From Sedimentisphaerales bacterium (GTDB lineage: Bacteria; Planctomycetota; Phycisphaerae; Sedimentisphaerales; SM23-30), in contig JANQJS010000003.1 in assembly GCA_028281535.1 (NCBI GenBank), forward strand, positions 186,001-250,000: DNA of 64,000 nucleotides, given 5' to 3'. The notes beneath the pieces were generated by a model. The model had not been told where the DNA came from. It saw only the letters and a list, made by a program, of their open reading frames with translations, and did not search any database. The translations under genes and the position numbers were made by a program. Position 1 is the stretch's first letter. Every line of letters starts with the position of its first letter. Below are positions 1-64,000 of the stretch, one piece after another.

Positions 1-1074
1 ACTCAGCCGCTTCTACGCGGTGCTGGTGTTAAAACGAATACCCATGAAATTCGGGTTGCCGTTTATGATTCTAAAATTGAACGAGCCAGAACGCGATTGG
101 AAGTGATTCGTGTCTTAGCAGCTGTCGATCGAGTTTATTGGCGTTTGTATGCAGCCCGTCGTGAACAAGACGTACGAAAGCAGCAATACAAATTGGCGAA
201 TGAACAACTCAATCGAGCAATTCGAATGGAAAAAGAAGGGCAATCTGCTGAAATTGAAGTGATTCGGGCCGAAGAAGCACTCGCCAAAAGCTGGGAAGAA
301 ATCATCAAGTCAGACAACGCCGTTCGAGATCGTGAGCGGGAATTAAAGCAGGTCTTAAACATTTCTGGCATTGAGCTGGAGTCGGATACCACACTTCTAA
401 TAGACACTCAACCAAACCCTTTACAATACGAAATAAACACCCAGGCATTAATTAAATTTGCCATGAAACATCGTATGGAATTACTCGTCGATGAATTAAC
501 CATTCTAAAAAATAATAGTACCATTGATCTGCAAAAAAATGGATTACTACCATTGTTATCTTTGAATTATACTTACAATATCAATGGCTTGGGATTCGCG
601 GCCAGCGATTCCTATGATTTACTTTCTGAAAATCGTTTTGTCGATCATCAGATTGGGCTCTCATTAGAAATTCCTTTAGGTAATAAGGATGCCCTCAGCA
701 AATTGCGAACAGCCATCCTGCAACGTCAGCAGAATTATGCCAACAAGGAAAAAAGCCGGTTGACCGTAAAAAAAGAAGTGCTCGATGCGGCTGACCAATT
801 GCAAACCAACTGGCAGCGTGTCGTCGCCAGTGGTAAATCCGCTATGCTTGCAGAACGGACCTATAAAGCAGAAAGACGCCAATTCGAATTAGGCCTCCAA
901 ACATCCACACAGGTTCTCGATGCCCAAACACGTTTTGCCGATGCCCAACTTGCTGAAATCCAGGCCATCACCGAATATCAAATTTCGCAAGTCGACCTGG
1001 CCTTTGCCTCCGGTAGCCTCATCGGCGCCGCACAAATCGTCTGGAATAACGAGATAGAAAGCCTATCACAATAG
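1..1074 (+). CDS. TolC-family outer membrane efflux protein (5'-truncated)
   Basis: The reading frame is open from the first base of the window, so only the C-terminal part (about 357 residues) is present and the start lies upstream. Long amphipathic helices rich in Ala, Glu, Gln and Arg alternate with beta segments such as LLSLNYTYNINGLGF and IGLSLEIPLGN. This is the coiled-coil barrel plus beta-barrel pattern of the TolC/OEP family. The C-terminal part (QFELGLQTSTQVLDAQTRFADAQLAEI) is the typical second OEP repeat. The family forms trimeric outer-membrane exit ducts for RND or ABC pumps or type I secretion. The partner pump genes would lie to the left, outside the window. The TAG stop is formed by the first bases of a short intergenic repeat. 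Confidence 0.85.
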   Translation, partial: TQPLLRGAGVKTNTHEIRVAVYDSKIERARTRLEVIRVLAAVDRVYWRLYAARREQDVRKQQYKLANEQLNRAIRMEKEGQSAEIEVIRAEEALAKSWEEIIKSDNAVRDRERELKQVLNISGIELESDTTLLIDTQPNPLQYEINTQALIKFAMKHRMELLVDELTILKNNSTIDLQKNGLLPLLSLNYTYNINGLGFAASDSYDLLSENRFVDHQIGLSLEIPLGNKDALSKLRTAILQRQQNYANKEKSRLTVKKEVLDAADQLQTNWQRVVASGKSAMLAERTYKAERRQFELGLQTSTQVLDAQTRFADAQLAEIQAITEYQISQVDLAFASGSLIGAAQIVWNNEIESLSQ

Positions 1075-1103
1075 GGTAGGGCTATGCTACGCGTTTAAGC
1101 TAA
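1072..1103 (+). repeat. Intergenic repeat, copy 1
   Basis: Begins TAGGGTAGGGCTATGC and continues TACGCGTTTAAGCTAA. A close relative lies at 2691-2723. The two copies flank the secreted protein gene at 1214-2689, each placed directly at or after a stop codon. Copy 1 supplies the TAG stop of the efflux gene. It is probably a member of a dispersed intergenic repeat family; whole-genome copy number cannot be seen here. Confidence 0.6.
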
Positions 1104-1213
1104 AACCATTTGATATTCACCTTCCCACGATGTATAATGCAATCTGGTTTAGATCCTCACCTGATCAGCGTACGCTACATCAGTGAGAGGGGAATGATAA
1201 ATCTGGAGGTATC

Positions 1214-2689
1214 ATGGTTCATAAGATCAAATTTTGTTGGGTTCTTTTTGTAATGTTATGCACGCAAGGTGTTTATGCAAATGACGAGTTCGCACCGTTT
1301 TGGCGTGGCTTTTCCAATACCGCCAAGATCGTTTACAATTTTGATAATCCAGCAAATTTGAATCAAGCCAGCCTAATCACCGGTCCAGACGCTGGACTTA
1401 TTACGGCAGGTGTTCTGCCTGGTTTGGAATTTGGCACACAAGCATGCCAAACAGCTGGCCAACAAGGTGTCGTTACCCAGGACAATATTCTGAGTTTCTT
1501 TACCAACGTGACCTTTGATAGTGAACACGTTATTGTACGTATACAAATTACTTCAACGTTAACAGAAATTCCCTTTATTGCCATTGAATCTGCAGAAGGA
1601 TATTTTGCTGATCCAGGATTTCAATTTTGTGATGGCATCGAAATAACAGATAATTCATATACCATTGGCCAGGCAGATCTCGGCAATGGTTTAACCACTC
1701 TGGCGTATGAAGTACTTCTAACGAATCCTTCTGGCTGTGAAAATATCCAGATTCTAATAGAAGGTATGGGGGGGGCTTGTTTGGACGAAGTCATCATCGA
1801 TACACGTCATGACCTTAGCACACTTTACAGTATTGTTGCAGCGGTTGAACCTCCAAGCGTGACCGTCATCGAAGGACAATCTTCTGTTGATATGGTGGTA
1901 ACAATAGATCCTTCCATGGGCCCAGTCACAGACAATGTGACGTTGACTTTAGATTCTTTCAGCGGCGAAGATGTCAAATTAAATAATCAATTTCCACCGC
2001 TTGTTCTGAATTTCACCAGTGTCAATTGGCAAACCCCTCAAACGGTTTCTGTCAGCGGTGTCAGCGATCCCCATTTCGAGTCATGTATTGAAACGTTTAT
2101 TTTTCCTGCAACTTTTTCCTCTTTGTCTGACCCTCAATTTGATAATGGCATCGCCCAGTCCAATTTAGAAATAAATGTACAGGATGTCGATACAGGTTGT
2201 ATCTTTCTTGATGCAGTGGATGTTGAATTAAATGAACTGAATTTTGCTGGAGATACTGGCACGCTTGTTTATGTTGCCAATCGAGCCCCGGATTTTGGCA
2301 CCGTAACAGTTAATGTTACCGATGGACTTATTGCAGGCTCACCATTATTTGTTGCTGATCCGTCACAGTTAGTTATTAATGCAGCCAATTGGGCTACCCC
2401 ACAAAGCGTCAGTTTATTTGCTGTGCAAGATAGCGAATTAAAGGGAACCCAATTTGGTTCAGGTGTTCCGTCTGTGACCACAGCTGTCACGAATTTAATC
2501 ATCTCACCAGGAGGCGATAGTTTCTTTACTGGTGTTCCAGACCCTGTCGAAGTTTTTATCTCTGAAGACGAATGCGGTGCGTTACCCTTAAGCGGTTTTG
2601 ACTTCAATCAGGATTGCCACGTCGATGTCATCGACCTAACCATCTTCATGGAAGATTGGCTAGCTTGCACTCACCCCGCAGGCTGCTAA
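1214..2689 (+). CDS. Secreted Calx-beta-like repeat protein with C-terminal dockerin-like motif
   Basis: 491 residues. A signal peptide occupies about residues 1-22 (hydrophobic WVLFVMLC core, cleavage near YAN-D). Residues about 212-325 and 335-445 each contain a beta-rich segment with the pattern NWxTPQxVSV (VNWQTPQTVSVSG, NWATPQSVSLFAV). This is characteristic of Calx-beta-like extracellular repeats. The end carries a dockerin-type calcium loop, DFNQDCHVDVIDLTIFMEDW, followed by a Cys-containing tail as in many Phycisphaerae secreted proteins. The start is supported by a GGAGG ribosome binding site 7 nt upstream. Likely a cell-surface or secreted protein; substrate and partner unknown. Paired Cys residues suggest disulphides outside the cytoplasm. 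Confidence 0.75.
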   Translation: MVHKIKFCWVLFVMLCTQGVYANDEFAPFWRGFSNTAKIVYNFDNPANLNQASLITGPDAGLITAGVLPGLEFGTQACQTAGQQGVVTQDNILSFFTNVTFDSEHVIVRIQITSTLTEIPFIAIESAEGYFADPGFQFCDGIEITDNSYTIGQADLGNGLTTLAYEVLLTNPSGCENIQILIEGMGGACLDEVIIDTRHDLSTLYSIVAAVEPPSVTVIEGQSSVDMVVTIDPSMGPVTDNVTLTLDSFSGEDVKLNNQFPPLVLNFTSVNWQTPQTVSVSGVSDPHFESCIETFIFPATFSSLSDPQFDNGIAQSNLEINVQDVDTGCIFLDAVDVELNELNFAGDTGTLVYVANRAPDFGTVTVNVTDGLIAGSPLFVADPSQLVINAANWATPQSVSLFAVQDSELKGTQFGSGVPSVTTAVTNLIISPGGDSFFTGVPDPVEVFISEDECGALPLSGFDFNQDCHVDVIDLTIFMEDWLACTHPAGC

Positions 2690-2690
2690 A

Positions 2691-2723
2691 TAGGGTGGGT
2701 CTATGCCTCACGCGTTAATCTAA
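2691..2723 (+). repeat. Intergenic repeat, copy 2
   Basis: Begins TAGGGTGGGTCTATGC and continues CTCACGCGTTAATCTAA. It matches copy 1 at 1072-1103 apart from a few substitutions and small indels, and starts one base after the stop codon of the preceding gene. The ribosome binding site of the next gene (AAGGGG) directly follows it. Confidence 0.6.
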
Positions 2724-2733
2724 GGGGTTGCTA

Positions 2734-3243
2734 ATGGAATTAGTCTTTATAGACACATCTTCTGATGTTTGTGATGCAATCAAGAGCGAGTTTGCATCTA
2801 TAAACAAAGTAGATGTTCTTTGTGGAGATATCCTGGAGTATGCTACCGGTTGCGTAGTTTCTCCAGCAAATAGCTACGGGTTTATGGATGGAGGAATTGA
2901 TCGTTGCTATGTTGAATATTTCGGACAAGGTTTAGCAGACAAAGTCAGAGAGATCATATCACATAGGCCGGAAGGGTATTTACCCGTTGGCGCAAGTATT
3001 ATTATTAATACCTATCATAACGCTATACCATGGATGATCATCGCTCCAACGATGATTACCCCGGAACTAGTGGAAGCCACAAATGCCTATCGTGCCTTGC
3101 GTGCTGTCTTACGAATAGCTCGGCAAGAGTCCATCGATAAAGTCTATTGTCCAGGCTTAACCAGTGGTGTAGGTTGTGTCCCACCTGACCAGGCCGCAGA
3201 ACAAATGCGACAAGCCTATGAAGATTGGCTAAACAACCTTTAA
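2734..3243 (+). CDS. Macro domain protein (ADP-ribose-binding fold)
   Basis: 169 residues from ATG 2734, preferred because AAGGGG sits 6 nt upstream; an in-frame TTG at 2728 would add two residues. The motif VLCGDILEYATGCVVSPANS followed by GFMDGGIDRCYVEYFG matches the macro-domain pattern (GDIT...AIVNAANS...GGGVDGAI). Here SPANS replaces the usual NAANS. The C-terminal part contains GLTSGVGCVPPDQAAEQM, equivalent to the second nucleotide-binding loop. Macro domains bind ADP-ribose or its derivatives, and many remove ADP-ribose from proteins or nucleic acids. This one is a stand-alone single domain with no signal peptide, so cytoplasmic. No ADP-ribosyltransferase is visible nearby, and the exact substrate is unknown. 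Confidence 0.75.
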   Translation: MELVFIDTSSDVCDAIKSEFASINKVDVLCGDILEYATGCVVSPANSYGFMDGGIDRCYVEYFGQGLADKVREIISHRPEGYLPVGASIIINTYHNAIPWMIIAPTMITPELVEATNAYRALRAVLRIARQESIDKVYCPGLTSGVGCVPPDQAAEQMRQAYEDWLNNL

Positions 3244-3443
3244 TTTTTTACAATGCCTTTTCACGTAATCTATGTATTGAGTGGTTGAAAAAAAATTTGT
3301 ATTCTCTTCGTGTTTTCTGTGAAACATGTCTCGTCATAGCTTTAGCGACGGTAGATTCGTAGTAAAATATTTATAAGTTTTGATTTTCTTTTCACACCTT
3401 TTAACTATTATGTGGTTAACCACCACTCTAACACAAATATCAT

Positions 3444-3471
3444 TTGACAATTCCATAATTTCCTGTAGTAT
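3444..3471 (+). promoter_or_regulatory. Candidate sigma-70-type promoter for the beta-helix/metzincin gene
   Basis: TTGACA (3444-3449) and TAGTAT (3466-3471) are separated by 16 nt, about 75 nt upstream of the gene at 3547. The 303-nt gap 3244-3546 otherwise shows only AT-rich sequence and a fragment resembling the CTTCGTG-type repeat near 3300. Confidence 0.45.
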
Positions 3472-3546
3472 GAAGAGTATCGGTCACAAAAAGGTTGGAA
3501 ACGGCTCCTCTAGATTAACATGACATACATAGGAAAGGGAATTTAA

Positions 3547-6500
3547 ATGATTCGAAATAAAAAAATTATATTATTTGGACTGTTTGTTTGGATGTTCTTT
3601 AGTCATTCGTTATATGCTCTTAGTACGGTATATGTTTCACCTACAGGAAATAATGATACTGGTGATGGTACAATTGGTAATCCATATGCAACAATTAAAA
3701 AAGGAATAATTCAAGTAGATGCTGGTGGTACGGTTATACTACTTGAAGGCACTTACACTGGTAGTGGAAATACAGGGCTAACCCTGCAAACTAAAATGCT
3801 TACATTACAAAGTGTGACCCCTGAAGATCCAGACGTTGTCGCAAAAACAGTCATTAATTGTAGTGGAAATCAGGTTGGAGGAGGAGAAGCAAGATTTATC
3901 AAATTACTTAATACAGATGCCGTAATTGACGGACTAACTGTTACCAATGGGTTTTTTAAAAATATAGATCGTGACACGATAATGTGCGAGAAAAAATCAC
4001 CAACCATTCGCAATTGTATCTTTTTTGGAAATTACACTAATTCAAATGCCATTATCTCCATTTTATCTAGCGATGTAAATATTGAAAAATGTGAGTTTTA
4101 TAACAATAATGCTGTCCGGGCAGTAATAGAAATTGATAATTTTCCTCCAATTGCAAATAAATCTGATGTTTTAATTAGTGAGTGTTTGATTGAAAATAAT
4201 ATGACTACAGCGATATATTCTATCAATTCAAGTAGTCTAAAAATTATTAATTCAATTATTAACTCTAATTCTAAATCAGTAGATGATGGTGGAGCCATAC
4301 GTTATCGAAGTACATCTGGCAGTGGCTTGAGCGTATTAAATTGTACAATTACAAATAATATTTCAAGAAGAGGGGGGGGGCTTTTTTTATATCAAGGGAC
4401 TGCAAATGTAGAGAATACAATATTTTGGGGAAATCAGGCTATCAGAGGTTTGGGTAATCAAGTTTATCTTGGAATTGTAACTCCGACTTTAAATGGAGAT
4501 TTTAATATTAGTCAAGGAGGCCAAGGCGATATTCATGTTGAGTCTGGTACATTGAATTGGGGGGCAAATAACTTAATTTTAGGCCCACAATTTTCGATGA
4601 CAGGTGATTTCCACATTTTACCTTCTTCTCCTTGTATTGACATGGGAAATAATACTCCTGTTGGCGGATTGCCTACAAGTGATTTTGAAGGGGTTGCACG
4701 TAATCTTGATGGTGATAATGATCAAGTAGCTGTCGTTGATATTGGAGCACACGAGTTTATTAATTCTGTCCCCATAATTTCTACGTCTCCCAAGATTATA
4801 CAATTTTTTACTCCTTATATTGGTTGGGAAATAAATGAAACACAAAAAGTAAAAATTTCTAATTCTGGAACGGGTACTTTAAATTGGACATTGTCACATA
4901 CAGCTTCTTGGTTAAATGCGTCTTTAACCAGTGGGCAATCTAGCGGTGAGATTGACGAAGTGATTCTTAGCGTACCTACTGTCAAGGGGCTAGATTATGG
5001 TGTATATTCTACAAACATAGTTATTAGCGATGCTACAGCAGCGAATAACTCTATTGATATTAAAGTTGTATTATATATAGGGCGTCTCAAACCAGATGAT
5101 GAAAATGAATTTGATGTGTTGTTTATGCAACCAAGTAATAATTTGGGATTAAAATGGAATGAGCCTGATCAAATTAACTTTCAAAATGTTTTAACTCAAA
5201 AAATGACTAGTAGTGTCGAATATGCTAACTCGACTATGAGTAATTCAGAATTATCACAAAGGTATAACTTGGTAAAGGTAGGGTTTGTATATAAATATTT
5301 CGATAAGTATGTTGACCCGATTGGGTCAAAACTTTTGCAACAAATAAACAACTCCTCTGATGGTTCTATGGATGAAATTTATATTATCCAGGATATATAT
5401 AGTGCTGATTTTGGCGCAATACATAAACCAGGCTTTGGTGGAGGATATCAGTGGGGGGGAGAATTTGCCGCTATAGGCATGGAAGTAGATAGTGTTTTTT
5501 CACATGAGGCCGGTCATTGGTTAGGAGCAGGTCATTGTGATAATTTTAATTTTGAAATTAATGGGCAATTGTACCAAACGATAATGGGAGGAAGTTCAGA
5601 GTGTAACAACTATGGTACTATAATTAATTATTTTTCTAATCCTGATATTATTTACAATGGTATAGTAATTGGCGACCAGAATCATAACAGTGCTGCAATA
5701 GTTCGGAACAATGCAATTCACAAATCAAATGTAAGGACACGAGCAACAAAAAGAGTTATTTATGTTGATCAAAATGCATCAGGTTTTAACGATGGGTCTT
5801 CCTGGCAGGACGCTTTTACAGAATTAAGCGAGGCTTTATATGAATACGATCTCAAAGCAGCTCGTGATGGATTGAATAAAGTGGGCCACAAAGATGAAAT
5901 TTGGGTAGCTCAAGGGATATATACACCTGGCCTTACTGAGAATGAATCTTTCCAATTAGTTCAAGGAGTCTCCATTTATGGTGGTTTTAATGGTACTGAA
6001 ACCTCATTAGATCAAAGAAATCCTTTCATTAATCAAACCATTCTGAGTGGTGATATCGGTACTCCAGGAGATAATAGTGACAATAGCTATCATGTTGTAA
6101 CAGGTCCAGATGATGGGTTCAGAGTTTTACATCACGAAGCATTTCTTGATGGTGTAACGATTACTGGAGGCAATGCCAATGGCCCATTATCAGATCAACA
6201 AAATGGTGGTGGAATTTATTTAACCTCAACATCACCGACGATTCAAAATTGTATCATAAAAAATAATAGTGCGTTAAATCATGGTGGTGGTATTTATGCT
6301 AAAGATACAGATGTTGAATTATTTAATTCTATTTTTCATGATAATGCTGCAACAAATGGTGGTGCCATTTATGTTGAAGGTAATGCCGAAGTAAGCCATC
6401 CATGGATCATCAATTGCACCATCGCAAACAATAATGCTAGCACCACTGGTGGCGGTATTTGCTTAGATAATAATACCCAGGCTCGTATTATCAACTCGAT

Positions 6501-8820
6501 TGTAAGAGATAATGTGGCTGTAAATGGATCTGAAATTGCTGTGCTTGATAATGCTTCACCATCTCGTGGTCAGTTCGAATATAATAATATCAAGGGAGAT
6601 CAATCTGGCATATATTTAGCAACGAATGCGATGCTTGATTGGCGCAATGGTAATATTGACAAACTGCCTAATTTTGCTAATCAAGCTAATAGGGATTATC
6701 AGTTGCTGATGGGGTCTTCATGCATAAACGCTGGTTTACCTGGGTTTGGTTACCAAATAAACACCGATATCAAACTGGCCAATCGTATTCAAGCAAGCGG
6801 AATCGATATCGGAGCATATGAGTATGCTGCAGCAAATATTGTTTACAATGAAACACAAAAAACAAGTTACTTGACGATTCAAGCAGCGATTGATGCAGCA
6901 CTTTCAGGTGATGTGATTAAAGCATTTCCTGGCATTTATACAGAGAAAGTAGATTTCAAAGGTAAAGCAATTATGCTGCAGTCGAATGATCCAACGGATT
7001 TATCTATCGTTGAAAGCACGATCATTTCTCCAGGAAATCCAACAGATCCAAACTCCATTGCGGTAAGCTTCATCACAAATGAAGCCAATAGTGCTGTACT
7101 CAAAGGAGTCACACTTCAAGATTGTTTTATAGGCGTAAAGTGCCAGGGCGCTTCACCAACTTTAACAAATAATAAATTGTTAGGTGGCATTCAGGCTGCA
7201 ATCCAATTAAATAATTCTTCCGCAAAAATCAAAAACAACTTAATTCTTAATGCCAATAATGGTATTGAGAGCATTAATTCTCAAAATGTACTTGTTCAGA
7301 ATAATACCATTGTAGGTCATTCTGTTGGTGTGAGTGTGTCTCAAGTGGGGCAATCACCAACGGTTAACAATTGTATCTTTTATAACAATACAGATGATCT
7401 CCATAATGCAAATACCACCTACAGTAGAGTGTCCGATTTAATTGCTGATCCAGGAACAGGAAATATTGATGGTGCCCCACAATTTGTAGATGCTGCAAAT
7501 GATGACTATCATTTATTGATCAATTCTCCATGTATCGAAGCCGGTGATCCTGCATTTGTTTTAGCTAATGAATTAGATATCGATGGTGTTGTCAGGTTAG
7601 CAGGCGACATTGTTGATATGGGAGCCGATGAATTTAATAAAGTTTATACGCAAAATCAAAAGGTGTGGTTCAATACGATTCAATCTGCCATTGATAGTCC
7701 AAATACAACAGCGGGTGAAGTGGTTTTTGTATATCCAGGCACATATAATGAATCAATTAACTTTAATGCTAAAGATATTACTGTAAAAAGTATTGATCCT
7801 TTGGATCCATCGATTGTAAAACAAACTATAATCTCAGGTAGTAGTTTGTATGCTGTTGTGTTTAATTCTATGGAAAGTAGTGATGCTGTTTTACAGGGTT
7901 TTACTCTATCTGGATCAAGAGCTGCAATTTTCTGTGGAACCAGTGGTACGTCGCCTATTATAAAAAACAATATATTTATTACTGATAAAGCTACTGTGGT
8001 AACTGGACAAATAGGTGTTTCAGTTGGTGATGGTTCTTCACCAAATATCTTGGAAAACACATTTAATAGCTTACCTGGGAATGGTATTGAAATAGTTTAT
8101 GCATCGCCTCGTATCGCAAATAATATAATCAACAATTGTAATATTGGAATAAATTTTGAGGAATTTGGATATGGTGGCCCAGCAACACATATTGAAAATA
8201 ATAGTATTATAAATTGTCATGAAGGAATTAAAGATATATCAATTTATAGGACACCTCCTATAATCACAAACTGTTTGTTCTATAATAATAGTGATGATCT
8301 TATAGCGGTTGACCCTTTAAGTAGTAGCATAATTCCTTCGCCAGTAGCTACATACTCTCGAGTAAGTAATCTATCCCAAGATCCTGGTACAGGCAATATT
8401 GATGCATTACCAAAGTTTGCAGATTTTGAAAAATTCCATTTAGATGCTAACTCGCCTTGTATTGATGCTGGTGATCCTGCATATGTTCCAGCTGCAGGTG
8501 AGGTGGATATAGATTCACAAATACGGAAAGTAGGAGCGAGCGTTGACATCGGAGCGGATGAAACAAATTATGTTTGCCAAACATGTTTGGGTGATATTAC
8601 AGGTGGAAGTGTTGCTGGTTTGGGAGATAATTATATTGATATGAATGATTATAATGTACTTTTGGCCATACTGACATATTCAGACTCAATTCCAATAGAT
8701 TTTTCTCGTCCTTATTGGCATCCATGTGCAGACCTTAATCAGGATGGAATAGTTGACCAAATAGATTTCAACTACTTAACGTCTCTTTTAACTTATATAG
8801 GTCCTACAGCTTGCCCATAA
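3547..8820 (+). CDS. Giant secreted protein: beta-helix repeats, BACON-like domain, metzincin protease, dockerin
   Basis: 1757 residues with a signal peptide (about 1-25). Order: parallel beta-helix 1 (about 30-405, opening VYVSPTGNNDTGDG and closing with a choice-of-anchor-Q-like SPCIDMGN...DIGAHEF); a BACON-like Ig domain (about 415-505, GTGTLNWTLSHTASWL); a metallopeptidase segment (about 515-735); then three further beta-helix blocks, each ending SPCI(D/E)AGDPA...D(I/M)GADE; and a C-terminal dockerin (DLNQDGIVDQIDFNYL). The protease segment has HEAGHWLGAGH at residues 653-663, exactly the HExxHxxGxxH zinc motif of metzincins, and IMGG about 17 residues later as a possible Met-turn. A strong AGGAAAGG ribosome site precedes the ATG. 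The beta-helix parts suggest polysaccharide binding or a surface structure; the protease target is unknown. A G8 run at 4373-4380 is a slippage-prone site. Confidence 0.85.
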   Translation: MIRNKKIILFGLFVWMFFSHSLYALSTVYVSPTGNNDTGDGTIGNPYATIKKGIIQVDAGGTVILLEGTYTGSGNTGLTLQTKMLTLQSVTPEDPDVVAKTVINCSGNQVGGGEARFIKLLNTDAVIDGLTVTNGFFKNIDRDTIMCEKKSPTIRNCIFFGNYTNSNAIISILSSDVNIEKCEFYNNNAVRAVIEIDNFPPIANKSDVLISECLIENNMTTAIYSINSSSLKIINSIINSNSKSVDDGGAIRYRSTSGSGLSVLNCTITNNISRRGGGLFLYQGTANVENTIFWGNQAIRGLGNQVYLGIVTPTLNGDFNISQGGQGDIHVESGTLNWGANNLILGPQFSMTGDFHILPSSPCIDMGNNTPVGGLPTSDFEGVARNLDGDNDQVAVVDIGAHEFINSVPIISTSPKIIQFFTPYIGWEINETQKVKISNSGTGTLNWTLSHTASWLNASLTSGQSSGEIDEVILSVPTVKGLDYGVYSTNIVISDATAANNSIDIKVVLYIGRLKPDDENEFDVLFMQPSNNLGLKWNEPDQINFQNVLTQKMTSSVEYANSTMSNSELSQRYNLVKVGFVYKYFDKYVDPIGSKLLQQINNSSDGSMDEIYIIQDIYSADFGAIHKPGFGGGYQWGGEFAAIGMEVDSVFSHEAGHWLGAGHCDNFNFEINGQLYQTIMGGSSECNNYGTIINYFSNPDIIYNGIVIGDQNHNSAAIVRNNAIHKSNVRTRATKRVIYVDQNASGFNDGSSWQDAFTELSEALYEYDLKAARDGLNKVGHKDEIWVAQGIYTPGLTENESFQLVQGVSIYGGFNGTETSLDQRNPFINQTILSGDIGTPGDNSDNSYHVVTGPDDGFRVLHHEAFLDGVTITGGNANGPLSDQQNGGGIYLTSTSPTIQNCIIKNNSALNHGGGIYAKDTDVELFNSIFHDNAATNGGAIYVEGNAEVSHPWIINCTIANNNASTTGGGICLDNNTQARIINSIVRDNVAVNGSEIAVLDNASPSRGQFEYNNIKGDQSGIYLATNAMLDWRNGNIDKLPNFANQANRDYQLLMGSSCINAGLPGFGYQINTDIKLANRIQASGIDIGAYEYAAANIVYNETQKTSYLTIQAAIDAALSGDVIKAFPGIYTEKVDFKGKAIMLQSNDPTDLSIVESTIISPGNPTDPNSIAVSFITNEANSAVLKGVTLQDCFIGVKCQGASPTLTNNKLLGGIQAAIQLNNSSAKIKNNLILNANNGIESINSQNVLVQNNTIVGHSVGVSVSQVGQSPTVNNCIFYNNTDDLHNANTTYSRVSDLIADPGTGNIDGAPQFVDAANDDYHLLINSPCIEAGDPAFVLANELDIDGVVRLAGDIVDMGADEFNKVYTQNQKVWFNTIQSAIDSPNTTAGEVVFVYPGTYNESINFNAKDITVKSIDPLDPSIVKQTIISGSSLYAVVFNSMESSDAVLQGFTLSGSRAAIFCGTSGTSPIIKNNIFITDKATVVTGQIGVSVGDGSSPNILENTFNSLPGNGIEIVYASPRIANNIINNCNIGINFEEFGYGGPATHIENNSIINCHEGIKDISIYRTPPIITNCLFYNNSDDLIAVDPLSSSIIPSPVATYSRVSNLSQDPGTGNIDALPKFADFEKFHLDANSPCIDAGDPAYVPAAGEVDIDSQIRKVGASVDIGADETNYVCQTCLGDITGGSVAGLGDNYIDMNDYNVLLAILTYSDSIPIDFSRPYWHPCADLNQDGIVDQIDFNYLTSLLTYIGPTACP

Positions 8821-8840
8821 GCTTTCAATAAATATCAATA

Positions 8841-8870
8841 CAAAGGGATGGCAAAATCGCCATCCCTTTG
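8841..8870 (+). terminator. Rho-independent terminator-like hairpin
   Basis: A perfect 12-bp stem, CAAAGGGATGGC (8841-8852) and GCCATCCCTTTG (8859-8870), with loop AAAATC, lies 20 nt after the stop of the beta-helix gene. The T-tract after it is weak (CATTTATGG). Confidence 0.7.
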
Positions 8871-8940
8871 CATTTATGGTTTAAATTGCCTTTTTCCTTT
8901 CGTGCTTTTAGTGTATTTAGTAGTTAAATTATATTGCTTT

Positions 8941-8975
8941 TCTCTTCGCGATCTTCGTGCACTTCGTGGTTAATA
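8941..8975 (+). repeat. CTTCGTG-type intergenic repeat fragment
   Basis: The run TCTTCGTGCACTTCGTGG followed by TTAAT is of the 'ACCACGAAG...CACGAAG' kind seen as dispersed intergenic repeats in many environmental bacteria (general knowledge). A shorter related piece (CTCTTCGTGTTTTC) lies near 3305. No coding role is visible. Confidence 0.4.
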
Positions 8976-8987
8976 TCTAATTTTCAA

Positions 8988-9015
8988 TTGACATTTTTGC
9001 TGATTCATATATAAT
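8988..9015 (+). promoter_or_regulatory. Consensus sigma-70 promoter
   Basis: TTGACA (8988-8993) and TATAAT (9010-9015), both perfect consensus, with a 16-nt spacer. The predicted start is near 9022, giving a leader of about 150 nt before the small gene at 9172. Confidence 0.7.
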
Positions 9016-9024
9016 AATTCATGT

Positions 9025-9083
9025 CGTGGAAGACTTAATTCAGCAAAAATAATTAACGAATTTCCACGTATATTGACGATATA
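9025..9083 (+). other. Structured 5' leader of the orphan gene at 9172
   Basis: CGTGGAA (9025-9031) pairs with TTCCACG (9062-9068). TATAT (9069-9073) then pairs with ATATA (9079-9083). Both lie just after the predicted transcription start. The rest of the leader (9100-9150) is locally GC-richer than its surroundings and may fold further. No known riboswitch was recognised. Confidence 0.4.
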
Positions 9084-9171
9084 AAAATCAGCGAATTATG
9101 TCCGGGTGGAACCGACGCTGTCACTCCGAAGCCCATTTCAAGAAAACTATTTTTTGTAAAGGAGTGAACCT

Positions 9172-9567
9172 ATGTCTAACAATCCAACCATTAACGAATT
9201 AGATCGCGCACCTCACGCCGTCTGGTGCAAACTTAATTCCCAAATCGATCCAACCCAATGGGCCAACCTCTGTCGCATGCTAGGCCAAATGCCCGCCGAT
9301 AGCTTCGAGCAAATTTATACACAAACCCTCAGCCGCAAAAAAATTAAATCCTTCGTCCAAAAACTCGTCCATGCCATCACAAGCTACGACGCAACTGAAG
9401 ACCCGCAAGTGCCGGTGACCAGCATTGGCCCGTCCGGTATCGGAGGCGATTTCCAAAACGAACTCAATCTGGCCCAACACGAAATCCAAATGAAGCATCG
9501 TGATATTTCACACTTGAGGCAAAACCAAGCTCATTTTAATCGCACAGCCATCGACTTACGTGCGTAG
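9172..9567 (+). CDS. Hypothetical protein, 131 residues
   Basis: Not recognised. The start is well supported: AAAGGAG lies 7 nt before ATG, and a consensus promoter lies 150 nt upstream. There is no signal peptide or membrane segment, so it is probably cytoplasmic. The first 70 residues look helical (WCKLNSQIDPTQWANLCRML; SRKKIKSFVQKLVHAI). A Pro/Gly linker (VPVTSIGPSGIGG) follows, then a polar tail rich in His, Gln and Asn. Codon third positions are richer in C than in neighbouring genes, which can accompany high expression. It stands alone between two structured leader regions. Confidence 0.7.
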   Translation: MSNNPTINELDRAPHAVWCKLNSQIDPTQWANLCRMLGQMPADSFEQIYTQTLSRKKIKSFVQKLVHAITSYDATEDPQVPVTSIGPSGIGGDFQNELNLAQHEIQMKHRDISHLRQNQAHFNRTAIDLRA

Positions 9568-9671
9568 TAAATCAGGTGAATGTAACGAGATATCACTTGT
9601 TCAACCGCTAGTTGTTGCTACAATGACCAGGTGTTCAATATTTACCAGTGGTATATCTTAGAAGATTGATT

Positions 9672-9822
9672 CGACACAATGTCGTAGAATGGGCATCTAC
9701 CCAGTTTGACAATGGAATAACTGTAAGTTGTTTTTCTAGGCCAGCTTACAGGGAGATCCTAGTTGAGTCTCTCCAGCCAGTACATCTAAAGGACAAAAAA
9801 CAATAACTTCCTAGGCGAAGTT
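9672..9822 (+). other. Run of five hairpins: candidate structured leader RNA of the oxidoreductase operon
   Basis: Five successive inverted repeats occur: CGACA/TGTCG (9672-9684), TGGG/CCCA (9690-9703), CTGTAAG/CTTACAG (9721-9751), GGAGA/TCTCC (9752-9774) and AACTTC/GAAGTT (9805-9822). They occupy the 345-nt gap before the Tat-exported oxidoreductase. No ORF is credible here. No Rfam family was recognised by eye. Confidence 0.4.
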
Positions 9823-9912
9823 GCGGTAATATTATGACTATTTCGGTGGGTTAATAAAAAATTTAGTGGTCATCGATCATATAAAACGAGTTCAAGTTAA
9901 AGGAACACCAGT

Positions 9913-11229
9913 ATGAAATCTCTCAGCAGACGTCAATTTATCAAGCGTGCGGCAGGCACTACCGCTGCAGCCGCGATCGGATTCCCAACCATCATTCCAT
10001 CCTCAGCCTTAGGCAAAGCAGGCACCGTTGCTCCCAGCAACCGAATTACTGTCGCCACCGTCGGTTGGGGTATGCAAGGACCACCTAACACAGACAACTT
10101 TTTAAATGAAAAAGATTGTCGTGTGATTGCCGTCTGCGATATCGATGAAGGGCCAAAGCAACAGGCCAAAAATACCATCGATGAATTTTATGGCAACAAA
10201 GATTGCAAAGCCTATCACGATTACAAAGAATTATTCGCGAGAAAAGATCTCGATGCTGTCATGCTCGCAGTGCCTGACCATTGGCATGGTGTCATGTCAG
10301 TCGCCGCACTCAAAGCAGGCAAAGATGTCTATGGCGAAAAACCTCTCGCGCACTCATACGAAGAACAACAAGCCATCGTCAGTGCCGTAAAACGATATGG
10401 CCGCGTTTGGCAAATGGGTAGCTGGCAGCGTTCGCAGCGTCACTTCCGAATCGCATGTGAAGCCGTAAGTAGTGGAGCCATTGGCAATGTCCACACAATC
10501 GAAGTCGGTCTTCCTAAGGACCACGATGATTTTAGTGGTATGGCAAAACAGACAAAATTTACCGAACCACCAAAAACATTTGACTATGAAACCTGGTTAG
10601 GCCCTGCACCATATGCTCCCTATTGCCCAGCTCGTACGCATATGAATTGGCGTTGGATTATGGATTACGGAGGCGGTCAGCTTCTCGACTGGATCGGTCA
10701 CCATCTTGATATTGCTCATTGGGGCATGGGGATGGATTATATGGGGCCAACAGAAGTTGAGGCTGAAGTGAATAAATGGACCTATGTCGATAGCGGTATC
10801 TATAACAGTCCGCTTCGATATTTTGTGCATACGAAATACCCTAATGGCGTAAAAATTAAACTCGCCAGCAATAATTATTTGAAACAAGGAACAAAATGGA
10901 TTGGCGATGAAGGTTGGATTCATGTTGATCGTGGCGGATTTGAAGCCAGCGATCCAAAAATCTTTAAGAAAACAAAGCTGAATGAGAGTGCTCTGTTCAA
11001 TTCGCCTGGCCATATGCGTGACTTCCTCGATTGCATCAAAACTCGGGGCACAACACTTTGTCCTGCTGAAGTAGGGCACCGTAGTGCTGCTCCAGGACAC
11101 TTGGCTTATATTTCTATGAACTTAGGCCGAAAAATACATTTTGATCCTGTCAAAGAAGAAATCCTAAATGATCCACAAGCGGCAAAGCTCATGAAAGCCC
11201 CTGCAATGCGTGGAAATTATAGTTTGTAA
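9913..11229 (+). CDS. Tat-exported Gfo/Idh/MocA family oxidoreductase
   Basis: 438 residues. The N-terminus SRRQFIKRAAGTTAAAAIGF is a clear twin-arginine signal, so the enzyme folds with its cofactor and is exported. A Rossmann segment follows (ITVATVGWGMQG, GxGxxG-like, then VIAVCDID). The family EKP motif (GEKPLAHS) has its Lys near residue 143. The C-terminal beta-sheet half includes GGGQLLDWIGHHLDIAHWGM, typical of planctomycete and Bacteroidetes exported members. The family oxidises or reduces sugars and sugar-like alcohols with NAD(P), often bound tightly. The next genes (HEAT repeats, DUF1080, lipoprotein) form an operon with short gaps. An AAAGGAAC ribosome site precedes ATG. The exact sugar is unknown. 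Confidence 0.9.
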   Translation: MKSLSRRQFIKRAAGTTAAAAIGFPTIIPSSALGKAGTVAPSNRITVATVGWGMQGPPNTDNFLNEKDCRVIAVCDIDEGPKQQAKNTIDEFYGNKDCKAYHDYKELFARKDLDAVMLAVPDHWHGVMSVAALKAGKDVYGEKPLAHSYEEQQAIVSAVKRYGRVWQMGSWQRSQRHFRIACEAVSSGAIGNVHTIEVGLPKDHDDFSGMAKQTKFTEPPKTFDYETWLGPAPYAPYCPARTHMNWRWIMDYGGGQLLDWIGHHLDIAHWGMGMDYMGPTEVEAEVNKWTYVDSGIYNSPLRYFVHTKYPNGVKIKLASNNYLKQGTKWIGDEGWIHVDRGGFEASDPKIFKKTKLNESALFNSPGHMRDFLDCIKTRGTTLCPAEVGHRSAAPGHLAYISMNLGRKIHFDPVKEEILNDPQAAKLMKAPAMRGNYSL

Positions 11230-11286
11230 TCGTCTGAGTGAGTAATTTTAAAAATAAAATATCAACCTGTTGGTGAGAATAATAAT

Positions 11287-13440
11287 ATGAAATTTAAAAA
11301 TATCTTAACATTAATATTGATCGTTACATTAGGGTTTTGTCAAACTTCATTGGTTGCACAAACGGATAATGAATTAACAACTGCTTTGGCAGAGTTATTA
11401 AAATTTGACTATCAAGTCGATAATTCATTGACACATAAAATGGATAGTTGGGTCAGAGCATCTGCAAATGATGAAGAGTTACGCCAAAAACTGGAAGGGT
11501 TTTTCATTGGCGTTTTGATGTCGAAAGATACTCCTTTAGCTGCAAAACAGTATGCGGCTCGTCAATTAAAGCATGTGGGTAGCGACATGTCTGTGACGGT
11601 TCTTTCCTCTCTTCTGGTGAATGATGAAACTGTTGATATTGGTATTTATCCATTAACTCAAATGTCTGTTGATGTGGCCAAAACGCTCCGGATGTCCTAT
11701 AAAAACGCAGGCCCAAAAGGCAAAATTACAATTTTAAATGCACTTGCTTCATTAGGTGATGATGGTGATGGAAAAAATGTGAGTTTATTATCTAGTAATT
11801 TATCAAGCGATAACGAAGCTCTCGTAAAAGCCAGTATCGCTGGATTAGGAAAAATAGGAGGCTCAAGTGCCGTTGAAGCTTTAAATGGCTACCATAGTAA
11901 AGCTTCATCTAACAAAGGTCTCGTTGAAGATGCGTTGCTGGGATGTGCTGAAAAATATATCGCTGCTGGCAAAACACCTCAAGGGGTTGCGATATATGAT
12001 CAATTGTACAACAATCCTGTAGATAACTGGGCCATCAAAGGAGCTGCAGCTCGCGGCTTACTGATGAATACAAACGACAATATTCAAGCAAGTGTCCTTG
12101 ATGGAATGATAAAAAATCAAACTGAAGATCGAGTTCGTGGCATAGCGATTGATGCCGCACGTGACATTAAAAACCCTGGACTGAATTCTGTTTTGATTGC
12201 AAATCTTGCCAGTGCGTCAGATACCAATAAAGTTCAGATTATTTCTACATTAGCTGATCGTCAAGCCAAAGAGGGACTGAATGACATTATTGGCTATTTA
12301 GCAAGTAACAATAAAGAAGTGAAGGCGGCAGCACTTATGGCCGTTTCCAAAATGGGTGATGCGTCTGCCGTGAAGCCATTGATTGCATTGTCTGCAAAAA
12401 GTCGTGATAAACGTGATGCACGTAAAGTCCTTGTAGGTATCTCAGATCCTGCCACAAATGGCGTATTGCTCAAAGGACTTGCGAGTTCAGATGGCAAAGA
12501 AAAAATTGAGTACATCAATGTCTTGGGTCAACGTAATGCAAAAGAGGCCGCGACAGAAATTTTAGCTTTAGCAAATAGTGACGATAATAAAATTCGACGC
12601 GAATCTATCAAAGCATTGAAGACGGTTGCAGGTCCTGAGCACTTAAATACTTTGGTAGAAATTTTAGTCAACGCAAAAAACAATACGGATCGCAAAGAAG
12701 CTGAAAAATCAGTTATTGCGGTCGCGAAACAAGAGCCAAATGCATCAAAGAGAACCAAATCATTATTAGCAAATTACAATAGTAGTTCTGATGATAAACT
12801 CAAAGCATCCATTTTGTTTGTCTTAGGTAGTTTGGGTGGAGAAGAAGCTTATGGTCTAGTTAAGAAGGCCTTGTCGCAATCCCCAGCTTTACAAGATGCC
12901 GCGATCCGAGCCATGGCAGCCTGGCCAAATTTTGATACGGTTTCTGGTGATTTAATGGAATTGGCCAAGAATGGCAAAACGCCTAAGCAGAAAATTTTAG
13001 CTTTGCGAGGTTACATTCAATTGATTGGTAATTCTGAAGGTAGCAGTATCGCAAAAGTTAAATTATATCAATCCGTATTGCCACTATGTGAAAATGTATC
13101 AGAAAAACGCTTGATCACTGCTGGTTTAAGCCAGAACCCTTCGATAAGCAGTTTTAATATGGCGATCGATTTAATGAATGACGCTAGCATCATTGAAGAG
13201 GCTGCCTTGGCTGCAACCCAAATCGGCATACAAATTATGGAAGAGAATGATGAGGCCGTTTACCGTAAAGTGAAAACCATTGTGGGGAAAGTCAAAAACC
13301 CAACCACGCTGGCTACTGCTGAAAGTATCATTGAAGAATTAGCTTGGATTGATGAAGAAGGCGGCGAAGAAGAAGAAGAGGGTGATGATGAAGGGGAAGG
13401 TGATGAAGATGAAATGGAGGAAGAAGAGGAGGAGGATTAA
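11287..13440 (+). CDS. Exported HEAT-repeat protein with acidic tail
   Basis: 717 residues with a signal peptide (about 1-24, ILTLILIVTLGFC, cleavage near VAQ-T). Most of the chain is a series of helical HEAT/PBS-lyase-like repeats, for example VKASIAGLGKIGGSSAVEAL and VKAAALMAVSKMGDASAVKP, spaced about 30 residues apart. These make a protein-binding solenoid. The last 30 or so residues are almost only Glu, Asp and Gly. Such tails bind cations or basic partners, or act as solubility spacers. The gene follows the oxidoreductase by 57 nt and precedes the DUF1080 gene, which has its own acidic insert. It may be a periplasmic scaffold for those enzymes (inference). Confidence 0.85.
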   Translation: MKFKNILTLILIVTLGFCQTSLVAQTDNELTTALAELLKFDYQVDNSLTHKMDSWVRASANDEELRQKLEGFFIGVLMSKDTPLAAKQYAARQLKHVGSDMSVTVLSSLLVNDETVDIGIYPLTQMSVDVAKTLRMSYKNAGPKGKITILNALASLGDDGDGKNVSLLSSNLSSDNEALVKASIAGLGKIGGSSAVEALNGYHSKASSNKGLVEDALLGCAEKYIAAGKTPQGVAIYDQLYNNPVDNWAIKGAAARGLLMNTNDNIQASVLDGMIKNQTEDRVRGIAIDAARDIKNPGLNSVLIANLASASDTNKVQIISTLADRQAKEGLNDIIGYLASNNKEVKAAALMAVSKMGDASAVKPLIALSAKSRDKRDARKVLVGISDPATNGVLLKGLASSDGKEKIEYINVLGQRNAKEAATEILALANSDDNKIRRESIKALKTVAGPEHLNTLVEILVNAKNNTDRKEAEKSVIAVAKQEPNASKRTKSLLANYNSSSDDKLKASILFVLGSLGGEEAYGLVKKALSQSPALQDAAIRAMAAWPNFDTVSGDLMELAKNGKTPKQKILALRGYIQLIGNSEGSSIAKVKLYQSVLPLCENVSEKRLITAGLSQNPSISSFNMAIDLMNDASIIEEAALAATQIGIQIMEENDEAVYRKVKTIVGKVKNPTTLATAESIIEELAWIDEEGGEEEEEGDDEGEGDEDEMEEEEEED

Positions 13441-13520
13441 TCCATTAATCTTTTTATTACAATTATTTGAAATCAACGATTCATTTGATCAATTTAACAT
13501 GATGAGACAAGGTGTATAAT

Positions 13521-14402
13521 ATGAAGTTGAATCGATTATTTGCTGTTTTTGTCATTGTATTTGTTCTGTGTTTTTCACTGAACAATTTATATTCAATAAA
13601 GCATCCTGGGGCTGCCTATCGTGTCCATGATCCTTTGCAGCCTCAACCTAAAAAAGTAACGCCAGGCAAAAATAACTCCGCTCCCTCTGATGCGATTGTT
13701 TTGTTTGATGGAAAAAATCTTGATCAGTGGCAAAACGAAGAGGGGGGAGCTACTACTTGGGAGATTGTTGATGGTGCTATGCGTGCCACGATGAAGGGTG
13801 GTGAAATCCTGACCAAGCAAGCTTTTGGGGATTGCCAGCTGCGTATTGAATGGCGAATACCTACAGCTGCAGAAGAAAAAGCATATGCTAAAGCTTTTGA
13901 AGCTTTTGAAAACGATAATGAATTTAACGATGAAGATGAGCAAGAGGAGCATGAAGATCAGGGGGAAGAAGATGAGGAGCCTCTTGATTATTATGATGGT
14001 GCTGGTCAGGAACTGGGTAATAGTGGCATCTTTTTGATGGGGCTCTACGAAGTACAGGTTCTGCATTCCTATAATAGAAAAACCTATCCAGACGGTCAAG
14101 CTGGTGCTCTATATGGGCAACATGCTCCTTTGGTAAATGCGACGAAACCAGAAGGCCAATGGCAAACTTATGATATTATCTTCCATCGTCCCCGTTTTAA
14201 CTCAAAAGGCGAAGTTGTTAAGAAAGCCACTTTTACCGTTATTCATAATGGTGTTTTAATTCATTATCATAAAGAGCTCTATGGTATTTCAACATTTTGT
14301 GCTCTTGCCGAGTATGAAAAGCATCCAGATAAGCTTCCTATTAGACTTCAATGGCACGGTAATCCGGTCCAATACCGAAATATTTGGATCAGAGAATTGT
14401 AG
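13521..14402 (+). CDS. DUF1080 / 3-keto-disaccharide hydrolase-like exported protein
   Basis: 293 residues from ATG 13521; AAGGTG lies 6 nt upstream and an in-frame GTG at 13512 is less likely. The N-terminal signal is LFAVFVIVFVLCFSL. The family signature is present: IVLFDGKNLDQWQ, a middle segment with TWEIVDGAM, then NSGIFLMGLYEVQVLHSY and GQWQTYDIIFHRPRF. DUF1080 has a concanavalin-like beta-sandwich, and some members cleave 3-ketoglycosides made by Gfo/Idh/MocA-type oxidoreductases. That matches the oxidoreductase at the head of this operon. An acidic insert (about residues 135-160) interrupts the sandwich and echoes the acidic tail of the preceding HEAT protein. Confidence 0.85.
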   Translation: MKLNRLFAVFVIVFVLCFSLNNLYSIKHPGAAYRVHDPLQPQPKKVTPGKNNSAPSDAIVLFDGKNLDQWQNEEGGATTWEIVDGAMRATMKGGEILTKQAFGDCQLRIEWRIPTAAEEKAYAKAFEAFENDNEFNDEDEQEEHEDQGEEDEEPLDYYDGAGQELGNSGIFLMGLYEVQVLHSYNRKTYPDGQAGALYGQHAPLVNATKPEGQWQTYDIIFHRPRFNSKGEVVKKATFTVIHNGVLIHYHKELYGISTFCALAEYEKHPDKLPIRLQWHGNPVQYRNIWIREL

Positions 14403-14408
14403 GTTAAA

Positions 14409-14645
14409 ATGCGATTACTCATTCCTTTATTAGTTCTTTTTGTCTTTATAGGATGCAATGAATCTCGGTTTCGGCATTTCGTTTTATATGAAAAGAAAAT
14501 TCAGCATGCAAATGATTTTAAGCAAGATAGTCATAAACATGAGATGCATAAAGAGTCTATTGTAACTTATGGAATTGCAGATAAAAAAACAGGTAAAGTT
14601 TATTACTCTGATCAACATGGCAAGTTGTATTTAATTGGTGAATAG
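14409..14645 (+). CDS. Small lipoprotein, 78 residues
   Basis: Begins 6 nt after the DUF1080 stop and is the last gene of the operon. N-terminus MRLLIPLLVLFVFIGC is a lipoprotein signal with Cys16 as lipid site; Phe at -3 is a little unusual. The rest is charged and His-rich, with a C-terminal GKVYYSDQHGKLYLIG stretch that looks like one beta-hairpin. Not a recognised family. Probably a membrane-tethered accessory of the exported sugar-processing operon (inference from position only). Confidence 0.7.
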   Translation: MRLLIPLLVLFVFIGCNESRFRHFVLYEKKIQHANDFKQDSHKHEMHKESIVTYGIADKKTGKVYYSDQHGKLYLIGE

Positions 14646-14712
14646 CCAGGTTGATTTTGGATAGAGATTAAACGAAACGATTGATTCCATTAGTTGTTAG
14701 AACATTATTATT

Positions 14713-14749
14713 AGCTAGTCCATGAATAATGGTGGACTAGCTTTTTTTA
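14713..14749 (+). terminator. Strong rho-independent terminator of the 9913-14645 operon
   Basis: AGCTAGTCCA (14713-14722) pairs perfectly with TGGACTAGCT (14733-14742) and is followed by TTTTTT. Confidence 0.9.
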
Positions 14750-15012
14750 TGTATGTTTAGCTACATTTCTCAAAAGAATCCCTAGGATATCATAAATAAA
14801 TCATTTTTAACTCTATTGTTTGTAGGTGGTTATCGATCTGGTGGGGGAAGTCTTAAAAAAGTGTGTAACAAAGAAGGTTTTGAACTGTCTAAATATACAG
14901 AACAGATGACATAAAAAACAAAAGTGGATACGAACAAGACATGCTAAAACGATAAGTGAATAACATAAAACCTCCTCCTCCTTCCTTACACTTTTTGGAG
15001 ACACTCTTGCTA

Positions 15013-15060
15013 AAATGCCAGAGTCGTGCTAGCGGCTCTGGCATTTGCTATTTTATTCGT
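15013..15060 (+). terminator. Orphan plus-strand terminator-like hairpin
   Basis: AAATGCCAGAG (15013-15023) pairs with CTCTGGCATTT (15036-15046), followed by T-rich GCTATTTTATTCG and then T8. No plus-strand gene lies between the terminator at 14713 and this one. It may end an unrecognised short RNA, or be a back-up or remnant. The stretch 14750-15012 holds no credible gene. Confidence 0.5.
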
Positions 15061-15079
15061 TTTTTTTTGAGAGAAGATC

Positions 15080-15125
15080 AAAAAAATACCAATGCTTTCT
15101 TAGGTTGATCTGAAAGCATTGGTAT
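15080..15125 (-). terminator. Rho-independent terminator of the PEGA-like lipoprotein gene
   Basis: ATACCAATGCTTTC (15086-15099) and GAAAGCATTGGTAT (15112-15125) form a perfect 14-bp stem. Read on the minus strand it is followed by T6-7. It lies 38 nt after the stop of the minus-strand gene. Confidence 0.9.
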
Positions 15126-15163
15126 AAATATTATTTGGTCATTAATTCAAAGATGAATTATTT

Positions 15164-15808
15164 TTACTTTTTCTTCGTTAGTTTTCTGACAGATTCAACT
15201 TTGTCTTTTTTGAAGGTATATTTAAATGCTTCTGGATTGCCATAATACCATATTTCTGAGTGTTTTTTCGTTTCAACACGAACTGGTGAGCCAACGCTAG
15301 CAGTCACGTCATCTTTAGTCATTCCTTTAAGGACTAACCCATGTTGTATAGCAAAAACTCTACTTTTGTATTTTTTGGGATGTTTAGCTTTAAATTCTTT
15401 AATGTAAGCAACGCGTTTTCTTTCAAGTTCCTGACCTTTGGGGGTAAAGTCAAAGTGCACTGATTTCGGTGTTAGTTCATCACTTGCACCTGAGACAACA
15501 TCGATAATCATACCAATACCACCGCCAATGAGGATATTGCCTAAGAACATTCCCTGCATGCCGTGTTTCAGAGTACGTTTTTGAGGTTCAGCGCCAGGGT
15601 AGGTTGCAACGAGCGTGTGAGTTTTGTTTCGAACTAATTTAAACTCGCCAGGAGCTTCTAGTTGAGCTTTACCATCTACCTGTACTTTAACGCCTGCGGG
15701 GTTTGATGTAATTGGGACTTCCTGGTATTTTCCAGTGACAATGGTTGCACATCCAGGTGCTGTAAATAATAATCCCATTAGCATAAGAATAGAGAGTGAC
15801 TTTTGCAT
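15164..15808 (-). CDS. PEGA-like / SmpA-OmlA-like lipoprotein
   Basis: 214 residues from ATG at 15808, chosen because GGAG lies 8 nt upstream and the N-terminus MQKSLSILMLMGLLFTAPGC is a lipoprotein signal (Cys20). Upstream in-frame codons lack these features. Residues about 28-60 (VPITSNPAGVKVQVDGK) resemble a PEGA-type surface beta domain. A Gly-rich hydrophobic stretch (FLGNILIGGGIGMIIDVVSG) may touch the membrane. The C-terminus (GMTKDDVTASVGSPVRVE...EIWYYG) resembles the SmpA/OmlA (BamE-like) fold. Likely an envelope lipoprotein of unknown role. It is transcribed alone, with its own terminator. Confidence 0.75.
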   Translation of the reverse strand: MQKSLSILMLMGLLFTAPGCATIVTGKYQEVPITSNPAGVKVQVDGKAQLEAPGEFKLVRNKTHTLVATYPGAEPQKRTLKHGMQGMFLGNILIGGGIGMIIDVVSGASDELTPKSVHFDFTPKGQELERKRVAYIKEFKAKHPKKYKSRVFAIQHGLVLKGMTKDDVTASVGSPVRVETKKHSEIWYYGNPEAFKYTFKKDKVESVRKLTKKK

Positions 15809-15946
15809 AGTTATTGCTCCAAAAAATAAAATAGGTAATTTAAGCCGACCGTTTCGACTCACCAGCATAGATTTTATAAAAAATGGTATATAATGCAATA
15901 GATTATTTTTTATAAAAGTAGCCTTTTTAAGGCTTTAAGGCTGTTT

Positions 15947-17815
15947 TTACCCATTTTTTTTGAGATTGCGATCAAATCGCTTGCGTTCTGATTCCTTGAG
16001 GAGCCTTTTTCGCAGGCGAATCTCACTGGGGCAAATTTCTACCAGTTCGTCATCTTGGATGTATTCGAGGGCTGCTTCGAGGCTGAGCAGTCTTGCGGGG
16101 CGAATTTTTGAGGCATCGTCTTTTCCTGCCGCACGGATATTGGTGAGTTGTTTTGCTTTGATGACATTGACGGGGATGTCGTTATCTTTGCAATGTTCGC
16201 CGACGACCTGACCTTCGTAAACTTGGCTGCCGGGCTCGATGAAGAAGATGCCCCGATCATATAAATTGTCGAGTGCGTAGGCGGTGGCTTGTCCTGTATG
16301 AGTCGCGATCATGACACCGGCCTGACGTTGAGGAATCGCGCCTTTCATCGGCTCGTATGATTCAAAAGTATGGTGCATAATCGCTCGGCCTTGCGTGGCG
16401 GTGAGCATTCTGGCGTTGAGTCCGAATAGGCCACGCGAGGGGATTTTGAATTCCATATGAACATAATCGCTGGCACCGCTTTTGGCATCCATTTTGAGCA
16501 TTTCGGTTCGTCGTTCGCCGACCAGGCTCATGACCGAGCTTTGGCATTCAGTTGGGCAATCGACGACGAGAATTTCGATCGGTTCGCATTGAATGCCATC
16601 GACTTCGCGGATGATGACTTCAGGTTTTCCGACGCAAAGTTCGAATCCTTCGCGACGCATGTTTTCGAGTAGAATTCCGATGTGCATCAGGCCGCGACCG
16701 GAGACTTTGAATTCTTCGGGCGATTTACCTTGTTCGACGCGAAGGGCAACGTTGTGCTGCAATTCTTTATCGAGGCGTTCGCGAATTTGACGACTGGTGA
16801 CGCTGCTGCCATCTTTACCGGCAAACGGGCCATCGTTCACGCGGAAGGTTGTGTGCATGGTTGGTTCATCGATGGTGATGACCGGAAGCTGTGAAGGTTT
16901 GTCTGCACAAGCAATCGTATCGCCAATATCAATAGGATCTAAGCCTGTGATAGCACAAATGTCACCGGCTTGTACGTGGGTGACTTGTTTTTTGCCCAGA
17001 CCTTCAAATTGGTGAAGGTGCAATACTTTTTGTTGGGTATGTTTTCCATCTTTGTCGATGACGGTGACTTGTTCGCCTTCTGCGATATCGCCAGCGAAGA
17101 CACGGCCGATGCCGATACGTCCTACATATTCTGAATAGTCAAGTGAGGTGACGAGAAATTGCAGGGGGGCTTCGGTATCAAATTTGGGTGCTTCGATATG
17201 GCTGACGATCGCTTCGAAAACGACACGCATGTTTTCTTTTTCATCGTTGAGGTCTTTTACGGCCCAGCCGTTTTTGGCGGATGCGAATAGGACCGGGAAA
17301 TCAAGAGCTTCGTCGTCGGCTTCTAATTGTACCAGCAAATCAAAGACTTCATCGACGACATCTTGAGGTCGTGCGTCAGGGCGATCCACTTTATTGACGA
17401 CCACGATCGGGCGAAGGCCATGTTCGAGTGCTTTGCCGAGGACAAAGCGGGTTTGGGGCATCGGGCCTTCGAAGGCATCGACGACGAGCAGGACGCCATC
17501 GGCCATTTTGAGTACGCGTTCGACTTCGCCGCCGAAGTCGGCGTGGCCAGGGGTATCGACGATATTGATGCGGTAGCTTTCGCCTTCCGGGTCGGTGTAG
17601 CTGACGGCACAGTTTTTACTGAGGATGGTGATGCCGCGTTCGCGTTCGAGCGGGTTTGAGTCCATAATCAGGCCATGCTGGCCGCCGGCGAGTTTGTCGA
17701 GCTCCTCGTTGCGGAACATGCCGGATTGGTATAGTAGCTGGTCGACGAGCGTGGTTTTGCCATGGTCGACGTGGGCGATGATAGCGACGTTTCTCAGTGT
17801 TTGTTCAGGTATCAT
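15947..17815 (-). CDS. typA: Translational GTPase BipA/TypA
   Basis: 622 residues, normal length for TypA/BipA. G1 is [10 protein letters not shown] near residue 14; the G2/G3 region includes RERGITI and [13 protein letters not shown]4 is NKVD. Domains II, III and V follow, and the BipA-specific C-terminus has [23 protein letters not shown] and the closing R-L-R-K-R-L cluster. TypA is an EF-G-like GTPase that binds the ribosome and helps 50S assembly and growth at low temperature or under stress. The start at 17815 gives the expected N-terminus ([15 protein letters not shown]). A TAGGAG sequence lies about 14 nt upstream, rather far. Codon use is more GC-rich than in the surrounding accessory genes. 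Confidence 0.95.
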
Positions 17816-17937
17816 TATTTCAGTAAAAACTCCTATAATTATTTAGAACAGGAGAGTTTACAGAGTGCTGGGGAAAAGTCAATTGGAAAGATATTTTTTT
17901 GCCGAGGCTGCGTTATGGCGATTATTGAAAGCGAGAT

Positions 17938-18681
17938 CTATTTTGAAGACAGTTTGGATATGGAGGTAATCAGGCTTGCGACTGTCTTTGTATGAGAGTC
18001 ATCAGATATTTCTTTGTTTTGTTCCATATACTCTTGAAGGCTAAGTATATGGATCATGCTTGCCTTGACAGCTTCTTTTCCTACCAGGCTTTCGGAAGCA
18101 ATCAGGGTGGATAGTTTGCTTAAGTTTATTAGTCGATCTTTAAGGAATTGTGTTTCGCGGCCAAGTTCTAGACCTCTTATAGAAATGGCTTTACCGATAC
18201 TGTATGTAATCCATCCTGTTGTAGCGCCGCTAAAAACTAAGGCCCAAACATTTGAGTACTTTTCGGTAACATTATAGATCGTTGCGGCGATGCCCCATGT
18301 GACTATTGGGATAATCGCACTTAGTGCAAAGAAGAAAATTACCCAGCGTGAGTTTGATTTTTCTCTTACCTCTGAATTATTTCTTAATGCTGTGAGCGTT
18401 TCTTGTAAGTGTTTAAGGCTATCAAGATAATTAAAATCGTTTAGCTGAACGATATCAATTGAGTCTTTGACGATATGCTTGGTCTCTTCTGGTTTTGATA
18501 CAAAAAATCGGTATATTACATACGCTGCAAAAAACGCAAGAATAGTCACGAGTGTAGATAGGATCGAATGCCGATCTGAAATAAAAAATTCTGATATAAT
18601 GGCTAGCAATGCGAAAAATATAAGAAACAAAATTAAATCAATTCTTGTTATAAAAAAATTCTTAATGTTTTTCTTCATCAT
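17938..18681 (-). CDS. Hypothetical four-helix membrane protein
   Basis: 247 residues with four predicted membrane segments in two hairpins: LILFLIFFALLAIISEFF, LVTILAFFAAYVIYRFFV, then WVIFFFALSAIIPIVTWGIA and VWALVFSGATTGWITYSIG. The cytoplasmic parts between and after them are helical and charged. Not a recognised family. It lies between the housekeeping typA and the divergently transcribed DUF4041 nuclease gene. It is AT-rich and has no obvious ribosome binding site, so the exact start (two adjacent ATGs) is uncertain. It may belong to the accessory island that begins here. Confidence 0.65.
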   Translation of the reverse strand: MMKKNIKNFFITRIDLILFLIFFALLAIISEFFISDRHSILSTLVTILAFFAAYVIYRFFVSKPEETKHIVKDSIDIVQLNDFNYLDSLKHLQETLTALRNNSEVREKSNSRWVIFFFALSAIIPIVTWGIAATIYNVTEKYSNVWALVFSGATTGWITYSIGKAISIRGLELGRETQFLKDRLINLSKLSTLIASESLVGKEAVKASMIHILSLQEYMEQNKEISDDSHTKTVASLITSISKLSSK

Positions 18682-18920
18682 AGAATCTAAATACTTAATT
18701 TATATAGCCGTTAATTTTCCGAAGTCCCCCAATCGTCCTGAAGGTTATTGAATACGGTCTGGTTTGTCAATATTAAAAAGGTTTTCTTAATTCTCTCAGT
18801 GATATAAGGAAATTGTGCTCGACGCAGAGCAAAAAGTGGTTTTTGATTAGGGAAATGGGCTCAAATCGTCGTTTTTGGGCTAATATATAAAGTTTTGTGA
18901 TTTTGATAGAGCAATTGATC

Positions 18921-18957
18921 TTGTATTTGAGCAGAACCAGCTTATAATGAATTGATC
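18921..18957 (+). promoter_or_regulatory. Promoter of the DUF4041/GIY-YIG gene with flanking AATTGATC repeats
   Basis: TTGTAT (18921-18926) and TATAAT (18943-18948) are separated by 16 nt. AATTGATC occurs just before the -35 (18913-18920) and just after the -10 (18950-18957), a layout that could be an operator. The rest of the 355-nt gap 18682-19036 holds nothing else recognisable. Confidence 0.5.
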
Positions 18958-19036
18958 AAAGAGATACTCACGTCGCAGTGTTAGTTTAGTTCAAGCAAGT
19001 CTTTTGAATAGTTGCATGTAAATTGGGAGGTTCGAT

Positions 19037-20419
19037 ATGATTGGTTTTTTATGGGCTGCTGTCATCATTCTATGCATTATTTCTGGTGTATTTATCGGTT
19101 TATTTATAGATGCTAAATCTAAGTATGGTGATACGTATGAGCGATTTAAAGATGTGATCGACATCGAGAAAGAAAAGACTAAAGCTCAAAAGTCATATGA
19201 CAAATTCATTAAAAAGCAAAAAGAGATCGAAAGCGAATTAATCAATCAATATAACAAGAAAAAGGATATTTATGACAAGCTATCCGAAGAGTTAACGGTT
19301 TTGGAAGAGCATATGGAGTTCATAGAGTGTGGTATGTATGATCCTCATTTTGATTTTGATACTTCTGAAAAATATAAAGATGAAATAAATGAAAATAGGA
19401 TAAAGCAAAAAAATATGCTTAAAAAGAAAACAGCCGCTACTTGTCATACAGAATGGACGGTAGGAGGTAGTAAGGCAGAGGGGAAAAAGATGACCGATCG
19501 TAATATTCGGTTAATGCTTAGAGCGTTCAATAATGAGTGTGATGCCGACTTGCTTAAAGTTACTTGGAATAATGTTGATAAGATGGAGAAGAGGATTGTT
19601 AAGGCGTTTGAAGCCATTAACAAACTCGGTGAGCCAAACTCGATCGCTATTTCTAATGTTTATTTAAGGCTGAAATTAGATGAGTTGTTTTTAACGCATG
19701 AGTATCGTGAAAAAGTGCAGGAAGAAAAAGAAGAGCAGCGTCGAATAAAAGAACAGATGCGAGAAGAAGAAAAAGTACAAAGAGAAATTGAAAAAGCTAA
19801 ATTAGCTGCCGAACGAGAGGAAAATCAATACGAAGCTGCTCTGGTAAAAGCTAAAGAAGAATTGAAAAATACTCATGGCGAAGAACTATCATCACTGGAA
19901 AAACAGATTAAATTGTTAGAAGAAAAGCTAGAAGAGGCTCATGAAAGAAAAGATCGAGCTTTATCACGTGCTCAAATGACAAAATCTGGACATGTTTATG
20001 TGATTTCAAATATTGGATCTTTTGGAGAAGATGTTTATAAGATTGGTATGACAAGAAGGCTAGAACCACTTGATCGAGTTAAAGAGCTGGGTGACGCTTC
20101 AGTGCCATTTAGTTTTGATGTTCATGCCATGATATATTCAGATAATGCACCAGAGCTAGAGGCAAAGTTGCATAATACCTTTAATGATTATCGATTGAAT
20201 TTAATCAATAATCGCAAAGAATTTTTTAATGTTACACTAAAAGAAATTGAACAGATCGTATTAAAAGATCATGGTCAAATAGAATTTACAAAATTAGCAG
20301 AAGCCAAAGAGTATAGAGAATCTGTGTCGAAACGGAATGGTAACATACATGAAATTAAGCAAATGAAAGAGCCGGAAGTTCAACCTCGTATACAAGAAAC
20401 TTTTCCGAGCTCATTGTAA
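19037..20419 (+). CDS. Membrane-anchored DUF4041 + GIY-YIG nuclease (SNIPE-like anti-phage protein)
   Basis: 460 residues. Residues about 4-25 (FLWAAVIILCIISGVFIGLF) are one membrane anchor. A Lys/Glu-rich coiled coil and the DUF4041 region (about 45-225; RLMLRAFNNECDADLLKVTW) follow, then a second coiled coil (about 225-310). The C-terminus is a T5orf172-type GIY-YIG nuclease: HVYVIS (Y321), VYKIGMT (Y334-G337), Arg in LDRVKEL, a Glu in ELEAKLH (about 375) and KEFFNV. The DUF4041 plus GIY-YIG protein SNIPE has been described as an inner-membrane nuclease that cuts phage DNA on entry; the same domain order here makes that role likely but unproven. GGGAGG lies 7 nt before ATG. The next gene starts 15 nt downstream. 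Confidence 0.8.
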   Translation: MIGFLWAAVIILCIISGVFIGLFIDAKSKYGDTYERFKDVIDIEKEKTKAQKSYDKFIKKQKEIESELINQYNKKKDIYDKLSEELTVLEEHMEFIECGMYDPHFDFDTSEKYKDEINENRIKQKNMLKKKTAATCHTEWTVGGSKAEGKKMTDRNIRLMLRAFNNECDADLLKVTWNNVDKMEKRIVKAFEAINKLGEPNSIAISNVYLRLKLDELFLTHEYREKVQEEKEEQRRIKEQMREEEKVQREIEKAKLAAEREENQYEAALVKAKEELKNTHGEELSSLEKQIKLLEEKLEEAHERKDRALSRAQMTKSGHVYVISNIGSFGEDVYKIGMTRRLEPLDRVKELGDASVPFSFDVHAMIYSDNAPELEAKLHNTFNDYRLNLINNRKEFFNVTLKEIEQIVLKDHGQIEFTKLAEAKEYRESVSKRNGNIHEIKQMKEPEVQPRIQETFPSSL

Positions 20420-20434
20420 GTTGGAGGATTAAAG

Positions 20435-21541
20435 GTGTCTGATCCCTTTAATTGCTCTTTCTTAAAGTGTTGTGAGGTATTAATGTCTAAACAGAGTTCT
20501 ATATGGGATAAAATATTTATCGAACTTGCTCAACGAGCAATTAGGAAGGTTCACTATGATTATCAAAGGCTTTCATCAGGAAATACCTTTCATCATTCTA
20601 GCATATCAAATTTAAATATAGGTAAAGGTATAGAATATGCGTTTGAGACTGATGTTTTATTCGCAATAAATCAAGAATTTAGTGATTCTGGGTATACGTC
20701 TGGAAGATTAGTGGAAGGTGATAAAAAGAAAGATCAACCAGATCAGAGGTTTTATCGTATCTATAGAGAATATGCTTATGCCGACCTCAAGCCTAAAACA
20801 AAATTAAATCGTTCCTTTAAGTTAGATCTATATATTCAAAGATATAATCCTCTTGATACAAATGAAACTCATGATCCTGCTATTATCGAAGCAAAAAAAG
20901 TAAGGACAATTACGATAAATGGTGAGGGGGAAGAAGAAATAAATTGTAATGTCTCTGAAGTTGTAAAAGACGTCATAAAGTTATATAAATATTCAAATGG
21001 GAAAAACTGTCGAAAATATCTTTTGCTTTGGAATTGGATTGAGAAAGATGATCGTAGATATGAGGATGGACAGAAGCCGACAGATGTTCAAGATGAAATT
21101 CTTGAAGGAATGAAACTCAAAGGCGTGATTTCAGATTTAATAGGGCTTAAGTCGAAAAGAAGTGATAGCGAAGATTATAAAAAAGCAATTAAGAAAACTC
21201 AAAACAAAATAGAAAGTGTAGTTGCTAAGTATTATGGTAAGGGAAAAGTATCGCTGAAGAGTGCTCTTAAAGAATTAGTAGATGAGATTAGGCCATTAGA
21301 TAATAAGTACAAGGGTAGAGTAGGTGAAATTAAGGAGAATATAAAAATAAAAATTACGGATGTTGTTGAAATGATAGATTTAATTAAGACATTCAAGATA
21401 AATAAAAATAATCTAGTAGTTAAAGAAACTAGGTGGTTCCCCCTTGATTGGCAGGGAAGGGGGGCTAGCAATTACATTCCTTCTAAATCAATTCGTTGGT
21501 TATGGGTTTCTTTGTTCGAAATTGAATTTCCCAAAAGGTAA
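20435..21541 (+). CDS. Unrecognised protein with PD-(D/E)XK-like nuclease signature
   Basis: 368 residues from GTG 20435 (GGAGG 7 nt upstream), or 352 from ATG 20483 (GAGGT 5 nt upstream); both sites are plausible. No named family was recognised. Residues about 60-160 run GIEYAFETDVLFAIN ... FKLDLYIQRY ... PAIIEAKKVR. This places Glu, then Asp131, then Glu152-x-Lys154 in the order and context (beta-strand, then ExK on the next strand) of PD-(D/E)XK nucleases; this is an inference from motif. The C-terminal third is Lys-rich and helical. It is co-transcribed with the SNIPE-like gene (15-nt gap). The two may be a two-component defence unit. AT-rich codon use suggests acquisition. Confidence 0.65.
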   Translation: MSDPFNCSFLKCCEVLMSKQSSIWDKIFIELAQRAIRKVHYDYQRLSSGNTFHHSSISNLNIGKGIEYAFETDVLFAINQEFSDSGYTSGRLVEGDKKKDQPDQRFYRIYREYAYADLKPKTKLNRSFKLDLYIQRYNPLDTNETHDPAIIEAKKVRTITINGEGEEEINCNVSEVVKDVIKLYKYSNGKNCRKYLLLWNWIEKDDRRYEDGQKPTDVQDEILEGMKLKGVISDLIGLKSKRSDSEDYKKAIKKTQNKIESVVAKYYGKGKVSLKSALKELVDEIRPLDNKYKGRVGEIKENIKIKITDVVEMIDLIKTFKINKNNLVVKETRWFPLDWQGRGASNYIPSKSIRWLWVSLFEIEFPKR

Positions 21542-21599
21542 AAATTTAATAGAAGCAATGTAGAGGATTGTTCATAGATTTTTTTTATTAAGAAAACCC

Positions 21600-21629
21600 T
21601 TGCAAAAACACCGATGAAGGGTGTATATT
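21600..21629 (+). promoter_or_regulatory. Promoter for candidate structured RNA
   Basis: TTGCAA (21600-21605) and TATATT (21624-21629) with an 18-nt spacer. The predicted start near 21636 coincides with the first arm of the first hairpin of the RNA candidate. Confidence 0.5.
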
Positions 21630-21635
21630 GAAAAT

Positions 21636-21905
21636 GATCAAAGGGGTCTTTTCAGAGGCGAATGCTTCCATCTAAAACTTCCTTTGATAGACAATTGAAT
21701 ATGCGGAAATCGTTAGAGATTTCAGCTGTCTCCAGATAAACGCAACTGCATGACTTTTAGTTATGTATCCTTCAAAGAGGCACTGAATAGCTCGCGATGA
21801 CTCTGCGTCTATCACGTCATAGACTAAAAGAGCATCGCTTGCTTTTGTGTTCTTTGTGGGCTGTTGCGGCCTATCTGGTGCACAGGGTAGGCGGTGCTCT
21901 TTTTA
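21636..21905 (+). ncRNA. Candidate structured small RNA of about 270 nt
   Basis: A promoter sits immediately upstream. The stretch contains four stems in order: ATCAAAGG/CCTTTGAT (21637-21688), GAAATC/GATTTC (21706-21723), CATGAC/GTTATG (21749-21765) and GTCTAT/ATAGAC (21807-21824). It ends in AAAAGAGCATCGC (21826-21838) pairing with GCGGTGCTCTTTT (21891-21903, one G-T pair) and a short T run. No credible ORF is present and no known family (tmRNA, 6S, RNase P) was recognised. Confidence 0.45.
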
Positions 21906-21957
21906 TATACATACTTTGTATGTGTCATTTAAGGGGCATTCCAAATAAATCTCATAA

Positions 21958-22005
21958 GCTCGGTTGCGTAGGGATTACGCTGTCTACATAACGGGACAAC
22001 CGAGC
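21958..22005 (+). repeat. Nested inverted repeat
   Basis: GCTCGGTTG (21958-21966) pairs with CAACCGAGC (21997-22005). Inside it, GCGTA (21966-21970) pairs with TACGC (21976-21980). It lies between the RNA candidate and the dispersed repeats. It could be a palindromic mobile repeat or part of an RNA; its role is unknown. Confidence 0.5.
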
Positions 22006-22083
22006 ACACTTTCCGTTTTGTAAAGAATTCTGCAACATAAAGTGCTTAACCTGCGCGCAGAGAAAACGAAATGCAAAAAACAG

Positions 22084-22203
22084 TTTTAACCACAGATTGC
22101 GCAGATGAACACAGATTTAAAAGGCAAGATATTTTAGTTTTAAATAACAAAAGAGAAATGGTTTTAATTCAATCTGTGCTAATCTGTGAAATCTGTGGTT
22201 AGA
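22084..22203 (+). repeat. AACCACAGATT...AATCTGTGGTT dispersed intergenic repeat
   Basis: Left end AACCACAGATTGCGCAGATG with AACACAGATT; right end AATCTGTGCTAATCTGTG with AAATCTGTGGTT. Together they form a 120-nt imperfect inverted repeat. This kind of element is known from many environmental bacterial genomes (general knowledge). Solo right-end fragments (ATCTGTGGTTAGAAAA) recur at about 23394-23409 and 24421-24436, each just after a PEP-CTERM gene. Confidence 0.7.
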
Positions 22204-22214
22204 AATAAAGACAT

Positions 22215-22240
22215 GGATTCCCGCTTTCGCGGGAATGACA
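22215..22240 (+). repeat. ATTCCCGC/GCGGGAAT palindromic repeat
   Basis: GGATTCCCGCTTTCGCGGGA followed by ATGACA, with an 8-bp stem (22217-22224 and 22229-22236). It is a familiar type of small intergenic palindrome in many bacterial genomes (general knowledge). It sits 15 nt after the AACCACAGAT element, so several repeat types are clustered here. Confidence 0.6.
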
Positions 22241-22291
22241 AACGTGTGTGTGTAAACGGATCGAAAGAATCATTAAGAAGAACGTACAGAA

Positions 22292-22434
22292 GGGAGGTGA
22301 TGCGAACTAGATAAAAACGGAGAGTGCTTGATCGGGCTGGGAAAGGGTTTTTGACTCCACTTCCACCTCAGTGGGACGATCAAGCATACATTCGTATGTT
22401 CTAGCGCCGCGACAGGCGTTCGCCTGTTTAAGTT
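22292..22434 (+). other. Structured leader region upstream of PEP-CTERM gene 1
   Basis: TGCTTGATCG (22325-22334) pairs with CGATCAAGCA (22377-22386). CATAC/GTATG (22385-22398) and ACAGGCG/CGCCTGT (22412-22427) follow, then TTTAAGTT (22427-22434). The last two hairpins and TTTAAGTT recur before PEP-CTERM gene 2 at 23433-23489. A strong ribosome-site-like GGGAGG (22292-22297) lies at the left, without a credible ORF behind it. Confidence 0.45.
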
Positions 22435-22618
22435 CTTGGATTTTACAATAACCGCTTCCGCTGAGCGCTACCTCATTGGTGAGACATGTAGATGAGTACT
22501 TTTAATGGGCCAAGGAATTTCCTTGTTTGATTGAGTCTTTTTCTTAGAAATCGATGCTCGACGTTTAGCAAGTAATATGTTCTACTATACGGTAAAGTTA
22601 TAAATAGCTAAATATCAT

Positions 22619-22667
22619 AACGCAGAGAGAGCAGATCTAAGTCGATCGCTTTGTCTGCGTTTTTTTA
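22619..22667 (+). terminator. Attenuator-like terminator just before PEP-CTERM gene 1
   Basis: AACGCAGA (22619-22626) pairs with TCTGCGTT (22654-22661), followed by T6. The ribosome binding site GGAGAAGG and the ATG follow within 25 nt. Either it ends an upstream transcript, or it controls read-through into the gene. Confidence 0.6.
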
Positions 22668-22683
22668 TTTTTGGAGAAGGAAA

Positions 22684-23382
22684 ATGAAAAAGATTTCGAT
22701 TGTGCTTGTGTTATTTATCTTTCTAAGTCAAGCTCCATTAAATGCGTTGCATGTTGGTGATGGAGCGACTCATGTCTTTGATGCTTCAAATCCGATCAAT
22801 GACTCCGTCCTGGCAGACTTTTTTGTAGCGAACCTTCCTGGTACGCATCTCGATATCTTGGATGATGCTTTTATCGATGGTGATGTTCAGTTGCATAATT
22901 TCAGCACTGCGGATATGACGGGTGGTCATATTACAGGCGTCTTCGACACCTTTGATAATTCAAGTGCCAATATCCATGGCGGATTTATTTTCCGGCAAAT
23001 CCAAGTCGCACATGACAGCCAACTCAATATTTGGGGTGGTTCAATCGGAGCTGCTCATGGGGCGCATTTTAATTTTAATATTACCACCCGAAACAATGGC
23101 CGTATTGATATCTATGGCACAGATTTTTCTATTAATGGCCAAAATCTCTCGGATGGTGAAGATTTGCTGAGTCATTCTGTCTTTAATTTTCCGAATAATT
23201 CATTTACCGGCCAGCTCGAAGGCACATTAGCTGACGGTTCTTCATTTGATAATGAATATTTCATTTTTAATTTAGATAATTATGCAGGCACTGCCAACAT
23301 ATATGTTCATATCATCCCTGAGCCTGTTACATCATCGTTGCTTATTTTAGGTGGTATTTCTGTTCTAAGAAGAAGAAAGTAA
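22684..23382 (+). CDS. PEP-CTERM sorting-domain protein 1
   Basis: 232 residues. ATG 22684 is preferred because GGAGAAGG lies 3 nt upstream; an upstream in-frame TTG falls inside the terminator-like stem. The signal peptide (ISIVLVLFIFLSQAPLNA) ends near residue 22. The body is a Gly/Asn/Asp-rich beta-structured domain (GGHITGVFDTFDNSSANIHG). The C-terminus IIPEPVTSSLLILGGISVL plus RRRK is a canonical PEP-CTERM signal: PEP, one membrane helix, basic tail. Such proteins are anchored and then cleaved by exosortase, usually linked to exopolysaccharide. No exosortase gene is in the window. A similar gene lies 277 nt downstream. Confidence 0.85.
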   Translation: MKKISIVLVLFIFLSQAPLNALHVGDGATHVFDASNPINDSVLADFFVANLPGTHLDILDDAFIDGDVQLHNFSTADMTGGHITGVFDTFDNSSANIHGGFIFRQIQVAHDSQLNIWGGSIGAAHGAHFNFNITTRNNGRIDIYGTDFSINGQNLSDGEDLLSHSVFNFPNNSFTGQLEGTLADGSSFDNEYFIFNLDNYAGTANIYVHIIPEPVTSSLLILGGISVLRRRK

Positions 23383-23432
23383 ATTGAGATCTAAATCTGT
23401 GGTTAGAAAAGTTTTAAAGTCTCCATCCCCAT

Positions 23433-23489
23433 TTCATCTTCGATGAACTGAGGCTGCCACCCAGGTGTTTGCCTGCTTGGTTTTAAGTT
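23433..23489 (+). other. Leader hairpins upstream of PEP-CTERM gene 2, related to those of gene 1
   Basis: TTCATC/GATGAA (23433-23447), then CAGGTGTTTGCCTG (23462-23475), then TTTAAGTT (23482-23489). Gene 1 has CAGGCGTTCGCCTG and TTTAAGTT in the same order. The differences are two C-to-T changes and a 6-nt insertion. Confidence 0.45.
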
Positions 23490-23516
23490 GACATCTGATT
23501 TGGCACTTGGTAGATT
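23488..23516 (+). promoter_or_regulatory. Promoter upstream of PEP-CTERM gene 2
   Basis: TTGACA (23488-23493) and TAGATT (23511-23516) with a 17-nt spacer. The predicted start near 23523 is just before the terminator-like stem at 23527. Transcripts would therefore meet an attenuator at once. Confidence 0.5.
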
Positions 23517-23526
23517 AGTGCCATTG

Positions 23527-23583
23527 AGAACCTGAGAGAGAGAATCGGTTGACGCGGATTTTTTCTTTCAGGTTCTTTTTTTA
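23527..23583 (+). terminator. Attenuator-like terminator before PEP-CTERM gene 2
   Basis: AGAACCTGA (23527-23535) pairs with TCAGGTTCT (23568-23576), followed by T6-7. It lies 76 nt before the ATG. The loop begins GAGAGAG, like the loop of the stem before gene 1 (GAGAGCAGATC). Confidence 0.65.
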
Positions 23584-23658
23584 TGCCTATTTTTTGAGTT
23601 CGTTACCAATATTAACATAGCCAGGATGCCAGGGGGGCATTGTAGAGGAGAAAATGTT

Positions 23659-24354
23659 ATGAAATCGCGAATTTTAGCTGCTGTTAGTGTTTTATTATTT
23701 ACGGTGCAAGTCCATGCCACGCAAATTGTTCAAACGGCACCCTATTCGGGTGTTCTTGATATCGCAGATTCGTTCACATTTGACTACTTTGATACGTTAG
23801 GTGGAACGCGCGTTCTTGATTCTGTACAACTAAAAATTACAATGGAAGCCTTATCTGGCGGATTTATTGCAGACAATGATAGTGCACAAACCGCAAATAT
23901 CAATTACGAGTATAGCATTTTGGGAAGTTTGAGTTCCTCTGATGTTTTTATTAGCTCGTCGGTTGGAGCTAAAATTACAGATACGGTTCCATTAGTATTG
24001 GCGGCTGATAATGGTGATGGCACTGGCGTTATTGATAGTAGTGGTCCTGACGGTGCGCTGATCGATTTGACAGGCGAGTCAGATTTTTTTCAATCATTAT
24101 TGACTTCTAGTTTTGGTACTTTTATTGGAACGGGAACGTATGAGATTGATTTAAATACCAGTCGAACATTTAATATTTCCGGTGGAAGTGGCGTCGAAGG
24201 TGGTTTTTCGAACATCGCTGTCGAAGGGGACATTGAAGTGACCTATAATTATCATGTTATTCCTGAGCCTGCAACGTTAAGCATGTTGACTTTAGGCGGT
24301 TTATCTCTCCTGGCAAGACATCGTAAAAGAGCAGGCTCAGTTAAAGCATTTTGA
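23659..24354 (+). CDS. PEP-CTERM sorting-domain protein 2
   Basis: 231 residues from ATG 23659; AGAGGAG lies about 9 nt upstream and an earlier in-frame ATG at 23626 would precede the signal peptide with a polar stretch. The signal (ILAAVSVLLFTVQVHA) is cleaved near residue 19. The body is beta-rich (DSFTFDYFDTLGGTRVLDSV) and resembles choice-of-anchor domains of other PEP-CTERM proteins. The C-terminus VIPEPATLSMLTLGGLSLLA with RHRKR is a canonical PEP-CTERM signal. The tail is 8 residues longer than in gene 1 (ends GSVKAF). Expected to be exported and processed by exosortase. A fragment of the TCTGTGGTT repeat follows the gene. Confidence 0.85.
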   Translation: MKSRILAAVSVLLFTVQVHATQIVQTAPYSGVLDIADSFTFDYFDTLGGTRVLDSVQLKITMEALSGGFIADNDSAQTANINYEYSILGSLSSSDVFISSSVGAKITDTVPLVLAADNGDGTGVIDSSGPDGALIDLTGESDFFQSLLTSSFGTFIGTGTYEIDLNTSRTFNISGGSGVEGGFSNIAVEGDIEVTYNYHVIPEPATLSMLTLGGLSLLARHRKRAGSVKAF

Positions 24355-24441
24355 TTTTGATCTGCGTTCATCTGTGAAACGTGGCCAGCCAATTTATCTC
24401 ACCGTAGCTTTCGTTAGGTGGATCTGTGGTTAGAAAAGAGA

Positions 24442-24469
24442 TTGAATTTATTTAGATATATTGTATAAT
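24442..24469 (+). promoter_or_regulatory. Promoter of the antitoxin gene, probably leaderless
   Basis: TTGAAT (24442-24447), a 16-nt spacer, and TATAAT (24464-24469). Only 6 nt separate the -10 from ATG 24476, so transcription would start at or next to the start codon. No ribosome binding site is present. Confidence 0.6.
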
Positions 24470-24475
24470 AATGAT

Positions 24476-24664
24476 ATGAAGCCAGTTAAAGATAATATTG
24501 CGGACATGATTCATAACCTTCCTGATGATTCGACGGTAGAGGATATTCAATATCATCTCTACGTGCTTGATAAGATCCAGAAAGGCCAAAAGTCGATCAA
24601 AGATGGGCAAGGGATATCGAACGAAGATGCCAAAGCGAGATTGTCTAAATGGCTCGGAAATTAA
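24476..24664 (+). CDS. Antitoxin of a ParE/RelE-type module
   Basis: 62 residues from ATG 24476. The chain is small, charged and helical (DSTVEDIQYHLYVLDKIQKG), and the C-terminus GISNEDAKARLSKWL matches the toxin-binding tail of many RelB/ParD-like antitoxins (for example 'SHEEAKARLSKWL'). It overlaps the start of the toxin reading frame by 16 nt, the usual arrangement. Its -10 element lies 6 nt before the ATG and there is no Shine-Dalgarno, so the mRNA is probably leaderless. Because the toxin frame is broken, this may be an orphaned antitoxin. Confidence 0.75.
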   Translation: MKPVKDNIADMIHNLPDDSTVEDIQYHLYVLDKIQKGQKSIKDGQGISNEDAKARLSKWLGN

Positions 24665-24950
24665 TTTGGTCATCCCAGGCCATACAAGAATCGAAGCCAT
24701 CGCTGAATATATTGCCCGTGATTCCCAATTTTATGCCGAATCGGTTGTTGCTAAACTTTTTCATGCCCCACAAGTCCTTCTAAAATACCCACAAATAGGA
24801 CGTGTTGTTCCCGAACTCAATCAAGACAGCGTTCGAGAAATCTTTGTTTTTCAATTTCGATTGATCTATGAAATTCAACATGAAGACATTCATGTCTTAA
24901 CCATTATCCATGGCAAACGTTTATTCGAAGATGCGTTTAAGTCAGATTAA
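24649..24950 (+). pseudogene. ParE/RelE-type toxin with a one-base frameshift
   Basis: From ATG 24649 the frame reads MARKLIWSSQAIQES, the typical start of this toxin family (MARKLIWSPQAIQDL...). It then runs into unrelated sequence and stops at 24783. One frame back, the protein continues correctly with EAIAEYIARDSQFYAESVVA ... FRLIYEIQHEDIHVLTIIHG to 24950. The switch falls at about 24685-24697, where one missing base (CAAGAA-TCGAAGCC) would restore a single frame of about 100 residues. This is either an inactivating deletion or a sequencing error. No classic -1 slippery heptamer in the right frame is seen. The antitoxin overlaps its start. Confidence 0.75.
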
Positions 24951-24989
24951 ACTTTTGGGTTTTTCTATGATGCCTGTTTTGGGGTGTGT

Positions 24990-25247
24990 CTAGACGACGT
25001 TGGCCAGTTTTGCGATGACGAGTAGGCAGATGGCTACGAAGACAAGAAAGCCGATGATAGTGATGAACAGGAAAATGGTTTCTCGGATGAAGACCTTGAT
25101 TTCAAATTCTTCCAGTTTGACGGCCTTGTAGACGGTTGCGATACAAAAACAAATGGGCAGTGCCCAAAGCAGCGATGCCGCGTGTACAGGTATGTACATG
25201 GGTTCTGTGAAGATTGCTGCAAGTGTTGTTATGCCATTAAAAATCAT
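24990..25247 (-). CDS. Small membrane protein, 85 residues
   Basis: Two predicted membrane helices: VHAASLLWALPICFCIATVY and ETIFLFITIIGFLVFVAICL, joined by a charged loop (KAVKLEEFEIKVFIRE). Not a recognised family. It lies 13 nt downstream of another minus-strand membrane protein gene, so the two are probably co-transcribed. Moderate confidence that it is real: it has clear hydrophobic periodicity and operon placement, but no obvious strong ribosome site. Confidence 0.55.
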   Translation of the reverse strand: MIFNGITTLAAIFTEPMYIPVHAASLLWALPICFCIATVYKAVKLEEFEIKVFIRETIFLFITIIGFLVFVAICLLVIAKLANVV

Positions 25248-25260
25248 TTAGTATGAATCT

Positions 25261-25701
25261 TTATATTTTCTTTGCGGAGGTATTAACTTCATTCGATGCG
25301 GATAAGTAAACCGCGTCGAGTATGCAGATAAAATTCAATAGGCCAGCCAGCCGGGTGTAGAGATCACCAAGATCAACGCCATGACCATACAGAACAAGTG
25401 GGGACAACCCGGATCCTTTCAAGAAATAGACCAGGCCTGCCGGGGCACCGCTCAAAATTTGTAGGGAAAACCAGAAGACATTTCCATTTTTAGGGTCAAC
25501 AATGTATATGCTGCCCAGCATGATTCCTAGTATAAATGTGGTGCAAATACCGACGAAAATGATGACGCCTCGTTCTTTTTGGCCCATCAGCCAGTGTCCG
25601 CCTCCCGGTATGAGCCAGGCGATGATTCCGATTAAAACCATCGGAAGATTCGAGATATTATTTTTATGTGGAGCGACCATAAATTTCTTGTAATCATCCA
25701 T
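25261..25701 (-). CDS. Polytopic membrane protein (planctomycete TM2/DUF6677-like)
   Basis: 146 residues with hydrophobic segments LPMVLIGIIAWLIPGGGHWL, GVIIFVGICTTFILGIMLGS and LAGLLNFICILDAVYL. The motif WLIPGGGHWLMGQKERGVI (Pro-Gly-Gly-Gly-His, then a Lys/Arg turn before the next helix) is the TM2-like pattern found in planctomycete proteins annotated as DUF6677. That assignment is from memory and moderate in certainty. Function unknown. It precedes the 85-residue membrane protein on the same strand. Confidence 0.65.
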   Translation of the reverse strand: MDDYKKFMVAPHKNNISNLPMVLIGIIAWLIPGGGHWLMGQKERGVIIFVGICTTFILGIMLGSIYIVDPKNGNVFWFSLQILSGAPAGLVYFLKGSGLSPLVLYGHGVDLGDLYTRLAGLLNFICILDAVYLSASNEVNTSAKKI

Positions 25702-25851
25702 TTAAATCTATTTTTATGCGAACAGGCTAACGTCTTTGGGCGTTGAAGTCAAGGAATGGTTTTGAGATGCCAAATTCGTTGGTTTTTGGCCAGAATGTTG
25801 CTTTTAAATCCAAGAAATATAACAGATTATTAGAATTATGGTTGGTTTCTC

Positions 25852-25879
25852 TTGATCTGTGCGAATCTTTCGTTATAAT
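25852..25879 (+). promoter_or_regulatory. Promoter of tRNA-Lys
   Basis: TTGATC (25852-25857) and TATAAT (25874-25879) with a 16-nt spacer. The predicted start near 25886 is about 67 nt before the mature tRNA. Confidence 0.6.
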
Positions 25880-25952
25880 TTCGGATTCTTAACAGGTTGA
25901 TGAAATTTTGGCATTGCCAAGTTTTCTGTAACTGGTTAATATAGAGACACTT

Positions 25953-26025
25953 GGAGGTGTAGCTCAGTTGGTAGAGCAACGGCCTTTTAAGCCGTGGGTC
26001 CTGGGTTCGAGTCCCAGCACCTTCA
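25953..26025 (+). tRNA. tRNA-Lys (anticodon UUU)
   Basis: A complete cloverleaf of 73 nt. The acceptor stem is GGAGGTG (25953-25959) with CACCTTC (26018-26024), discriminator A. The D-arm contains AGCTCAGTTGGTAGAGC. The anticodon stem is ACGGC/GCCGT with loop CTTTTAA, anticodon TTT at 25986-25988. The T-arm contains GGTTCGAGTCC. The CCA end is not encoded. Confidence 0.97.
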
Positions 26026-26239
26026 TTTTTATTAAGAGTTTGGGTAAAGTACAGTTAAGCATGCCTTCGTAAACCAATTTCTCTTCCTTAATATCCTTTA
26101 AAACTCAAGATTGCGTTAAAGTTCTGTCTACTTGCCATTGGTCTGCTCCCTGAAATATGATCCAGTTTTAATGAGAATTTAACCCAAATTTTTGTTATTA
26201 TGTTTTTGGGAACAAATAGAATTAAAGTTCATTTGATAG

Positions 26240-27277
26240 ATGAAAAAACTAACCATTAAAACAATGTTGTTCATGCTCCTATTTTCTTGTGGAAGTAAGG
26301 TGATTTTCGCTGATTCGACAGAAGAGGTGATTCAATGTATTTCTGTCAGAGTCAGTCAGATACGAGAGGGTAAACGTGATCGAACCTTGGAGGAGGAGTT
26401 TGCTGGAAAAGTGACAGATGCTTCTTTGGAACATGTAGATCCACAGAAGGTACTAGCTTTCTTAAACAATTATGAAAATGAAGAGAGCTGGGAAGGTCGT
26501 CATTTTGTTCTATGGTGTCAATGGCGATTAGCGGTTTTGCATCCACAAAAGGATATTAGACAAGATGTCACAGAGAGTTTGGTTAAAGCTTATATAGATC
26601 AAAATTCTGGAATGGCATCCCATGCTTCCAAATGGCTGGTGTCATTTTGTGAAGATGATTTTTCAGAAGTAACAAGATCTTTGATTATTGAAAGATTCCA
26701 TCAAGTGAAAGAGGAAGTCGAAAAAGCTAATCAAAATCAAACTAAAGATAATTGTGTTACTGACAAGATCTTTGATAGAGGGTTAATTTATATTTGTGGA
26801 ATTGCAAATATAAAGGAACTGTTTCCCGACTTAGAGAACCTTTTGATTGATGAATGGGAATATAAAAAGCAAGCGGGGAAATTTGGCAAAAAATGGTATT
26901 ACACTACTGGATTTGCTGTGCGTCTGGTTCGAGCCAGAATGGGTGCACACGAAGATATTGTCCAATGTATCGCATTAATTAAAGCAGAGCATCCTCATGT
27001 GCAAACGTTGCATTTATTAGAAAAATTAAGCTATATGCGGCAGCCCGAAGCTGTAGAATTAATCAAGGTAAGTTTTTTAAATAGTGAAGATAGACTCCCG
27101 GCAACTAAGCCAACAGCAATCGGGACACCTTATTATCGTTTTGCCATAGGGGCCTTAGCAAATTGTTTAGAAGGTTTTCCTGTACTACGTAAAGAATCAA
27201 GAAATTATACTGCCGAAGAAGTAGAGCTTTGCCGTAAATGGATGTCTGAACAAAAGGAATGGAACATTATTCGATAA
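26240..27277 (+). CDS. Exported helical protein of unknown function
   Basis: 345 residues. The N-terminus KKLTIKTMLFMLLFSCGS is a signal sequence; Cys17 in LLFSC could be a lipid site, otherwise cleavage is near FAD-S. The rest is helical with many Trp, Glu and Arg residues, as in HEAT/ARM-type solenoids (WRLAVLHPQKDIRQDVTESL; LLEKLSYMRQPEAVELIKVS), but the repeats are too diverged to count by eye. Not a recognised family. The ribosome site is weak. Single gene after the tRNA. Confidence 0.65.
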   Translation: MKKLTIKTMLFMLLFSCGSKVIFADSTEEVIQCISVRVSQIREGKRDRTLEEEFAGKVTDASLEHVDPQKVLAFLNNYENEESWEGRHFVLWCQWRLAVLHPQKDIRQDVTESLVKAYIDQNSGMASHASKWLVSFCEDDFSEVTRSLIIERFHQVKEEVEKANQNQTKDNCVTDKIFDRGLIYICGIANIKELFPDLENLLIDEWEYKKQAGKFGKKWYYTTGFAVRLVRARMGAHEDIVQCIALIKAEHPHVQTLHLLEKLSYMRQPEAVELIKVSFLNSEDRLPATKPTAIGTPYYRFAIGALANCLEGFPVLRKESRNYTAEEVELCRKWMSEQKEWNIIR

Positions 27278-27381
27278 ATGAAAACACTGATCATTAAAAT
27301 GCTAGTAGTGTTTTTCGATTTTTACAAGATCATGTTATAAAAGAGATAGCGTTAGCTTGGTGAATTAACTGATTTTTCTTT

Positions 27382-27409
27382 TTTTAAATGCTTATATAGC
27401 ATATATATT
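27382..27409 (+). promoter_or_regulatory. Probable leaderless promoter of mtaB
   Basis: TATATT (27404-27409) lies exactly 6 nt before ATG 27416, and no ribosome site exists. The -35 (TTTTAA, 27382-27387) is weak. The -10 to ATG spacing is identical to that of the antitoxin gene at 24476. Confidence 0.45.
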
Positions 27410-27415
27410 ATTAAT

Positions 27416-28759
27416 ATGAAACAATTTTGCATAGAAACCTTTGGTTGCAAGGTCAATCAATATGAAAGCCAGCAGATTCGTGAGATTCTTCAGGGTTATC
27501 AGATGACCGAAGATAAGCTCACTGAATCGACCGATTTGGCTTTCGTGAATACTTGCTGTGTGACCAATGCCGCGAGCTCGAAAAGTAAGCAATTTGTTCG
27601 TCGGATTCTCAATAAAGCACCTGGTGCGACTGTTGTGGTGACAGGCTGTTTGCCGAGTGTGGAAGAGCCGGATAAAAGTTTTGATGGCCAGGTTGTCTGG
27701 GTGGGGCATAACGATGGGCTTGAGCAAAAGCTCATTTCGATTCTTGAAGAAAAGAACGCTTCCGGGCAAGAAGACCAGGCTTCAGTTTGTACGTCTGGTG
27801 TAACCGAAACCAATCAACCGATTCAATCGTTCAATGGACACACGCGTGCCTTTCTAAAAATTCAGGATGGTTGTGATGGGCATTGTACCTATTGCATTAT
27901 TCCGCAAACGCGTGCCGTGTTGAGTAGTAAGCCGATTGCGGATGTAGTCGAAGAAGCCAAGCGATTGGTTGATGGTGGGCATAAGGAAATTGTGCTGACG
28001 GGAATTTTCATTGGTGCGTTTGGGCAGGAAAGTGTGATTCGCAGCCGGTGGGAAGGACGCAAAAATCATCAGTTAGCCCAATTGCTCTATGAGTTGGTTA
28101 AAGTCGATGGGCTGGAACGTGTGCGCATGAGTTCGGTGGAACCTGCTGATATTACGCAGGATTTAGTGGACGTATATTGTGACTACCCGGAAACCTTGAT
28201 GCCGCATTTTCATTTATGTTTGCAATCAGGAAGTGATGCGATTTTAAAACGCATGGCAAGGCAATATCGCCGGGATGAATTTTTGGAAACCGCGGCGATG
28301 ATCAAATCACGTTTGGATCGGCCGGCATTGACGACGGATGTGATTGTTGGTTTTCCTGGCGAGACAGATGAGGATTTTGAAGATACGGTCAACCTAGCTA
28401 AAGAGGTGCATTTTTCCAAGATGCATATTTTCCCCTTTTCACTTCGGCAGGGAACCTCTGCAGAAAAGCTGAAAGATCATCTTGGTTCGCAAACCATCAA
28501 AGATCGCTGTAATCAGTTAGGGCAGTTAGATCGTGAACTAACGCAAAACTATCAAGAGCAATTTGTTGGCGAAACAGCAACGTTACTTGTAGAAAAGGCC
28601 ACCGATCAGCAGATCAGTGGCCGTAATGAGCGTTACTTTAAGATTCTTTGTGATCAACCTGAAGTGGCCATTCAAAAGAATGATCTTGTTGAAGTTCAAC
28701 TTAACGAAAACCATTCTCAAGGCCTGGTTGGACAAGTTCTAGAATCTATTTCTTGCTAA
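27416..28759 (+). CDS. mtaB: tRNA t6A37 methylthiotransferase MtaB
   Basis: 447 residues. The N-terminal methylthiotransferase domain has its three Cys in TFGCKVNQYES (C11), NTCCV and TGCLPSV. The radical SAM cluster motif is CDGHCTYC (C153, C157, C160), followed by IIPQTRAVLSS. The C-terminus (about 380-445) is a TRAM-like RNA-binding domain. MtaB converts t6A to ms2t6A at position 37 of tRNAs that read ANN codons, using two [4Fe-4S] clusters and SAM. The FGCKVNQYES start and length distinguish MtaB from MiaB and RimO. Its 3' end overlaps the end of the opposing LamG gene by 14 nt. Confidence 0.92.
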   Translation: MKQFCIETFGCKVNQYESQQIREILQGYQMTEDKLTESTDLAFVNTCCVTNAASSKSKQFVRRILNKAPGATVVVTGCLPSVEEPDKSFDGQVVWVGHNDGLEQKLISILEEKNASGQEDQASVCTSGVTETNQPIQSFNGHTRAFLKIQDGCDGHCTYCIIPQTRAVLSSKPIADVVEEAKRLVDGGHKEIVLTGIFIGAFGQESVIRSRWEGRKNHQLAQLLYELVKVDGLERVRMSSVEPADITQDLVDVYCDYPETLMPHFHLCLQSGSDAILKRMARQYRRDEFLETAAMIKSRLDRPALTTDVIVGFPGETDEDFEDTVNLAKEVHFSKMHIFPFSLRQGTSAEKLKDHLGSQTIKDRCNQLGQLDRELTQNYQEQFVGETATLLVEKATDQQISGRNERYFKILCDQPEVAIQKNDLVEVQLNENHSQGLVGQVLESISC

Positions 28760-31382
28760 TTTCAAAGTTTGTGATTTTGGTTGAAGAGATTTTTGCGTAA
28801 ACAACCAGCGTGTCTGTGCCGTCGGTATCGATAATCACACCTTGACGGAAACTTTTTCCGGGCTGAATTTCTCTTCCATTAATTTTTAAGGTGGCTTTGT
28901 CTTTGCTGTTCCATTTTTTGACGACAAAACAGATATTTTCGATGGGGTTTCCTTCTGAGGCATCCACATTAAAATTAATAAATTTATCTTTCAGTTCAAA
29001 TAGATAAGCACGCTGAGCTTGTTCGTAACCTAATGATTTGCCACCTTTGGCTTGGATTACTTCAGGTGCATGCAGCCATGATTTTGCTAGTGGACGAAGT
29101 TCTAAAATAGATTTGTCGGTCATACCTTCTAGCATGGTACGTTGTGCCCAGTGTTTTCCTTTAATCGTTGCTTTTTTGAACATGAGGTGTGTCCAGCCAT
29201 TACTGGAAGCTCTGTCAGGTTTAACTGGGCGTGCACCGTCGGTTGGCAATTGTCCCAGTGGCCAGTGGATGTAAACCACCATTTTGGAAAATGGAGCGAT
29301 GCGTCCGTCGGCGTCGCCATAATTTTCACCGCCTCGGAAATCTCCAACGGTAAATGGGCTATAATCTGATTTGTAGTGAATCAGCTGAGTGTGCATTGGG
29401 CGACTTTCCCATTTGCCTTCCAGTTCGAGTGGGTTTTCATTTTTCCAGCTATAGGAATCAGTTTCTTTAAAGTCATCAAATGTGACGGAATCGCCATAGA
29501 CGTAGGAAATGCTTTCAGGCGTTTGGCCTGGCCCCATGACGCCGATGGATTCCTGCCATTCGTGATCTTCCGGGTTGTCGTAGGAATAGTGGAGCATACG
29601 TTTACTGGCGACACCATCTGGGTAGATGTAATAGTACCAGTCACTCCAGTCACCTTGGTTTGTCTTTTTGTTAAAATTTTGTTGTGTGCCATTGATTTGT
29701 ACTTGCGCGTAACGCCAATGGATCACTTTGCGAGCAGGCGTATCTTCGATGAGGCGAACGTGCGAATTGTTTGATTTTTTATCGCTCATGGGTTCACCCC
29801 AAGATCCGCCTGGATCCCAAGATTCGTTGAATTGATTATTGTACCACTGGTCATCGCCGTTGACGACTTGTGGAATGTAATTCATGCCACGCCAGAAAAT
29901 GAATTTGCTGGGGCTTTCGTCGAATTCGACCACGATATCAGTATAGTCCCCGAAGCGTGCGAGGTTGTCCCATGTGTCGTAATATTTTAGATGTGTATAG
30001 TAGGCATTAAACTGACCGAAGGTTGGACCTGTGGGAAGAACACGTTTGAAGATATCAGGGTCATTTGCGATTATGTTTCCTGGGAAGAAATGCTTATATG
30101 ATTTTGTGATCTCTTTGGCCGAGAGTGCCGTGTCATAAATTTTAAGTTCATCGATTAGGCCGTCGATGCCAAATTCGGTTTCGGTATGGCATTCTTCGCA
30201 ATAATCACGAACGGGATCGACCGGATTGGATTTATGCGAGTTCATGCCAACGACCAATTCTGTGTTTGATGGTTTGAATTTTCCATCTGTTGTAATTGAG
30301 GCGATTTCTTTTGAGTTGACATAAATTCTCAAATAGGTGCCATTGTAGGTTGCGGCGATGTGGGTCCATTTGCGTAGTGGAATTTCGTAGGCGGTTTGCA
30401 GATCGATCCAATCGCCTGAAGCGACTTTAAAGCCGATTCTTCCGTAGGCATCGATGCCGAGCCAGAAACCAGCTTCTTCCCACTTGGATTGCTGAACGAT
30501 CGGTGCCCAGTTAAATGGGTAGGCTGGCAGGGTAACCCAGGCGTCGATGGTAAAGTTTTCCAGTTTGGGTGCTTTGCTGGCAGGAACACGAATCGCTGAA
30601 TCGTAGCCGTCAAATGCGAGGCCATTGCCTGAGACGCCAGCTTTCCAATAACTTTTGTTGCCTTCGATGGCGTATTCATCTTTCGAAATATGATCGGCTG
30701 TAACATCGCCTTGACCTTCGTTAAATTTAAAGTGTAAAACGGGTTTGCCGACGACAGGGCCTTTGACGGCATTGCCATGGTATTTATAGGGTTTTCTTTT
30801 TTTATCTGGATGGACGGTTTCGACATTTTCGATACCGATTTGTTTGAGTTCGAATGTTTGTGTAATGACGTTTGCTTTAGCGAGCCAATCGTCGATTTTG
30901 GGTGTGCCTTGTTGAATGGTGCGTTTAACGCTGCCATCGGGTTTAATGGTAAAATATTCATCGACGAATTTTAAGTGATCGACTTTTGTTTTTGGGTTGC
31001 CTTTAACAAAGGTTGGCAGGTAACGCCAGTGAACAACGATTTCTTTTTCATTTGATGAGATTAAGCTGACGCGTGAAAACATGTTTCTGTCATCGTGTCG
31101 TAGATCTGTGCCATCACCACTACGCTGGATAACTTCAGGCACGTACCATTCTTTCTGACCTGACTTCCATAAGGGGAGATAACTTGAACCACGCCAGAAA
31201 ATGAATTGGCCATGATCGAGACGGACAATAATATCGGCATGTTCATGAGTTCGTTCATCTTTTTCCCAGGAGAGGCCTTTTACGATTTTGGTATAGTAGG
31301 CATCGAAGGCTTGCAAGGGGGAATGCGTGAAGATTAAAGCAAAGATAGCTACGGCAAGACAAGTTTTGAGAGATCGGTTCAT
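28746..31382 (-). CDS. Exported LamG protein with a duplicated flanking domain
   Basis: 878 residues with a signal peptide (about 1-25, LAVAIFALIFTHSPLQA). Two copies of an unnamed domain start FDAYYTKI...ADIIVRLDHGQFIFWRG (about 26-205) and FNAYYTHL...TDIVVEFDESPSKFIFWRG (about 455-640). Between them lies a LamG/concanavalin-like sandwich (about 220-435: HFKFNEGQGDVTADHISKDE ... FTIDAWVTLPAY ... GLIDELKIYDTALSAKEI). The C-terminal part ends in a small beta domain (LKINGREIQPGKSF). LamG domains bind sugars or act as spacers. A CEECH motif (C395-H399) within the LamG part is probably a disulphide site. Likely involved in polysaccharide recognition or breakdown at the surface. Single gene; the ribosome site is weak. 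Confidence 0.8.
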   Translation of the reverse strand: MNRSLKTCLAVAIFALIFTHSPLQAFDAYYTKIVKGLSWEKDERTHEHADIIVRLDHGQFIFWRGSSYLPLWKSGQKEWYVPEVIQRSGDGTDLRHDDRNMFSRVSLISSNEKEIVVHWRYLPTFVKGNPKTKVDHLKFVDEYFTIKPDGSVKRTIQQGTPKIDDWLAKANVITQTFELKQIGIENVETVHPDKKRKPYKYHGNAVKGPVVGKPVLHFKFNEGQGDVTADHISKDEYAIEGNKSYWKAGVSGNGLAFDGYDSAIRVPASKAPKLENFTIDAWVTLPAYPFNWAPIVQQSKWEEAGFWLGIDAYGRIGFKVASGDWIDLQTAYEIPLRKWTHIAATYNGTYLRIYVNSKEIASITTDGKFKPSNTELVVGMNSHKSNPVDPVRDYCEECHTETEFGIDGLIDELKIYDTALSAKEITKSYKHFFPGNIIANDPDIFKRVLPTGPTFGQFNAYYTHLKYYDTWDNLARFGDYTDIVVEFDESPSKFIFWRGMNYIPQVVNGDDQWYNNQFNESWDPGGSWGEPMSDKKSNNSHVRLIEDTPARKVIHWRYAQVQINGTQQNFNKKTNQGDWSDWYYYIYPDGVASKRMLHYSYDNPEDHEWQESIGVMGPGQTPESISYVYGDSVTFDDFKETDSYSWKNENPLELEGKWESRPMHTQLIHYKSDYSPFTVGDFRGGENYGDADGRIAPFSKMVVYIHWPLGQLPTDGARPVKPDRASSNGWTHLMFKKATIKGKHWAQRTMLEGMTDKSILELRPLAKSWLHAPEVIQAKGGKSLGYEQAQRAYLFELKDKFINFNVDASEGNPIENICFVVKKWNSKDKATLKINGREIQPGKSFRQGVIIDTDGTDTLVVYAKISSTKITNFEISKK

Positions 31383-31960
31383 TTGATTTTTAACCTTTTT
31401 CTATGTTCAGATTAACACACTAAAACTAAAAAATACGCTTGATTATACACACCCCAAGGTAGAACATGGATTTTAACCGAATTTGCGAAGTCTGTCTATG
31501 TTATTATGTTAAATAATTGTTCTTTGCTTTTGTGTTAAGGTGTTGTGAGAAATAAGGTTGTGTTTCTTTTGGGTTGGTTGTAGTTATGGGGTTTTTAGAT
31601 AGTTACGCAGTTATCTTACTGAGAAATTACAATAATAATTATTATGAAAATGTCTAACATCCGATCTTGATGGATGTCTATGCGATTGATTGTGAGGTTT
31701 AGCCTGGCTGTTTGGTGATACGGTTTCTGAAGGTCCTGAACATTTAGTTTCGTATAAAGGGAAATGGATTTATCGAAGAAATTTGTAAGGTGCCCTTGAG
31801 TACTTATCAACCATTAGAGTGTTGCAAAAAACTATGGGAAAAACCAAGCAAGTAAAGCGTGAAGTTTAAAAAGACTCAGGAATTGTTAGAGTAAACTTTC
31901 AAGTGCCTTTGATCGTTTTAAGGACTCATTTTTAAGTTATGTGCTGGTTTACTTTAGTAA

Positions 31961-31986
31961 GCATGTTCACGCATGTGTGAGCATGT
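31961..31986 (+). repeat. Three GCATGT repeats at 10-bp spacing with a dyad
   Basis: GCATGT begins at 31961, 31971 and 31981, exactly one helical turn apart. The centre reads TGTTCAC-GCATGT-GTGAGCA, an imperfect dyad. It lies in the 645-nt gap 31383-32027, which otherwise contains no credible gene, only AT-rich sequence and the palindrome ATAATAATTATTAT near 31630. Possible operator; target unknown. Confidence 0.35.
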
Positions 31987-32027
31987 CATATTTGTCTTGT
32001 TATGCCTAATGTTATTCGTTAATTAAT

Positions 32028-32291
32028 TTACGGTCCTGCTGGATCCATAAGTGATGTACCGGCGATCATAATGCCAATGACAAAGAATGGAATAGATAGC
32101 AAGGATTTCAGAAAAGGACTGCCTGCTTTATCCCAGTGGACGATGATAAAAATTAATGCTCCAAATGGTACAAATAGATAGACCAGTCCCCAGATGACAG
32201 ATGTTTTAAATGATTCAATGATCAGAATAATCGAATAGACGATTGAAATAATCGCACCAATACCCATTAAAATTAAACCTAGGATTTCCAT
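32028..32291 (-). CDS. Small membrane protein, 87 residues
   Basis: ATG at 32291 is chosen because AGGTGG lies about 8 nt upstream and the protein then begins directly with a membrane helix (MEILGLILMGIGAIISIVYS); upstream in-frame codons reach back into the gnd terminator. Three hydrophobic segments follow one another: the first, then FKTSVIWGLVYLFVPFGALI, then LLSIPFFVIGIMIAG. Not a recognised family. Transcribed alone, between the gnd terminator and a long empty stretch. Confidence 0.65.
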   Translation of the reverse strand: MEILGLILMGIGAIISIVYSIILIIESFKTSVIWGLVYLFVPFGALIFIIVHWDKAGSPFLKSLLSIPFFVIGIMIAGTSLMDPAGP

Positions 32292-32375
32292 TGTGATATC
32301 CACCTTTATGTTATCTCGATTAGAATTATCTCGTACTGGAAAATGAATATACAAGCTAGCTTTCGTTCTGTCCAT

Positions 32376-32410
32376 AAAAAAAGGCTGTTGAACGATTCAA
32401 CAGCCTTTTT
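32376..32410 (-). terminator. Terminator of gnd
   Basis: GGCTGTTGAA (32383-32392) pairs with TTCAACAGCC (32396-32405), extended by A/T runs on both sides. On the minus strand it ends in T7, 23 nt after the gnd stop. The symmetric A/T arms could let it act on both strands. Confidence 0.9.
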
Positions 32411-32432
32411 GAGGTTGTAGTATATTGTAGCA

Positions 32433-33884
32433 TTATGCGTTGTATGATGTTGATGACGTTGTTCCGCCACGGCCGGTCCAGTTGGTGTGAAAATATTCAC
32501 CGTTAGGCTTATCCAGGCGTTCGTAGGTATGAGCACCAAAATAGTCGCGTTGTGCCTGTAGTAAGTTGGCTGGTAAGCGTTCATGGCGATAGCCATCAAA
32601 GTAGCAAAGTGCTGAGCTGATCGCTGGCATTGGGATACCCAACTTAAATGCTGAGCTAACCACGTTACGCCATCCGCGTTGAGCTTTTTCCACAGCGGTT
32701 TTGAAGAATGGATCAAGCAGTAAGTTGACCAATTCAGAATCGTTATCGAATGCTTCTTTGATTTTACCCAAGAAAGCTGAACGAATAATACATCCGCCAC
32801 GCCACATCAAAGCGATTGCACCATTATTTAAGTCCCAGCCATTTTCCACGGCCGTTGCACGCATGAGCTGATAGCCTTGTGCGTAGCTGACAATTTTAGA
32901 TGCGTAAAGTGCTTGACGTAAATCTTCAATCATTTCGTCGCGATCACCTAAGTATTCTGTGTTAGGACCAGAAAGGATTTTGGATGCTTTTTCACGTTCT
33001 TCTTTCAGGGCAGAAAGGCAACGTGCAAAGACAGCTTCACCGATTAAGGTCAGAGGCTGTCCAACATCTAAAGCAGCAATTGCGGTCCATTTTCCGGTAC
33101 CTTTTTGACCGGCAGTATCTTTGATTAAATCGACGACATGGTTGCCATCTTCATCTTTGTATCCCAGGATATCACTGGTGATTTCGATCAGGAATGAATC
33201 GAGATCGCCTTTGTTCCAATCGGCAAAGACTTCGTGCATTTCATCGTTGGTCATACCCAGTCCATCTTTCATGAACTGATAGGTTTCGCAAATCATTTGC
33301 ATGTCGCCATATTCGATGCCATTGTGTACCATTTTGACAAAGTGTCCTGCACCATCTTGGCCGACCCAGTCGCAGCAGGGTTCACCGTTTTCGGTTTGTG
33401 CACAGATGCGTTGGAAGATCGGTTTGACAGATTCCCAGGCTTCTTTGTTTCCGCCAGGCATAATCGATGGGCCATTGAGGGCACCTTCTTCACCGCCTGA
33501 TACGCCAGCACCTACATAAAGGATGCCTTCGGAAGCCAAATCTTTCGTGCGGCGGGTCGAATCTGGGAAATGGCTATTGCCACCATCGATGATGATATCA
33601 CCAGTGGATAGGTAAGGCTTTAGTTGATCAATGACCATGTCGACTGGTTTGCCGGCCTTGACCATGATCATGATTTTTCGTGGGGTTTCGATCGCGTCGA
33701 CGAATTCTTTGATATCATAAGTGGGTATGATATTTTTGAATTTCGCACGTCCTTCGACAAAAGCTTGAGTTTTGTCTTCGCTGCGGTTATAGACTGCGAC
33801 AGTAAAACCTTTGCTTTCCATGTTCAGGACGAGATTTTCGCCCATAACTGCAAGCCCTAGTAGTCCGATATTTGCCTTTTCCAT
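32433..33884 (-). CDS. gnd: 6-phosphogluconate dehydrogenase, decarboxylating
   Basis: 483 residues, the normal length of the long dimeric form. The NADP-binding start is GLLGLAVMGENLVLNM (GxAxxG). The family signature GVSGGEEGALNGPSIMPGG is intact, and so is the catalytic segment HFVKMVHNGIEYGDMQ, with the active-site Lys, His, Asn and Glu. The C-terminus (QRDYFGAHTYERLD...HTNWTGRGG) carries the tail that closes on the partner subunit. The enzyme oxidises 6-phosphogluconate to ribulose 5-phosphate, CO2 and NADPH in the oxidative pentose phosphate pathway. No zwf or pgl is adjacent. Single gene with its own terminator. Confidence 0.97.
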   Translation of the reverse strand: MEKANIGLLGLAVMGENLVLNMESKGFTVAVYNRSEDKTQAFVEGRAKFKNIIPTYDIKEFVDAIETPRKIMIMVKAGKPVDMVIDQLKPYLSTGDIIIDGGNSHFPDSTRRTKDLASEGILYVGAGVSGGEEGALNGPSIMPGGNKEAWESVKPIFQRICAQTENGEPCCDWVGQDGAGHFVKMVHNGIEYGDMQMICETYQFMKDGLGMTNDEMHEVFADWNKGDLDSFLIEITSDILGYKDEDGNHVVDLIKDTAGQKGTGKWTAIAALDVGQPLTLIGEAVFARCLSALKEEREKASKILSGPNTEYLGDRDEMIEDLRQALYASKIVSYAQGYQLMRATAVENGWDLNNGAIALMWRGGCIIRSAFLGKIKEAFDNDSELVNLLLDPFFKTAVEKAQRGWRNVVSSAFKLGIPMPAISSALCYFDGYRHERLPANLLQAQRDYFGAHTYERLDKPNGEYFHTNWTGRGGTTSSTSYNA

Positions 33885-34115
33885 TGTTTTGCTCCTGGAT
33901 TCTGGTCAAATCACTTTGTGTCTGTTTTTTGGTTTAACTCATTATTGTTTATGCTGCAATAAGTTAAACCTATTTACTGTATTATATTTCGAAATCCCCA
34001 TCCAAGCTAATTAAAATTGTATTACACTATTATATCGGGATTTATGGTCCTGCAGTTCAGTGGAAATTGGGTCAGAAAAGAGCTGATTCGATAGTTTTTT
34101 GAGTGGATCAGGTAT

Positions 34116-34144
34116 AAAGGCTGAGCGAAAGTTACTCAGCCTTT
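34116..34144 (-). terminator. Hairpin downstream of the first unknown paralogue
   Basis: AAAGGCTGAG (34116-34125) pairs with CTCAGCCTTT (34135-34144), 23 nt after the minus-strand stop. The following T-tract on the minus strand is short (TTTATACC). Confidence 0.6.
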
Positions 34145-34166
34145 TATGTTTTACTATGAATTTTAT

Positions 34167-35312
34167 TTAGTTGGCAGGATTGCCTTTGGCGGAGTATTTT
34201 AGATTGCCACTAATTTCCAACTGGAAGCCTGCAGAGCCGAGCGTTGCTGAAAAATCAAAAGAGATATCCATATTCATAGATTTGCCTGCTTTGATTTTGC
34301 CAGCACCTTTAATATTTGAAACGGCTACGTCCAACTGGATGTTGCTGAACAACGTTGATAAATCAAATGGTATTCCAGGGATGTTACCAAATTTATTTAG
34401 AGCTTCTTGAAGGTCGTCTGAGACGATAGCGTCGACGTAATCTTTAAGATTTTGACTGACAGGGGTAAATGTCATTTTCCCTTTGCTGTCGATGGTATAG
34501 CTTCCAATAAAGATTTCACCTTCACCGGTTTCGACATTAAATTCTGTATCTTGCAAGTCAACAATCTGGTTGGGGCCAAGGTTAATTAAAATGTTTTGTT
34601 CTGAATCTTTTATTTTGACCTTAATCGGTTTTAGTTTTGGGATAGATGTTGTGGTTACGATTTTAATTTGAAGAGCGCCGCTGATTTTACTGGTTACGTT
34701 CCAGGTTGAACCTGCCAGGCCAGGTTGTGTGCTGGGATCTTCGCCACCTTGAGCAGGTTCATTAGGGACGGTTGTTTTTGCGGAAACAGACATGCTTGCG
34801 GTTGAGCTTTCATTAACACCATCCACGATACCGTTAACATCCATTTTTACACTAACACTCATCGAAACACTGGTGCCATTTTTGCCTTCTTTGGCTTTAA
34901 AGGAAGCCTTTTGTTTTGTAATATCAGCTACCACGTTTGTGAGGGATTGAATGGTTGGGTCAACCGTTGTGATGGCATCTGCTACTAAAAGGGCAAGGAA
35001 GGCTTCGTAAGATTGTTCGTTGGGAGTTAGCGTGACTTTGCCTTTCGCATCGACGCTATAGGTGCCTGTGAAACTTTGGCCCCCTTGAGTGACTATAGAG
35101 AAATCATTATCTCCCAACAGTGGGGTGGTATTGGGGCCGAAATTGATGTTAAATTGTGCTGTTCCCTTATCAGTGCCAACCCTCTTGACGCTAATTTTAG
35201 ATTTTCCGTCTGTAAATGAAAAGGATTTACCTGCTAAATCCATCGCATAGGCTTGTGTAGCAAAAACCAATGTTAAGCAAAACATTCCCAGGAATTTTAA
35301 AGACCGATTCAT
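34167..35312 (-). CDS. Exported protein of an unrecognised two-domain family, paralogue A
   Basis: 381 residues from ATG 35312, with GGAGA about 9 nt upstream. The signal peptide (FLGMFCLTLVFATQAYA) ends at about residue 23. The mature chain contains two related beta-rich domains. The first has ISVKRVGTDKGTAQFNINFG ... FTGTYSVDAKGKVTLTP; the second has VKIKDSEQNILINLGPNQ ... FIGSYTIDSKGKMTFTP. They are joined by a Ser/Thr/Gln/Pro linker (about 205-235). Each domain ends with a helical stretch and a segment of Ser/Lys-rich beta sequence. No Cys or catalytic motif stands out. The next gene is a paralogue. Exported, perhaps an envelope beta-sandwich or binding protein; function unknown. Confidence 0.75.
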   Translation of the reverse strand: MNRSLKFLGMFCLTLVFATQAYAMDLAGKSFSFTDGKSKISVKRVGTDKGTAQFNINFGPNTTPLLGDNDFSIVTQGGQSFTGTYSVDAKGKVTLTPNEQSYEAFLALLVADAITTVDPTIQSLTNVVADITKQKASFKAKEGKNGTSVSMSVSVKMDVNGIVDGVNESSTASMSVSAKTTVPNEPAQGGEDPSTQPGLAGSTWNVTSKISGALQIKIVTTTSIPKLKPIKVKIKDSEQNILINLGPNQIVDLQDTEFNVETGEGEIFIGSYTIDSKGKMTFTPVSQNLKDYVDAIVSDDLQEALNKFGNIPGIPFDLSTLFSNIQLDVAVSNIKGAGKIKAGKSMNMDISFDFSATLGSAGFQLEISGNLKYSAKGNPAN

Positions 35313-35536
35313 ACTAATTTTCTCCATGATATATAAATAAACACAACAATTATAAAACATTGGGACATCAATAGAATTGTGTCGGAACCCAAACTAATAT
35401 TATATTATAGAAATTTATAAAACCTTAAACAAGTTTAATAGCAAGGATTTATGGCATAGAAGGCAAAATAATCCATTGGATTAATTCAGCTTGATCTAGA
35501 GCGTATTAAGATAGGTAAATTTTGACAGGTATGAGC

Positions 35537-36667
35537 CTAGAATAGCGAGGGTTTTGCTTTTACTGTCGTCGAATAGGTTGTGAAAATAAACACTTCCTGA
35601 TCGAGAATTTCAACATTGGCCGCAAAGTTAAAAGAGACCGTAAAACTGACCGATTTCCCTGGCTTAATTTTTCCTTCAGCTTCGACATTGGAAATGGCAA
35701 TATTTATTTGAAGTTGTTCGATGTCTTGAGAGACTAGAGGAATAGGTGCAACAATCTCTGTGATGTTATCTTTAATGAGTTGTATCGCAATCTCTTCAAT
35801 TAGTAATGGATCAAGGCTTAATGCGAGCTTCTCTTTCTGTCCTAGGCTGAAGGTGCCGTAAAGGATTTCTTCTTTGAGGTTATCGTTATCCAGATCCGCT
35901 TCGGTGTTAAATTCAAAATCTACGAGGTTACTGTCTTGGTTTGGGCCAAAATGGATCGTGGTGTTTTTATCACTTTGACGAACGCGATGTGATTTTTTCA
36001 AGGAAATTGTCAGGCTCGTCGGCTTGAAAGTGACTTTTGTTTTGGATGAGCCATCCCAGGTTGATCCCGCTACGCCCACTTCGTTCGGGTCGACCTGATT
36101 GCCGGCTACGTCAGAATCAAACTTGGCTTTGGCCGATAGATCCACATCGACAAACATGGCTTCAATATTGCCGTTGTTGTTTGCTTCAATCAGGCATTTG
36201 GCTTGCAGTTTGGTTGAGCTGCTGATGCCCGATTTTTGTTCTTTGGCACTAAAGTCAAATGATTGTTGGTAAATAATGATTTTAGTAATTGTAAAGAGTT
36301 GGCTATTAATTTTGTTGGAGTCTTCGATGGCATCCATGATCTTCTCTTGCACATAATTATTCAGGCTGGAAGGATCAGGTGTCAGCTCCATATCATTTTT
36401 GTCATTAACAATAAAGTTGCCTATTAGCGAATCACCGGTATTGTCAAGAAATAGAAATGCGTTCGCAGCAACGTTGGGATCTTCGGTTGGTCCGAAGGTG
36501 ATATCGATGGAATGTGGGTTTGTCGCGGAATCTAGTTTTTTGATATTGACTTTTGAACTGCCTTGAAGCGTGATGCTGGCGCCGGTTAGGTCCAGAGCTA
36601 AGCTCTGAGTAGATGCGATACATAAAACGAAACATGTGAAGATCGTTAATCGGTAAGATTTCAGCAT
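35537..36667 (-). CDS. Exported protein of an unrecognised two-domain family, paralogue B
   Basis: 376 residues from ATG 36667, with GGAG 7 nt upstream. The signal peptide is LTIFTCFVLCIASTQSLA. The layout is the same as in paralogue A: domain 1 (VNIKKLDSATNPHSIDITFG ... LIGNFIVNDKNDMELTP), linker, GSTWDGSSK (A has GSTWNVTSK), and domain 2 (TTIHFGPNQDSNLVDFEFNT ... LYGTFSLGQKEKLALSLDP). The closing SNVEAEGKIKPGKSVSFTVS corresponds to SNIKGAGKIKAGKSMNMDIS in A. It therefore arose by tandem duplication, after an earlier internal duplication. The 224-nt gap between the two genes allows separate promoters. Function unknown. Confidence 0.75.
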   Translation of the reverse strand: MLKSYRLTIFTCFVLCIASTQSLALDLTGASITLQGSSKVNIKKLDSATNPHSIDITFGPTEDPNVAANAFLFLDNTGDSLIGNFIVNDKNDMELTPDPSSLNNYVQEKIMDAIEDSNKINSQLFTITKIIIYQQSFDFSAKEQKSGISSSTKLQAKCLIEANNNGNIEAMFVDVDLSAKAKFDSDVAGNQVDPNEVGVAGSTWDGSSKTKVTFKPTSLTISLKKSHRVRQSDKNTTIHFGPNQDSNLVDFEFNTEADLDNDNLKEEILYGTFSLGQKEKLALSLDPLLIEEIAIQLIKDNITEIVAPIPLVSQDIEQLQINIAISNVEAEGKIKPGKSVSFTVSFNFAANVEILDQEVFIFTTYSTTVKAKPSLF

Positions 36668-36905
36668 GAGTCGACTCCATTCTTGCCTTAAAATTGCTAT
36701 CATCTCTGGATGGGCTGCTTGCCTACAACTGGCTGCAATTCATTGAGCCATAAATTCGTAAGGTATTATAGCAAGTGATTTTAAAAAAACAAATCTTTTT
36801 CAGATCCATTAATCTTTCAATTTCAAAGGCATTGATTGAAAAACATTTGTTTCTTGCCGCCTGAAAAGGTATATTCAGCCATAAGTTACAATATTTAAGA
36901 GAGTA

Positions 36906-37403
36906 ATGATGAACTTTGAAGAAATTTCACAACTGGATGAGAATGACCATGGCCGATATATGGTCGAAGCGATCAAAGAAGCGATCGCCGCGGCCGATGA
37001 AGATGAAGTGCCCATCGGTGCCGTTGTTGTGTATAACAATAAGATCATTGGTCGGGCTCATAATCAGCGTGAGACCTTATCAGATCCAACGGCTCATGCA
37101 GAAATTCTTGCATTGACTCAGGCAGCAAGTTATTTGGGAGATTGGCGGCTCAATGGTTGCAGTATGTATGTGACATTGGAGCCTTGTCCGATGTGTGCCG
37201 GAGCATTGGTGAACGCCAGGCTGGATCGGCTGGTCTATGGTCCAGCGGATGCTAAGGCTGGGGCATGTGAGAGTTTGTATGAGATTGTGAATGATGAAAG
37301 GTTGAATCATCAAATTGAGGTGATTCGTGATTTTATGAGTGAGCCTTGCCGGGCGCTCTTACAGGAATTTTTTATTCAAAAAAGACAGATGGGAAAAAAG
37401 TAG
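36906..37403 (+). CDS. tadA: tRNA adenosine(34) deaminase TadA
   Basis: 165 residues. The zinc deaminase motif is complete: H64-A-E66 in PTAHAEILAL, and C94-x-x-C97 in LEPCPMCAGAL, with Glu66 as proton shuttle. ARLDRLVYGPADAKAGA is the TadA-type substrate segment. The enzyme converts A34 to inosine in tRNA-Arg(ACG) so that it reads CGU, CGC and CGA. There are two adjacent ATGs (36906 and 36909). The next gene starts 1 nt after this stop and is probably translated by coupling. Confidence 0.93.
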   Translation: MMNFEEISQLDENDHGRYMVEAIKEAIAAADEDEVPIGAVVVYNNKIIGRAHNQRETLSDPTAHAEILALTQAASYLGDWRLNGCSMYVTLEPCPMCAGALVNARLDRLVYGPADAKAGACESLYEIVNDERLNHQIEVIRDFMSEPCRALLQEFFIQKRQMGKK

Positions 37404-37404
37404 T

Positions 37405-37926
37405 ATGTCAAAATTTCTAATGATCAGTTGTAGTTTGAATCCAGAGAGTCGAAGTCGATTATTGGCTCGTGCAGGTTTTGAAGTCTTGCGAAGTACTCAA
37501 GAGGATTGTGACTATATTGATCTGGCGGATATTTCGCTTCCCATGTGTGATGGTGCGGGTGCCTATAGTGATAGCCAGGTAGGGGAGCTGACTGAAATTG
37601 TGAGTCAAGCCGAAGGTATTTTGATTGCTACACCGATTTATAACTTTGATATAAATGCCGCGGCAAAAAATCTGATAGAGTTAACAGGCAGTGCTTGGAA
37701 TGATAAAGTGGTTGGGTTTTTCTGTAGTGCAGGTGGAGGAGGCAGCTATATGTCGATCATGAGTTTTGCCAACAGCTTGATGCTCGATTTTCGTTGTTTG
37801 ATTGTGCCGCGATTTGTCTATGCCGTAACGGATGATTTCATTGATGATGAGATCAAAGAAAAGATTCAGACACGAATAAAAGAATTGGTTGATACTTTTG
37901 TTGATTTGACATTGAAAGTTAAGTAG
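37405..37926 (+). CDS. NADPH-dependent FMN reductase-like flavoprotein
   Basis: 173 residues from ATG 37405, which follows the tadA stop with one base between. Flavodoxin-like fold: beta strand and phosphate loop KFLMISCSLNPESRSR, then EGILIATPIYNFDINAAAKN, the conserved P-x-Y-N loop of NADPH-dependent FMN/azoreductases, and GFFCSAGGGGSYMS as the second flavin loop. It reduces flavins or quinone-like compounds with NAD(P)H; the substrate is not predictable. Coupled to tadA and followed closely by a small hypothetical gene. Confidence 0.8.
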   Translation: MSKFLMISCSLNPESRSRLLARAGFEVLRSTQEDCDYIDLADISLPMCDGAGAYSDSQVGELTEIVSQAEGILIATPIYNFDINAAAKNLIELTGSAWNDKVVGFFCSAGGGGSYMSIMSFANSLMLDFRCLIVPRFVYAVTDDFIDDEIKEKIQTRIKELVDTFVDLTLKVK

Positions 37927-37941
37927 GTTTACGTATTAGTT

Positions 37942-38319
37942 ATGTCGCATTGTGATGATTCATTACGGAAAATTTATAATGTTTTACAAACATATCAACA
38001 GAATCATGATGGCAAGAATCCTGCCTGTTTACTGGATCTAATAGAAGATAGTGAACTGAATGTGTGGGATTTCGTTTGTCCGAATTGTGATGTCCCTGTT
38101 GGGCAGAGTAGTTATATTTATCGAGGTGAGGATTTAGATCAGTCAGCCAAAAAGGAAATGATCTTAGCTTATGATAAGAATCCAGTCCATAAAGGTCGTC
38201 GAAATATATTGTTTGTTAATGGTGAGGTCTTGCGGCCTCCAGAATCCGTTTTTGAAAGTGCGATTCGTAAAGATAATGCCTGTCGCGAGAGTCTTGGTTT
38301 GAGCCAGAAGCCTATTTAG
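37942..38319 (+). CDS. Hypothetical protein with pilin-like H-x9-G tail motif
   Basis: 125 residues without a signal or membrane segment. Residues about 85-110 read YDKNPVHKGRRNILFVNGEV. This resembles the 'HxGxxNVLFxDGHV' motif that closes planctomycete type II pseudopilins (DUF1559-like). CPNCDVP is a possible metal or disulphide pair. The N-terminal pilin helix is missing, so it is a soluble relative. It follows the flavoprotein by 15 nt. Function unknown. Confidence 0.65.
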   Translation: MSHCDDSLRKIYNVLQTYQQNHDGKNPACLLDLIEDSELNVWDFVCPNCDVPVGQSSYIYRGEDLDQSAKKEMILAYDKNPVHKGRRNILFVNGEVLRPPESVFESAIRKDNACRESLGLSQKPI

Positions 38320-38366
38320 GTGATTAAATTGATGCAAGGCGTGATCATTTGGATTCATAAATAAAG

Positions 38367-38395
38367 TTGAAACTGTTTAAGTTTGGAGTTACACT
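38367..38395 (+). promoter_or_regulatory. Promoter of the RDD-SpoIIM pair
   Basis: TTGAAA (38367-38372), a 17-nt spacer, and TACACT (38390-38395), 60 nt before the RDD gene. Confidence 0.5.
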
Positions 38396-38454
38396 GATCC
38401 TGTTCGAGTGTTGGTTGCAGGGTAGAGTTTTGTTCTAAATTGAATTGGTAAAAA

Positions 38455-39249
38455 ATGATTGAAGAAGACTATCTGAAAATTGAGACCCCGGAAAATATTG
38501 ACTTGCAAATTCGTTTGGCAGGTGTGGGGACACGTTTTGTTGCAGGTTTGTATGATAATATTATTCTCCTTCTGATGTATTTAATCATTTTTGTCATATT
38601 CTTGATTATAAATTCTGCAGGTTTTAATCAATTTAACGATGTCGCAACCGGTATATTGATCGTTTCATTTTTTGTAATTTACTGGGGGTATTATACTCTC
38701 ATGGAGTGGTTGAGAAATGGCCAGACGATCGGAAAGAAGAAAGCCTGCGTGAAGGTCGTCAAAGAAAATGGTGCCCCGATTACTTTTGCCGATGTGGCAA
38801 TTCGTAACTTATTACGTGTTGTCGATTCATTACCAGGGTTTTATTTTGTTGCCGGGATTTTTATGTTATTTAGTAAAAAAACTCAGCGACTAGGTGATAT
38901 GGCCTCAGGCTGTATTGTCATTTCTGAAGAAATGCCTCAATATGCTGCTAAAGAGAAAGAAGGTCGCCAGGAAGCCTGGTATGCAGATGTTGATGCTGAA
39001 GCGTTGGAAGCAATCGGTTTAACTCAAAAAGAATTTGATACGCTCTATAATTTTTGGAGGCGTCGATCAGAACTTGATCTTGAAGCTCAATATCAAATAT
39101 TACCAAAATTGTTAGAACCTATATTAACTAAAATGGGTCGAGAGGTTCCATTACAGCATGTCGGCTGTGAACAGATTTTGGATGAATTGATTACCAAATT
39201 AATGCATACCGGTTCCTCGCGAACGGATGAGTCAGGGAGCAATCGTTGA
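38455..39249 (+). CDS. RDD family membrane protein
   Basis: 264 residues. The RDD signature is present: RLAGVGTRFVAGLYDNIIL at the first helix (Arg and Asp-containing), then helices LLMYLIIFVIFLIIN and ILIVSFFVIYWGYYTLMEWL, and GQTIGKKKACVKVVKENG with RNLLRVVDSLPGF. The last 90 residues are a soluble helical tail (YADVDAEALEAIGLTQKEFD). RDD proteins are membrane proteins of mostly unknown transport or scaffolding role. In this genomic setting they regularly accompany SpoIIM, MoxR and DUF58 genes. The start of the next gene overlaps this stop (TTGA). Confidence 0.88.
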   Translation: MIEEDYLKIETPENIDLQIRLAGVGTRFVAGLYDNIILLLMYLIIFVIFLIINSAGFNQFNDVATGILIVSFFVIYWGYYTLMEWLRNGQTIGKKKACVKVVKENGAPITFADVAIRNLLRVVDSLPGFYFVAGIFMLFSKKTQRLGDMASGCIVISEEMPQYAAKEKEGRQEAWYADVDAEALEAIGLTQKEFDTLYNFWRRRSELDLEAQYQILPKLLEPILTKMGREVPLQHVGCEQILDELITKLMHTGSSRTDESGSNR

Positions 39250-40238
39250 AACTTTCTGTGTTTATAAAAAAACGGCGTGATACTTGGGATAAGCTAGAGT
39301 CGCTCTTGTTGCAGGTCGATAAAAAAGGATTAAAAACGTTGTCGCCCGATCAAGTTCAGGAGTTGACCCGTTTGTATCCTACTTTAGCGGTTGATATTGC
39401 TCAGGCCAGAGCTTGCCAGGCAGATCAAAGGACTCAGCAGCGTTTAAATCAAATGGCAGTGCGTATACATGGGATCTTGTATCGTAAAAAAAGTCGACAG
39501 CCTTTTAAGGCCATGGGGCGTTTTTATCTTAAGGGATACCCAAAACATTTTCGTGAAATGTGGCCCTATGTGGCTTTGTCACTTGTACTGTTTTTGCTAC
39601 CTTGTCTGGGCACATTTGTCATGGTTCAATTGGATCCTAGGACGGCCTATTTGTTTGTGCCGGGTGGCGAAACAATGGATTTAGTGGATGGTCGTGCAGG
39701 TGTTTCTGCTGAGGATATTAGTGAGCGATTTCGCAATACGCCAAATAGTATTATGGCCGCAGGTATTACTACCAATAATATTTCCGTTGCTCTCAATGCC
39801 TTTGCATTAGGTATTACAGCTGGTATTGGGACCTGTTTTGTGATGATATTAAATGCGATGATGTTGGGGGGGATTGCAGGTCATTTTGCGAATCATGATC
39901 TGATATATGCGTTTTGTTCATTTATCGTCCCGCATGGTGCACTCGAAATATTTGCCATCATCTTAGCTGGTGCTGCAGGGTTACGGCTGGGTTTGTCGTT
40001 GGCGATTCCAGGCGAACTGACGCGAAAGTCTTCATTGCAAAAAGGTGCCAAAGATGCTGTTCTTTTGGTTTTAGGTACGATTCCGATGTTTATTCTGGCC
40101 GGGTTGATTGAAGGATTTATTACACCATCCTATATGTCGGGACAATTCAAGATTCTAATTGGGATTGGTGCATTGGGAATTACGCTGGCGTATCTTTTTC
40201 TGGTGGGGTTTTCGTCTAAAGCTGATGTTTCGCTTTGA
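39246..40238 (+). CDS. SpoIIM / stage II sporulation protein M family membrane protein
   Basis: 330 residues, TTG start overlapping the RDD stop codon. The N-terminal 90 residues are cytoplasmic and helical (RDTWDKLESLLLQVDKKGLK). The DUF95/SpoIIM domain begins at MWPYVALSLVLFLLPCLGTF, with helices NISVALNAFALGITAGIGTC, FVMILNAMMLGGIAGHFANH and a SFIVPHGALEIFAIILAGAA signature (PHG-LE). It does not imply sporulation; in Gram-negative bacteria the family travels with RDD, MoxR and DUF58. The 3' end overlaps the end of the opposing DUF58 gene by 23 nt, so the two operons converge. Confidence 0.88.
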   Translation: MKLSVFIKKRRDTWDKLESLLLQVDKKGLKTLSPDQVQELTRLYPTLAVDIAQARACQADQRTQQRLNQMAVRIHGILYRKKSRQPFKAMGRFYLKGYPKHFREMWPYVALSLVLFLLPCLGTFVMVQLDPRTAYLFVPGGETMDLVDGRAGVSAEDISERFRNTPNSIMAAGITTNNISVALNAFALGITAGIGTCFVMILNAMMLGGIAGHFANHDLIYAFCSFIVPHGALEIFAIILAGAAGLRLGLSLAIPGELTRKSSLQKGAKDAVLLVLGTIPMFILAGLIEGFITPSYMSGQFKILIGIGALGITLAYLFLVGFSSKADVSL

Positions 40239-41526
40239 TCGTTAGATAGCGATTGATCAATGTGGGCGTCAGGTGTTTTGGGGTAATATCAATCACATTA
40301 ACTCCCTGGTGCCTCATGCAATGAAGGGCTTCTTCTCTTGCCTCTAAAACATCTATGGCAGCTGCTTTATTATAGAGTTCTTCAGACTGAGTCATAGGGT
40401 GGTTTGCTACCTCCCAAATTTCTGGGTTTTTTAATGTGACGGCCATCGAAATATGGTGCTTGGTGAAGGTGTTCATGTAGGCGATCAAATCAGAATTCAC
40501 ATCGCGATTTACCACATCCGTCATAACGCACATCAGGCTGCGTTTGCGGTTTTTGATGCTTAGGAATCGGCAGGCCAAATCATAATTCGATTCAACATAT
40601 TTAGACTCTAATTTATAGAGGGCGGTGGCCACTTGTTCAAATTTTCCTAATTGTCGTATGGGTGGCAGATAGCTTTCAATTTTGTCACTGAATGCCACCA
40701 AGCTAAACCAGTCACCATTACTTAGAGATGTGTAGGCAAGCATAAGTGTTGCATTGATAAAATAGTCCAGGCGACTGATGCCTTCAAATTCACCTATGGT
40801 ATTTCGTCCAACATCAATAGCTACTAAGATATGTTGTTGGCGTTCATGTTCATAATTTTTAACAATTAAGTTTGATCGTTTGGCAGTGACTTTCCAGTCA
40901 ATGCGGGAAATGTCATCTCCGGTTTGATATTGCCGCATGCTTTCAAATTCTGTGCCCATGCCGATGCGTCGAATAGGCGTTAAACCTAAATCAGAAAACC
41001 GACCTTGCCGGACCATAAGGTCATATCTTTTTAAATCAACCAGGTTTGGATAAACTTCAACAGGTGTTGATAGTGCGACATGAAACTGGCGGTATAAAAT
41101 GCCAGATGGACGAAACAGTCGAATGTCCAACCCCTCAAGCTGGTAGGACCCTCGTTTGTTGGCTACGAGACTATAAGGTATGATTCCATTTTGCCCAGGT
41201 TTTAATCGAATACTATTGGTTTCGGTGGTGAGGTTCATGTGTTCCGGATGAATTTCTGCAAAAAAGATCATTAGCGTGTGTTTGCTTTTATTTTCAATCT
41301 CTAAAGAAAGCTGGGTTTTTTCGCCTAGTGAAATTCTTTTTGGAATCACACGATTCAGTGCAATTTTATTGATACCAGGTAACAATAATCTGTCGAGTGT
41401 TGCATAGGAAAATACCGAAATCAAGTACAAAAAACCCACAAGATTCAAAATAGGAATTAATGTTCCTAGTAAGAATATCGGGGCTGCAGCCAGGCAGGCG
41501 ATGACAAATCTAAATGATGGAATCAT
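40216..41526 (-). CDS. DUF58 domain protein (MoxR-associated, vWA-like)
   Basis: 436 residues. Two N-terminal membrane helices (FVIACLAAAPIFLLGTLIPI, LVGFLYLISVFSYATL) precede a beta-rich part and the DUF58 domain. Its core is EFESMRQYQTGDDISRIDWK followed by VTAKRSNLIVKNYEHER, then a vWA-like fold with HILVAIDVGRNT (the usual DxGRSM metal site is DVGRN here, so metal binding may be altered). It follows the MoxR gene by 3 nt, with coupled translation likely. MoxR ATPases and DUF58/vWA proteins act together in assembly or activation of periplasmic or membrane complexes. Confidence 0.9.
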   Translation of the reverse strand: MIPSFRFVIACLAAAPIFLLGTLIPILNLVGFLYLISVFSYATLDRLLLPGINKIALNRVIPKRISLGEKTQLSLEIENKSKHTLMIFFAEIHPEHMNLTTETNSIRLKPGQNGIIPYSLVANKRGSYQLEGLDIRLFRPSGILYRQFHVALSTPVEVYPNLVDLKRYDLMVRQGRFSDLGLTPIRRIGMGTEFESMRQYQTGDDISRIDWKVTAKRSNLIVKNYEHERQQHILVAIDVGRNTIGEFEGISRLDYFINATLMLAYTSLSNGDWFSLVAFSDKIESYLPPIRQLGKFEQVATALYKLESKYVESNYDLACRFLSIKNRKRSLMCVMTDVVNRDVNSDLIAYMNTFTKHHISMAVTLKNPEIWEVANHPMTQSEELYNKAAAIDVLEAREEALHCMRHQGVNVIDITPKHLTPTLINRYLTIKAKHQL

Positions 41527-41529
41527 GAT

Positions 41530-42486
41530 TTATCTTGGGACCTCAACGGTAACGAGTAAATCTTGTATACAATCCTCAACGCTTCGGCCTTCCACTTCGA
41601 CTTCGGGTCTTAAAATAACTCGATGTCTCAGGACAGGATAGGCTATTGTTTTAATGTCATCCGGTGTGACAAAATCTCTTCCCATGATTAATGCATAGGC
41701 TTTTGCTGCTAATAGAAGCATACCTGCAGCTCTTGGACTGGCACCTAATGCAATGGCGTGCGTGTTGCGGGTCGCTCTGATAATTTGTGTGATATAGCGT
41801 CGCGTCATTTCTTCAGATCGAATGGATTTAACGGCATGACGGAGCTGTAGTAGTGTTTCAGTGTCTATGGTTTTCTGCAGGTCTGTTTGGTTAAGATGTT
41901 TTGCATCAAAACCTTCTTCGATCATATCGAGAAACGAAGCTTCATGTTCTTCGGAGGGATAATCGACAAGAATTTTGAGCATAAACCTGTCCAGCTGCGC
42001 TTCGGGAAGGGGATAAGTTCCTTCAAATTCAACTGGGTTCTGTGTTGCGATGACTGTGAATACCGATGACATATCATGTGTTTGGCCATCGATACTCACT
42101 TGCATTTCTTCCATTGCTTCCAGCAGGGCTGATTGCGTTTTAGCTGGCGCGCGATTGATTTCGTCAGCCAGAACCAGGTCGCTGAATATGGGGCCTTGTC
42201 GAAAGGTGAATTCATTGGTTGACATATTGAAAATATTAACACCTGTAATATCTGCTGGCATTAAATCTGGCGTCAATTGTAAACGTTTGAATGTTGATTT
42301 TGTCACAAACCCCAATGATCGCGATAGCAGCGTTTTTGCCGTACCGGGTACACCTTCTAATATAATATGGCCACCAGCCAGGTAGCCGACAAGCATCTGG
42401 ATGATGACGTTATCCTGGCCAACGATGACTTTTTTAAGTTCGTTTAAGAGTTGGCCAGCAATTTTATTCGCATCATGAATGTCCAT
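41530..42486 (-). CDS. MoxR family AAA+ ATPase
   Basis: 318 residues, standard for stand-alone MoxR. Walker A is EGVPGTAKTLL, Walker B is DLVLADEINRAP, and sensor 1 lies in FTVIATQNPVEFEGTYPLPEA (the diagnostic MoxR segment). Sensor 2 is in GASPRAAGMLLLAAKAYA. MoxR proteins are chaperone-like ATPases that work with vWA partners. Here it overlaps the DUF4350 gene upstream by 14 nt and the DUF58 partner follows. The N-terminus VIVGQDNVIIQMLVGYLAGG is the family's VGQ box. Confidence 0.95.
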   Translation of the reverse strand: MDIHDANKIAGQLLNELKKVIVGQDNVIIQMLVGYLAGGHIILEGVPGTAKTLLSRSLGFVTKSTFKRLQLTPDLMPADITGVNIFNMSTNEFTFRQGPIFSDLVLADEINRAPAKTQSALLEAMEEMQVSIDGQTHDMSSVFTVIATQNPVEFEGTYPLPEAQLDRFMLKILVDYPSEEHEASFLDMIEEGFDAKHLNQTDLQKTIDTETLLQLRHAVKSIRSEEMTRRYITQIIRATRNTHAIALGASPRAAGMLLLAAKAYALIMGRDFVTPDDIKTIAYPVLRHRVILRPEVEVEGRSVEDCIQDLLVTVEVPR

Positions 42487-43753
42487 TAGGAAATATCTCC
42501 TTTTCTAATTGTCCAAGCTGAGTCATTATTTTATGAAATTGGTTTTTAGATAGTTTTTTTTCAGCTAATATTATTTCACATTGGTTGAATAGGTTTAAAT
42601 AAGTTTCAGGGGGTTTCTCCAGTTGATGGGCCACTGTTTTGGCGATTAACTTATGATCATGGATGAACGCTAAACCTGTTTGTTTGGCAACATGTTTCAA
42701 AAACCATTGATAGTTGATTTTAAATGCTAGGAAATGGGCGTTGATATGATTGAGTGTCAAACCGACCGACTGAACAAATTCAAGTTTTGCACGTCGTCTC
42801 ATGTTATTGGCGGGGGCTCGACGAATACCAAATCGTCGACCTTTATAAAATAGATAAAGGATGCCAGCCAGAGCTAGGCATAAGCAACTCCAGCCTGGGC
42901 TCGATTCAAAAAGCATCATTGTTAATAAATACCATCCTGTTTCATGATCGCCATAGCCGAAATGGTATTCATCAAAACCCAGGCGATTACCTCTGGCAAT
43001 ATTTTTACAATAAGCACTTAGATTGGTGGCTAATATTGAATTATCTTTTTTGCCAATCAATCCATTTTGCATAAATGACATATCTGACATGACAATCATT
43101 TTCCCAGCACCCATCGAGACTTGAGTAATACGAGGGCCTTCAGAATCGGTAAAGAGTATTTCTGCTTTAACTTTAGATCGTGTTGATTCGTTATTAAGGT
43201 TTTTACGGTCATTTTTTTCGAAATGATTTTTTGTTCGTAACGCTACTTCAGACACATCTCGTGAAAGCAACTGGTTGCGTTCGAAAAATGATATCGTGCT
43301 TACGGAGATGCTTTTTCTTTTTTGATTATCATTTGTGTCGTAGCTATTGCTTGCATAGGAGACACTGAGGTGGTTGTCGTTGTTAAAGTAGTAATCCATC
43401 AATGGAAAATTAATAACTAGAATCCCGCCGTTGATCATCCACTTTTTTAGCTCATCGATTTCATAGCTAGGAAAGTTATAGATGTCGCCCAGAGCAAATA
43501 ATACATCCAATTCGTCCAGATGCAGCAAGGGTTGTTTCTCGAATGCGATGGGTTCAAAGTCAAATTCTTTCAATAACGTATAGTAGACTTTGACGCCTTC
43601 AACATTGGTTGAGTGAATGGAAGGCAATTCGATCTTTTGACTGCTGGTGTCATTAACCTTATGCCAGAACAGTATCAGGGTGATGGCTGTTATAGCGAAA
43701 ATACCCAGGAACATGAGAGTAATATAATCTGATTTATGGCTGTTTTTGTTCAC
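42473..43753 (-). CDS. DUF4350 domain membrane protein
   Basis: 426 residues. One N-terminal helix (YITLMFLGIFAITAITLILFW), then an extracytoplasmic DUF4350 domain of GATase-like fold (PSIHSTNVEGVKVYYTLLKE ... LDELDVLFALGDIYNF ... LKKWMINGGILVINFP), a second helix (SPGWSCLCLALAGILYLFYK), and a C-terminal cytoplasmic part with RRFGIRRAPANNMRRRAKLE, typical of the family. It overlaps the DUF4129 gene by 20 nt and MoxR by 14 nt. All four minus-strand genes are thus one tightly packed operon. Exact role unknown; probably an envelope factor handled by the MoxR/DUF58 pair. Confidence 0.85.
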   Translation of the reverse strand: MNKNSHKSDYITLMFLGIFAITAITLILFWHKVNDTSSQKIELPSIHSTNVEGVKVYYTLLKEFDFEPIAFEKQPLLHLDELDVLFALGDIYNFPSYEIDELKKWMINGGILVINFPLMDYYFNNDNHLSVSYASNSYDTNDNQKRKSISVSTISFFERNQLLSRDVSEVALRTKNHFEKNDRKNLNNESTRSKVKAEILFTDSEGPRITQVSMGAGKMIVMSDMSFMQNGLIGKKDNSILATNLSAYCKNIARGNRLGFDEYHFGYGDHETGWYLLTMMLFESSPGWSCLCLALAGILYLFYKGRRFGIRRAPANNMRRRAKLEFVQSVGLTLNHINAHFLAFKINYQWFLKHVAKQTGLAFIHDHKLIAKTVAHQLEKPPETYLNLFNQCEIILAEKKLSKNQFHKIMTQLGQLEKEIFPNGHS

Positions 43754-44441
43754 GTAATTTTACTTTTTCAAATAATGAATACATTTGGTCAAAATGTGAT
43801 TTGGAGATTGTTTCAGATCCATATACATATTGGTCAAATGAATGGACAAGTGACTTGAAATCACTGGGTTTTGTTATCGGTGTGCTATATTCCATTAAAT
43901 AATCGCCATTTGTTTTACTGATATGGAATCGGATGCGTCCAATATGATCCAGGTATTTCAATAGTGCAAGCATCATCATTCCCGTTGCTTCCCGAATAGA
44001 GTTGTTAGAAAGGTATTCTTTCATTCTTAATTCCGATTCTTCAAAGCTGAGATGTTCATCTAATAAAATTGTTGATACATTTTTAGGACTTTTTGGCCCT
44101 TCGTAAAACATGTAAAAGAGCGTCCAAATGAAATGTATAAATATGGCTAAGAGTGATAGTCCGCACCAGATAACGATAAACCAGATAATGGATTGAACCC
44201 AATCCTGTGACGGATCCCAGGATTGCATATTGAGTCCTTTAAACCAGCTTTCAAATTTCTGGGAAAGTGTTTTATGTGGCTGAAAATCTTTTTGACTTAA
44301 GATGTATTCAACTTTTTGTTTAATGTCTTCTGCATCCGCTCGCTGGTAATTTGAGGGGGCATTTTGAGCATGCAAATGCCCCGTGAGGTCAGGTAGTGTT
44401 AACCATATGAAGATTGCAATGATCAATGTCAAGGGACGCAT
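43734..44441 (-). CDS. DUF4129 domain membrane protein
   Basis: 235 residues from ATG 44441, 7 nt after the preceding stop (translational coupling; no clear ribosome site). A signal or first helix (LTLIIAIFIWLTLPDLTG) is followed by an extracytoplasmic segment, a second helix (SIIWFIVIWCGLSLLAIFIH), and a cytoplasmic DUF4129-like domain with LRMKEYLSNNSIREATGMMM, DHIGRIRFHISKTNGDYLME and FDQYVYGSE. This closing FDxxxYG element is diagnostic. It belongs to the MoxR/DUF58/DUF4350 operon. Part of an envelope system of unknown output. Confidence 0.85.
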   Translation of the reverse strand: MRPLTLIIAIFIWLTLPDLTGHLHAQNAPSNYQRADAEDIKQKVEYILSQKDFQPHKTLSQKFESWFKGLNMQSWDPSQDWVQSIIWFIVIWCGLSLLAIFIHFIWTLFYMFYEGPKSPKNVSTILLDEHLSFEESELRMKEYLSNNSIREATGMMMLALLKYLDHIGRIRFHISKTNGDYLMEYSTPITKPSDFKSLVHSFDQYVYGSETISKSHFDQMYSLFEKVKLREQKQP

Positions 44442-44448
44442 AGTATGA

Positions 44449-45369
44449 TTAATTAGCAATTGAGGCTGCTGGCCCATCGGTTTCATTGTCATCGTTAGAT
44501 ATTTGTTGAGCCATCATTTCTAGATCAAAACCTTCTTTGCGTATTCTTAGATCATAATAAAGAAGGATGAGTGCTGTTGCTACAAATGGCATCGTAATCA
44601 CGTTAGCGAATAGTTCGGCAAGATGTAGAATAATATTGAATGTGGATGAGTTGAAGGACCATACGTAACCGCCAATAAATCCAACAAGACCTCCAATCAT
44701 ACCTCCGACAATCGTGGCAAGGATATTTGCTACAAAGGAAACAGCAAATATTTTTCCGAGATTACCTTTTGCTAAATTTTTACTTCGACTAAGACCTTCA
44801 ATCGGGCCAAGATTCTCTGCCATAATTACTTGGATGGTGAGAGCGAACCAAAGCGAAAAAATGATACCTGGGACAATTAACAATACAAACCCAAACATAA
44901 TAATTATCATCATCAGAATCATAGCTATGATCATTGTCAAAAGTTTGGGGATAACAAAACGATACGTTTGTCCGATGGTCAATGTATTTCCCAGATAATA
45001 TTCTGAAACGTTTTTTACCAAAGCCCCATTAGATAGCAGATAACCTATTCCAGCGATAAACGCGACCAGGATATTTAGGTATGATATAGTTTCCAATGAA
45101 GTTGAGCCTGCTGTTGGGGAATAATCGTCTTCATATACAAAATCATCTGATGGGGTAATTTGCGCTATCGGAGTTTGGTAACTGTAATCAGGAAATGGCA
45201 TGTCCGATGAACTGGTTGATAGAGTGCTCACGAAAATGGTAACTAATGATATTGGGATTTGTATAATGGCTACGATCGTCGTATAACGGATAAAGTTTTT
45301 ACGATAGATGGCGATGGCATTATCAAGAATTTTACCCAAGCTCATTGGTTCAAATGTTTGTGTTTGCAT
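44449..45369 (-). CDS. Polytopic membrane protein (glycerophosphodiester phosphodiesterase-membrane-domain-like)
   Basis: About 306 residues; start uncertain (ATG 45369 chosen, ATG 45384 also possible, neither with an ideal ribosome site). The N-terminus TFEPMSLGKILDNAIAIYRK followed by NFIRYTTIVAIIQIPISLVT is the pattern of membrane proteins annotated as 'glycerophosphoryl diester phosphodiesterase membrane domain' or YciC-like. Six or so helices follow, with MAENLGPIEGLSRSKNLAKG between them, a conserved 'W-x-x-T' equivalent region. No phosphodiesterase catalytic domain is present. First gene of the MoxR operon. Role unknown. Confidence 0.75.
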   Translation of the reverse strand: MQTQTFEPMSLGKILDNAIAIYRKNFIRYTTIVAIIQIPISLVTIFVSTLSTSSSDMPFPDYSYQTPIAQITPSDDFVYEDDYSPTAGSTSLETISYLNILVAFIAGIGYLLSNGALVKNVSEYYLGNTLTIGQTYRFVIPKLLTMIIAMILMMIIIMFGFVLLIVPGIIFSLWFALTIQVIMAENLGPIEGLSRSKNLAKGNLGKIFAVSFVANILATIVGGMIGGLVGFIGGYVWSFNSSTFNIILHLAELFANVITMPFVATALILLYYDLRIRKEGFDLEMMAQQISNDDNETDGPAASIAN

Positions 45370-45532
45370 GAATCCTACTTTCATGAAAATGACGTTATTT
45401 TTTAAATCGACCGCTGTTGAGCGATATGTTTCCAACCCCATTAAAGTAGTCTTGATGAATTATCAAGTCAAGCGTGAAATTTGGAAGGGATCATGAAATT
45501 TGGGGGCTTTGTGGGTGATTTAAGGTCTGCCC

Positions 45533-46519
45533 TCACTGTTTTTCTGAAATTTTGGATTGGAGACCTTGCAGTAAAACTGCCAGGATGATAATGCCGCCTT
45601 TAATGACTTTTTGCGTTTGGATCGGGATATTCATATGGATCATGATATTGCCGACCATTGCCAGGATCAGTACGCCTAATAATGTATTAACCGCCGTGCC
45701 TTTTCCGCCCGATAGACTTGCGCCACCTAAAACGACTGCCGCGATGACATCTAATTCCAGGCCGATACCGCGACTATAGGTGCCAATGTTTGTTCTGGCG
45801 GTTGTGACAATGCCGGCCAAAGCGGTAAGACCTCCAAGAATGGTATAGACCAAAAAGGTATAAATTCCAACGCGAATGCCCGATAGGCGAACGGCCGTTT
45901 CGTTGCTGCCGATGGCAATCACAATACGACCAAAAACGGTGTAACGTAACGTAATGAGAATCATAAAAAAGACGATAAATAGCAACCAGACAGGATAGGG
46001 AACGCCAAGCAAGTAACCACTACCAAAGTTTTGTAACGCTGTGGCAGATTCATCCAATTCAATCGGGTAGCCTTTGGAGACCATGAAAGCAAATCCGCTG
46101 ACAATCGACATCATGGCCAGTGTTGCTATAAAAGGTGCGATCCGTCGGTTGGCGATCAGAAAACCACTAACGCTTCCTAATAGCATGCCTAGAAAAATGG
46201 TCATGATGATGGCTGCTGGAATAGATCCCGATAGGGTGGTAAAGCCGAGCGGTATGCCATTTTTAACGAAATAGGCAGTTAGGACGCTGGTGAATGCTAC
46301 CATCGAACCTACCGATAAATCAATTCCGCCGGTAAGAATCACCAGAAGCATGCCCATGCTGATAATTCCAATATCTGCATGTTGTCGTAGCAGATTAAAA
46401 ATATTTCGTTGCGTCAGGAATGAATCTGAAATCATTGAGGAAATGATCAATAATAAACAGAAGATTATCAGCGTGTTATATTGTAGAAGAATGTTCAATG
46501 TCGATTTTAGTTTTGTCAC
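45533..46519 (-). CDS. Ribose-type sugar ABC transporter permease
   Basis: 328 residues with 8-10 membrane helices. The RbsC-family signature is clear: NIFNLLRQHADIGIISMGML, VILTGGIDLSVGSMVAFTSV, GSNETAVRLSGIRVGIYTFL (the EAA-like loop) and GLELDVIAAVVLGGASLSGG with KGT. It forms the membrane channel with the ATPase encoded 18 nt upstream and receives sugar from the binding lipoprotein. Substrate not predictable from the permease. Last gene of the minus-strand operon (binding protein, ATPase, permease). Confidence 0.93.
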   Translation of the reverse strand: MTKLKSTLNILLQYNTLIIFCLLLIISSMISDSFLTQRNIFNLLRQHADIGIISMGMLLVILTGGIDLSVGSMVAFTSVLTAYFVKNGIPLGFTTLSGSIPAAIIMTIFLGMLLGSVSGFLIANRRIAPFIATLAMMSIVSGFAFMVSKGYPIELDESATALQNFGSGYLLGVPYPVWLLFIVFFMILITLRYTVFGRIVIAIGSNETAVRLSGIRVGIYTFLVYTILGGLTALAGIVTTARTNIGTYSRGIGLELDVIAAVVLGGASLSGGKGTAVNTLLGVLILAMVGNIMIHMNIPIQTQKVIKGGIIILAVLLQGLQSKISEKQ

Positions 46520-46537
46520 TTTATTTCCTATGTTCCG

Positions 46538-48034
46538 TTACGCCGTTTGTTTCATGATGGCAAGTTTCATGATGTTTTCTTCACTTAATTCTTTCTGCTG
46601 TAATTCGCCCTGAATTCGACCCTCTCGCATGACGATCGCGCGATTACATAATCCTATCAATTCGATCATTTCTGATGAGATGATGATGATGCCTAATCCT
46701 TGTTGAGCGAGTTCTTGAATGAGTTGATAGATTTCCGCTTTAGCACCGACATCCACGCCGCGTGTGGGTTCATCAAAAATTAAAACGCTGCAATGGCCAC
46801 CCAGCCATTTGGCAAGAACGACTTTTTGTTGGTTGCCACCACTTAAATTTTCTACCCGCTCTTTCGGGCCTGATGTTTTTATTTTTAGTTTCTGGATATA
46901 ATCAATGGTGTCTTTGGTTTCTTTGGATTGATTGATCAGGCCGGCGGTTTGGTAGTTGCGCCATAGAGATGGTAGCGAAATGTTTTTCTCAATCGGTAAT
47001 GGCAAAATAGCACCTTGATGTTTTCGATCTTCAGGGATTAGGCCAATCCCAGCTTTCAATGCGTCTGTCGGTGATTTAATGTGGATGGGCTTTCCTTGAT
47101 AATGAATGGTGCCCTGATCGATTCGGTCGGCTCCAAAAATAGCCCTTGCGGTTTCCGTTCGTCCGCTGCCAACCAGGCCGGCAAATCCCAGGATTTCACC
47201 AGCATGTAAATCAAAGCTGATATCTTCTATTTTCTTTTCTGAAGTAAGACGATTGATACTTAAAATTTTATCGCCGACTTTGTTTTTGCGTTCAGGAAAG
47301 AGCGATGTGATTTGACGGCCAATCATACGTTGGATAATTTGATCTGTAGTAACCTCGTCGGGGCAGACCTGACCAGTTATTTGTCCATCTTTCAGTATAG
47401 AGATGGTGTCTGCGATTTGAAAAATTTCCTCGAGTCGATGAGAAATATAAATAATCGCTACACCTTGAGATTGAAGTTTTTTCAGAGTGATAAAAAGTTT
47501 TTCTGCTTCTGTGGGTGAAAGAACGGCCGTGGGTTCATCGAGGATTAAAATTTCAGCATTCTGTGATAAAGCTTTACAGATTTCGACGACCTGTTGATAA
47601 GCAATACTTAACTGGCCTACTAAACGTTGCGGCTGAATATCAAAACCGAGTCGATTAATCAGTTCGCTCGCTTTGGCGTAAAGTTTTTTGCGGTGAATAA
47701 ATCCTTTCAGGCTACCCAAATGATCGAGGAAAATATTTTCTGCGACCGTCAGGTCCGGAGCCAGAGCAAATTCTTGATAGATGGTGCCGATGCCGAGTTT
47801 GCGACCGGCATGCGGTGATGGTATGGAAGCTGTCTGCCCGTTGATTTTGATGACGCCTGAATCTTTCTGATAGGCGCCCGAAAGAATTTTCATCAACGTG
47901 GATTTTCCGGCACCATTTTCACCCACCAAGGCATGAATTTCACCTGCTTTGACTTTCAGAGAGACTTCTTTAAGTGCGTGGATGCCTCCAAAAGACTTAG
48001 AAATATTTTGCATGTCGACACGAGGTTGATCCAT
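46538..48034 (-). CDS. Ribose-type sugar ABC transporter ATP-binding protein (two NBDs)
   Basis: 498 residues from ATG 48034 (AAGG 8 nt upstream; further upstream in-frame codons overlap an implausible basic stretch). Two nucleotide-binding domains occur. The first has Walker A GENGAGKSTL, signature LSIAYQQ and Walker B EILILDEPTAVL. The second has a degenerate Walker A, GLVGSGRTET, but an intact signature NLSGGNQQKVVLAKWL and SVLIFDEPTRGVDVGAK. This asymmetry is normal for RbsA/MglA/XylG. It energises import by the adjacent permease. Confidence 0.95.
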   Translation of the reverse strand: MDQPRVDMQNISKSFGGIHALKEVSLKVKAGEIHALVGENGAGKSTLMKILSGAYQKDSGVIKINGQTASIPSPHAGRKLGIGTIYQEFALAPDLTVAENIFLDHLGSLKGFIHRKKLYAKASELINRLGFDIQPQRLVGQLSIAYQQVVEICKALSQNAEILILDEPTAVLSPTEAEKLFITLKKLQSQGVAIIYISHRLEEIFQIADTISILKDGQITGQVCPDEVTTDQIIQRMIGRQITSLFPERKNKVGDKILSINRLTSEKKIEDISFDLHAGEILGFAGLVGSGRTETARAIFGADRIDQGTIHYQGKPIHIKSPTDALKAGIGLIPEDRKHQGAILPLPIEKNISLPSLWRNYQTAGLINQSKETKDTIDYIQKLKIKTSGPKERVENLSGGNQQKVVLAKWLGGHCSVLIFDEPTRGVDVGAKAEIYQLIQELAQQGLGIIIISSEMIELIGLCNRAIVMREGRIQGELQQKELSEENIMKLAIMKQTA

Positions 48035-48068
48035 CAATATACCTTGGCTAAGCGAAAAGAGGATTTCA

Positions 48069-49109
48069 CTAGAATATAGCATCCGCTTTATAGTATTGAT
48101 CCACATTGTCTTGGGTAATGCATACGGCAGGGGTATAGGTCGTTGGCGAAAAATCGGTTTTCCCATTAAGGATTTCCACGCAAACCTCGACGGCACGCTC
48201 TGCGATTAAGACGGGATCATTTAATCCTGTTGCGCCATATTTACCTTGCTGAATTAATTCAAGAGCTTCTTTTTGTCCATCCGCGGCAGCGAGCACCAAA
48301 ATGTCATCTGTTTTTCCGCTTTCATTGATAGCTTTCAGGGCGCCAAGTGCCATGCTATCATTTTCTGCCAGCAAGACATTAATGTCTGGATGGGCGACCA
48401 ATAAATTTTCCGCGGCATTAAGGCCGCCTTCCTGAGTCCAATTGCCCCAGCCGTGACCAACGACGTCCAAGGTACATTGGCTTTTACTGCGAAGTTGCTG
48501 TTCAATGATCCCTCGGAATACACCCTGACGACGTTCTTTACCAACAGGATTTCCTGGCACGCCACTGAGTAGAGCTATCTTCATCGGTTGGCCAGCCATT
48601 TTTTTGACTAGCCATTCGCCGATCAATTCCCCATTTTTCATATTATTCGATTGGATCGTTGTGACAAAATCTGCTTTGGGGCTGATCGAGCTATCGATGA
48701 TGACAATGGGGACCCCAGCTTGCGTGGCTTGCTTGGTCACAGGCACCATCGCCAGAGGATCTTTCGGGTTGAAAATTAAAATATCAATCCCTTGTGCCAG
48801 CATATTTTCTACATTACTAATTTGAGTACTGATATCATCACGTGCTTCATTGGAAATGACCGTCATGCCCAGGCTTTCTGCTTTGGCCTTAGCCGTTTCA
48901 AGCTGAGCTACAAAGTAAGGAGCACCTAGCGTGTACATGGAAATACCTAGCTTGACATTTTTTAGATCGACATTTGTTTTAGACTTTTTAGAGTCGGTTT
49001 GATTTGTAGAAGAATTCTCTTGAGTGTTATCTGCTGTTTGTGTATCGCAACCAGCAATAAATAAAATGGTTACTAGGAAAAAGCATACGTTTCGATGTAG
49101 ATTGCTCAT
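48069..49109 (-). CDS. Sugar-binding lipoprotein of ribose-type ABC importer
   Basis: 346 residues from ATG 49109 (GGAG about 9 nt upstream). The lipoprotein signal is CFFLVTILFIAGC, with a canonical IAGC lipobox. A Ser/Thr/Asn linker is followed by a type I periplasmic-binding fold: VKLGISMYTLGAPYFVAQLE, NVENMLAQGIDILIFNPKDP, AGVPIVIIDSSISPKADFVT and NVLLAENDSMALGALKAINE. These are typical of RbsB-like binding proteins. The ATPase and permease genes follow with 34- and 18-nt gaps. The sugar is unknown; the exported sugar operon at 9.9-14.6 kb is a possible but distant functional partner. Confidence 0.93.
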   Translation of the reverse strand: MSNLHRNVCFFLVTILFIAGCDTQTADNTQENSSTNQTDSKKSKTNVDLKNVKLGISMYTLGAPYFVAQLETAKAKAESLGMTVISNEARDDISTQISNVENMLAQGIDILIFNPKDPLAMVPVTKQATQAGVPIVIIDSSISPKADFVTTIQSNNMKNGELIGEWLVKKMAGQPMKIALLSGVPGNPVGKERRQGVFRGIIEQQLRSKSQCTLDVVGHGWGNWTQEGGLNAAENLLVAHPDINVLLAENDSMALGALKAINESGKTDDILVLAAADGQKEALELIQQGKYGATGLNDPVLIAERAVEVCVEILNGKTDFSPTTYTPAVCITQDNVDQYYKADAIF

Positions 49110-49377
49110 TTGGTATAACTCCAAGTTTAATTTTTATTTAGCTGGCATTGGGTAGCATTGAATAGAGGTGCATATTAACCTTGAATTGCTAATAATTCAA
49201 AAGATTTTAGTTGGCGGATGTGCTGGTTACGATTTGGCCTTTTAGGTGAGTAAGCCTTGCAATTGTAGGCATTTCTGACGATAATAGCCCCTTTTGGTTT
49301 TGGGCAAGTGTCCCAGAAACCTTACTTTTTGTAAGTGTATTTAATTGAAGTAGTTAAGAAAATGGAGAGCCCCCTTT

Positions 49378-52300
49378 ATGTTCAATCAGGTCGACTCAAC
49401 CTGCGATCATATCAAGCTGGAACATGACATTCTAAGTTGGTGGGATGACAATCAGGCGTTTGATAAGCTTCGTAAGAAAAATGAAGGAAACAAACCCTGG
49501 TCTTTTTTAGATGGTCCAATTACCGCAAATAACCCTATGGGGGTGCATCATGCCTGGGGTCGGACGCTGAAAGATTGCTTCCAACGATACCATGCGATGC
49601 TTGGTCATGAGTTGCGCTATCAGAATGGATTCGATTGTCAGGGCTTATGGGTTGAGATTGAAGTTGAAAAAGAATTGGGTGTCAGTTCTAAGCGTGAAGT
49701 TGAAGAAATTGGTATCGAAACTTTTGTCAATAAATGTAAAGCTCGTGTGGAAAAATATTCCAAGGTTCAGACAGATCAGTCCATTCGTTTAGGTTATTGG
49801 ATGGATTGGGATAATTCCTACTATACCATGAGTGAAGAGAACAATTATACCATCTGGTCCTTCCTTAAAAAGTTATTTGAAAAAGGAAAGATTTATCGGG
49901 GCAGCGATGTGGTTCCCTGGTCTGGTCGATCAGGTACCTCCTACTCTCAGATGGAAATTATTGAAGGGCGAAAACTCGTTGCTCATCGAAGTGTGTTTGT
50001 GCGATTTAAATTGAAAAATCGTGATAACGAATATTTGTTAGTTTGGACCACAACGCCCTGGACGTTAACCTCAAACGTCGCCGCGGCAGTAAACGTGAAA
50101 TTAGATTACGTCAAATGCAAAGCGGATGATGGCAGCATTTATTATTTTGCCAAAGAGAACCTGGAATTTAAAAGGCTCGATAAGCAATTCAAAGAAAAGA
50201 AACAATGGATCGATGGGGTCCCTAAATTAAAAACCATCGCTCAAATTTTTAAAGAGCGTGGCGGCTACGAAATCATTGATACGATCAAAGGTGCTGATAT
50301 GGTGGGCTGGGAATATGAAGGTCCCTATGATGAGTTGCCTGCTCAATCAATTGCCGGTGGGTACCCATTAACCAAAGATGAACTTGAGCAGCAAGGCGTC
50401 AATGGGCTGAAATGTCATCGTGTAATTGATGGCGGCAAAGATGGTATCGGTAACGATATTGTGGTTGCTGGCGAAGGAACCGGGATTGTTCATATTGCAC
50501 CTGGCTGCGGTGATGTCGATCATAAGATTGGTCAAAAAGAAAACCTTGTAGAGATTGCGCCTTTAAGCGTTGAGTCAAAATTCCTCGAAGAATTTGGTTG
50601 GCTCAGTGGTAAGTTAGCAACCGACCCTGAAACGATCGATGAAATTATCAATGATCTAAAAGAACGTGGGCCTTTGGTTCATGTCGAGCAATATCCACAT
50701 ATCTACCCTCACTGCTGGAGAAGCGGTGATGAGCTGGTTTTCCGTTTGGTCGATGAATGGTATATCAATATGGATTGGCGGGGCGATATTAAAAAGGTTG
50801 TCGATCAGATTAACTGGATTCCAGCCGTTGGCCAAAAACTTGAGCATGAATGGCTTGATAATATGGGCGATTGGATGATCAGTAAAAAACGCTTCTGGGG
50901 CTTAGCATTACCCATCTGGGTTTTTGAAGATGGTTCCTATTGGGTCGTTGGTTCGCGTGAAGAACTCAAGGAGCTTGCTGTTGAAGGCTGGGATGAATTT
51001 GAAGGTCAAACACCGCACCGTCCCTGGGTGGATAAAGTAAAAATCAAACATCCTGAAACGGGCCTCATTGGCGAACGCATCAAAGATGTTGGTAATCCTT
51101 GGTTGGATGCCGGGATTGTTCCTTATTCAACGGTTCACTATAACAGTGATCGTGATTATTGGAAAAAATGGATGCCAGCTGATTTGGTCCTGGAGTGCTT
51201 TCCTGGTCAATTCCGTAACTGGTTTTATTCGCTGCTTGCGATGAGTACCACGATGGAAAATATTCCGCCATTCAAAACCTTGTTGGGCCACCGATTGGTT
51301 CTGGATGAAAATGGCGAAGAAATGCATAAGTCTAAAGGCAATGCCATCTGGTTCGAAGATGCGGCCGATACCATGGGCGTTGATGTGATGCGTTGGATCT
51401 ATTGTGGCCAAAATCCTGTGAATGATTTGCGTTTCGGTTACGGCGTTGGTGATCAAGTCCGGCGACGTGTTTTTAGTACCTGGTGGAATGTCTATAGCTT
51501 CTTTACCAATTACGCTCGTTTAGATGGATTTGATCCTGGAGCTGACCAGGTTGCGTATGAAGATCTGCAAGATATTGATCGCTGGTTATTAAGTAAATTG
51601 CAAGTCTTGATTAAAACCGCTAATGAAGCATTATCAACATTTGACACACCTGGATTTATTCAGTGTGCTGATGATTTTATTGATCGTTTAAGTAACTGGT
51701 ATGTGCGTCGCAATCGACGTCGGTTCTGGCGTGCGAAAAGTGAAAGCGATCAGGATAAGTTGGCCGCCTATCAAACTCTCTATCGTGTTTTGGTAGACTT
51801 GGCTAAAGTCTTGTCGCCGGTAACGCCATTCATCTGTGAGGATATGTATCAAAATTTGGTGAGAACGTTTGATCAAAATGCTCCAGAGAGTGTCCATCAC
51901 ACCGATTATCCGCAATTTGATGAATCGCTTTATAATGAAAAAATTGCCAATGATATGGATTTGGTAGCCGATGTGGTGAATCGTGCTTTGAGCCTTCGTG
52001 AAGTGAATCAGATTCGAGTGCGTCAGCCACTGCAGAGTTTATTGATAGATCCTATTGATGCTGAAACTGAGTCTGTTTGCTTGCAATACAAAGATTTGAT
52101 TTTAGATGAGTTAAACATTAAAGATTTAAAAATTATTGATGATAAGGAATACAAAAATTTCAATATAAAGTTAAATTTTAAAACGGCTGGTCAGAAATTT
52201 GGAAAAGACGTCAAAGTCGTTGCAAAATTGTTACAGCAGCATTCCCAGGTAGATGTTTGTACAAAGGTCAGAGAGAATTCTGAAATATTACTTCAAGGCG

Positions 52301-52695
52301 AGGACCAGGTTTATTCTGTTAGTCCTGAAGATGTTCAAATTTTTGAAGAAGTGATTGATAATTTTGTTTTTGCACCTGCTGAACCTCGTTTTTCACTTGG
52401 TATGGATACTGAAATTACACCGCAATTGCAGTTAGAAGGATTGGCTCGCGATATCGTTCGACATATTCAGCAACTTCGAAAAGATAGCGGTTTTGAAATT
52501 CAAGATCGTATCAATGTTGCATGGAAATCTCAGGATGATTCGATTTGTTCTGCGATTGCTGAGCATCAGGACTATATTAGCAATGAAACCTTAACAGACA
52601 ATCTCGTGGCAACCGAAAGCTTTGATCACAGCGAACCCAAAGATGTTGAGATTGGCGATATTACATTAACCCTGCAAATAGATAAAGTCAGTTAA
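49378..52695 (+). CDS. ileS: Isoleucyl-tRNA synthetase
   Basis: 1105 residues. It charges tRNA-Ile. N-terminal motif: DGPITANNPMGVHHAWGR. The HIGH box is thus HHAW (residues about 57-60), a deviation seen in one bacterial IleRS branch with the same NNPMGVHHAWGR context (from memory). The editing domain is present (LVWTTTPWTLTSNVAAAVNV; GEGTGIVHIAPGCGDVDH). The KMSKS loop is MHKSKGN (M649-K653). The anticodon-binding region contains LSNWYVRRNRRRFW, and a long C-terminal extension lacks the zinc Cys cluster of the E. coli type. GGAG lies about 10 nt before ATG. purN follows directly. Confidence 0.95.
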   Translation: MFNQVDSTCDHIKLEHDILSWWDDNQAFDKLRKKNEGNKPWSFLDGPITANNPMGVHHAWGRTLKDCFQRYHAMLGHELRYQNGFDCQGLWVEIEVEKELGVSSKREVEEIGIETFVNKCKARVEKYSKVQTDQSIRLGYWMDWDNSYYTMSEENNYTIWSFLKKLFEKGKIYRGSDVVPWSGRSGTSYSQMEIIEGRKLVAHRSVFVRFKLKNRDNEYLLVWTTTPWTLTSNVAAAVNVKLDYVKCKADDGSIYYFAKENLEFKRLDKQFKEKKQWIDGVPKLKTIAQIFKERGGYEIIDTIKGADMVGWEYEGPYDELPAQSIAGGYPLTKDELEQQGVNGLKCHRVIDGGKDGIGNDIVVAGEGTGIVHIAPGCGDVDHKIGQKENLVEIAPLSVESKFLEEFGWLSGKLATDPETIDEIINDLKERGPLVHVEQYPHIYPHCWRSGDELVFRLVDEWYINMDWRGDIKKVVDQINWIPAVGQKLEHEWLDNMGDWMISKKRFWGLALPIWVFEDGSYWVVGSREELKELAVEGWDEFEGQTPHRPWVDKVKIKHPETGLIGERIKDVGNPWLDAGIVPYSTVHYNSDRDYWKKWMPADLVLECFPGQFRNWFYSLLAMSTTMENIPPFKTLLGHRLVLDENGEEMHKSKGNAIWFEDAADTMGVDVMRWIYCGQNPVNDLRFGYGVGDQVRRRVFSTWWNVYSFFTNYARLDGFDPGADQVAYEDLQDIDRWLLSKLQVLIKTANEALSTFDTPGFIQCADDFIDRLSNWYVRRNRRRFWRAKSESDQDKLAAYQTLYRVLVDLAKVLSPVTPFICEDMYQNLVRTFDQNAPESVHHTDYPQFDESLYNEKIANDMDLVADVVNRALSLREVNQIRVRQPLQSLLIDPIDAETESVCLQYKDLILDELNIKDLKIIDDKEYKNFNIKLNFKTAGQKFGKDVKVVAKLLQQHSQVDVCTKVRENSEILLQGEDQVYSVSPEDVQIFEEVIDNFVFAPAEPRFSLGMDTEITPQLQLEGLARDIVRHIQQLRKDSGFEIQDRINVAWKSQDDSICSAIAEHQDYISNETLTDNLVATESFDHSEPKDVEIGDITLTLQIDKVS

Positions 52696-53325
52696 ATGAC
52701 AAAATCGCAAAAGCCGCTTCGACTGGCTATATTATTATCGGGAGGTGGCCGAACCATGGTCAACCTTGCCGAATGCATTCAAAAGGGAGAGTTAAACGCA
52801 GAGATCGCTGTTGTGATTTCAAGTCGTAGTGATGTAGGGGGAAATGATCGTACCAGGGAATTGGGACTTGAACCACATATTGTTCGTCGCAAAGATTTTC
52901 AGGATACGGATCAATTCAGCGATCATCTCTGGAATATTCTTCTGGAAGAAAATATCGATTTAATCTGTCAATGTGGTTGGCTTTGCTATTGGACCATTCG
53001 AGATGAATTTGAGGGCCGGGTGATGAATATTCACCCTGGATTACTTCCAAAATATGGTGGCAAAGGTATGTGGGGCCATCATGTACATCAAGCCGTCATT
53101 GATGCTGGAGAGCCAGAAAGTGGTTGTACCGTGCATTTTGTGAATAATGAATATGATGCCGGGCCCATTATTTTACAGCGATCTTGTCAGGTTTTACCTG
53201 ATGATACTGCAGATGTATTAGCCCAACGCGTCTTTAACGAAGAGTGCCTTGCCTACCCGGAGGCGATCCGGTTATTTAGCGAAGATCGTTTAGAAATCAA
53301 GAATAATCATGTTTTGGTAAAATAG
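52696..53325 (+). CDS. purN: Phosphoribosylglycinamide formyltransferase PurN
   Basis: 209 residues, starting on the base after the ileS stop. The substrate loop is LAILLSGGGRTMVNL, and the catalytic triad is in place: Asn and His in VMNIHPGLLPKYGGKGMWG, Asp in FVNNEYDAGPIILQR. The HAQRVFNEE-like C-terminal helix (VLAQRVFNEECLAYPEAIRL) is standard. It transfers a formyl group from 10-formyl-THF to GAR in purine synthesis. The middle segment CGWLCYWTIRDEFEGR departs from the usual 'MRILSxxF' but keeps spacing. Expected to be translated by coupling to ileS. Confidence 0.92.
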   Translation: MTKSQKPLRLAILLSGGGRTMVNLAECIQKGELNAEIAVVISSRSDVGGNDRTRELGLEPHIVRRKDFQDTDQFSDHLWNILLEENIDLICQCGWLCYWTIRDEFEGRVMNIHPGLLPKYGGKGMWGHHVHQAVIDAGEPESGCTVHFVNNEYDAGPIILQRSCQVLPDDTADVLAQRVFNEECLAYPEAIRLFSEDRLEIKNNHVLVK

Positions 53326-53496
53326 TAAATTTTACTTTTTTTCGTTTTCTCTGATCAGGCCAAAAATTTTAAATTATTTTCTACATGTCTGAGTGCTTTT
53401 GATATAATACTTTAGATAGCGTAGGAGTCATCTTGTCAGTCTGAAATACGTAACATTCTTTCAGGGTTCCATGGATAGGGCAGTAGTATAGTAATC

Positions 53497-53976
53497 ATGA
53501 ATACGAGTAACGAAAGAATATCTCATATTCGTCAGAATCGATTGATTTTGAAACTTGTTTTCTCAATCATCCTGGCGGGGGCGTTGATTTTCCTGCTCTT
53601 TTATGGGCGAGAATGGTTGGCGATAAACGATCAAAGAAATTCACTCCAAAAACTTTCCCAAAAGCTAATTGCTTATCACGAAAAAAACCAATCATGGCCT
53701 ACAAACAAGGAATTTCTGCAATTTGACTTTTACTCACGGAAAGTCAGTCTGGATGTTCTGGTTTACAATATTGAAAATATCTTGCCCGATTCGCCTAGTG
53801 ATTCCGTGTTGGTCTATGCACCTGAACTCAAATTAAGATATTACCCAGATATCCATCCTATTATTTTACTAGATGGAAAAATCGATATGGTAAGTGCTCA
53901 GGAACTCCAAGAGCTATTATCTCAAACCAGTCAATTTTACCATTCAAATAGCTTGAAATTACAACCGACGCCTTAG
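53497..53976 (+). CDS. Hypothetical protein with one membrane anchor
   Basis: 159 residues. A basic N-terminus is followed by one membrane helix (LVFSIILAGALIFLLFY, about 24-41) and an extracytoplasmic part with LSQKLIAYHEKNQSWPTNKE. This last stretch resembles the region after the pilin helix in pseudopilins, where a chain of about 20 residues leads to WP(T/S)...E. It lacks a prepilin cleavage site. Not a recognised family. The TAGTAT sequence lies 7 nt before ATG with no ribosome site, so the start may be leaderless. Confidence 0.6.
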   Translation: MNTSNERISHIRQNRLILKLVFSIILAGALIFLLFYGREWLAINDQRNSLQKLSQKLIAYHEKNQSWPTNKEFLQFDFYSRKVSLDVLVYNIENILPDSPSDSVLVYAPELKLRYYPDIHPIILLDGKIDMVSAQELQELLSQTSQFYHSNSLKLQPTP

Positions 53977-54015
53977 GCCTGATTCACTTCTAAATAGTAG
54001 AAAGATTAAGAGTGC

Positions 54016-54044
54016 TTGACAGGGGAGGAAATTTACCATAAAAT
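54016..54044 (+). promoter_or_regulatory. Promoter of the nrtR-nadA operon
   Basis: TTGACA (54016-54021), a 17-nt spacer, and TAAAAT (54039-54044). The start is expected near 54051, inside the operator that follows. Confidence 0.75.
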
Positions 54045-54045
54045 T

Positions 54046-54068
54046 AAATGTGTATCAAATACACATTT
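54046..54068 (+). promoter_or_regulatory. Operator: perfect 10-3-10 inverted repeat
   Basis: AAATGTGTAT (54046-54055), CAA, ATACACATTT (54059-54068). It begins 1 nt after the -10 box, spans the expected start point and ends 12 nt before the regulator's ATG. This placement is that of an autoregulatory repressor site. Confidence 0.75.
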
Positions 54069-54080
54069 TAGGCGCTGTAA

Positions 54081-54785
54081 ATGATAACGCATTCTAAAAA
54101 ATATACTTATGATTATCCAAGACCTGCGGTTACAGTTGATGTCGTCGTCTTTAGCCTGTTAGAAGATCGATTATGTACACTGCTCATTCGTCGGAAAAAT
54201 GAGCCTTTCGCTGGGTGTTGGGCTTTACCAGGTGGGTTTTTGGATGATAATGAGGATATTGAAAATGCTGCTTTGCGTGAATTATCAGAAGAGACCAACC
54301 TCAAAGAATTATATATTGAGCAATTATATAGTTTTGGCCGGCCCGATCGTGATCCAAGAGGGCGAACGATCACAGTCGCCTATTATAGTTTATTGCCTGC
54401 AACACGAATGTCTGAGATTGCTCATGGCGATGATGCGGCTGAGGCTCAATGGTTTGGCTTGGATCAATTGCCTGATCTTGCCTTTGACCATGATGAAATT
54501 ATTGATTGTGCCGTAGAAAGGCTCAAAGGAAAATTGCAATATACCACGGTATCTTTTTGTTTGTTACCAGAGCGTTTTTCGTTTACACAATTGCAGAAAG
54601 TTTACGAGGCGATCTGGCAAAAGCCACTAGACCGCCGTAATTTTCGTAAATGGATTAATAGTTTTAATCTGTTAGAAGATACAGGTGAAAAAATAAGTAA
54701 TGGACGTAGACCTGCGTCACTTTATCAATTGAAATCTAAGAATGAAACTCCAAATGGATTGCAGTTACTTCAGCGGGAAAGGTAA
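54081..54785 (+). CDS. nrtR: NrtR-like Nudix/winged-helix regulator of NAD synthesis
   Basis: 234 residues. A Nudix domain (about 15-145) is followed by a winged-helix part (about 150-225, FTQLQKVYEAIWQKPLDRRN and FRKWINSFNLLEDTG). This is the layout of NrtR, which represses NAD synthesis genes and responds to ADP-ribose. The Nudix box GGFLDDNEDIENAALRELSE continues ETNL; G-x5-E-x7-REUxEE is intact, but the Gly before the last hydrophobic residue is Asn73. Hydrolase activity therefore cannot be assumed. nadA follows 5 nt later. The upstream inverted repeat is the likely operator. No strong ribosome site precedes ATG. Confidence 0.82.
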   Translation: MITHSKKYTYDYPRPAVTVDVVVFSLLEDRLCTLLIRRKNEPFAGCWALPGGFLDDNEDIENAALRELSEETNLKELYIEQLYSFGRPDRDPRGRTITVAYYSLLPATRMSEIAHGDDAAEAQWFGLDQLPDLAFDHDEIIDCAVERLKGKLQYTTVSFCLLPERFSFTQLQKVYEAIWQKPLDRRNFRKWINSFNLLEDTGEKISNGRRPASLYQLKSKNETPNGLQLLQRER

Positions 54786-54790
54786 ACCGA

Positions 54791-55936
54791 ATGTACCAGA
54801 TGCCCTTGCCATCACATATAAAAAATCTAACACCGCAAGCTTCGGTGGATCTCATTAATCAACATCGAAAAGAGCTAGGTAACAACCTGGTTTTTTTGGG
54901 ACATCATTATCAGCGTGATGATGTGATTCAGTTTGCTGACTTTCAAGGGGACAGCTTGAAGCTGAGCCAACTGGCAGCCCAGCAGACAGAGGCAAAATAT
55001 ATTGTCTTTTGTGGGGTTCACTTCATGGCAGAGTCGGCTGATATTTTGACAAGCGATGATCAAGCAGTGTTCTTGCCTGATATGACAGCTGGGTGCTCCA
55101 TGGCGGACATGGCGGATTTGGATCAGGTCGAAATGGCCTGGGAAGATTTAAGTCAACATTTTCCGAATATGAGTAAAGTGATCCCTGTTACCTATGTGAA
55201 TAGTTCCGCAGAAATCAAAGCATTTACTGGAAGAAACAATGGAATTTGTGTTACCTCGAGTAATTGTCGTTTTATTTTTGAATCTGTCTGGGAAAACGAT
55301 CCTGAAGCGACCATTCTCTTTTTGCCTGACGAACATTTAGGACGCAATACCGCTTATGAAATGGGTGTCCCCTTGGACCAAATGCCACTTTACGATCCTT
55401 TCGCCGAAATGGGCGGTATTACTGATGAGCAATACAAAAACAGTAAAGTGATTTTGTGGAAGGGGTTTTGCAGTGTTCATGCAGAATTTAATGTAGAGCA
55501 GATCCAGGAGGCCCGTGAAAAAGATCCTGATGTTAATGTTATCGTTCACCCTGAGTGTGGCTTTGATGTTGTTCAGGCGGCTGATGCATCAGGCAGTACG
55601 GCGAAGATTGTTCAATTGATTGAAAATGCCGAGGAGGGGTCCAAGTGGGTGGTGGGGACCGAAATTAACCTGGTCAAGCGGTTGGCACAACGCTTGGAAG
55701 ACAAACACATTCAGGTTCGCTCTCTTAGTGGAAAAGCGTGTCCTTGCGTGACAATGTATCGCATTGATTTACCGCATTTGACCTGGATTATTGATAACAT
55801 TGCCAAGCATTTCAAGGATCCGGAAAATACGAAACTCTATAATCAGATTCGAGTACCTGATGAGATCAAAGAGCAAGCACGCCTGTCGTTAGATCGCATG
55901 ATGATGATTACCCAAGCTGCGACTTCGGCGACATAG
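54791..55936 (+). CDS. nadA: Quinolinate synthase NadA
   Basis: 381 residues. It condenses iminoaspartate with DHAP to quinolinate for NAD, using a [4Fe-4S] cluster. Visible motifs: LGHHYQRDDVIQFADFQGDS (substrate loop), VFCGVHFMAESADIL (C74), MTAGCSMADMA, YVNSSAEIKAFT, LPDEHLGRN, WKGFCSVHAEF (C227), VHPECGFDVV, GTEINLVKRL and SGKACPCVTMYRI (C317 and C319). The three cluster cysteines are expected to be C74, C227 and one of C317/C319. An AAAGG ribosome site lies 8 nt upstream. Between the NrtR-like regulator and a lipoprotein gene, so likely NAD-controlled. Confidence 0.95.
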   Translation: MYQMPLPSHIKNLTPQASVDLINQHRKELGNNLVFLGHHYQRDDVIQFADFQGDSLKLSQLAAQQTEAKYIVFCGVHFMAESADILTSDDQAVFLPDMTAGCSMADMADLDQVEMAWEDLSQHFPNMSKVIPVTYVNSSAEIKAFTGRNNGICVTSSNCRFIFESVWENDPEATILFLPDEHLGRNTAYEMGVPLDQMPLYDPFAEMGGITDEQYKNSKVILWKGFCSVHAEFNVEQIQEAREKDPDVNVIVHPECGFDVVQAADASGSTAKIVQLIENAEEGSKWVVGTEINLVKRLAQRLEDKHIQVRSLSGKACPCVTMYRIDLPHLTWIIDNIAKHFKDPENTKLYNQIRVPDEIKEQARLSLDRMMMITQAATSAT

Positions 55937-55953
55937 GAATTGAGGAGACGAGC

Positions 55954-57051
55954 TTGATTAAGCAATCATTGCATGGATGCTGGGCTGTCATATTTTTTTG
56001 CATCATTTTTTTGTCGGGATGCCAGTCTAATCGTTTAGATGTCGTCGCAGAAGAAAAGCAATGGGCCAATCCTGATCAACAGCAATTGGTTAATTTGTTG
56101 AGAAAATCTCCCTCGGTAAAATCTTTTCAGCAGTGGACATTGCCTGATTATATCACAACGGGCAATCTTGAAGGGATGAAGATCGAGACACGGCATTACC
56201 AAATTTATGCTTCGTTGCAACAGCCTTTGGTCTTAAACGAGATGCCATTTTTTTTAGAGAATTGTTACCTGGCATATAATCGATTTGTTGGCAGTGATAC
56301 CCGGCAAAAAGAAAAGTTTAAAGTGTTGGTCTTCGATGATCGCGGTCAGTGGGAACAGTATACACAAAAGCTTGCAGGGCCATTGGCAGACACTTACCTT
56401 AAAATCACGTCTGGAGCCTATTATCTAAATGGCGTTTGCGTCGTTTATCATTTAAATAGTAAAGTGAATTTTTCGATCTTGGCTCATGAAGGATGGCATC
56501 AGTTTAGTGAATTGACATTTAAATATCGCTTGCCAGCCTGGTTGGATGAAGGGATTGCGACAAACTTTGAATCCTATGTCAGACATCAAGGGCGAATTGA
56601 TTTTAAGCCTAGTCAAAATGTTTCGCGGCTCAGTTCGCTTAAAAACGCTCTGTTGAAGAATAAGCTCCATTCCCTGAGTCATTTGATCAGTAAGCATGCA
56701 GGAGAAATTCTCCAACATGCTTCAAGCCATGGTGACCACCAGGCAAAATCATCGGAGGTAGGAGCCTATTATGCTCAATTGTATGCCTGGATTCGTTTCT
56801 TGCGTGAGTATAATTATGGCCAATTTAATGATCGATTGCAGTCCATCTTAAAGGATGCTTATATTGGTCAAGGATGGCCAATGAATGAGATTCTTGAACA
56901 AGAAGCGTTGCAGCGAAACCATAATGCCTCGCGTCAGTGGAATTATCAAGTAGGACGATTGTTATTTTCAGAATATATTACCAAGCGACCTGAAGCTATC
57001 GAATCTCTCTATCTTGCATTTTGTCGTAAGATAGTGCACACTTTAAGATAA
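55954..57051 (+). CDS. Lipoprotein with DUF1570-like HExxH metallopeptidase signature
   Basis: 365 residues, TTG start preceded by GAGGAGA. The lipoprotein signal is VIFFCIIFLSGC (lipobox LSGC). The central part contains FSILAHEGWHQFSELTF, i.e. HExxH (HEGWH), followed 20-25 residues later by LPAWLDEGIATNFES. The Glu of LDEG fits the third zinc ligand of gluzincins, as in DUF1570 proteins of planctomycetes. Earlier YQIYASLQQPLVLNEMPFFL matches the domain start. It lies 17 nt after nadA, probably in the same operon, with no obvious metabolic link. Its stop codon is 2 nt from the stop of the convergent atpC. Confidence 0.75.
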   Translation: MIKQSLHGCWAVIFFCIIFLSGCQSNRLDVVAEEKQWANPDQQQLVNLLRKSPSVKSFQQWTLPDYITTGNLEGMKIETRHYQIYASLQQPLVLNEMPFFLENCYLAYNRFVGSDTRQKEKFKVLVFDDRGQWEQYTQKLAGPLADTYLKITSGAYYLNGVCVVYHLNSKVNFSILAHEGWHQFSELTFKYRLPAWLDEGIATNFESYVRHQGRIDFKPSQNVSRLSSLKNALLKNKLHSLSHLISKHAGEILQHASSHGDHQAKSSEVGAYYAQLYAWIRFLREYNYGQFNDRLQSILKDAYIGQGWPMNEILEQEALQRNHNASRQWNYQVGRLLFSEYITKRPEAIESLYLAFCRKIVHTLR

Positions 57052-57053
57052 AA

Positions 57054-57455
57054 TTAATTGGTGTTGGTTAAAGTTATTAGCTGTTGGGCTCGCTGGATGG
57101 CTTGGTTGCGGGTATTGACTTCTTCTGTATTGCTTGAAGGGAGAGCTTCAGCATCCGTTAATGCTTGTTGTGCCTCTTGAGTTGAAATATCGCCAGGCAA
57201 GATCGCTTCGCGTGTCAGGATCGTGACTTCGTTATTGACGACATGGCCAAAACCGCTGTCGATGAAAATAGTTCGTTCGTTATTGCTGGCGTCGCAGTAT
57301 TTCAATAGGCCAATACCCAGGTTGCTAAGTAGGGGAGCGTGGCCTGAAAGGATTTCCATACCACCATCGTGGGCAGGTAAGAAGATATCACTTGCTTCTA
57401 CGTCGACGACTTGAGCTTCTGGAGTGACGACACTAAATTTCATCGTTGATGCCAT
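57054..57455 (-). CDS. atpC: ATP synthase F1 epsilon subunit
   Basis: 133 residues from ATG 57455 (AGGA 6 nt upstream). N-terminal beta-sandwich: MKFSVVTPEAQVVDVEASDI, FLPAHDGGMEILSGHAPLLS (family signature). The C-terminal two-helix hairpin (QALTDAEALPSSNTEEVNTR and NQAIQRAQQLITLT) is complete, so the inhibitory form is possible. Last gene of atpBEFHAGDC. Separated from atpD by 75 nt containing a 10-bp hairpin. Confidence 0.95.
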   Translation of the reverse strand: MASTMKFSVVTPEAQVVDVEASDIFLPAHDGGMEILSGHAPLLSNLGIGLLKYCDASNNERTIFIDSGFGHVVNNEVTILTREAILPGDISTQEAQQALTDAEALPSSNTEEVNTRNQAIQRAQQLITLTNTN

Positions 57456-57477
57456 TTTATATCCTGTAAAATTTTCA

Positions 57478-57511
57478 GACAGGATTGTCAGGCTGTTCTG
57501 TCAATCCTGTC
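57478..57511 (-). other. Hairpin between atpD and atpC
   Basis: GACAGGATTG (57478-57487) pairs with CAATCCTGTC (57502-57511). On the minus strand it is followed by TGAAAATTTT, a weak U-rich tract. It may reduce or time expression of epsilon relative to beta, or stabilise the upstream mRNA. Confidence 0.45.
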
Positions 57512-57530
57512 CAAAATGATTAACTAATTC

Positions 57531-58967
<1,437 letters not shown>

Positions 58968-59064
58968 TTACTCCGATTGTTTCGTATTAACTTAGGGTTA
59001 TTATTCTTTTGTGATTCAGTGATTTTCTTTGTCACTGCATCACTCTGTATCTTAGTTACTATGT

Positions 59065-59943
59065 CTATTTCATCGCTTCGACACCGCCCATGATATCCAG
59101 CAATTCGCCGGTAATCTGACTTTGTCGAGCGCGGTTATATAATTGACCTAATGACTTAATCATCTCTTCCGCATTGTCGGTCGCAGCTTTCATGGCAGAC
59201 ATGCGAGCCACTTGTTCGCTGACAATCGCATCCAAAAAGCATTGGTACACATTCAGGCGAACCATGGTGGGAATTAATTCGTTAAGAATTTCTTCGCCAC
59301 TGGGTGAAAAGATGTAGTCATCGTTCATGCCATCGGTTTTTTCGGTTTCTTCGCCTGCTAAATCGGTCAGAGGCAGCAGGTTGACCGTATGGGCATAATA
59401 TTTTGATGCCGATTCAAAGCGGGTGTAGACCACTTTGACTTTATCAATTTTCTTTTGGGTATATAGCGAGATAATGTCATCGGCCAGCTCTTCAACTTCT
59501 TTGTATGACGTTTTGTCATCAAATTGCTGATAGCCTTCTTCGACTTCCGTATTGATAAATTTGAAGTATTGAAGACCTTTTTTGCCAGAGACACGCAAAT
59601 TTAAGATTTCATTGTCACTTTTGATCGCTTCAATTTCTTTGTTGGTACGTCGTAAGATGTTACCGATGTAGCCACCGCATAATCCACGATTCGCGGTAAT
59701 GACCAAAAGAAGCGTTTTGCCTGTGTCGCTATTGACTTGCAGTAGGGGGTGGTCTGAACCACTGTCACCTGAAGCCAACATACCCACCATTTGTGAAATC
59801 TTATCGCTATAAGGACGACTACCTACGGCACGGTCAAAGGCTTTTTTGAATTTAGCCGTCGCAATCATCTCCATGGTACGGGTGATCTTGCGAATGTTGC
59901 CGACCGATTTGAGTCGTTTAATAATTTCTCTTGAATTAGCCAT
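59065..59943 (-). CDS. atpG: ATP synthase F1 gamma subunit
   Basis: 292 residues. N-terminal helix REIIKRLKSVGNIRKITRTM and C-terminal helix DNAEEMIKSLGQLYNRARQS with ITGELLDIMGG form the central rotor shaft. The middle Rossmann-like part has LLLVITANRGLCGGYIGNIL (signature). Length is normal for bacteria, with a slightly longer acidic insert near EETEKTDGMNDD. Located between atpA (75 nt) and atpD (100 nt). Confidence 0.96.
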   Translation of the reverse strand: MANSREIIKRLKSVGNIRKITRTMEMIATAKFKKAFDRAVGSRPYSDKISQMVGMLASGDSGSDHPLLQVNSDTGKTLLLVITANRGLCGGYIGNILRRTNKEIEAIKSDNEILNLRVSGKKGLQYFKFINTEVEEGYQQFDDKTSYKEVEELADDIISLYTQKKIDKVKVVYTRFESASKYYAHTVNLLPLTDLAGEETEKTDGMNDDYIFSPSGEEILNELIPTMVRLNVYQCFLDAIVSEQVARMSAMKAATDNAEEMIKSLGQLYNRARQSQITGELLDIMGGVEAMK

Positions 59944-60019
59944 ATTTTATTGTCTTTTTATAAGCTTGGGTGGCAGCGTCAAACGTAGTTTGGCGATGGT
60001 TTGCCATCCATCGTTTTAA

Positions 60020-61528
60020 TTAAGAAAACGATTTTTTAAATTCACCAATTGCGTTGGTTAATTTTGTTTTCAAATCATCATCCAGAGCTTTTTTCTCTGC
60101 CAATTCTTTAACAACGTTTGAATGAGAGCTATTGAGGTACTCATGCATTTTTTCTTCGAATTCAGCGACGCGGTTAATGTCGACATCATCCAAGAAGCCA
60201 CTGGTACCCGCGATAATACTGATCACCTGAGTAATGACATCCAATGGTTTGTATTGCGGCTGCTTAAGCAGTTCAACCATGCGGTAGCCACGATCCAGCT
60301 GTTGTTGTGTTGCTTTGTCAAGATCGGTTCCTAACTGAGCAAACGCTTCGAGGTCACGGAACTGAGCCAGATCCAAACGCAACATACCAGCAATGCTTTT
60401 CATTGCTTTAATTTGAGCGTTACCACCCACACGACTCACAGAAATACCCACGTCAATCGCAGGGCGAACACCCGCAAAGAACAAGTCCGGACGTAAATAA
60501 ATCTGACCATCGGTAATTGAAATCACGTTGGTTGGAATGTAGGCGGAAACCTCACCTTCCAGTGTTTCAATAATTGGTAGAGCGGTTAATGAACCGCCGC
60601 CCATATCGTCACTCAGTTTTACTGCACGTTCGAGCAAACGACTGTGCAAGTAGAACACGTCACCAGGATAGGCTTCACGACCTGGAGGACGACGAAGCAA
60701 TAGTGACACCTGACGATAAGCTTGAGCCTGTTTACTCAAGTCATCATAAACACAAAGTGTGTCTTTGTTTTCTTCATACATGAAATACTCTGCCATGGTT
60801 ACACCTGCGTATGGTGCAATGTATTGCAGTGGGGCAGGGTCAGCAGCAGAAGCGGCAACCACGATTGAGTATTCCATCGCGCCTTCCGCTTTAAGTTGTT
60901 CTACCAGACGAGCGATCGTAGATTCTTTCTGACCGATGGCAACATAAACACAGATCACGCCACTTTCACGCTGATTGATAATGGTATCAATCGCGACAGC
61001 GGTTTTACCGGTCTTACGGTCACCAATGATCAATTCACGTTGACCACGACCAATTGGAATCATTGAGTCAATCGCTTTGATACCAGTTTGCAGAGGTACC
61101 GTCACAGGTTGACGATCTGCAATACCCGGTGCGATCAATTCCACAGGACGTCGCTTGGATGCGTTAATAGCAGGGCCACCATCAATGGCTTCACCCAAAG
61201 GATTGACCACGCGACCCAACATTTCAGGGCCTACAGGTACAGAAAGCAATTCGCCCATAGTACGGACTTCATCACCTTCTTTGATACCCAGGTAGTCACC
61301 ATAAACCACAGCACCAATAGAGTCTTCTTCCAGGTTGAACACCTGGCCTTTGACACCATTTTGGAACTCAAGCAGTTCACCGGCCATCGCATTTTGCAGA
61401 CCGTAGATTCGAGCGATACCGTCACCCACTTCCAGAACGCGGCCGACTTCGGCTACATCCAGTTCGCTGCGGTATTGCGAAATTTCCTGTTTAATAACGC
61501 TGGTAATTTCTTCAACTTTGAATTTCAT
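60020..61528 (-). CDS. atpA: ATP synthase F1 alpha subunit
   Basis: 502 residues. Non-catalytic nucleotide site: [20 protein letters not shown]. The arginine finger lies in [20 protein letters not shown] (family signature SxSRVGG). The N-terminal crown begins [20 protein letters not shown], and the C-terminal helical domain ends [20 protein letters not shown]. All standard. It alternates with beta in the F1 head. Confidence 0.98.
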
Positions 61529-61574
61529 TTTTTCTTATAGATCCTTAGATGTTAATTATCTGTTTTTTGGGAAC

Positions 61575-62162
61575 CTATTCTACAACAGCACGATTGGCGT
61601 CCAGCACATTTGAGGCATTCACACTCAGTTGCTGACCGATGTTTTGTAGGCTACGCCGAATCGAGCCGTCAATCATACAATCTTCTATGGTTAAAATCAG
61701 ACCACCCAAAATGGATGGGTCTACGGTTGTTTCCAACTCAACGGTTTTGCGAATCGCTCGGCCAATTTGTTCTTTCAGACGAGCAATATCTTTTTCTTTC
61801 ATTTCAATCGCCAGGGTGAGTTTTCCAGTAACGCGACCGGCATTCTGATCATCCAGTTTGCAATAGCATTCCTGAATTTGTACCAGAAGTTCCAGGCGTC
61901 CTTTTTCAGCGACCACCATCAGGAAATCCGTCATCAAGTCACTGGTTTTACCTGCAAAGATATTGGAAACAACTTGTTTCTTTTGATCAATACCTATGGC
62001 AGGGGTTTCCAGGAAAACGGTGAAATCTGGATTGGCTTGAATCGCATCAGCGATCGCTTCCAGTTCTTTGCGAATCGATTCGATTAGACCTTGTTCATGG
62101 GCCAGTTCAAATAGCGATTGAGCATATACCTGTGCAATGGATTGTGATCGGTCGGTAGCCAA
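61575..62162 (-). CDS. atpH: ATP synthase F1 delta subunit
   Basis: 195 residues. N-terminal helical bundle: QSIAQVYAQSLFELAHEQGL. The C-terminal part VTGKLTLAIEMKEKDIARLK ... LETTVDPSILGGLILTIEDC matches the family signature (DPSLIGGVVxRIGD). It links the peripheral stalk b subunits to the alpha/beta head. 18 nt downstream of atpF. Confidence 0.93.
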   Translation of the reverse strand: MATDRSQSIAQVYAQSLFELAHEQGLIESIRKELEAIADAIQANPDFTVFLETPAIGIDQKKQVVSNIFAGKTSDLMTDFLMVVAEKGRLELLVQIQECYCKLDDQNAGRVTGKLTLAIEMKEKDIARLKEQIGRAIRKTVELETTVDPSILGGLILTIEDCMIDGSIRRSLQNIGQQLSVNASNVLDANRAVVE

Positions 62163-62180
62163 AAAACTCTCCTAAAACCC

Positions 62181-62771
62181 TTATGGGTTAATATCGGTTG
62201 ATTGAATTTTATTTAATGTCTCATCAAGCAGTTGGCGATGATCGTTTGGATCGAGGCTTTTTTGGATGATCTTACCCGCCACATCGGTTGCAAGAACCGT
62301 GACTTGTTCGTAAATTTCATTCAACGCCTGATTCTTTGCCGCGGCGATATCCTGTTGGGCACGATCGCGAAGTTTCTGAGCTTCATCTTGTGCTTTATTG
62401 CGGATGTCATCTGCCAGTTTCGTGGCATCGCTACGACTTTTTTCGATGATCGTTTGAGCTTCCTGACGGGCATCAGCCAATTGCTGTTGAAAATCAGCCT
62501 GGGCTTGTTCTGCTTCGCCACGAGCTTTTTCTGCTTCTTCGATCGACTGACGAATATGATCTTCACGCTTTTGCAGTGATTCCAAAAGTGGTTTCCATGC
62601 AAATTTGCCAAGGATAAAGATTAGCCCAACAAATACCAGAAAGGTCCAGACAGAGGTGCCTAGTCCACCAGCAAAAATGTTGGGAGTTTCACCACTCTCA
62701 GCTGCACCGAAAGCGATTGAAGTCATACTAGTGACGATCAAAGCTACTATAGGATAAAAACGATTAGGCAT
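62181..62771 (-). CDS. atpF: ATP synthase Fo b subunit with N-terminal extension
   Basis: 196 residues. It begins with a possible signal-like helix (FYPIVALIVTSMTSIAFGA, 1-23), then TSVWTFLVFVGLIFILGKFA (the usual b membrane helix), KPLLESLQKREDHIRQSIEE (signature) and a long Ala/Glu/Gln-rich coiled coil. The extra N-terminal hydrophobic segment is also found in b subunits of other phyla, and may be cleaved. It forms the peripheral stalk with delta. Confidence 0.93.
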   Translation of the reverse strand: MPNRFYPIVALIVTSMTSIAFGAAESGETPNIFAGGLGTSVWTFLVFVGLIFILGKFAWKPLLESLQKREDHIRQSIEEAEKARGEAEQAQADFQQQLADARQEAQTIIEKSRSDATKLADDIRNKAQDEAQKLRDRAQQDIAAAKNQALNEIYEQVTVLATDVAGKIIQKSLDPNDHRQLLDETLNKIQSTDINP

Positions 62772-62829
62772 CCTAATCTCCTTTTAGCAATTGAAAATAA
62801 TGTCTAACGAATTCTCTTTTGCCAGAGAT

Positions 62830-63093
62830 TTAGCTACCTAAGCCCATGATACAAATAACAAGTGCGAACATGGTTGCACCTTCAATCAGAGCGGCTGAAA
62901 TAATCATTGCGGTCTGAATTTTGTTACCAGCTTCTGGTTGGCGAGCAATACCTTCAGCAGCTTTGCTGCCAATATTACCAATACCTAAACCAGCACCGAT
63001 AATAGCCAAACCGGCACCAACACAAGCCAAACCAGCATTACCAATAGCAGAAGCAGCTGTAACTGCATCTTGAGCTAACATCATTAAGTCCAT
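62830..63093 (-). CDS. atpE: ATP synthase Fo c subunit (proton type)
   Basis: 87 residues, two helices joined by the polar loop ARQPEAGNK. The first helix is GAGLAIIGAGLGIGNIGSKA, the second ISAALIEGATMFALVICIMG with ion-binding Glu71. The Na+-specific partners are absent: the position equivalent to Gln32 is Ile, and the residue after Glu71 is Gly, not Ser or Thr. A proton-coupled rotor is therefore expected. Confidence 0.96.
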   Translation of the reverse strand: MDLMMLAQDAVTAASAIGNAGLACVGAGLAIIGAGLGIGNIGSKAAEGIARQPEAGNKIQTAMIISAALIEGATMFALVICIMGLGS

Positions 63094-63179
63094 TTTTTGT
63101 CTCCAAAATCTTAAACGGTTACAATGAGATTAAAAATTCCAGTAAGCTTAATTATTAAGCTTCGAATACAACAATTATA

Positions 63180-63965
63180 TTAGTGGTCCGGATGCATTGC
63201 CGAACCAATAAATAGCGTAGTCAAAAAGGTGAAAATGTATGCTTGCAAAAACGCAACAAACAATTCCAGAATACTAAAGGCGGCACAGCCTGCTACAGTA
63301 ACACCACCAACGAAATAATTTTTTGACATAAAGATCAAACCCAACAACGCACCAATAACGGCGTGCCCAGCTGAGATATTTGCGAATAAACGAACGGCCA
63401 ATGCGAATGGCTTAACCAGTGCTCCGACAATTTCCAATACATACATCAAGGGAACCAAAGCCAGTGGAACATGAGGGATAAAGTTTTTGATGTAGTTACC
63501 TAATCCTTGTTCACGAATACCATTGACCTGAATCATGAAGAATGAAATGATCGCTAGGGTTGCGGTGACCCAGATATTCCCTGTCGCGGCACCGTTGACA
63601 TGCGTCTGCACATTTCCAACCGTGATAAAGTAAATCACGCTATCAAAGGGGAGCATGCCAAGTAAATTGCAAAAGAGTATAAAAAAGAAAACCGTCCATA
63701 AGTAATGTATGAAACGGTCTGTATCTTTTCCTAAAACAGGTCTTGCCACATCTTCACGTACAAAAAGTAATATGGCTTCCAGGAAGTTTCGTAGTCCTGT
63801 TGGGACCATAGTCCGTTGTCGTGCAATGTAAGTAAACGCTAAAATCATTAATATTCCAGCGAGAAGTATCATCAACATATGGTTGGTAAAAAAAGCACCT
63901 TCCCATAGCGGGTGCTGAACGACGTGATCTAATGGATTGCCAGCGGCAAGGATGATATTATTCAA
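63180..63965 (-). CDS. atpB: ATP synthase Fo a subunit
   Basis: 261 residues from TTG 63965; an in-frame stop lies 30 nt upstream, no ATG lies between, and GGAG is present about 13 nt upstream. The essential Arg is in LAVRLFANISAGHAVIGALL, and the last helices ELFVAFLQAYIFTFLTTLFI follow the family pattern. The N-terminus ends in VVQHPLWEGAFFTNHMLM, the usual lead before helix 1. It forms the proton half-channels against the c ring. First atp gene in the window; atpI-type genes may lie to the right. Confidence 0.95.
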   Translation of the reverse strand: MNNIILAAGNPLDHVVQHPLWEGAFFTNHMLMILLAGILMILAFTYIARQRTMVPTGLRNFLEAILLFVREDVARPVLGKDTDRFIHYLWTVFFFILFCNLLGMLPFDSVIYFITVGNVQTHVNGAATGNIWVTATLAIISFFMIQVNGIREQGLGNYIKNFIPHVPLALVPLMYVLEIVGALVKPFALAVRLFANISAGHAVIGALLGLIFMSKNYFVGGVTVAGCAAFSILELFVAFLQAYIFTFLTTLFIGSAMHPDH

Positions 63966-64000
63966 TTGTTGCTTATTTCTCCGTTTTAGCCTGTTTTATT

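Follow-up and report, generated by a model that had tools for sequence, protein, structure and literature searches.

The locus at positions 19037–21541 of the window (the whole 64,000-nucleotide stretch of DNA that was analysed) comprises a new member of the known single-gene defence family SNIPE, here gene 1, and an orphan operon neighbour, gene 2. SNIPE, a membrane nuclease described only recently, cleaves the DNA of a phage during its entry into the cell (PMC13190303). The probable reading is that gene 1 encodes a SNIPE defence protein and that gene 2 came with it as a passenger on one acquired, A+T-rich segment. The analysis shows directly, for gene 1, the family, the order of the domains and the catalytic residue and, for the pair, the adjacency and the base composition. 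The features of the locus are as follows.

19037..20419, + strand: gene 1, SNIPE (PD-Lambda-1) gene, 460 aa (PADLOC, Pfam, alignment with PD-lambda-1 of phage PhiR26_1)
20423..20427, + strand: GGAGG, possible ribosome-binding site, 7 nt before the GTG of gene 2 (read from the sequence)
20435..21541, + strand: gene 2, orphan open reading frame, 368 aa from a GTG start, pI 9.2 (ORF list)
20474..20477, + strand: GAGG, possible ribosome-binding site, 5 nt before the ATG at 20483 (read from the sequence)
20483, + strand: alternative ATG start of gene 2, giving 352 aa, as plausible as the GTG

The gene 1 polypeptide is organized into a membrane anchor (residues 2–26), a coiled coil, DUF4041 (residues 158–213), a second coiled coil and a GIY-YIG-type nuclease (residues 318–408). 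The PADLOC PD-Lambda-1 profile matches it with 590 bits and E=8.8e-178, and the match to the model is full-length, residues 45–441 corresponding to model positions 84–481. Pfam DUF4041 (PF13250) scores 82.1 bits against a cut-off of 27 (E=2.6e-23), and the GIY-YIG-type domain is recognized by the Pfam families MUG113 (5.4e-20) and T5orf172 (6.7e-17). The only N-terminal hydrophobic segment, at about residues 2–26, reaches a Kyte-Doolittle value of 2.75 over 19 residues; a transmembrane N-terminal segment is present in 59% of SNIPE homologues (PMC13190303). A protein of Escherichia phage PhiR26_1 annotated as PD-lambda-1 is 58% identical to gene 1 over 372 residues. Its Glu 414, located in the segment SEDAPSLEKKL, matches the residue of the published E414A change, which abolishes SNIPE defence, as does deletion of DUF4041 (PMC13190303). 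Gene 1 E375 aligns with this glutamate and is invariant across a six-sequence alignment; it is the predicted catalytic glutamate of gene 1 and the counterpart of SNIPE E414. The initial annotation had described gene 1 as SNIPE-like, with one membrane anchor and with DUF4041 and GIY-YIG domains in the SNIPE order. The anchor and the domain list hold, and the family assignment can be put more strongly: by every sequence criterion tested, gene 1 is an intact, ordinary SNIPE.

By analogy with the published SNIPE, the gene 1 protein would be anchored in the inner membrane by its N-terminal helix, with the remainder in the cytoplasm. DUF4041 would touch the tape-measure protein of an incoming siphovirus together with its DNA, and the GIY-YIG domain would cleave the genome of the phage while it is being injected. 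Since one gene sufficed where SNIPE was tested, gene 1 should act alone. SNIPE is already present in planctomycetes and is not new there: DUF4041 occurs in 18 of the 392 genomes surveyed of the phylum Planctomycetota, the source genome included, and the locus adds one intact SNIPE to these. Within the source genome's own family, a search of 12 further genomes found SNIPE in none.

Gene 2 follows on the same strand. The gap of 15 nt originally given between the two genes stands for the GTG start only; from the ATG at 20483, which has its own GAGG, the gap is 63 nt. No terminator-like site was found between the genes. Given the common strand, a gap of 15 or 63 nt and the lack of such a site, a functional operon pair is possible. 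Gene 2 is probably co-transcribed with SNIPE. The G+C content is 34.3% for gene 1 and 32.4% for gene 2, compared with 51.8% for the nearby typA and mostly 36–47% for the other genes of the window. Both genes are thus unusually A+T-rich, which is consistent with their joint acquisition. The genes flanking typA are not conserved within the family.

Several further features lie around the pair. A divergent A+T-rich gene at 17938–18681 encodes a 247-aa membrane protein that matches no family above cut-off and has a faint SLATT-domain match (E=0.53). An inverted repeat with 37-nt arms (ACCACAGATT...) occupies 22084–22204 and belongs to a set of several related copies at 22162–24436, and a ParE-family toxin domain (Pfam PF05016, E=2.6e-12) is encoded at 24567–24950.

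The position of gene 2 beside SNIPE and the basic character of its product could point to a regulator or immunity-like partner, not a nuclease, that shields the host from SNIPE, the more so as SNIPE lacking its membrane anchor is toxic (PMC13190303). However, membrane-localised SNIPE is auto-inhibited and by itself non-toxic (PMC13190303), and a partner of this kind is absent beside most SNIPE genes. A shielding role for gene 2 is highly improbable.

Searches with gene 2 against Pfam, NCBIfam, PADLOC, PHROGs and PDB sequences gave no relevant match. No relatives were found in plasmids and phages, nor in viral contigs and GTDB contigs by searches that reach close relatives only. None was accepted in the 148 nearest genomes, in 392 genomes of the phylum or in 198 of the class, and none was detected anywhere in 50 SNIPE-bearing genomes. 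The same result was obtained with 218 genomes from the phylum of a SNIPE-bearing Tenacibaculum and with 229 from the phylum of a SNIPE-bearing Marinobacterium. Weak matches with E values of 5.6e-4 to 0.07 are partial, most of them lying in the helical C-terminal half, and they were rejected as homologues. As far as sequence comparison reaches, gene 2 is a one-of-a-kind orphan among the databases and genomes sampled.

The proposal that gene 2 encodes a second nuclease was based on Asp131, Glu152 and Lys154, which are present exactly at these positions as D131...E152-x-K154. The spacing of 21 residues in D...ExK and the hydrophobic flanks are shared with the PD-(D/E)XK superfamily; a difference is that gene 2 matches none of the profiles of its member families. 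By eye, the strand with D131 is followed by the ExK strand, a helix around residues 173–188 and a hydrophobic strand around 195–202, an order that appears to suit the PD-(D/E)XK core. The PD-(D/E)XK-like context claimed for the motif was not confirmed: the strict D...ExK pattern occurs by chance at about 4%, in 15 of 382 open reading frames of 300–450 aa and in 82 of 2000 shuffled versions of the gene 2 protein, and no profile library backs a nuclease. AlphaFold models calculated without an alignment have a mean pLDDT of 33 for the full-length protein and 34 for residues 17–214, and both are unusable for judging the alpha-beta-beta-beta-alpha-beta core fold of PD-(D/E)XK nucleases. A PDB fold search with the model of residues 17–214 returned nothing at E<=0.001, a result that is meaningless at a pLDDT of 34. 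A nuclease identity for gene 2 is plausible, with the chances about evenly balanced, and a PD-(D/E)XK-like DNA-cutting protein of a defence system or mobile element is the most likely single guess.

Conservation of the pairing was assessed on SNIPE loci collected from three sources (viral contigs, GTDB contigs and planctomycete genomes), which form 112 clusters at 90% identity. In 109 of these, the window's own locus included, at least 500 nt are available downstream. A same-strand open reading frame of at least 90 aa lies within 150 nt of SNIPE at 51 of the 109 loci and within 50 nt at 22, some of these frames being probably spurious. Apart from the window's own locus, none of the 109 non-redundant loci has a detectable gene 2 relative downstream of SNIPE. 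At the sensitivity of the methods used, gene 2 is no conserved SNIPE partner. The search for a conserved neighbourhood, named beforehand as the refuting test, came out against the pairing of genes 1 and 2, and the initial annotation's view of a SNIPE paired with a second nuclease as one system gains nothing from the 50 SNIPE-bearing genomes or the other sampled planctomycetes. Fast evolution of gene 2, combined with the limited reach of single-sequence searches, could also account for the missing adjacency.

These data bear on a two-gene SNIPE variant, in which gene 2 would be a PD-(D/E)XK-type nuclease that joins SNIPE in attacking phage DNA as it enters, for instance by breaking down the ends that SNIPE cleavage leaves. 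The close same-strand spacing, the low G+C content common to both genes and the placing of D131...E152-x-K154 between predicted strands, ahead of a helix and a strand, would fit such a variant, as would the nuclease-like genes of other families found directly downstream at other SNIPE loci. Against it stand the chance frequency of the motif among comparable frames, the lack of profile or structure support and the failure to find gene 2 relatives at other SNIPE loci. A two-nuclease SNIPE variant at this locus is possible and not supported, and a joint action of this kind on phage DNA is unlikely.

The nuclease-family genes directly downstream of other SNIPE genes belong to mutually different families, namely SNase (locus L044), HSDR_N (L110) and HNH_2 (L120); at a fourth locus (L178), an HNH_3 match lies below its cut-off. 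A locus resembling that of the window is L177, from another planctomycete genome, where a PD-(D/E)XK-like open reading frame of 164 aa (5172–5666) likewise lies closely downstream, 18 nt behind SNIPE. It differs from the window locus in that this SNIPE is in a prophage, and no similarity to gene 2 could be detected in the protein encoded behind it. The sole relative found of the L177 frame, 34% identical, is at 8172–8675 of L184, where it adjoins a HARE-HTH-like frame (recognized by eye) and not SNIPE. Homology of gene 2 with the L177 and L184 nuclease-like proteins was rejected at an hhalign probability of 0.2%; pairwise scores with these two proteins and with that of L110 lie inside the shuffled range, which led to rejection for all three and counts against the two-gene variant. 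The strict motif occurs in 5 of 31 downstream frames of 150–400 aa and in 49 of 1216 overall, a post hoc test on small counts that include gene 2. The nuclease-like downstream genes are explained as well by a common defence island. It is quite unlikely that the locus is a SNIPE operon with two nucleases, where a fast-diverging PD-(D/E)XK-type partner helps to destroy incoming phage DNA and is replaced elsewhere by functionally equivalent, unrelated nucleases directly downstream. If gene 2 did act with SNIPE, the one-gene picture of SNIPE would have to change; the present evidence falls short of that.

SNIPE genes next to one another were also encountered. In another planctomycete genome, two complete SNIPE genes that differ from each other stand in direct tandem (L176, 325–2952); the second begins immediately behind the stop codon of its predecessor, and both encode DUF4041 and a GIY-YIG-type domain. 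Two viral contigs (L041 and L042) have a second SNIPE-like gene behind SNIPE.

Gene 2 may also be an independent defence or mobile-element gene, a nuclease or not, that works alone beside SNIPE in a small defence island. Besides the HNH and SNase genes, the recognisable neighbours of SNIPE are highly varied and include recombinases, an integrase, an N6/N4 methylase, a helicase, MazG and an ion channel. In annotated records of phages, plasmids and E. coli, SNIPE has no recurrent partner; its neighbours there include phage replication genes, an integrase, a NINE protein, BrnT/BrnA and RadC. An orphan that has no conserved partner agrees with this picture. However, the scanned genes around the pair contain no second recognisable defence gene, and the spacing to SNIPE is directly operon-like. 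An independent function of this kind is quite possible, though short of probable. Within the preferred reading of a SNIPE gene and a passenger, gene 2 would most likely be a separately evolved component of the acquired A+T-rich segment.

Compared with the known SNIPE and PD-lambda-1 proteins, gene 1 has a shorter and dissimilar N-terminal region, as is usual across the family, and it resides on a planctomycete contig beside an orphan gene, with no evident prophage. It shares with them the domain order, the N-terminal membrane anchor, DUF4041, the GIY-YIG-type nuclease and the catalytic glutamate.
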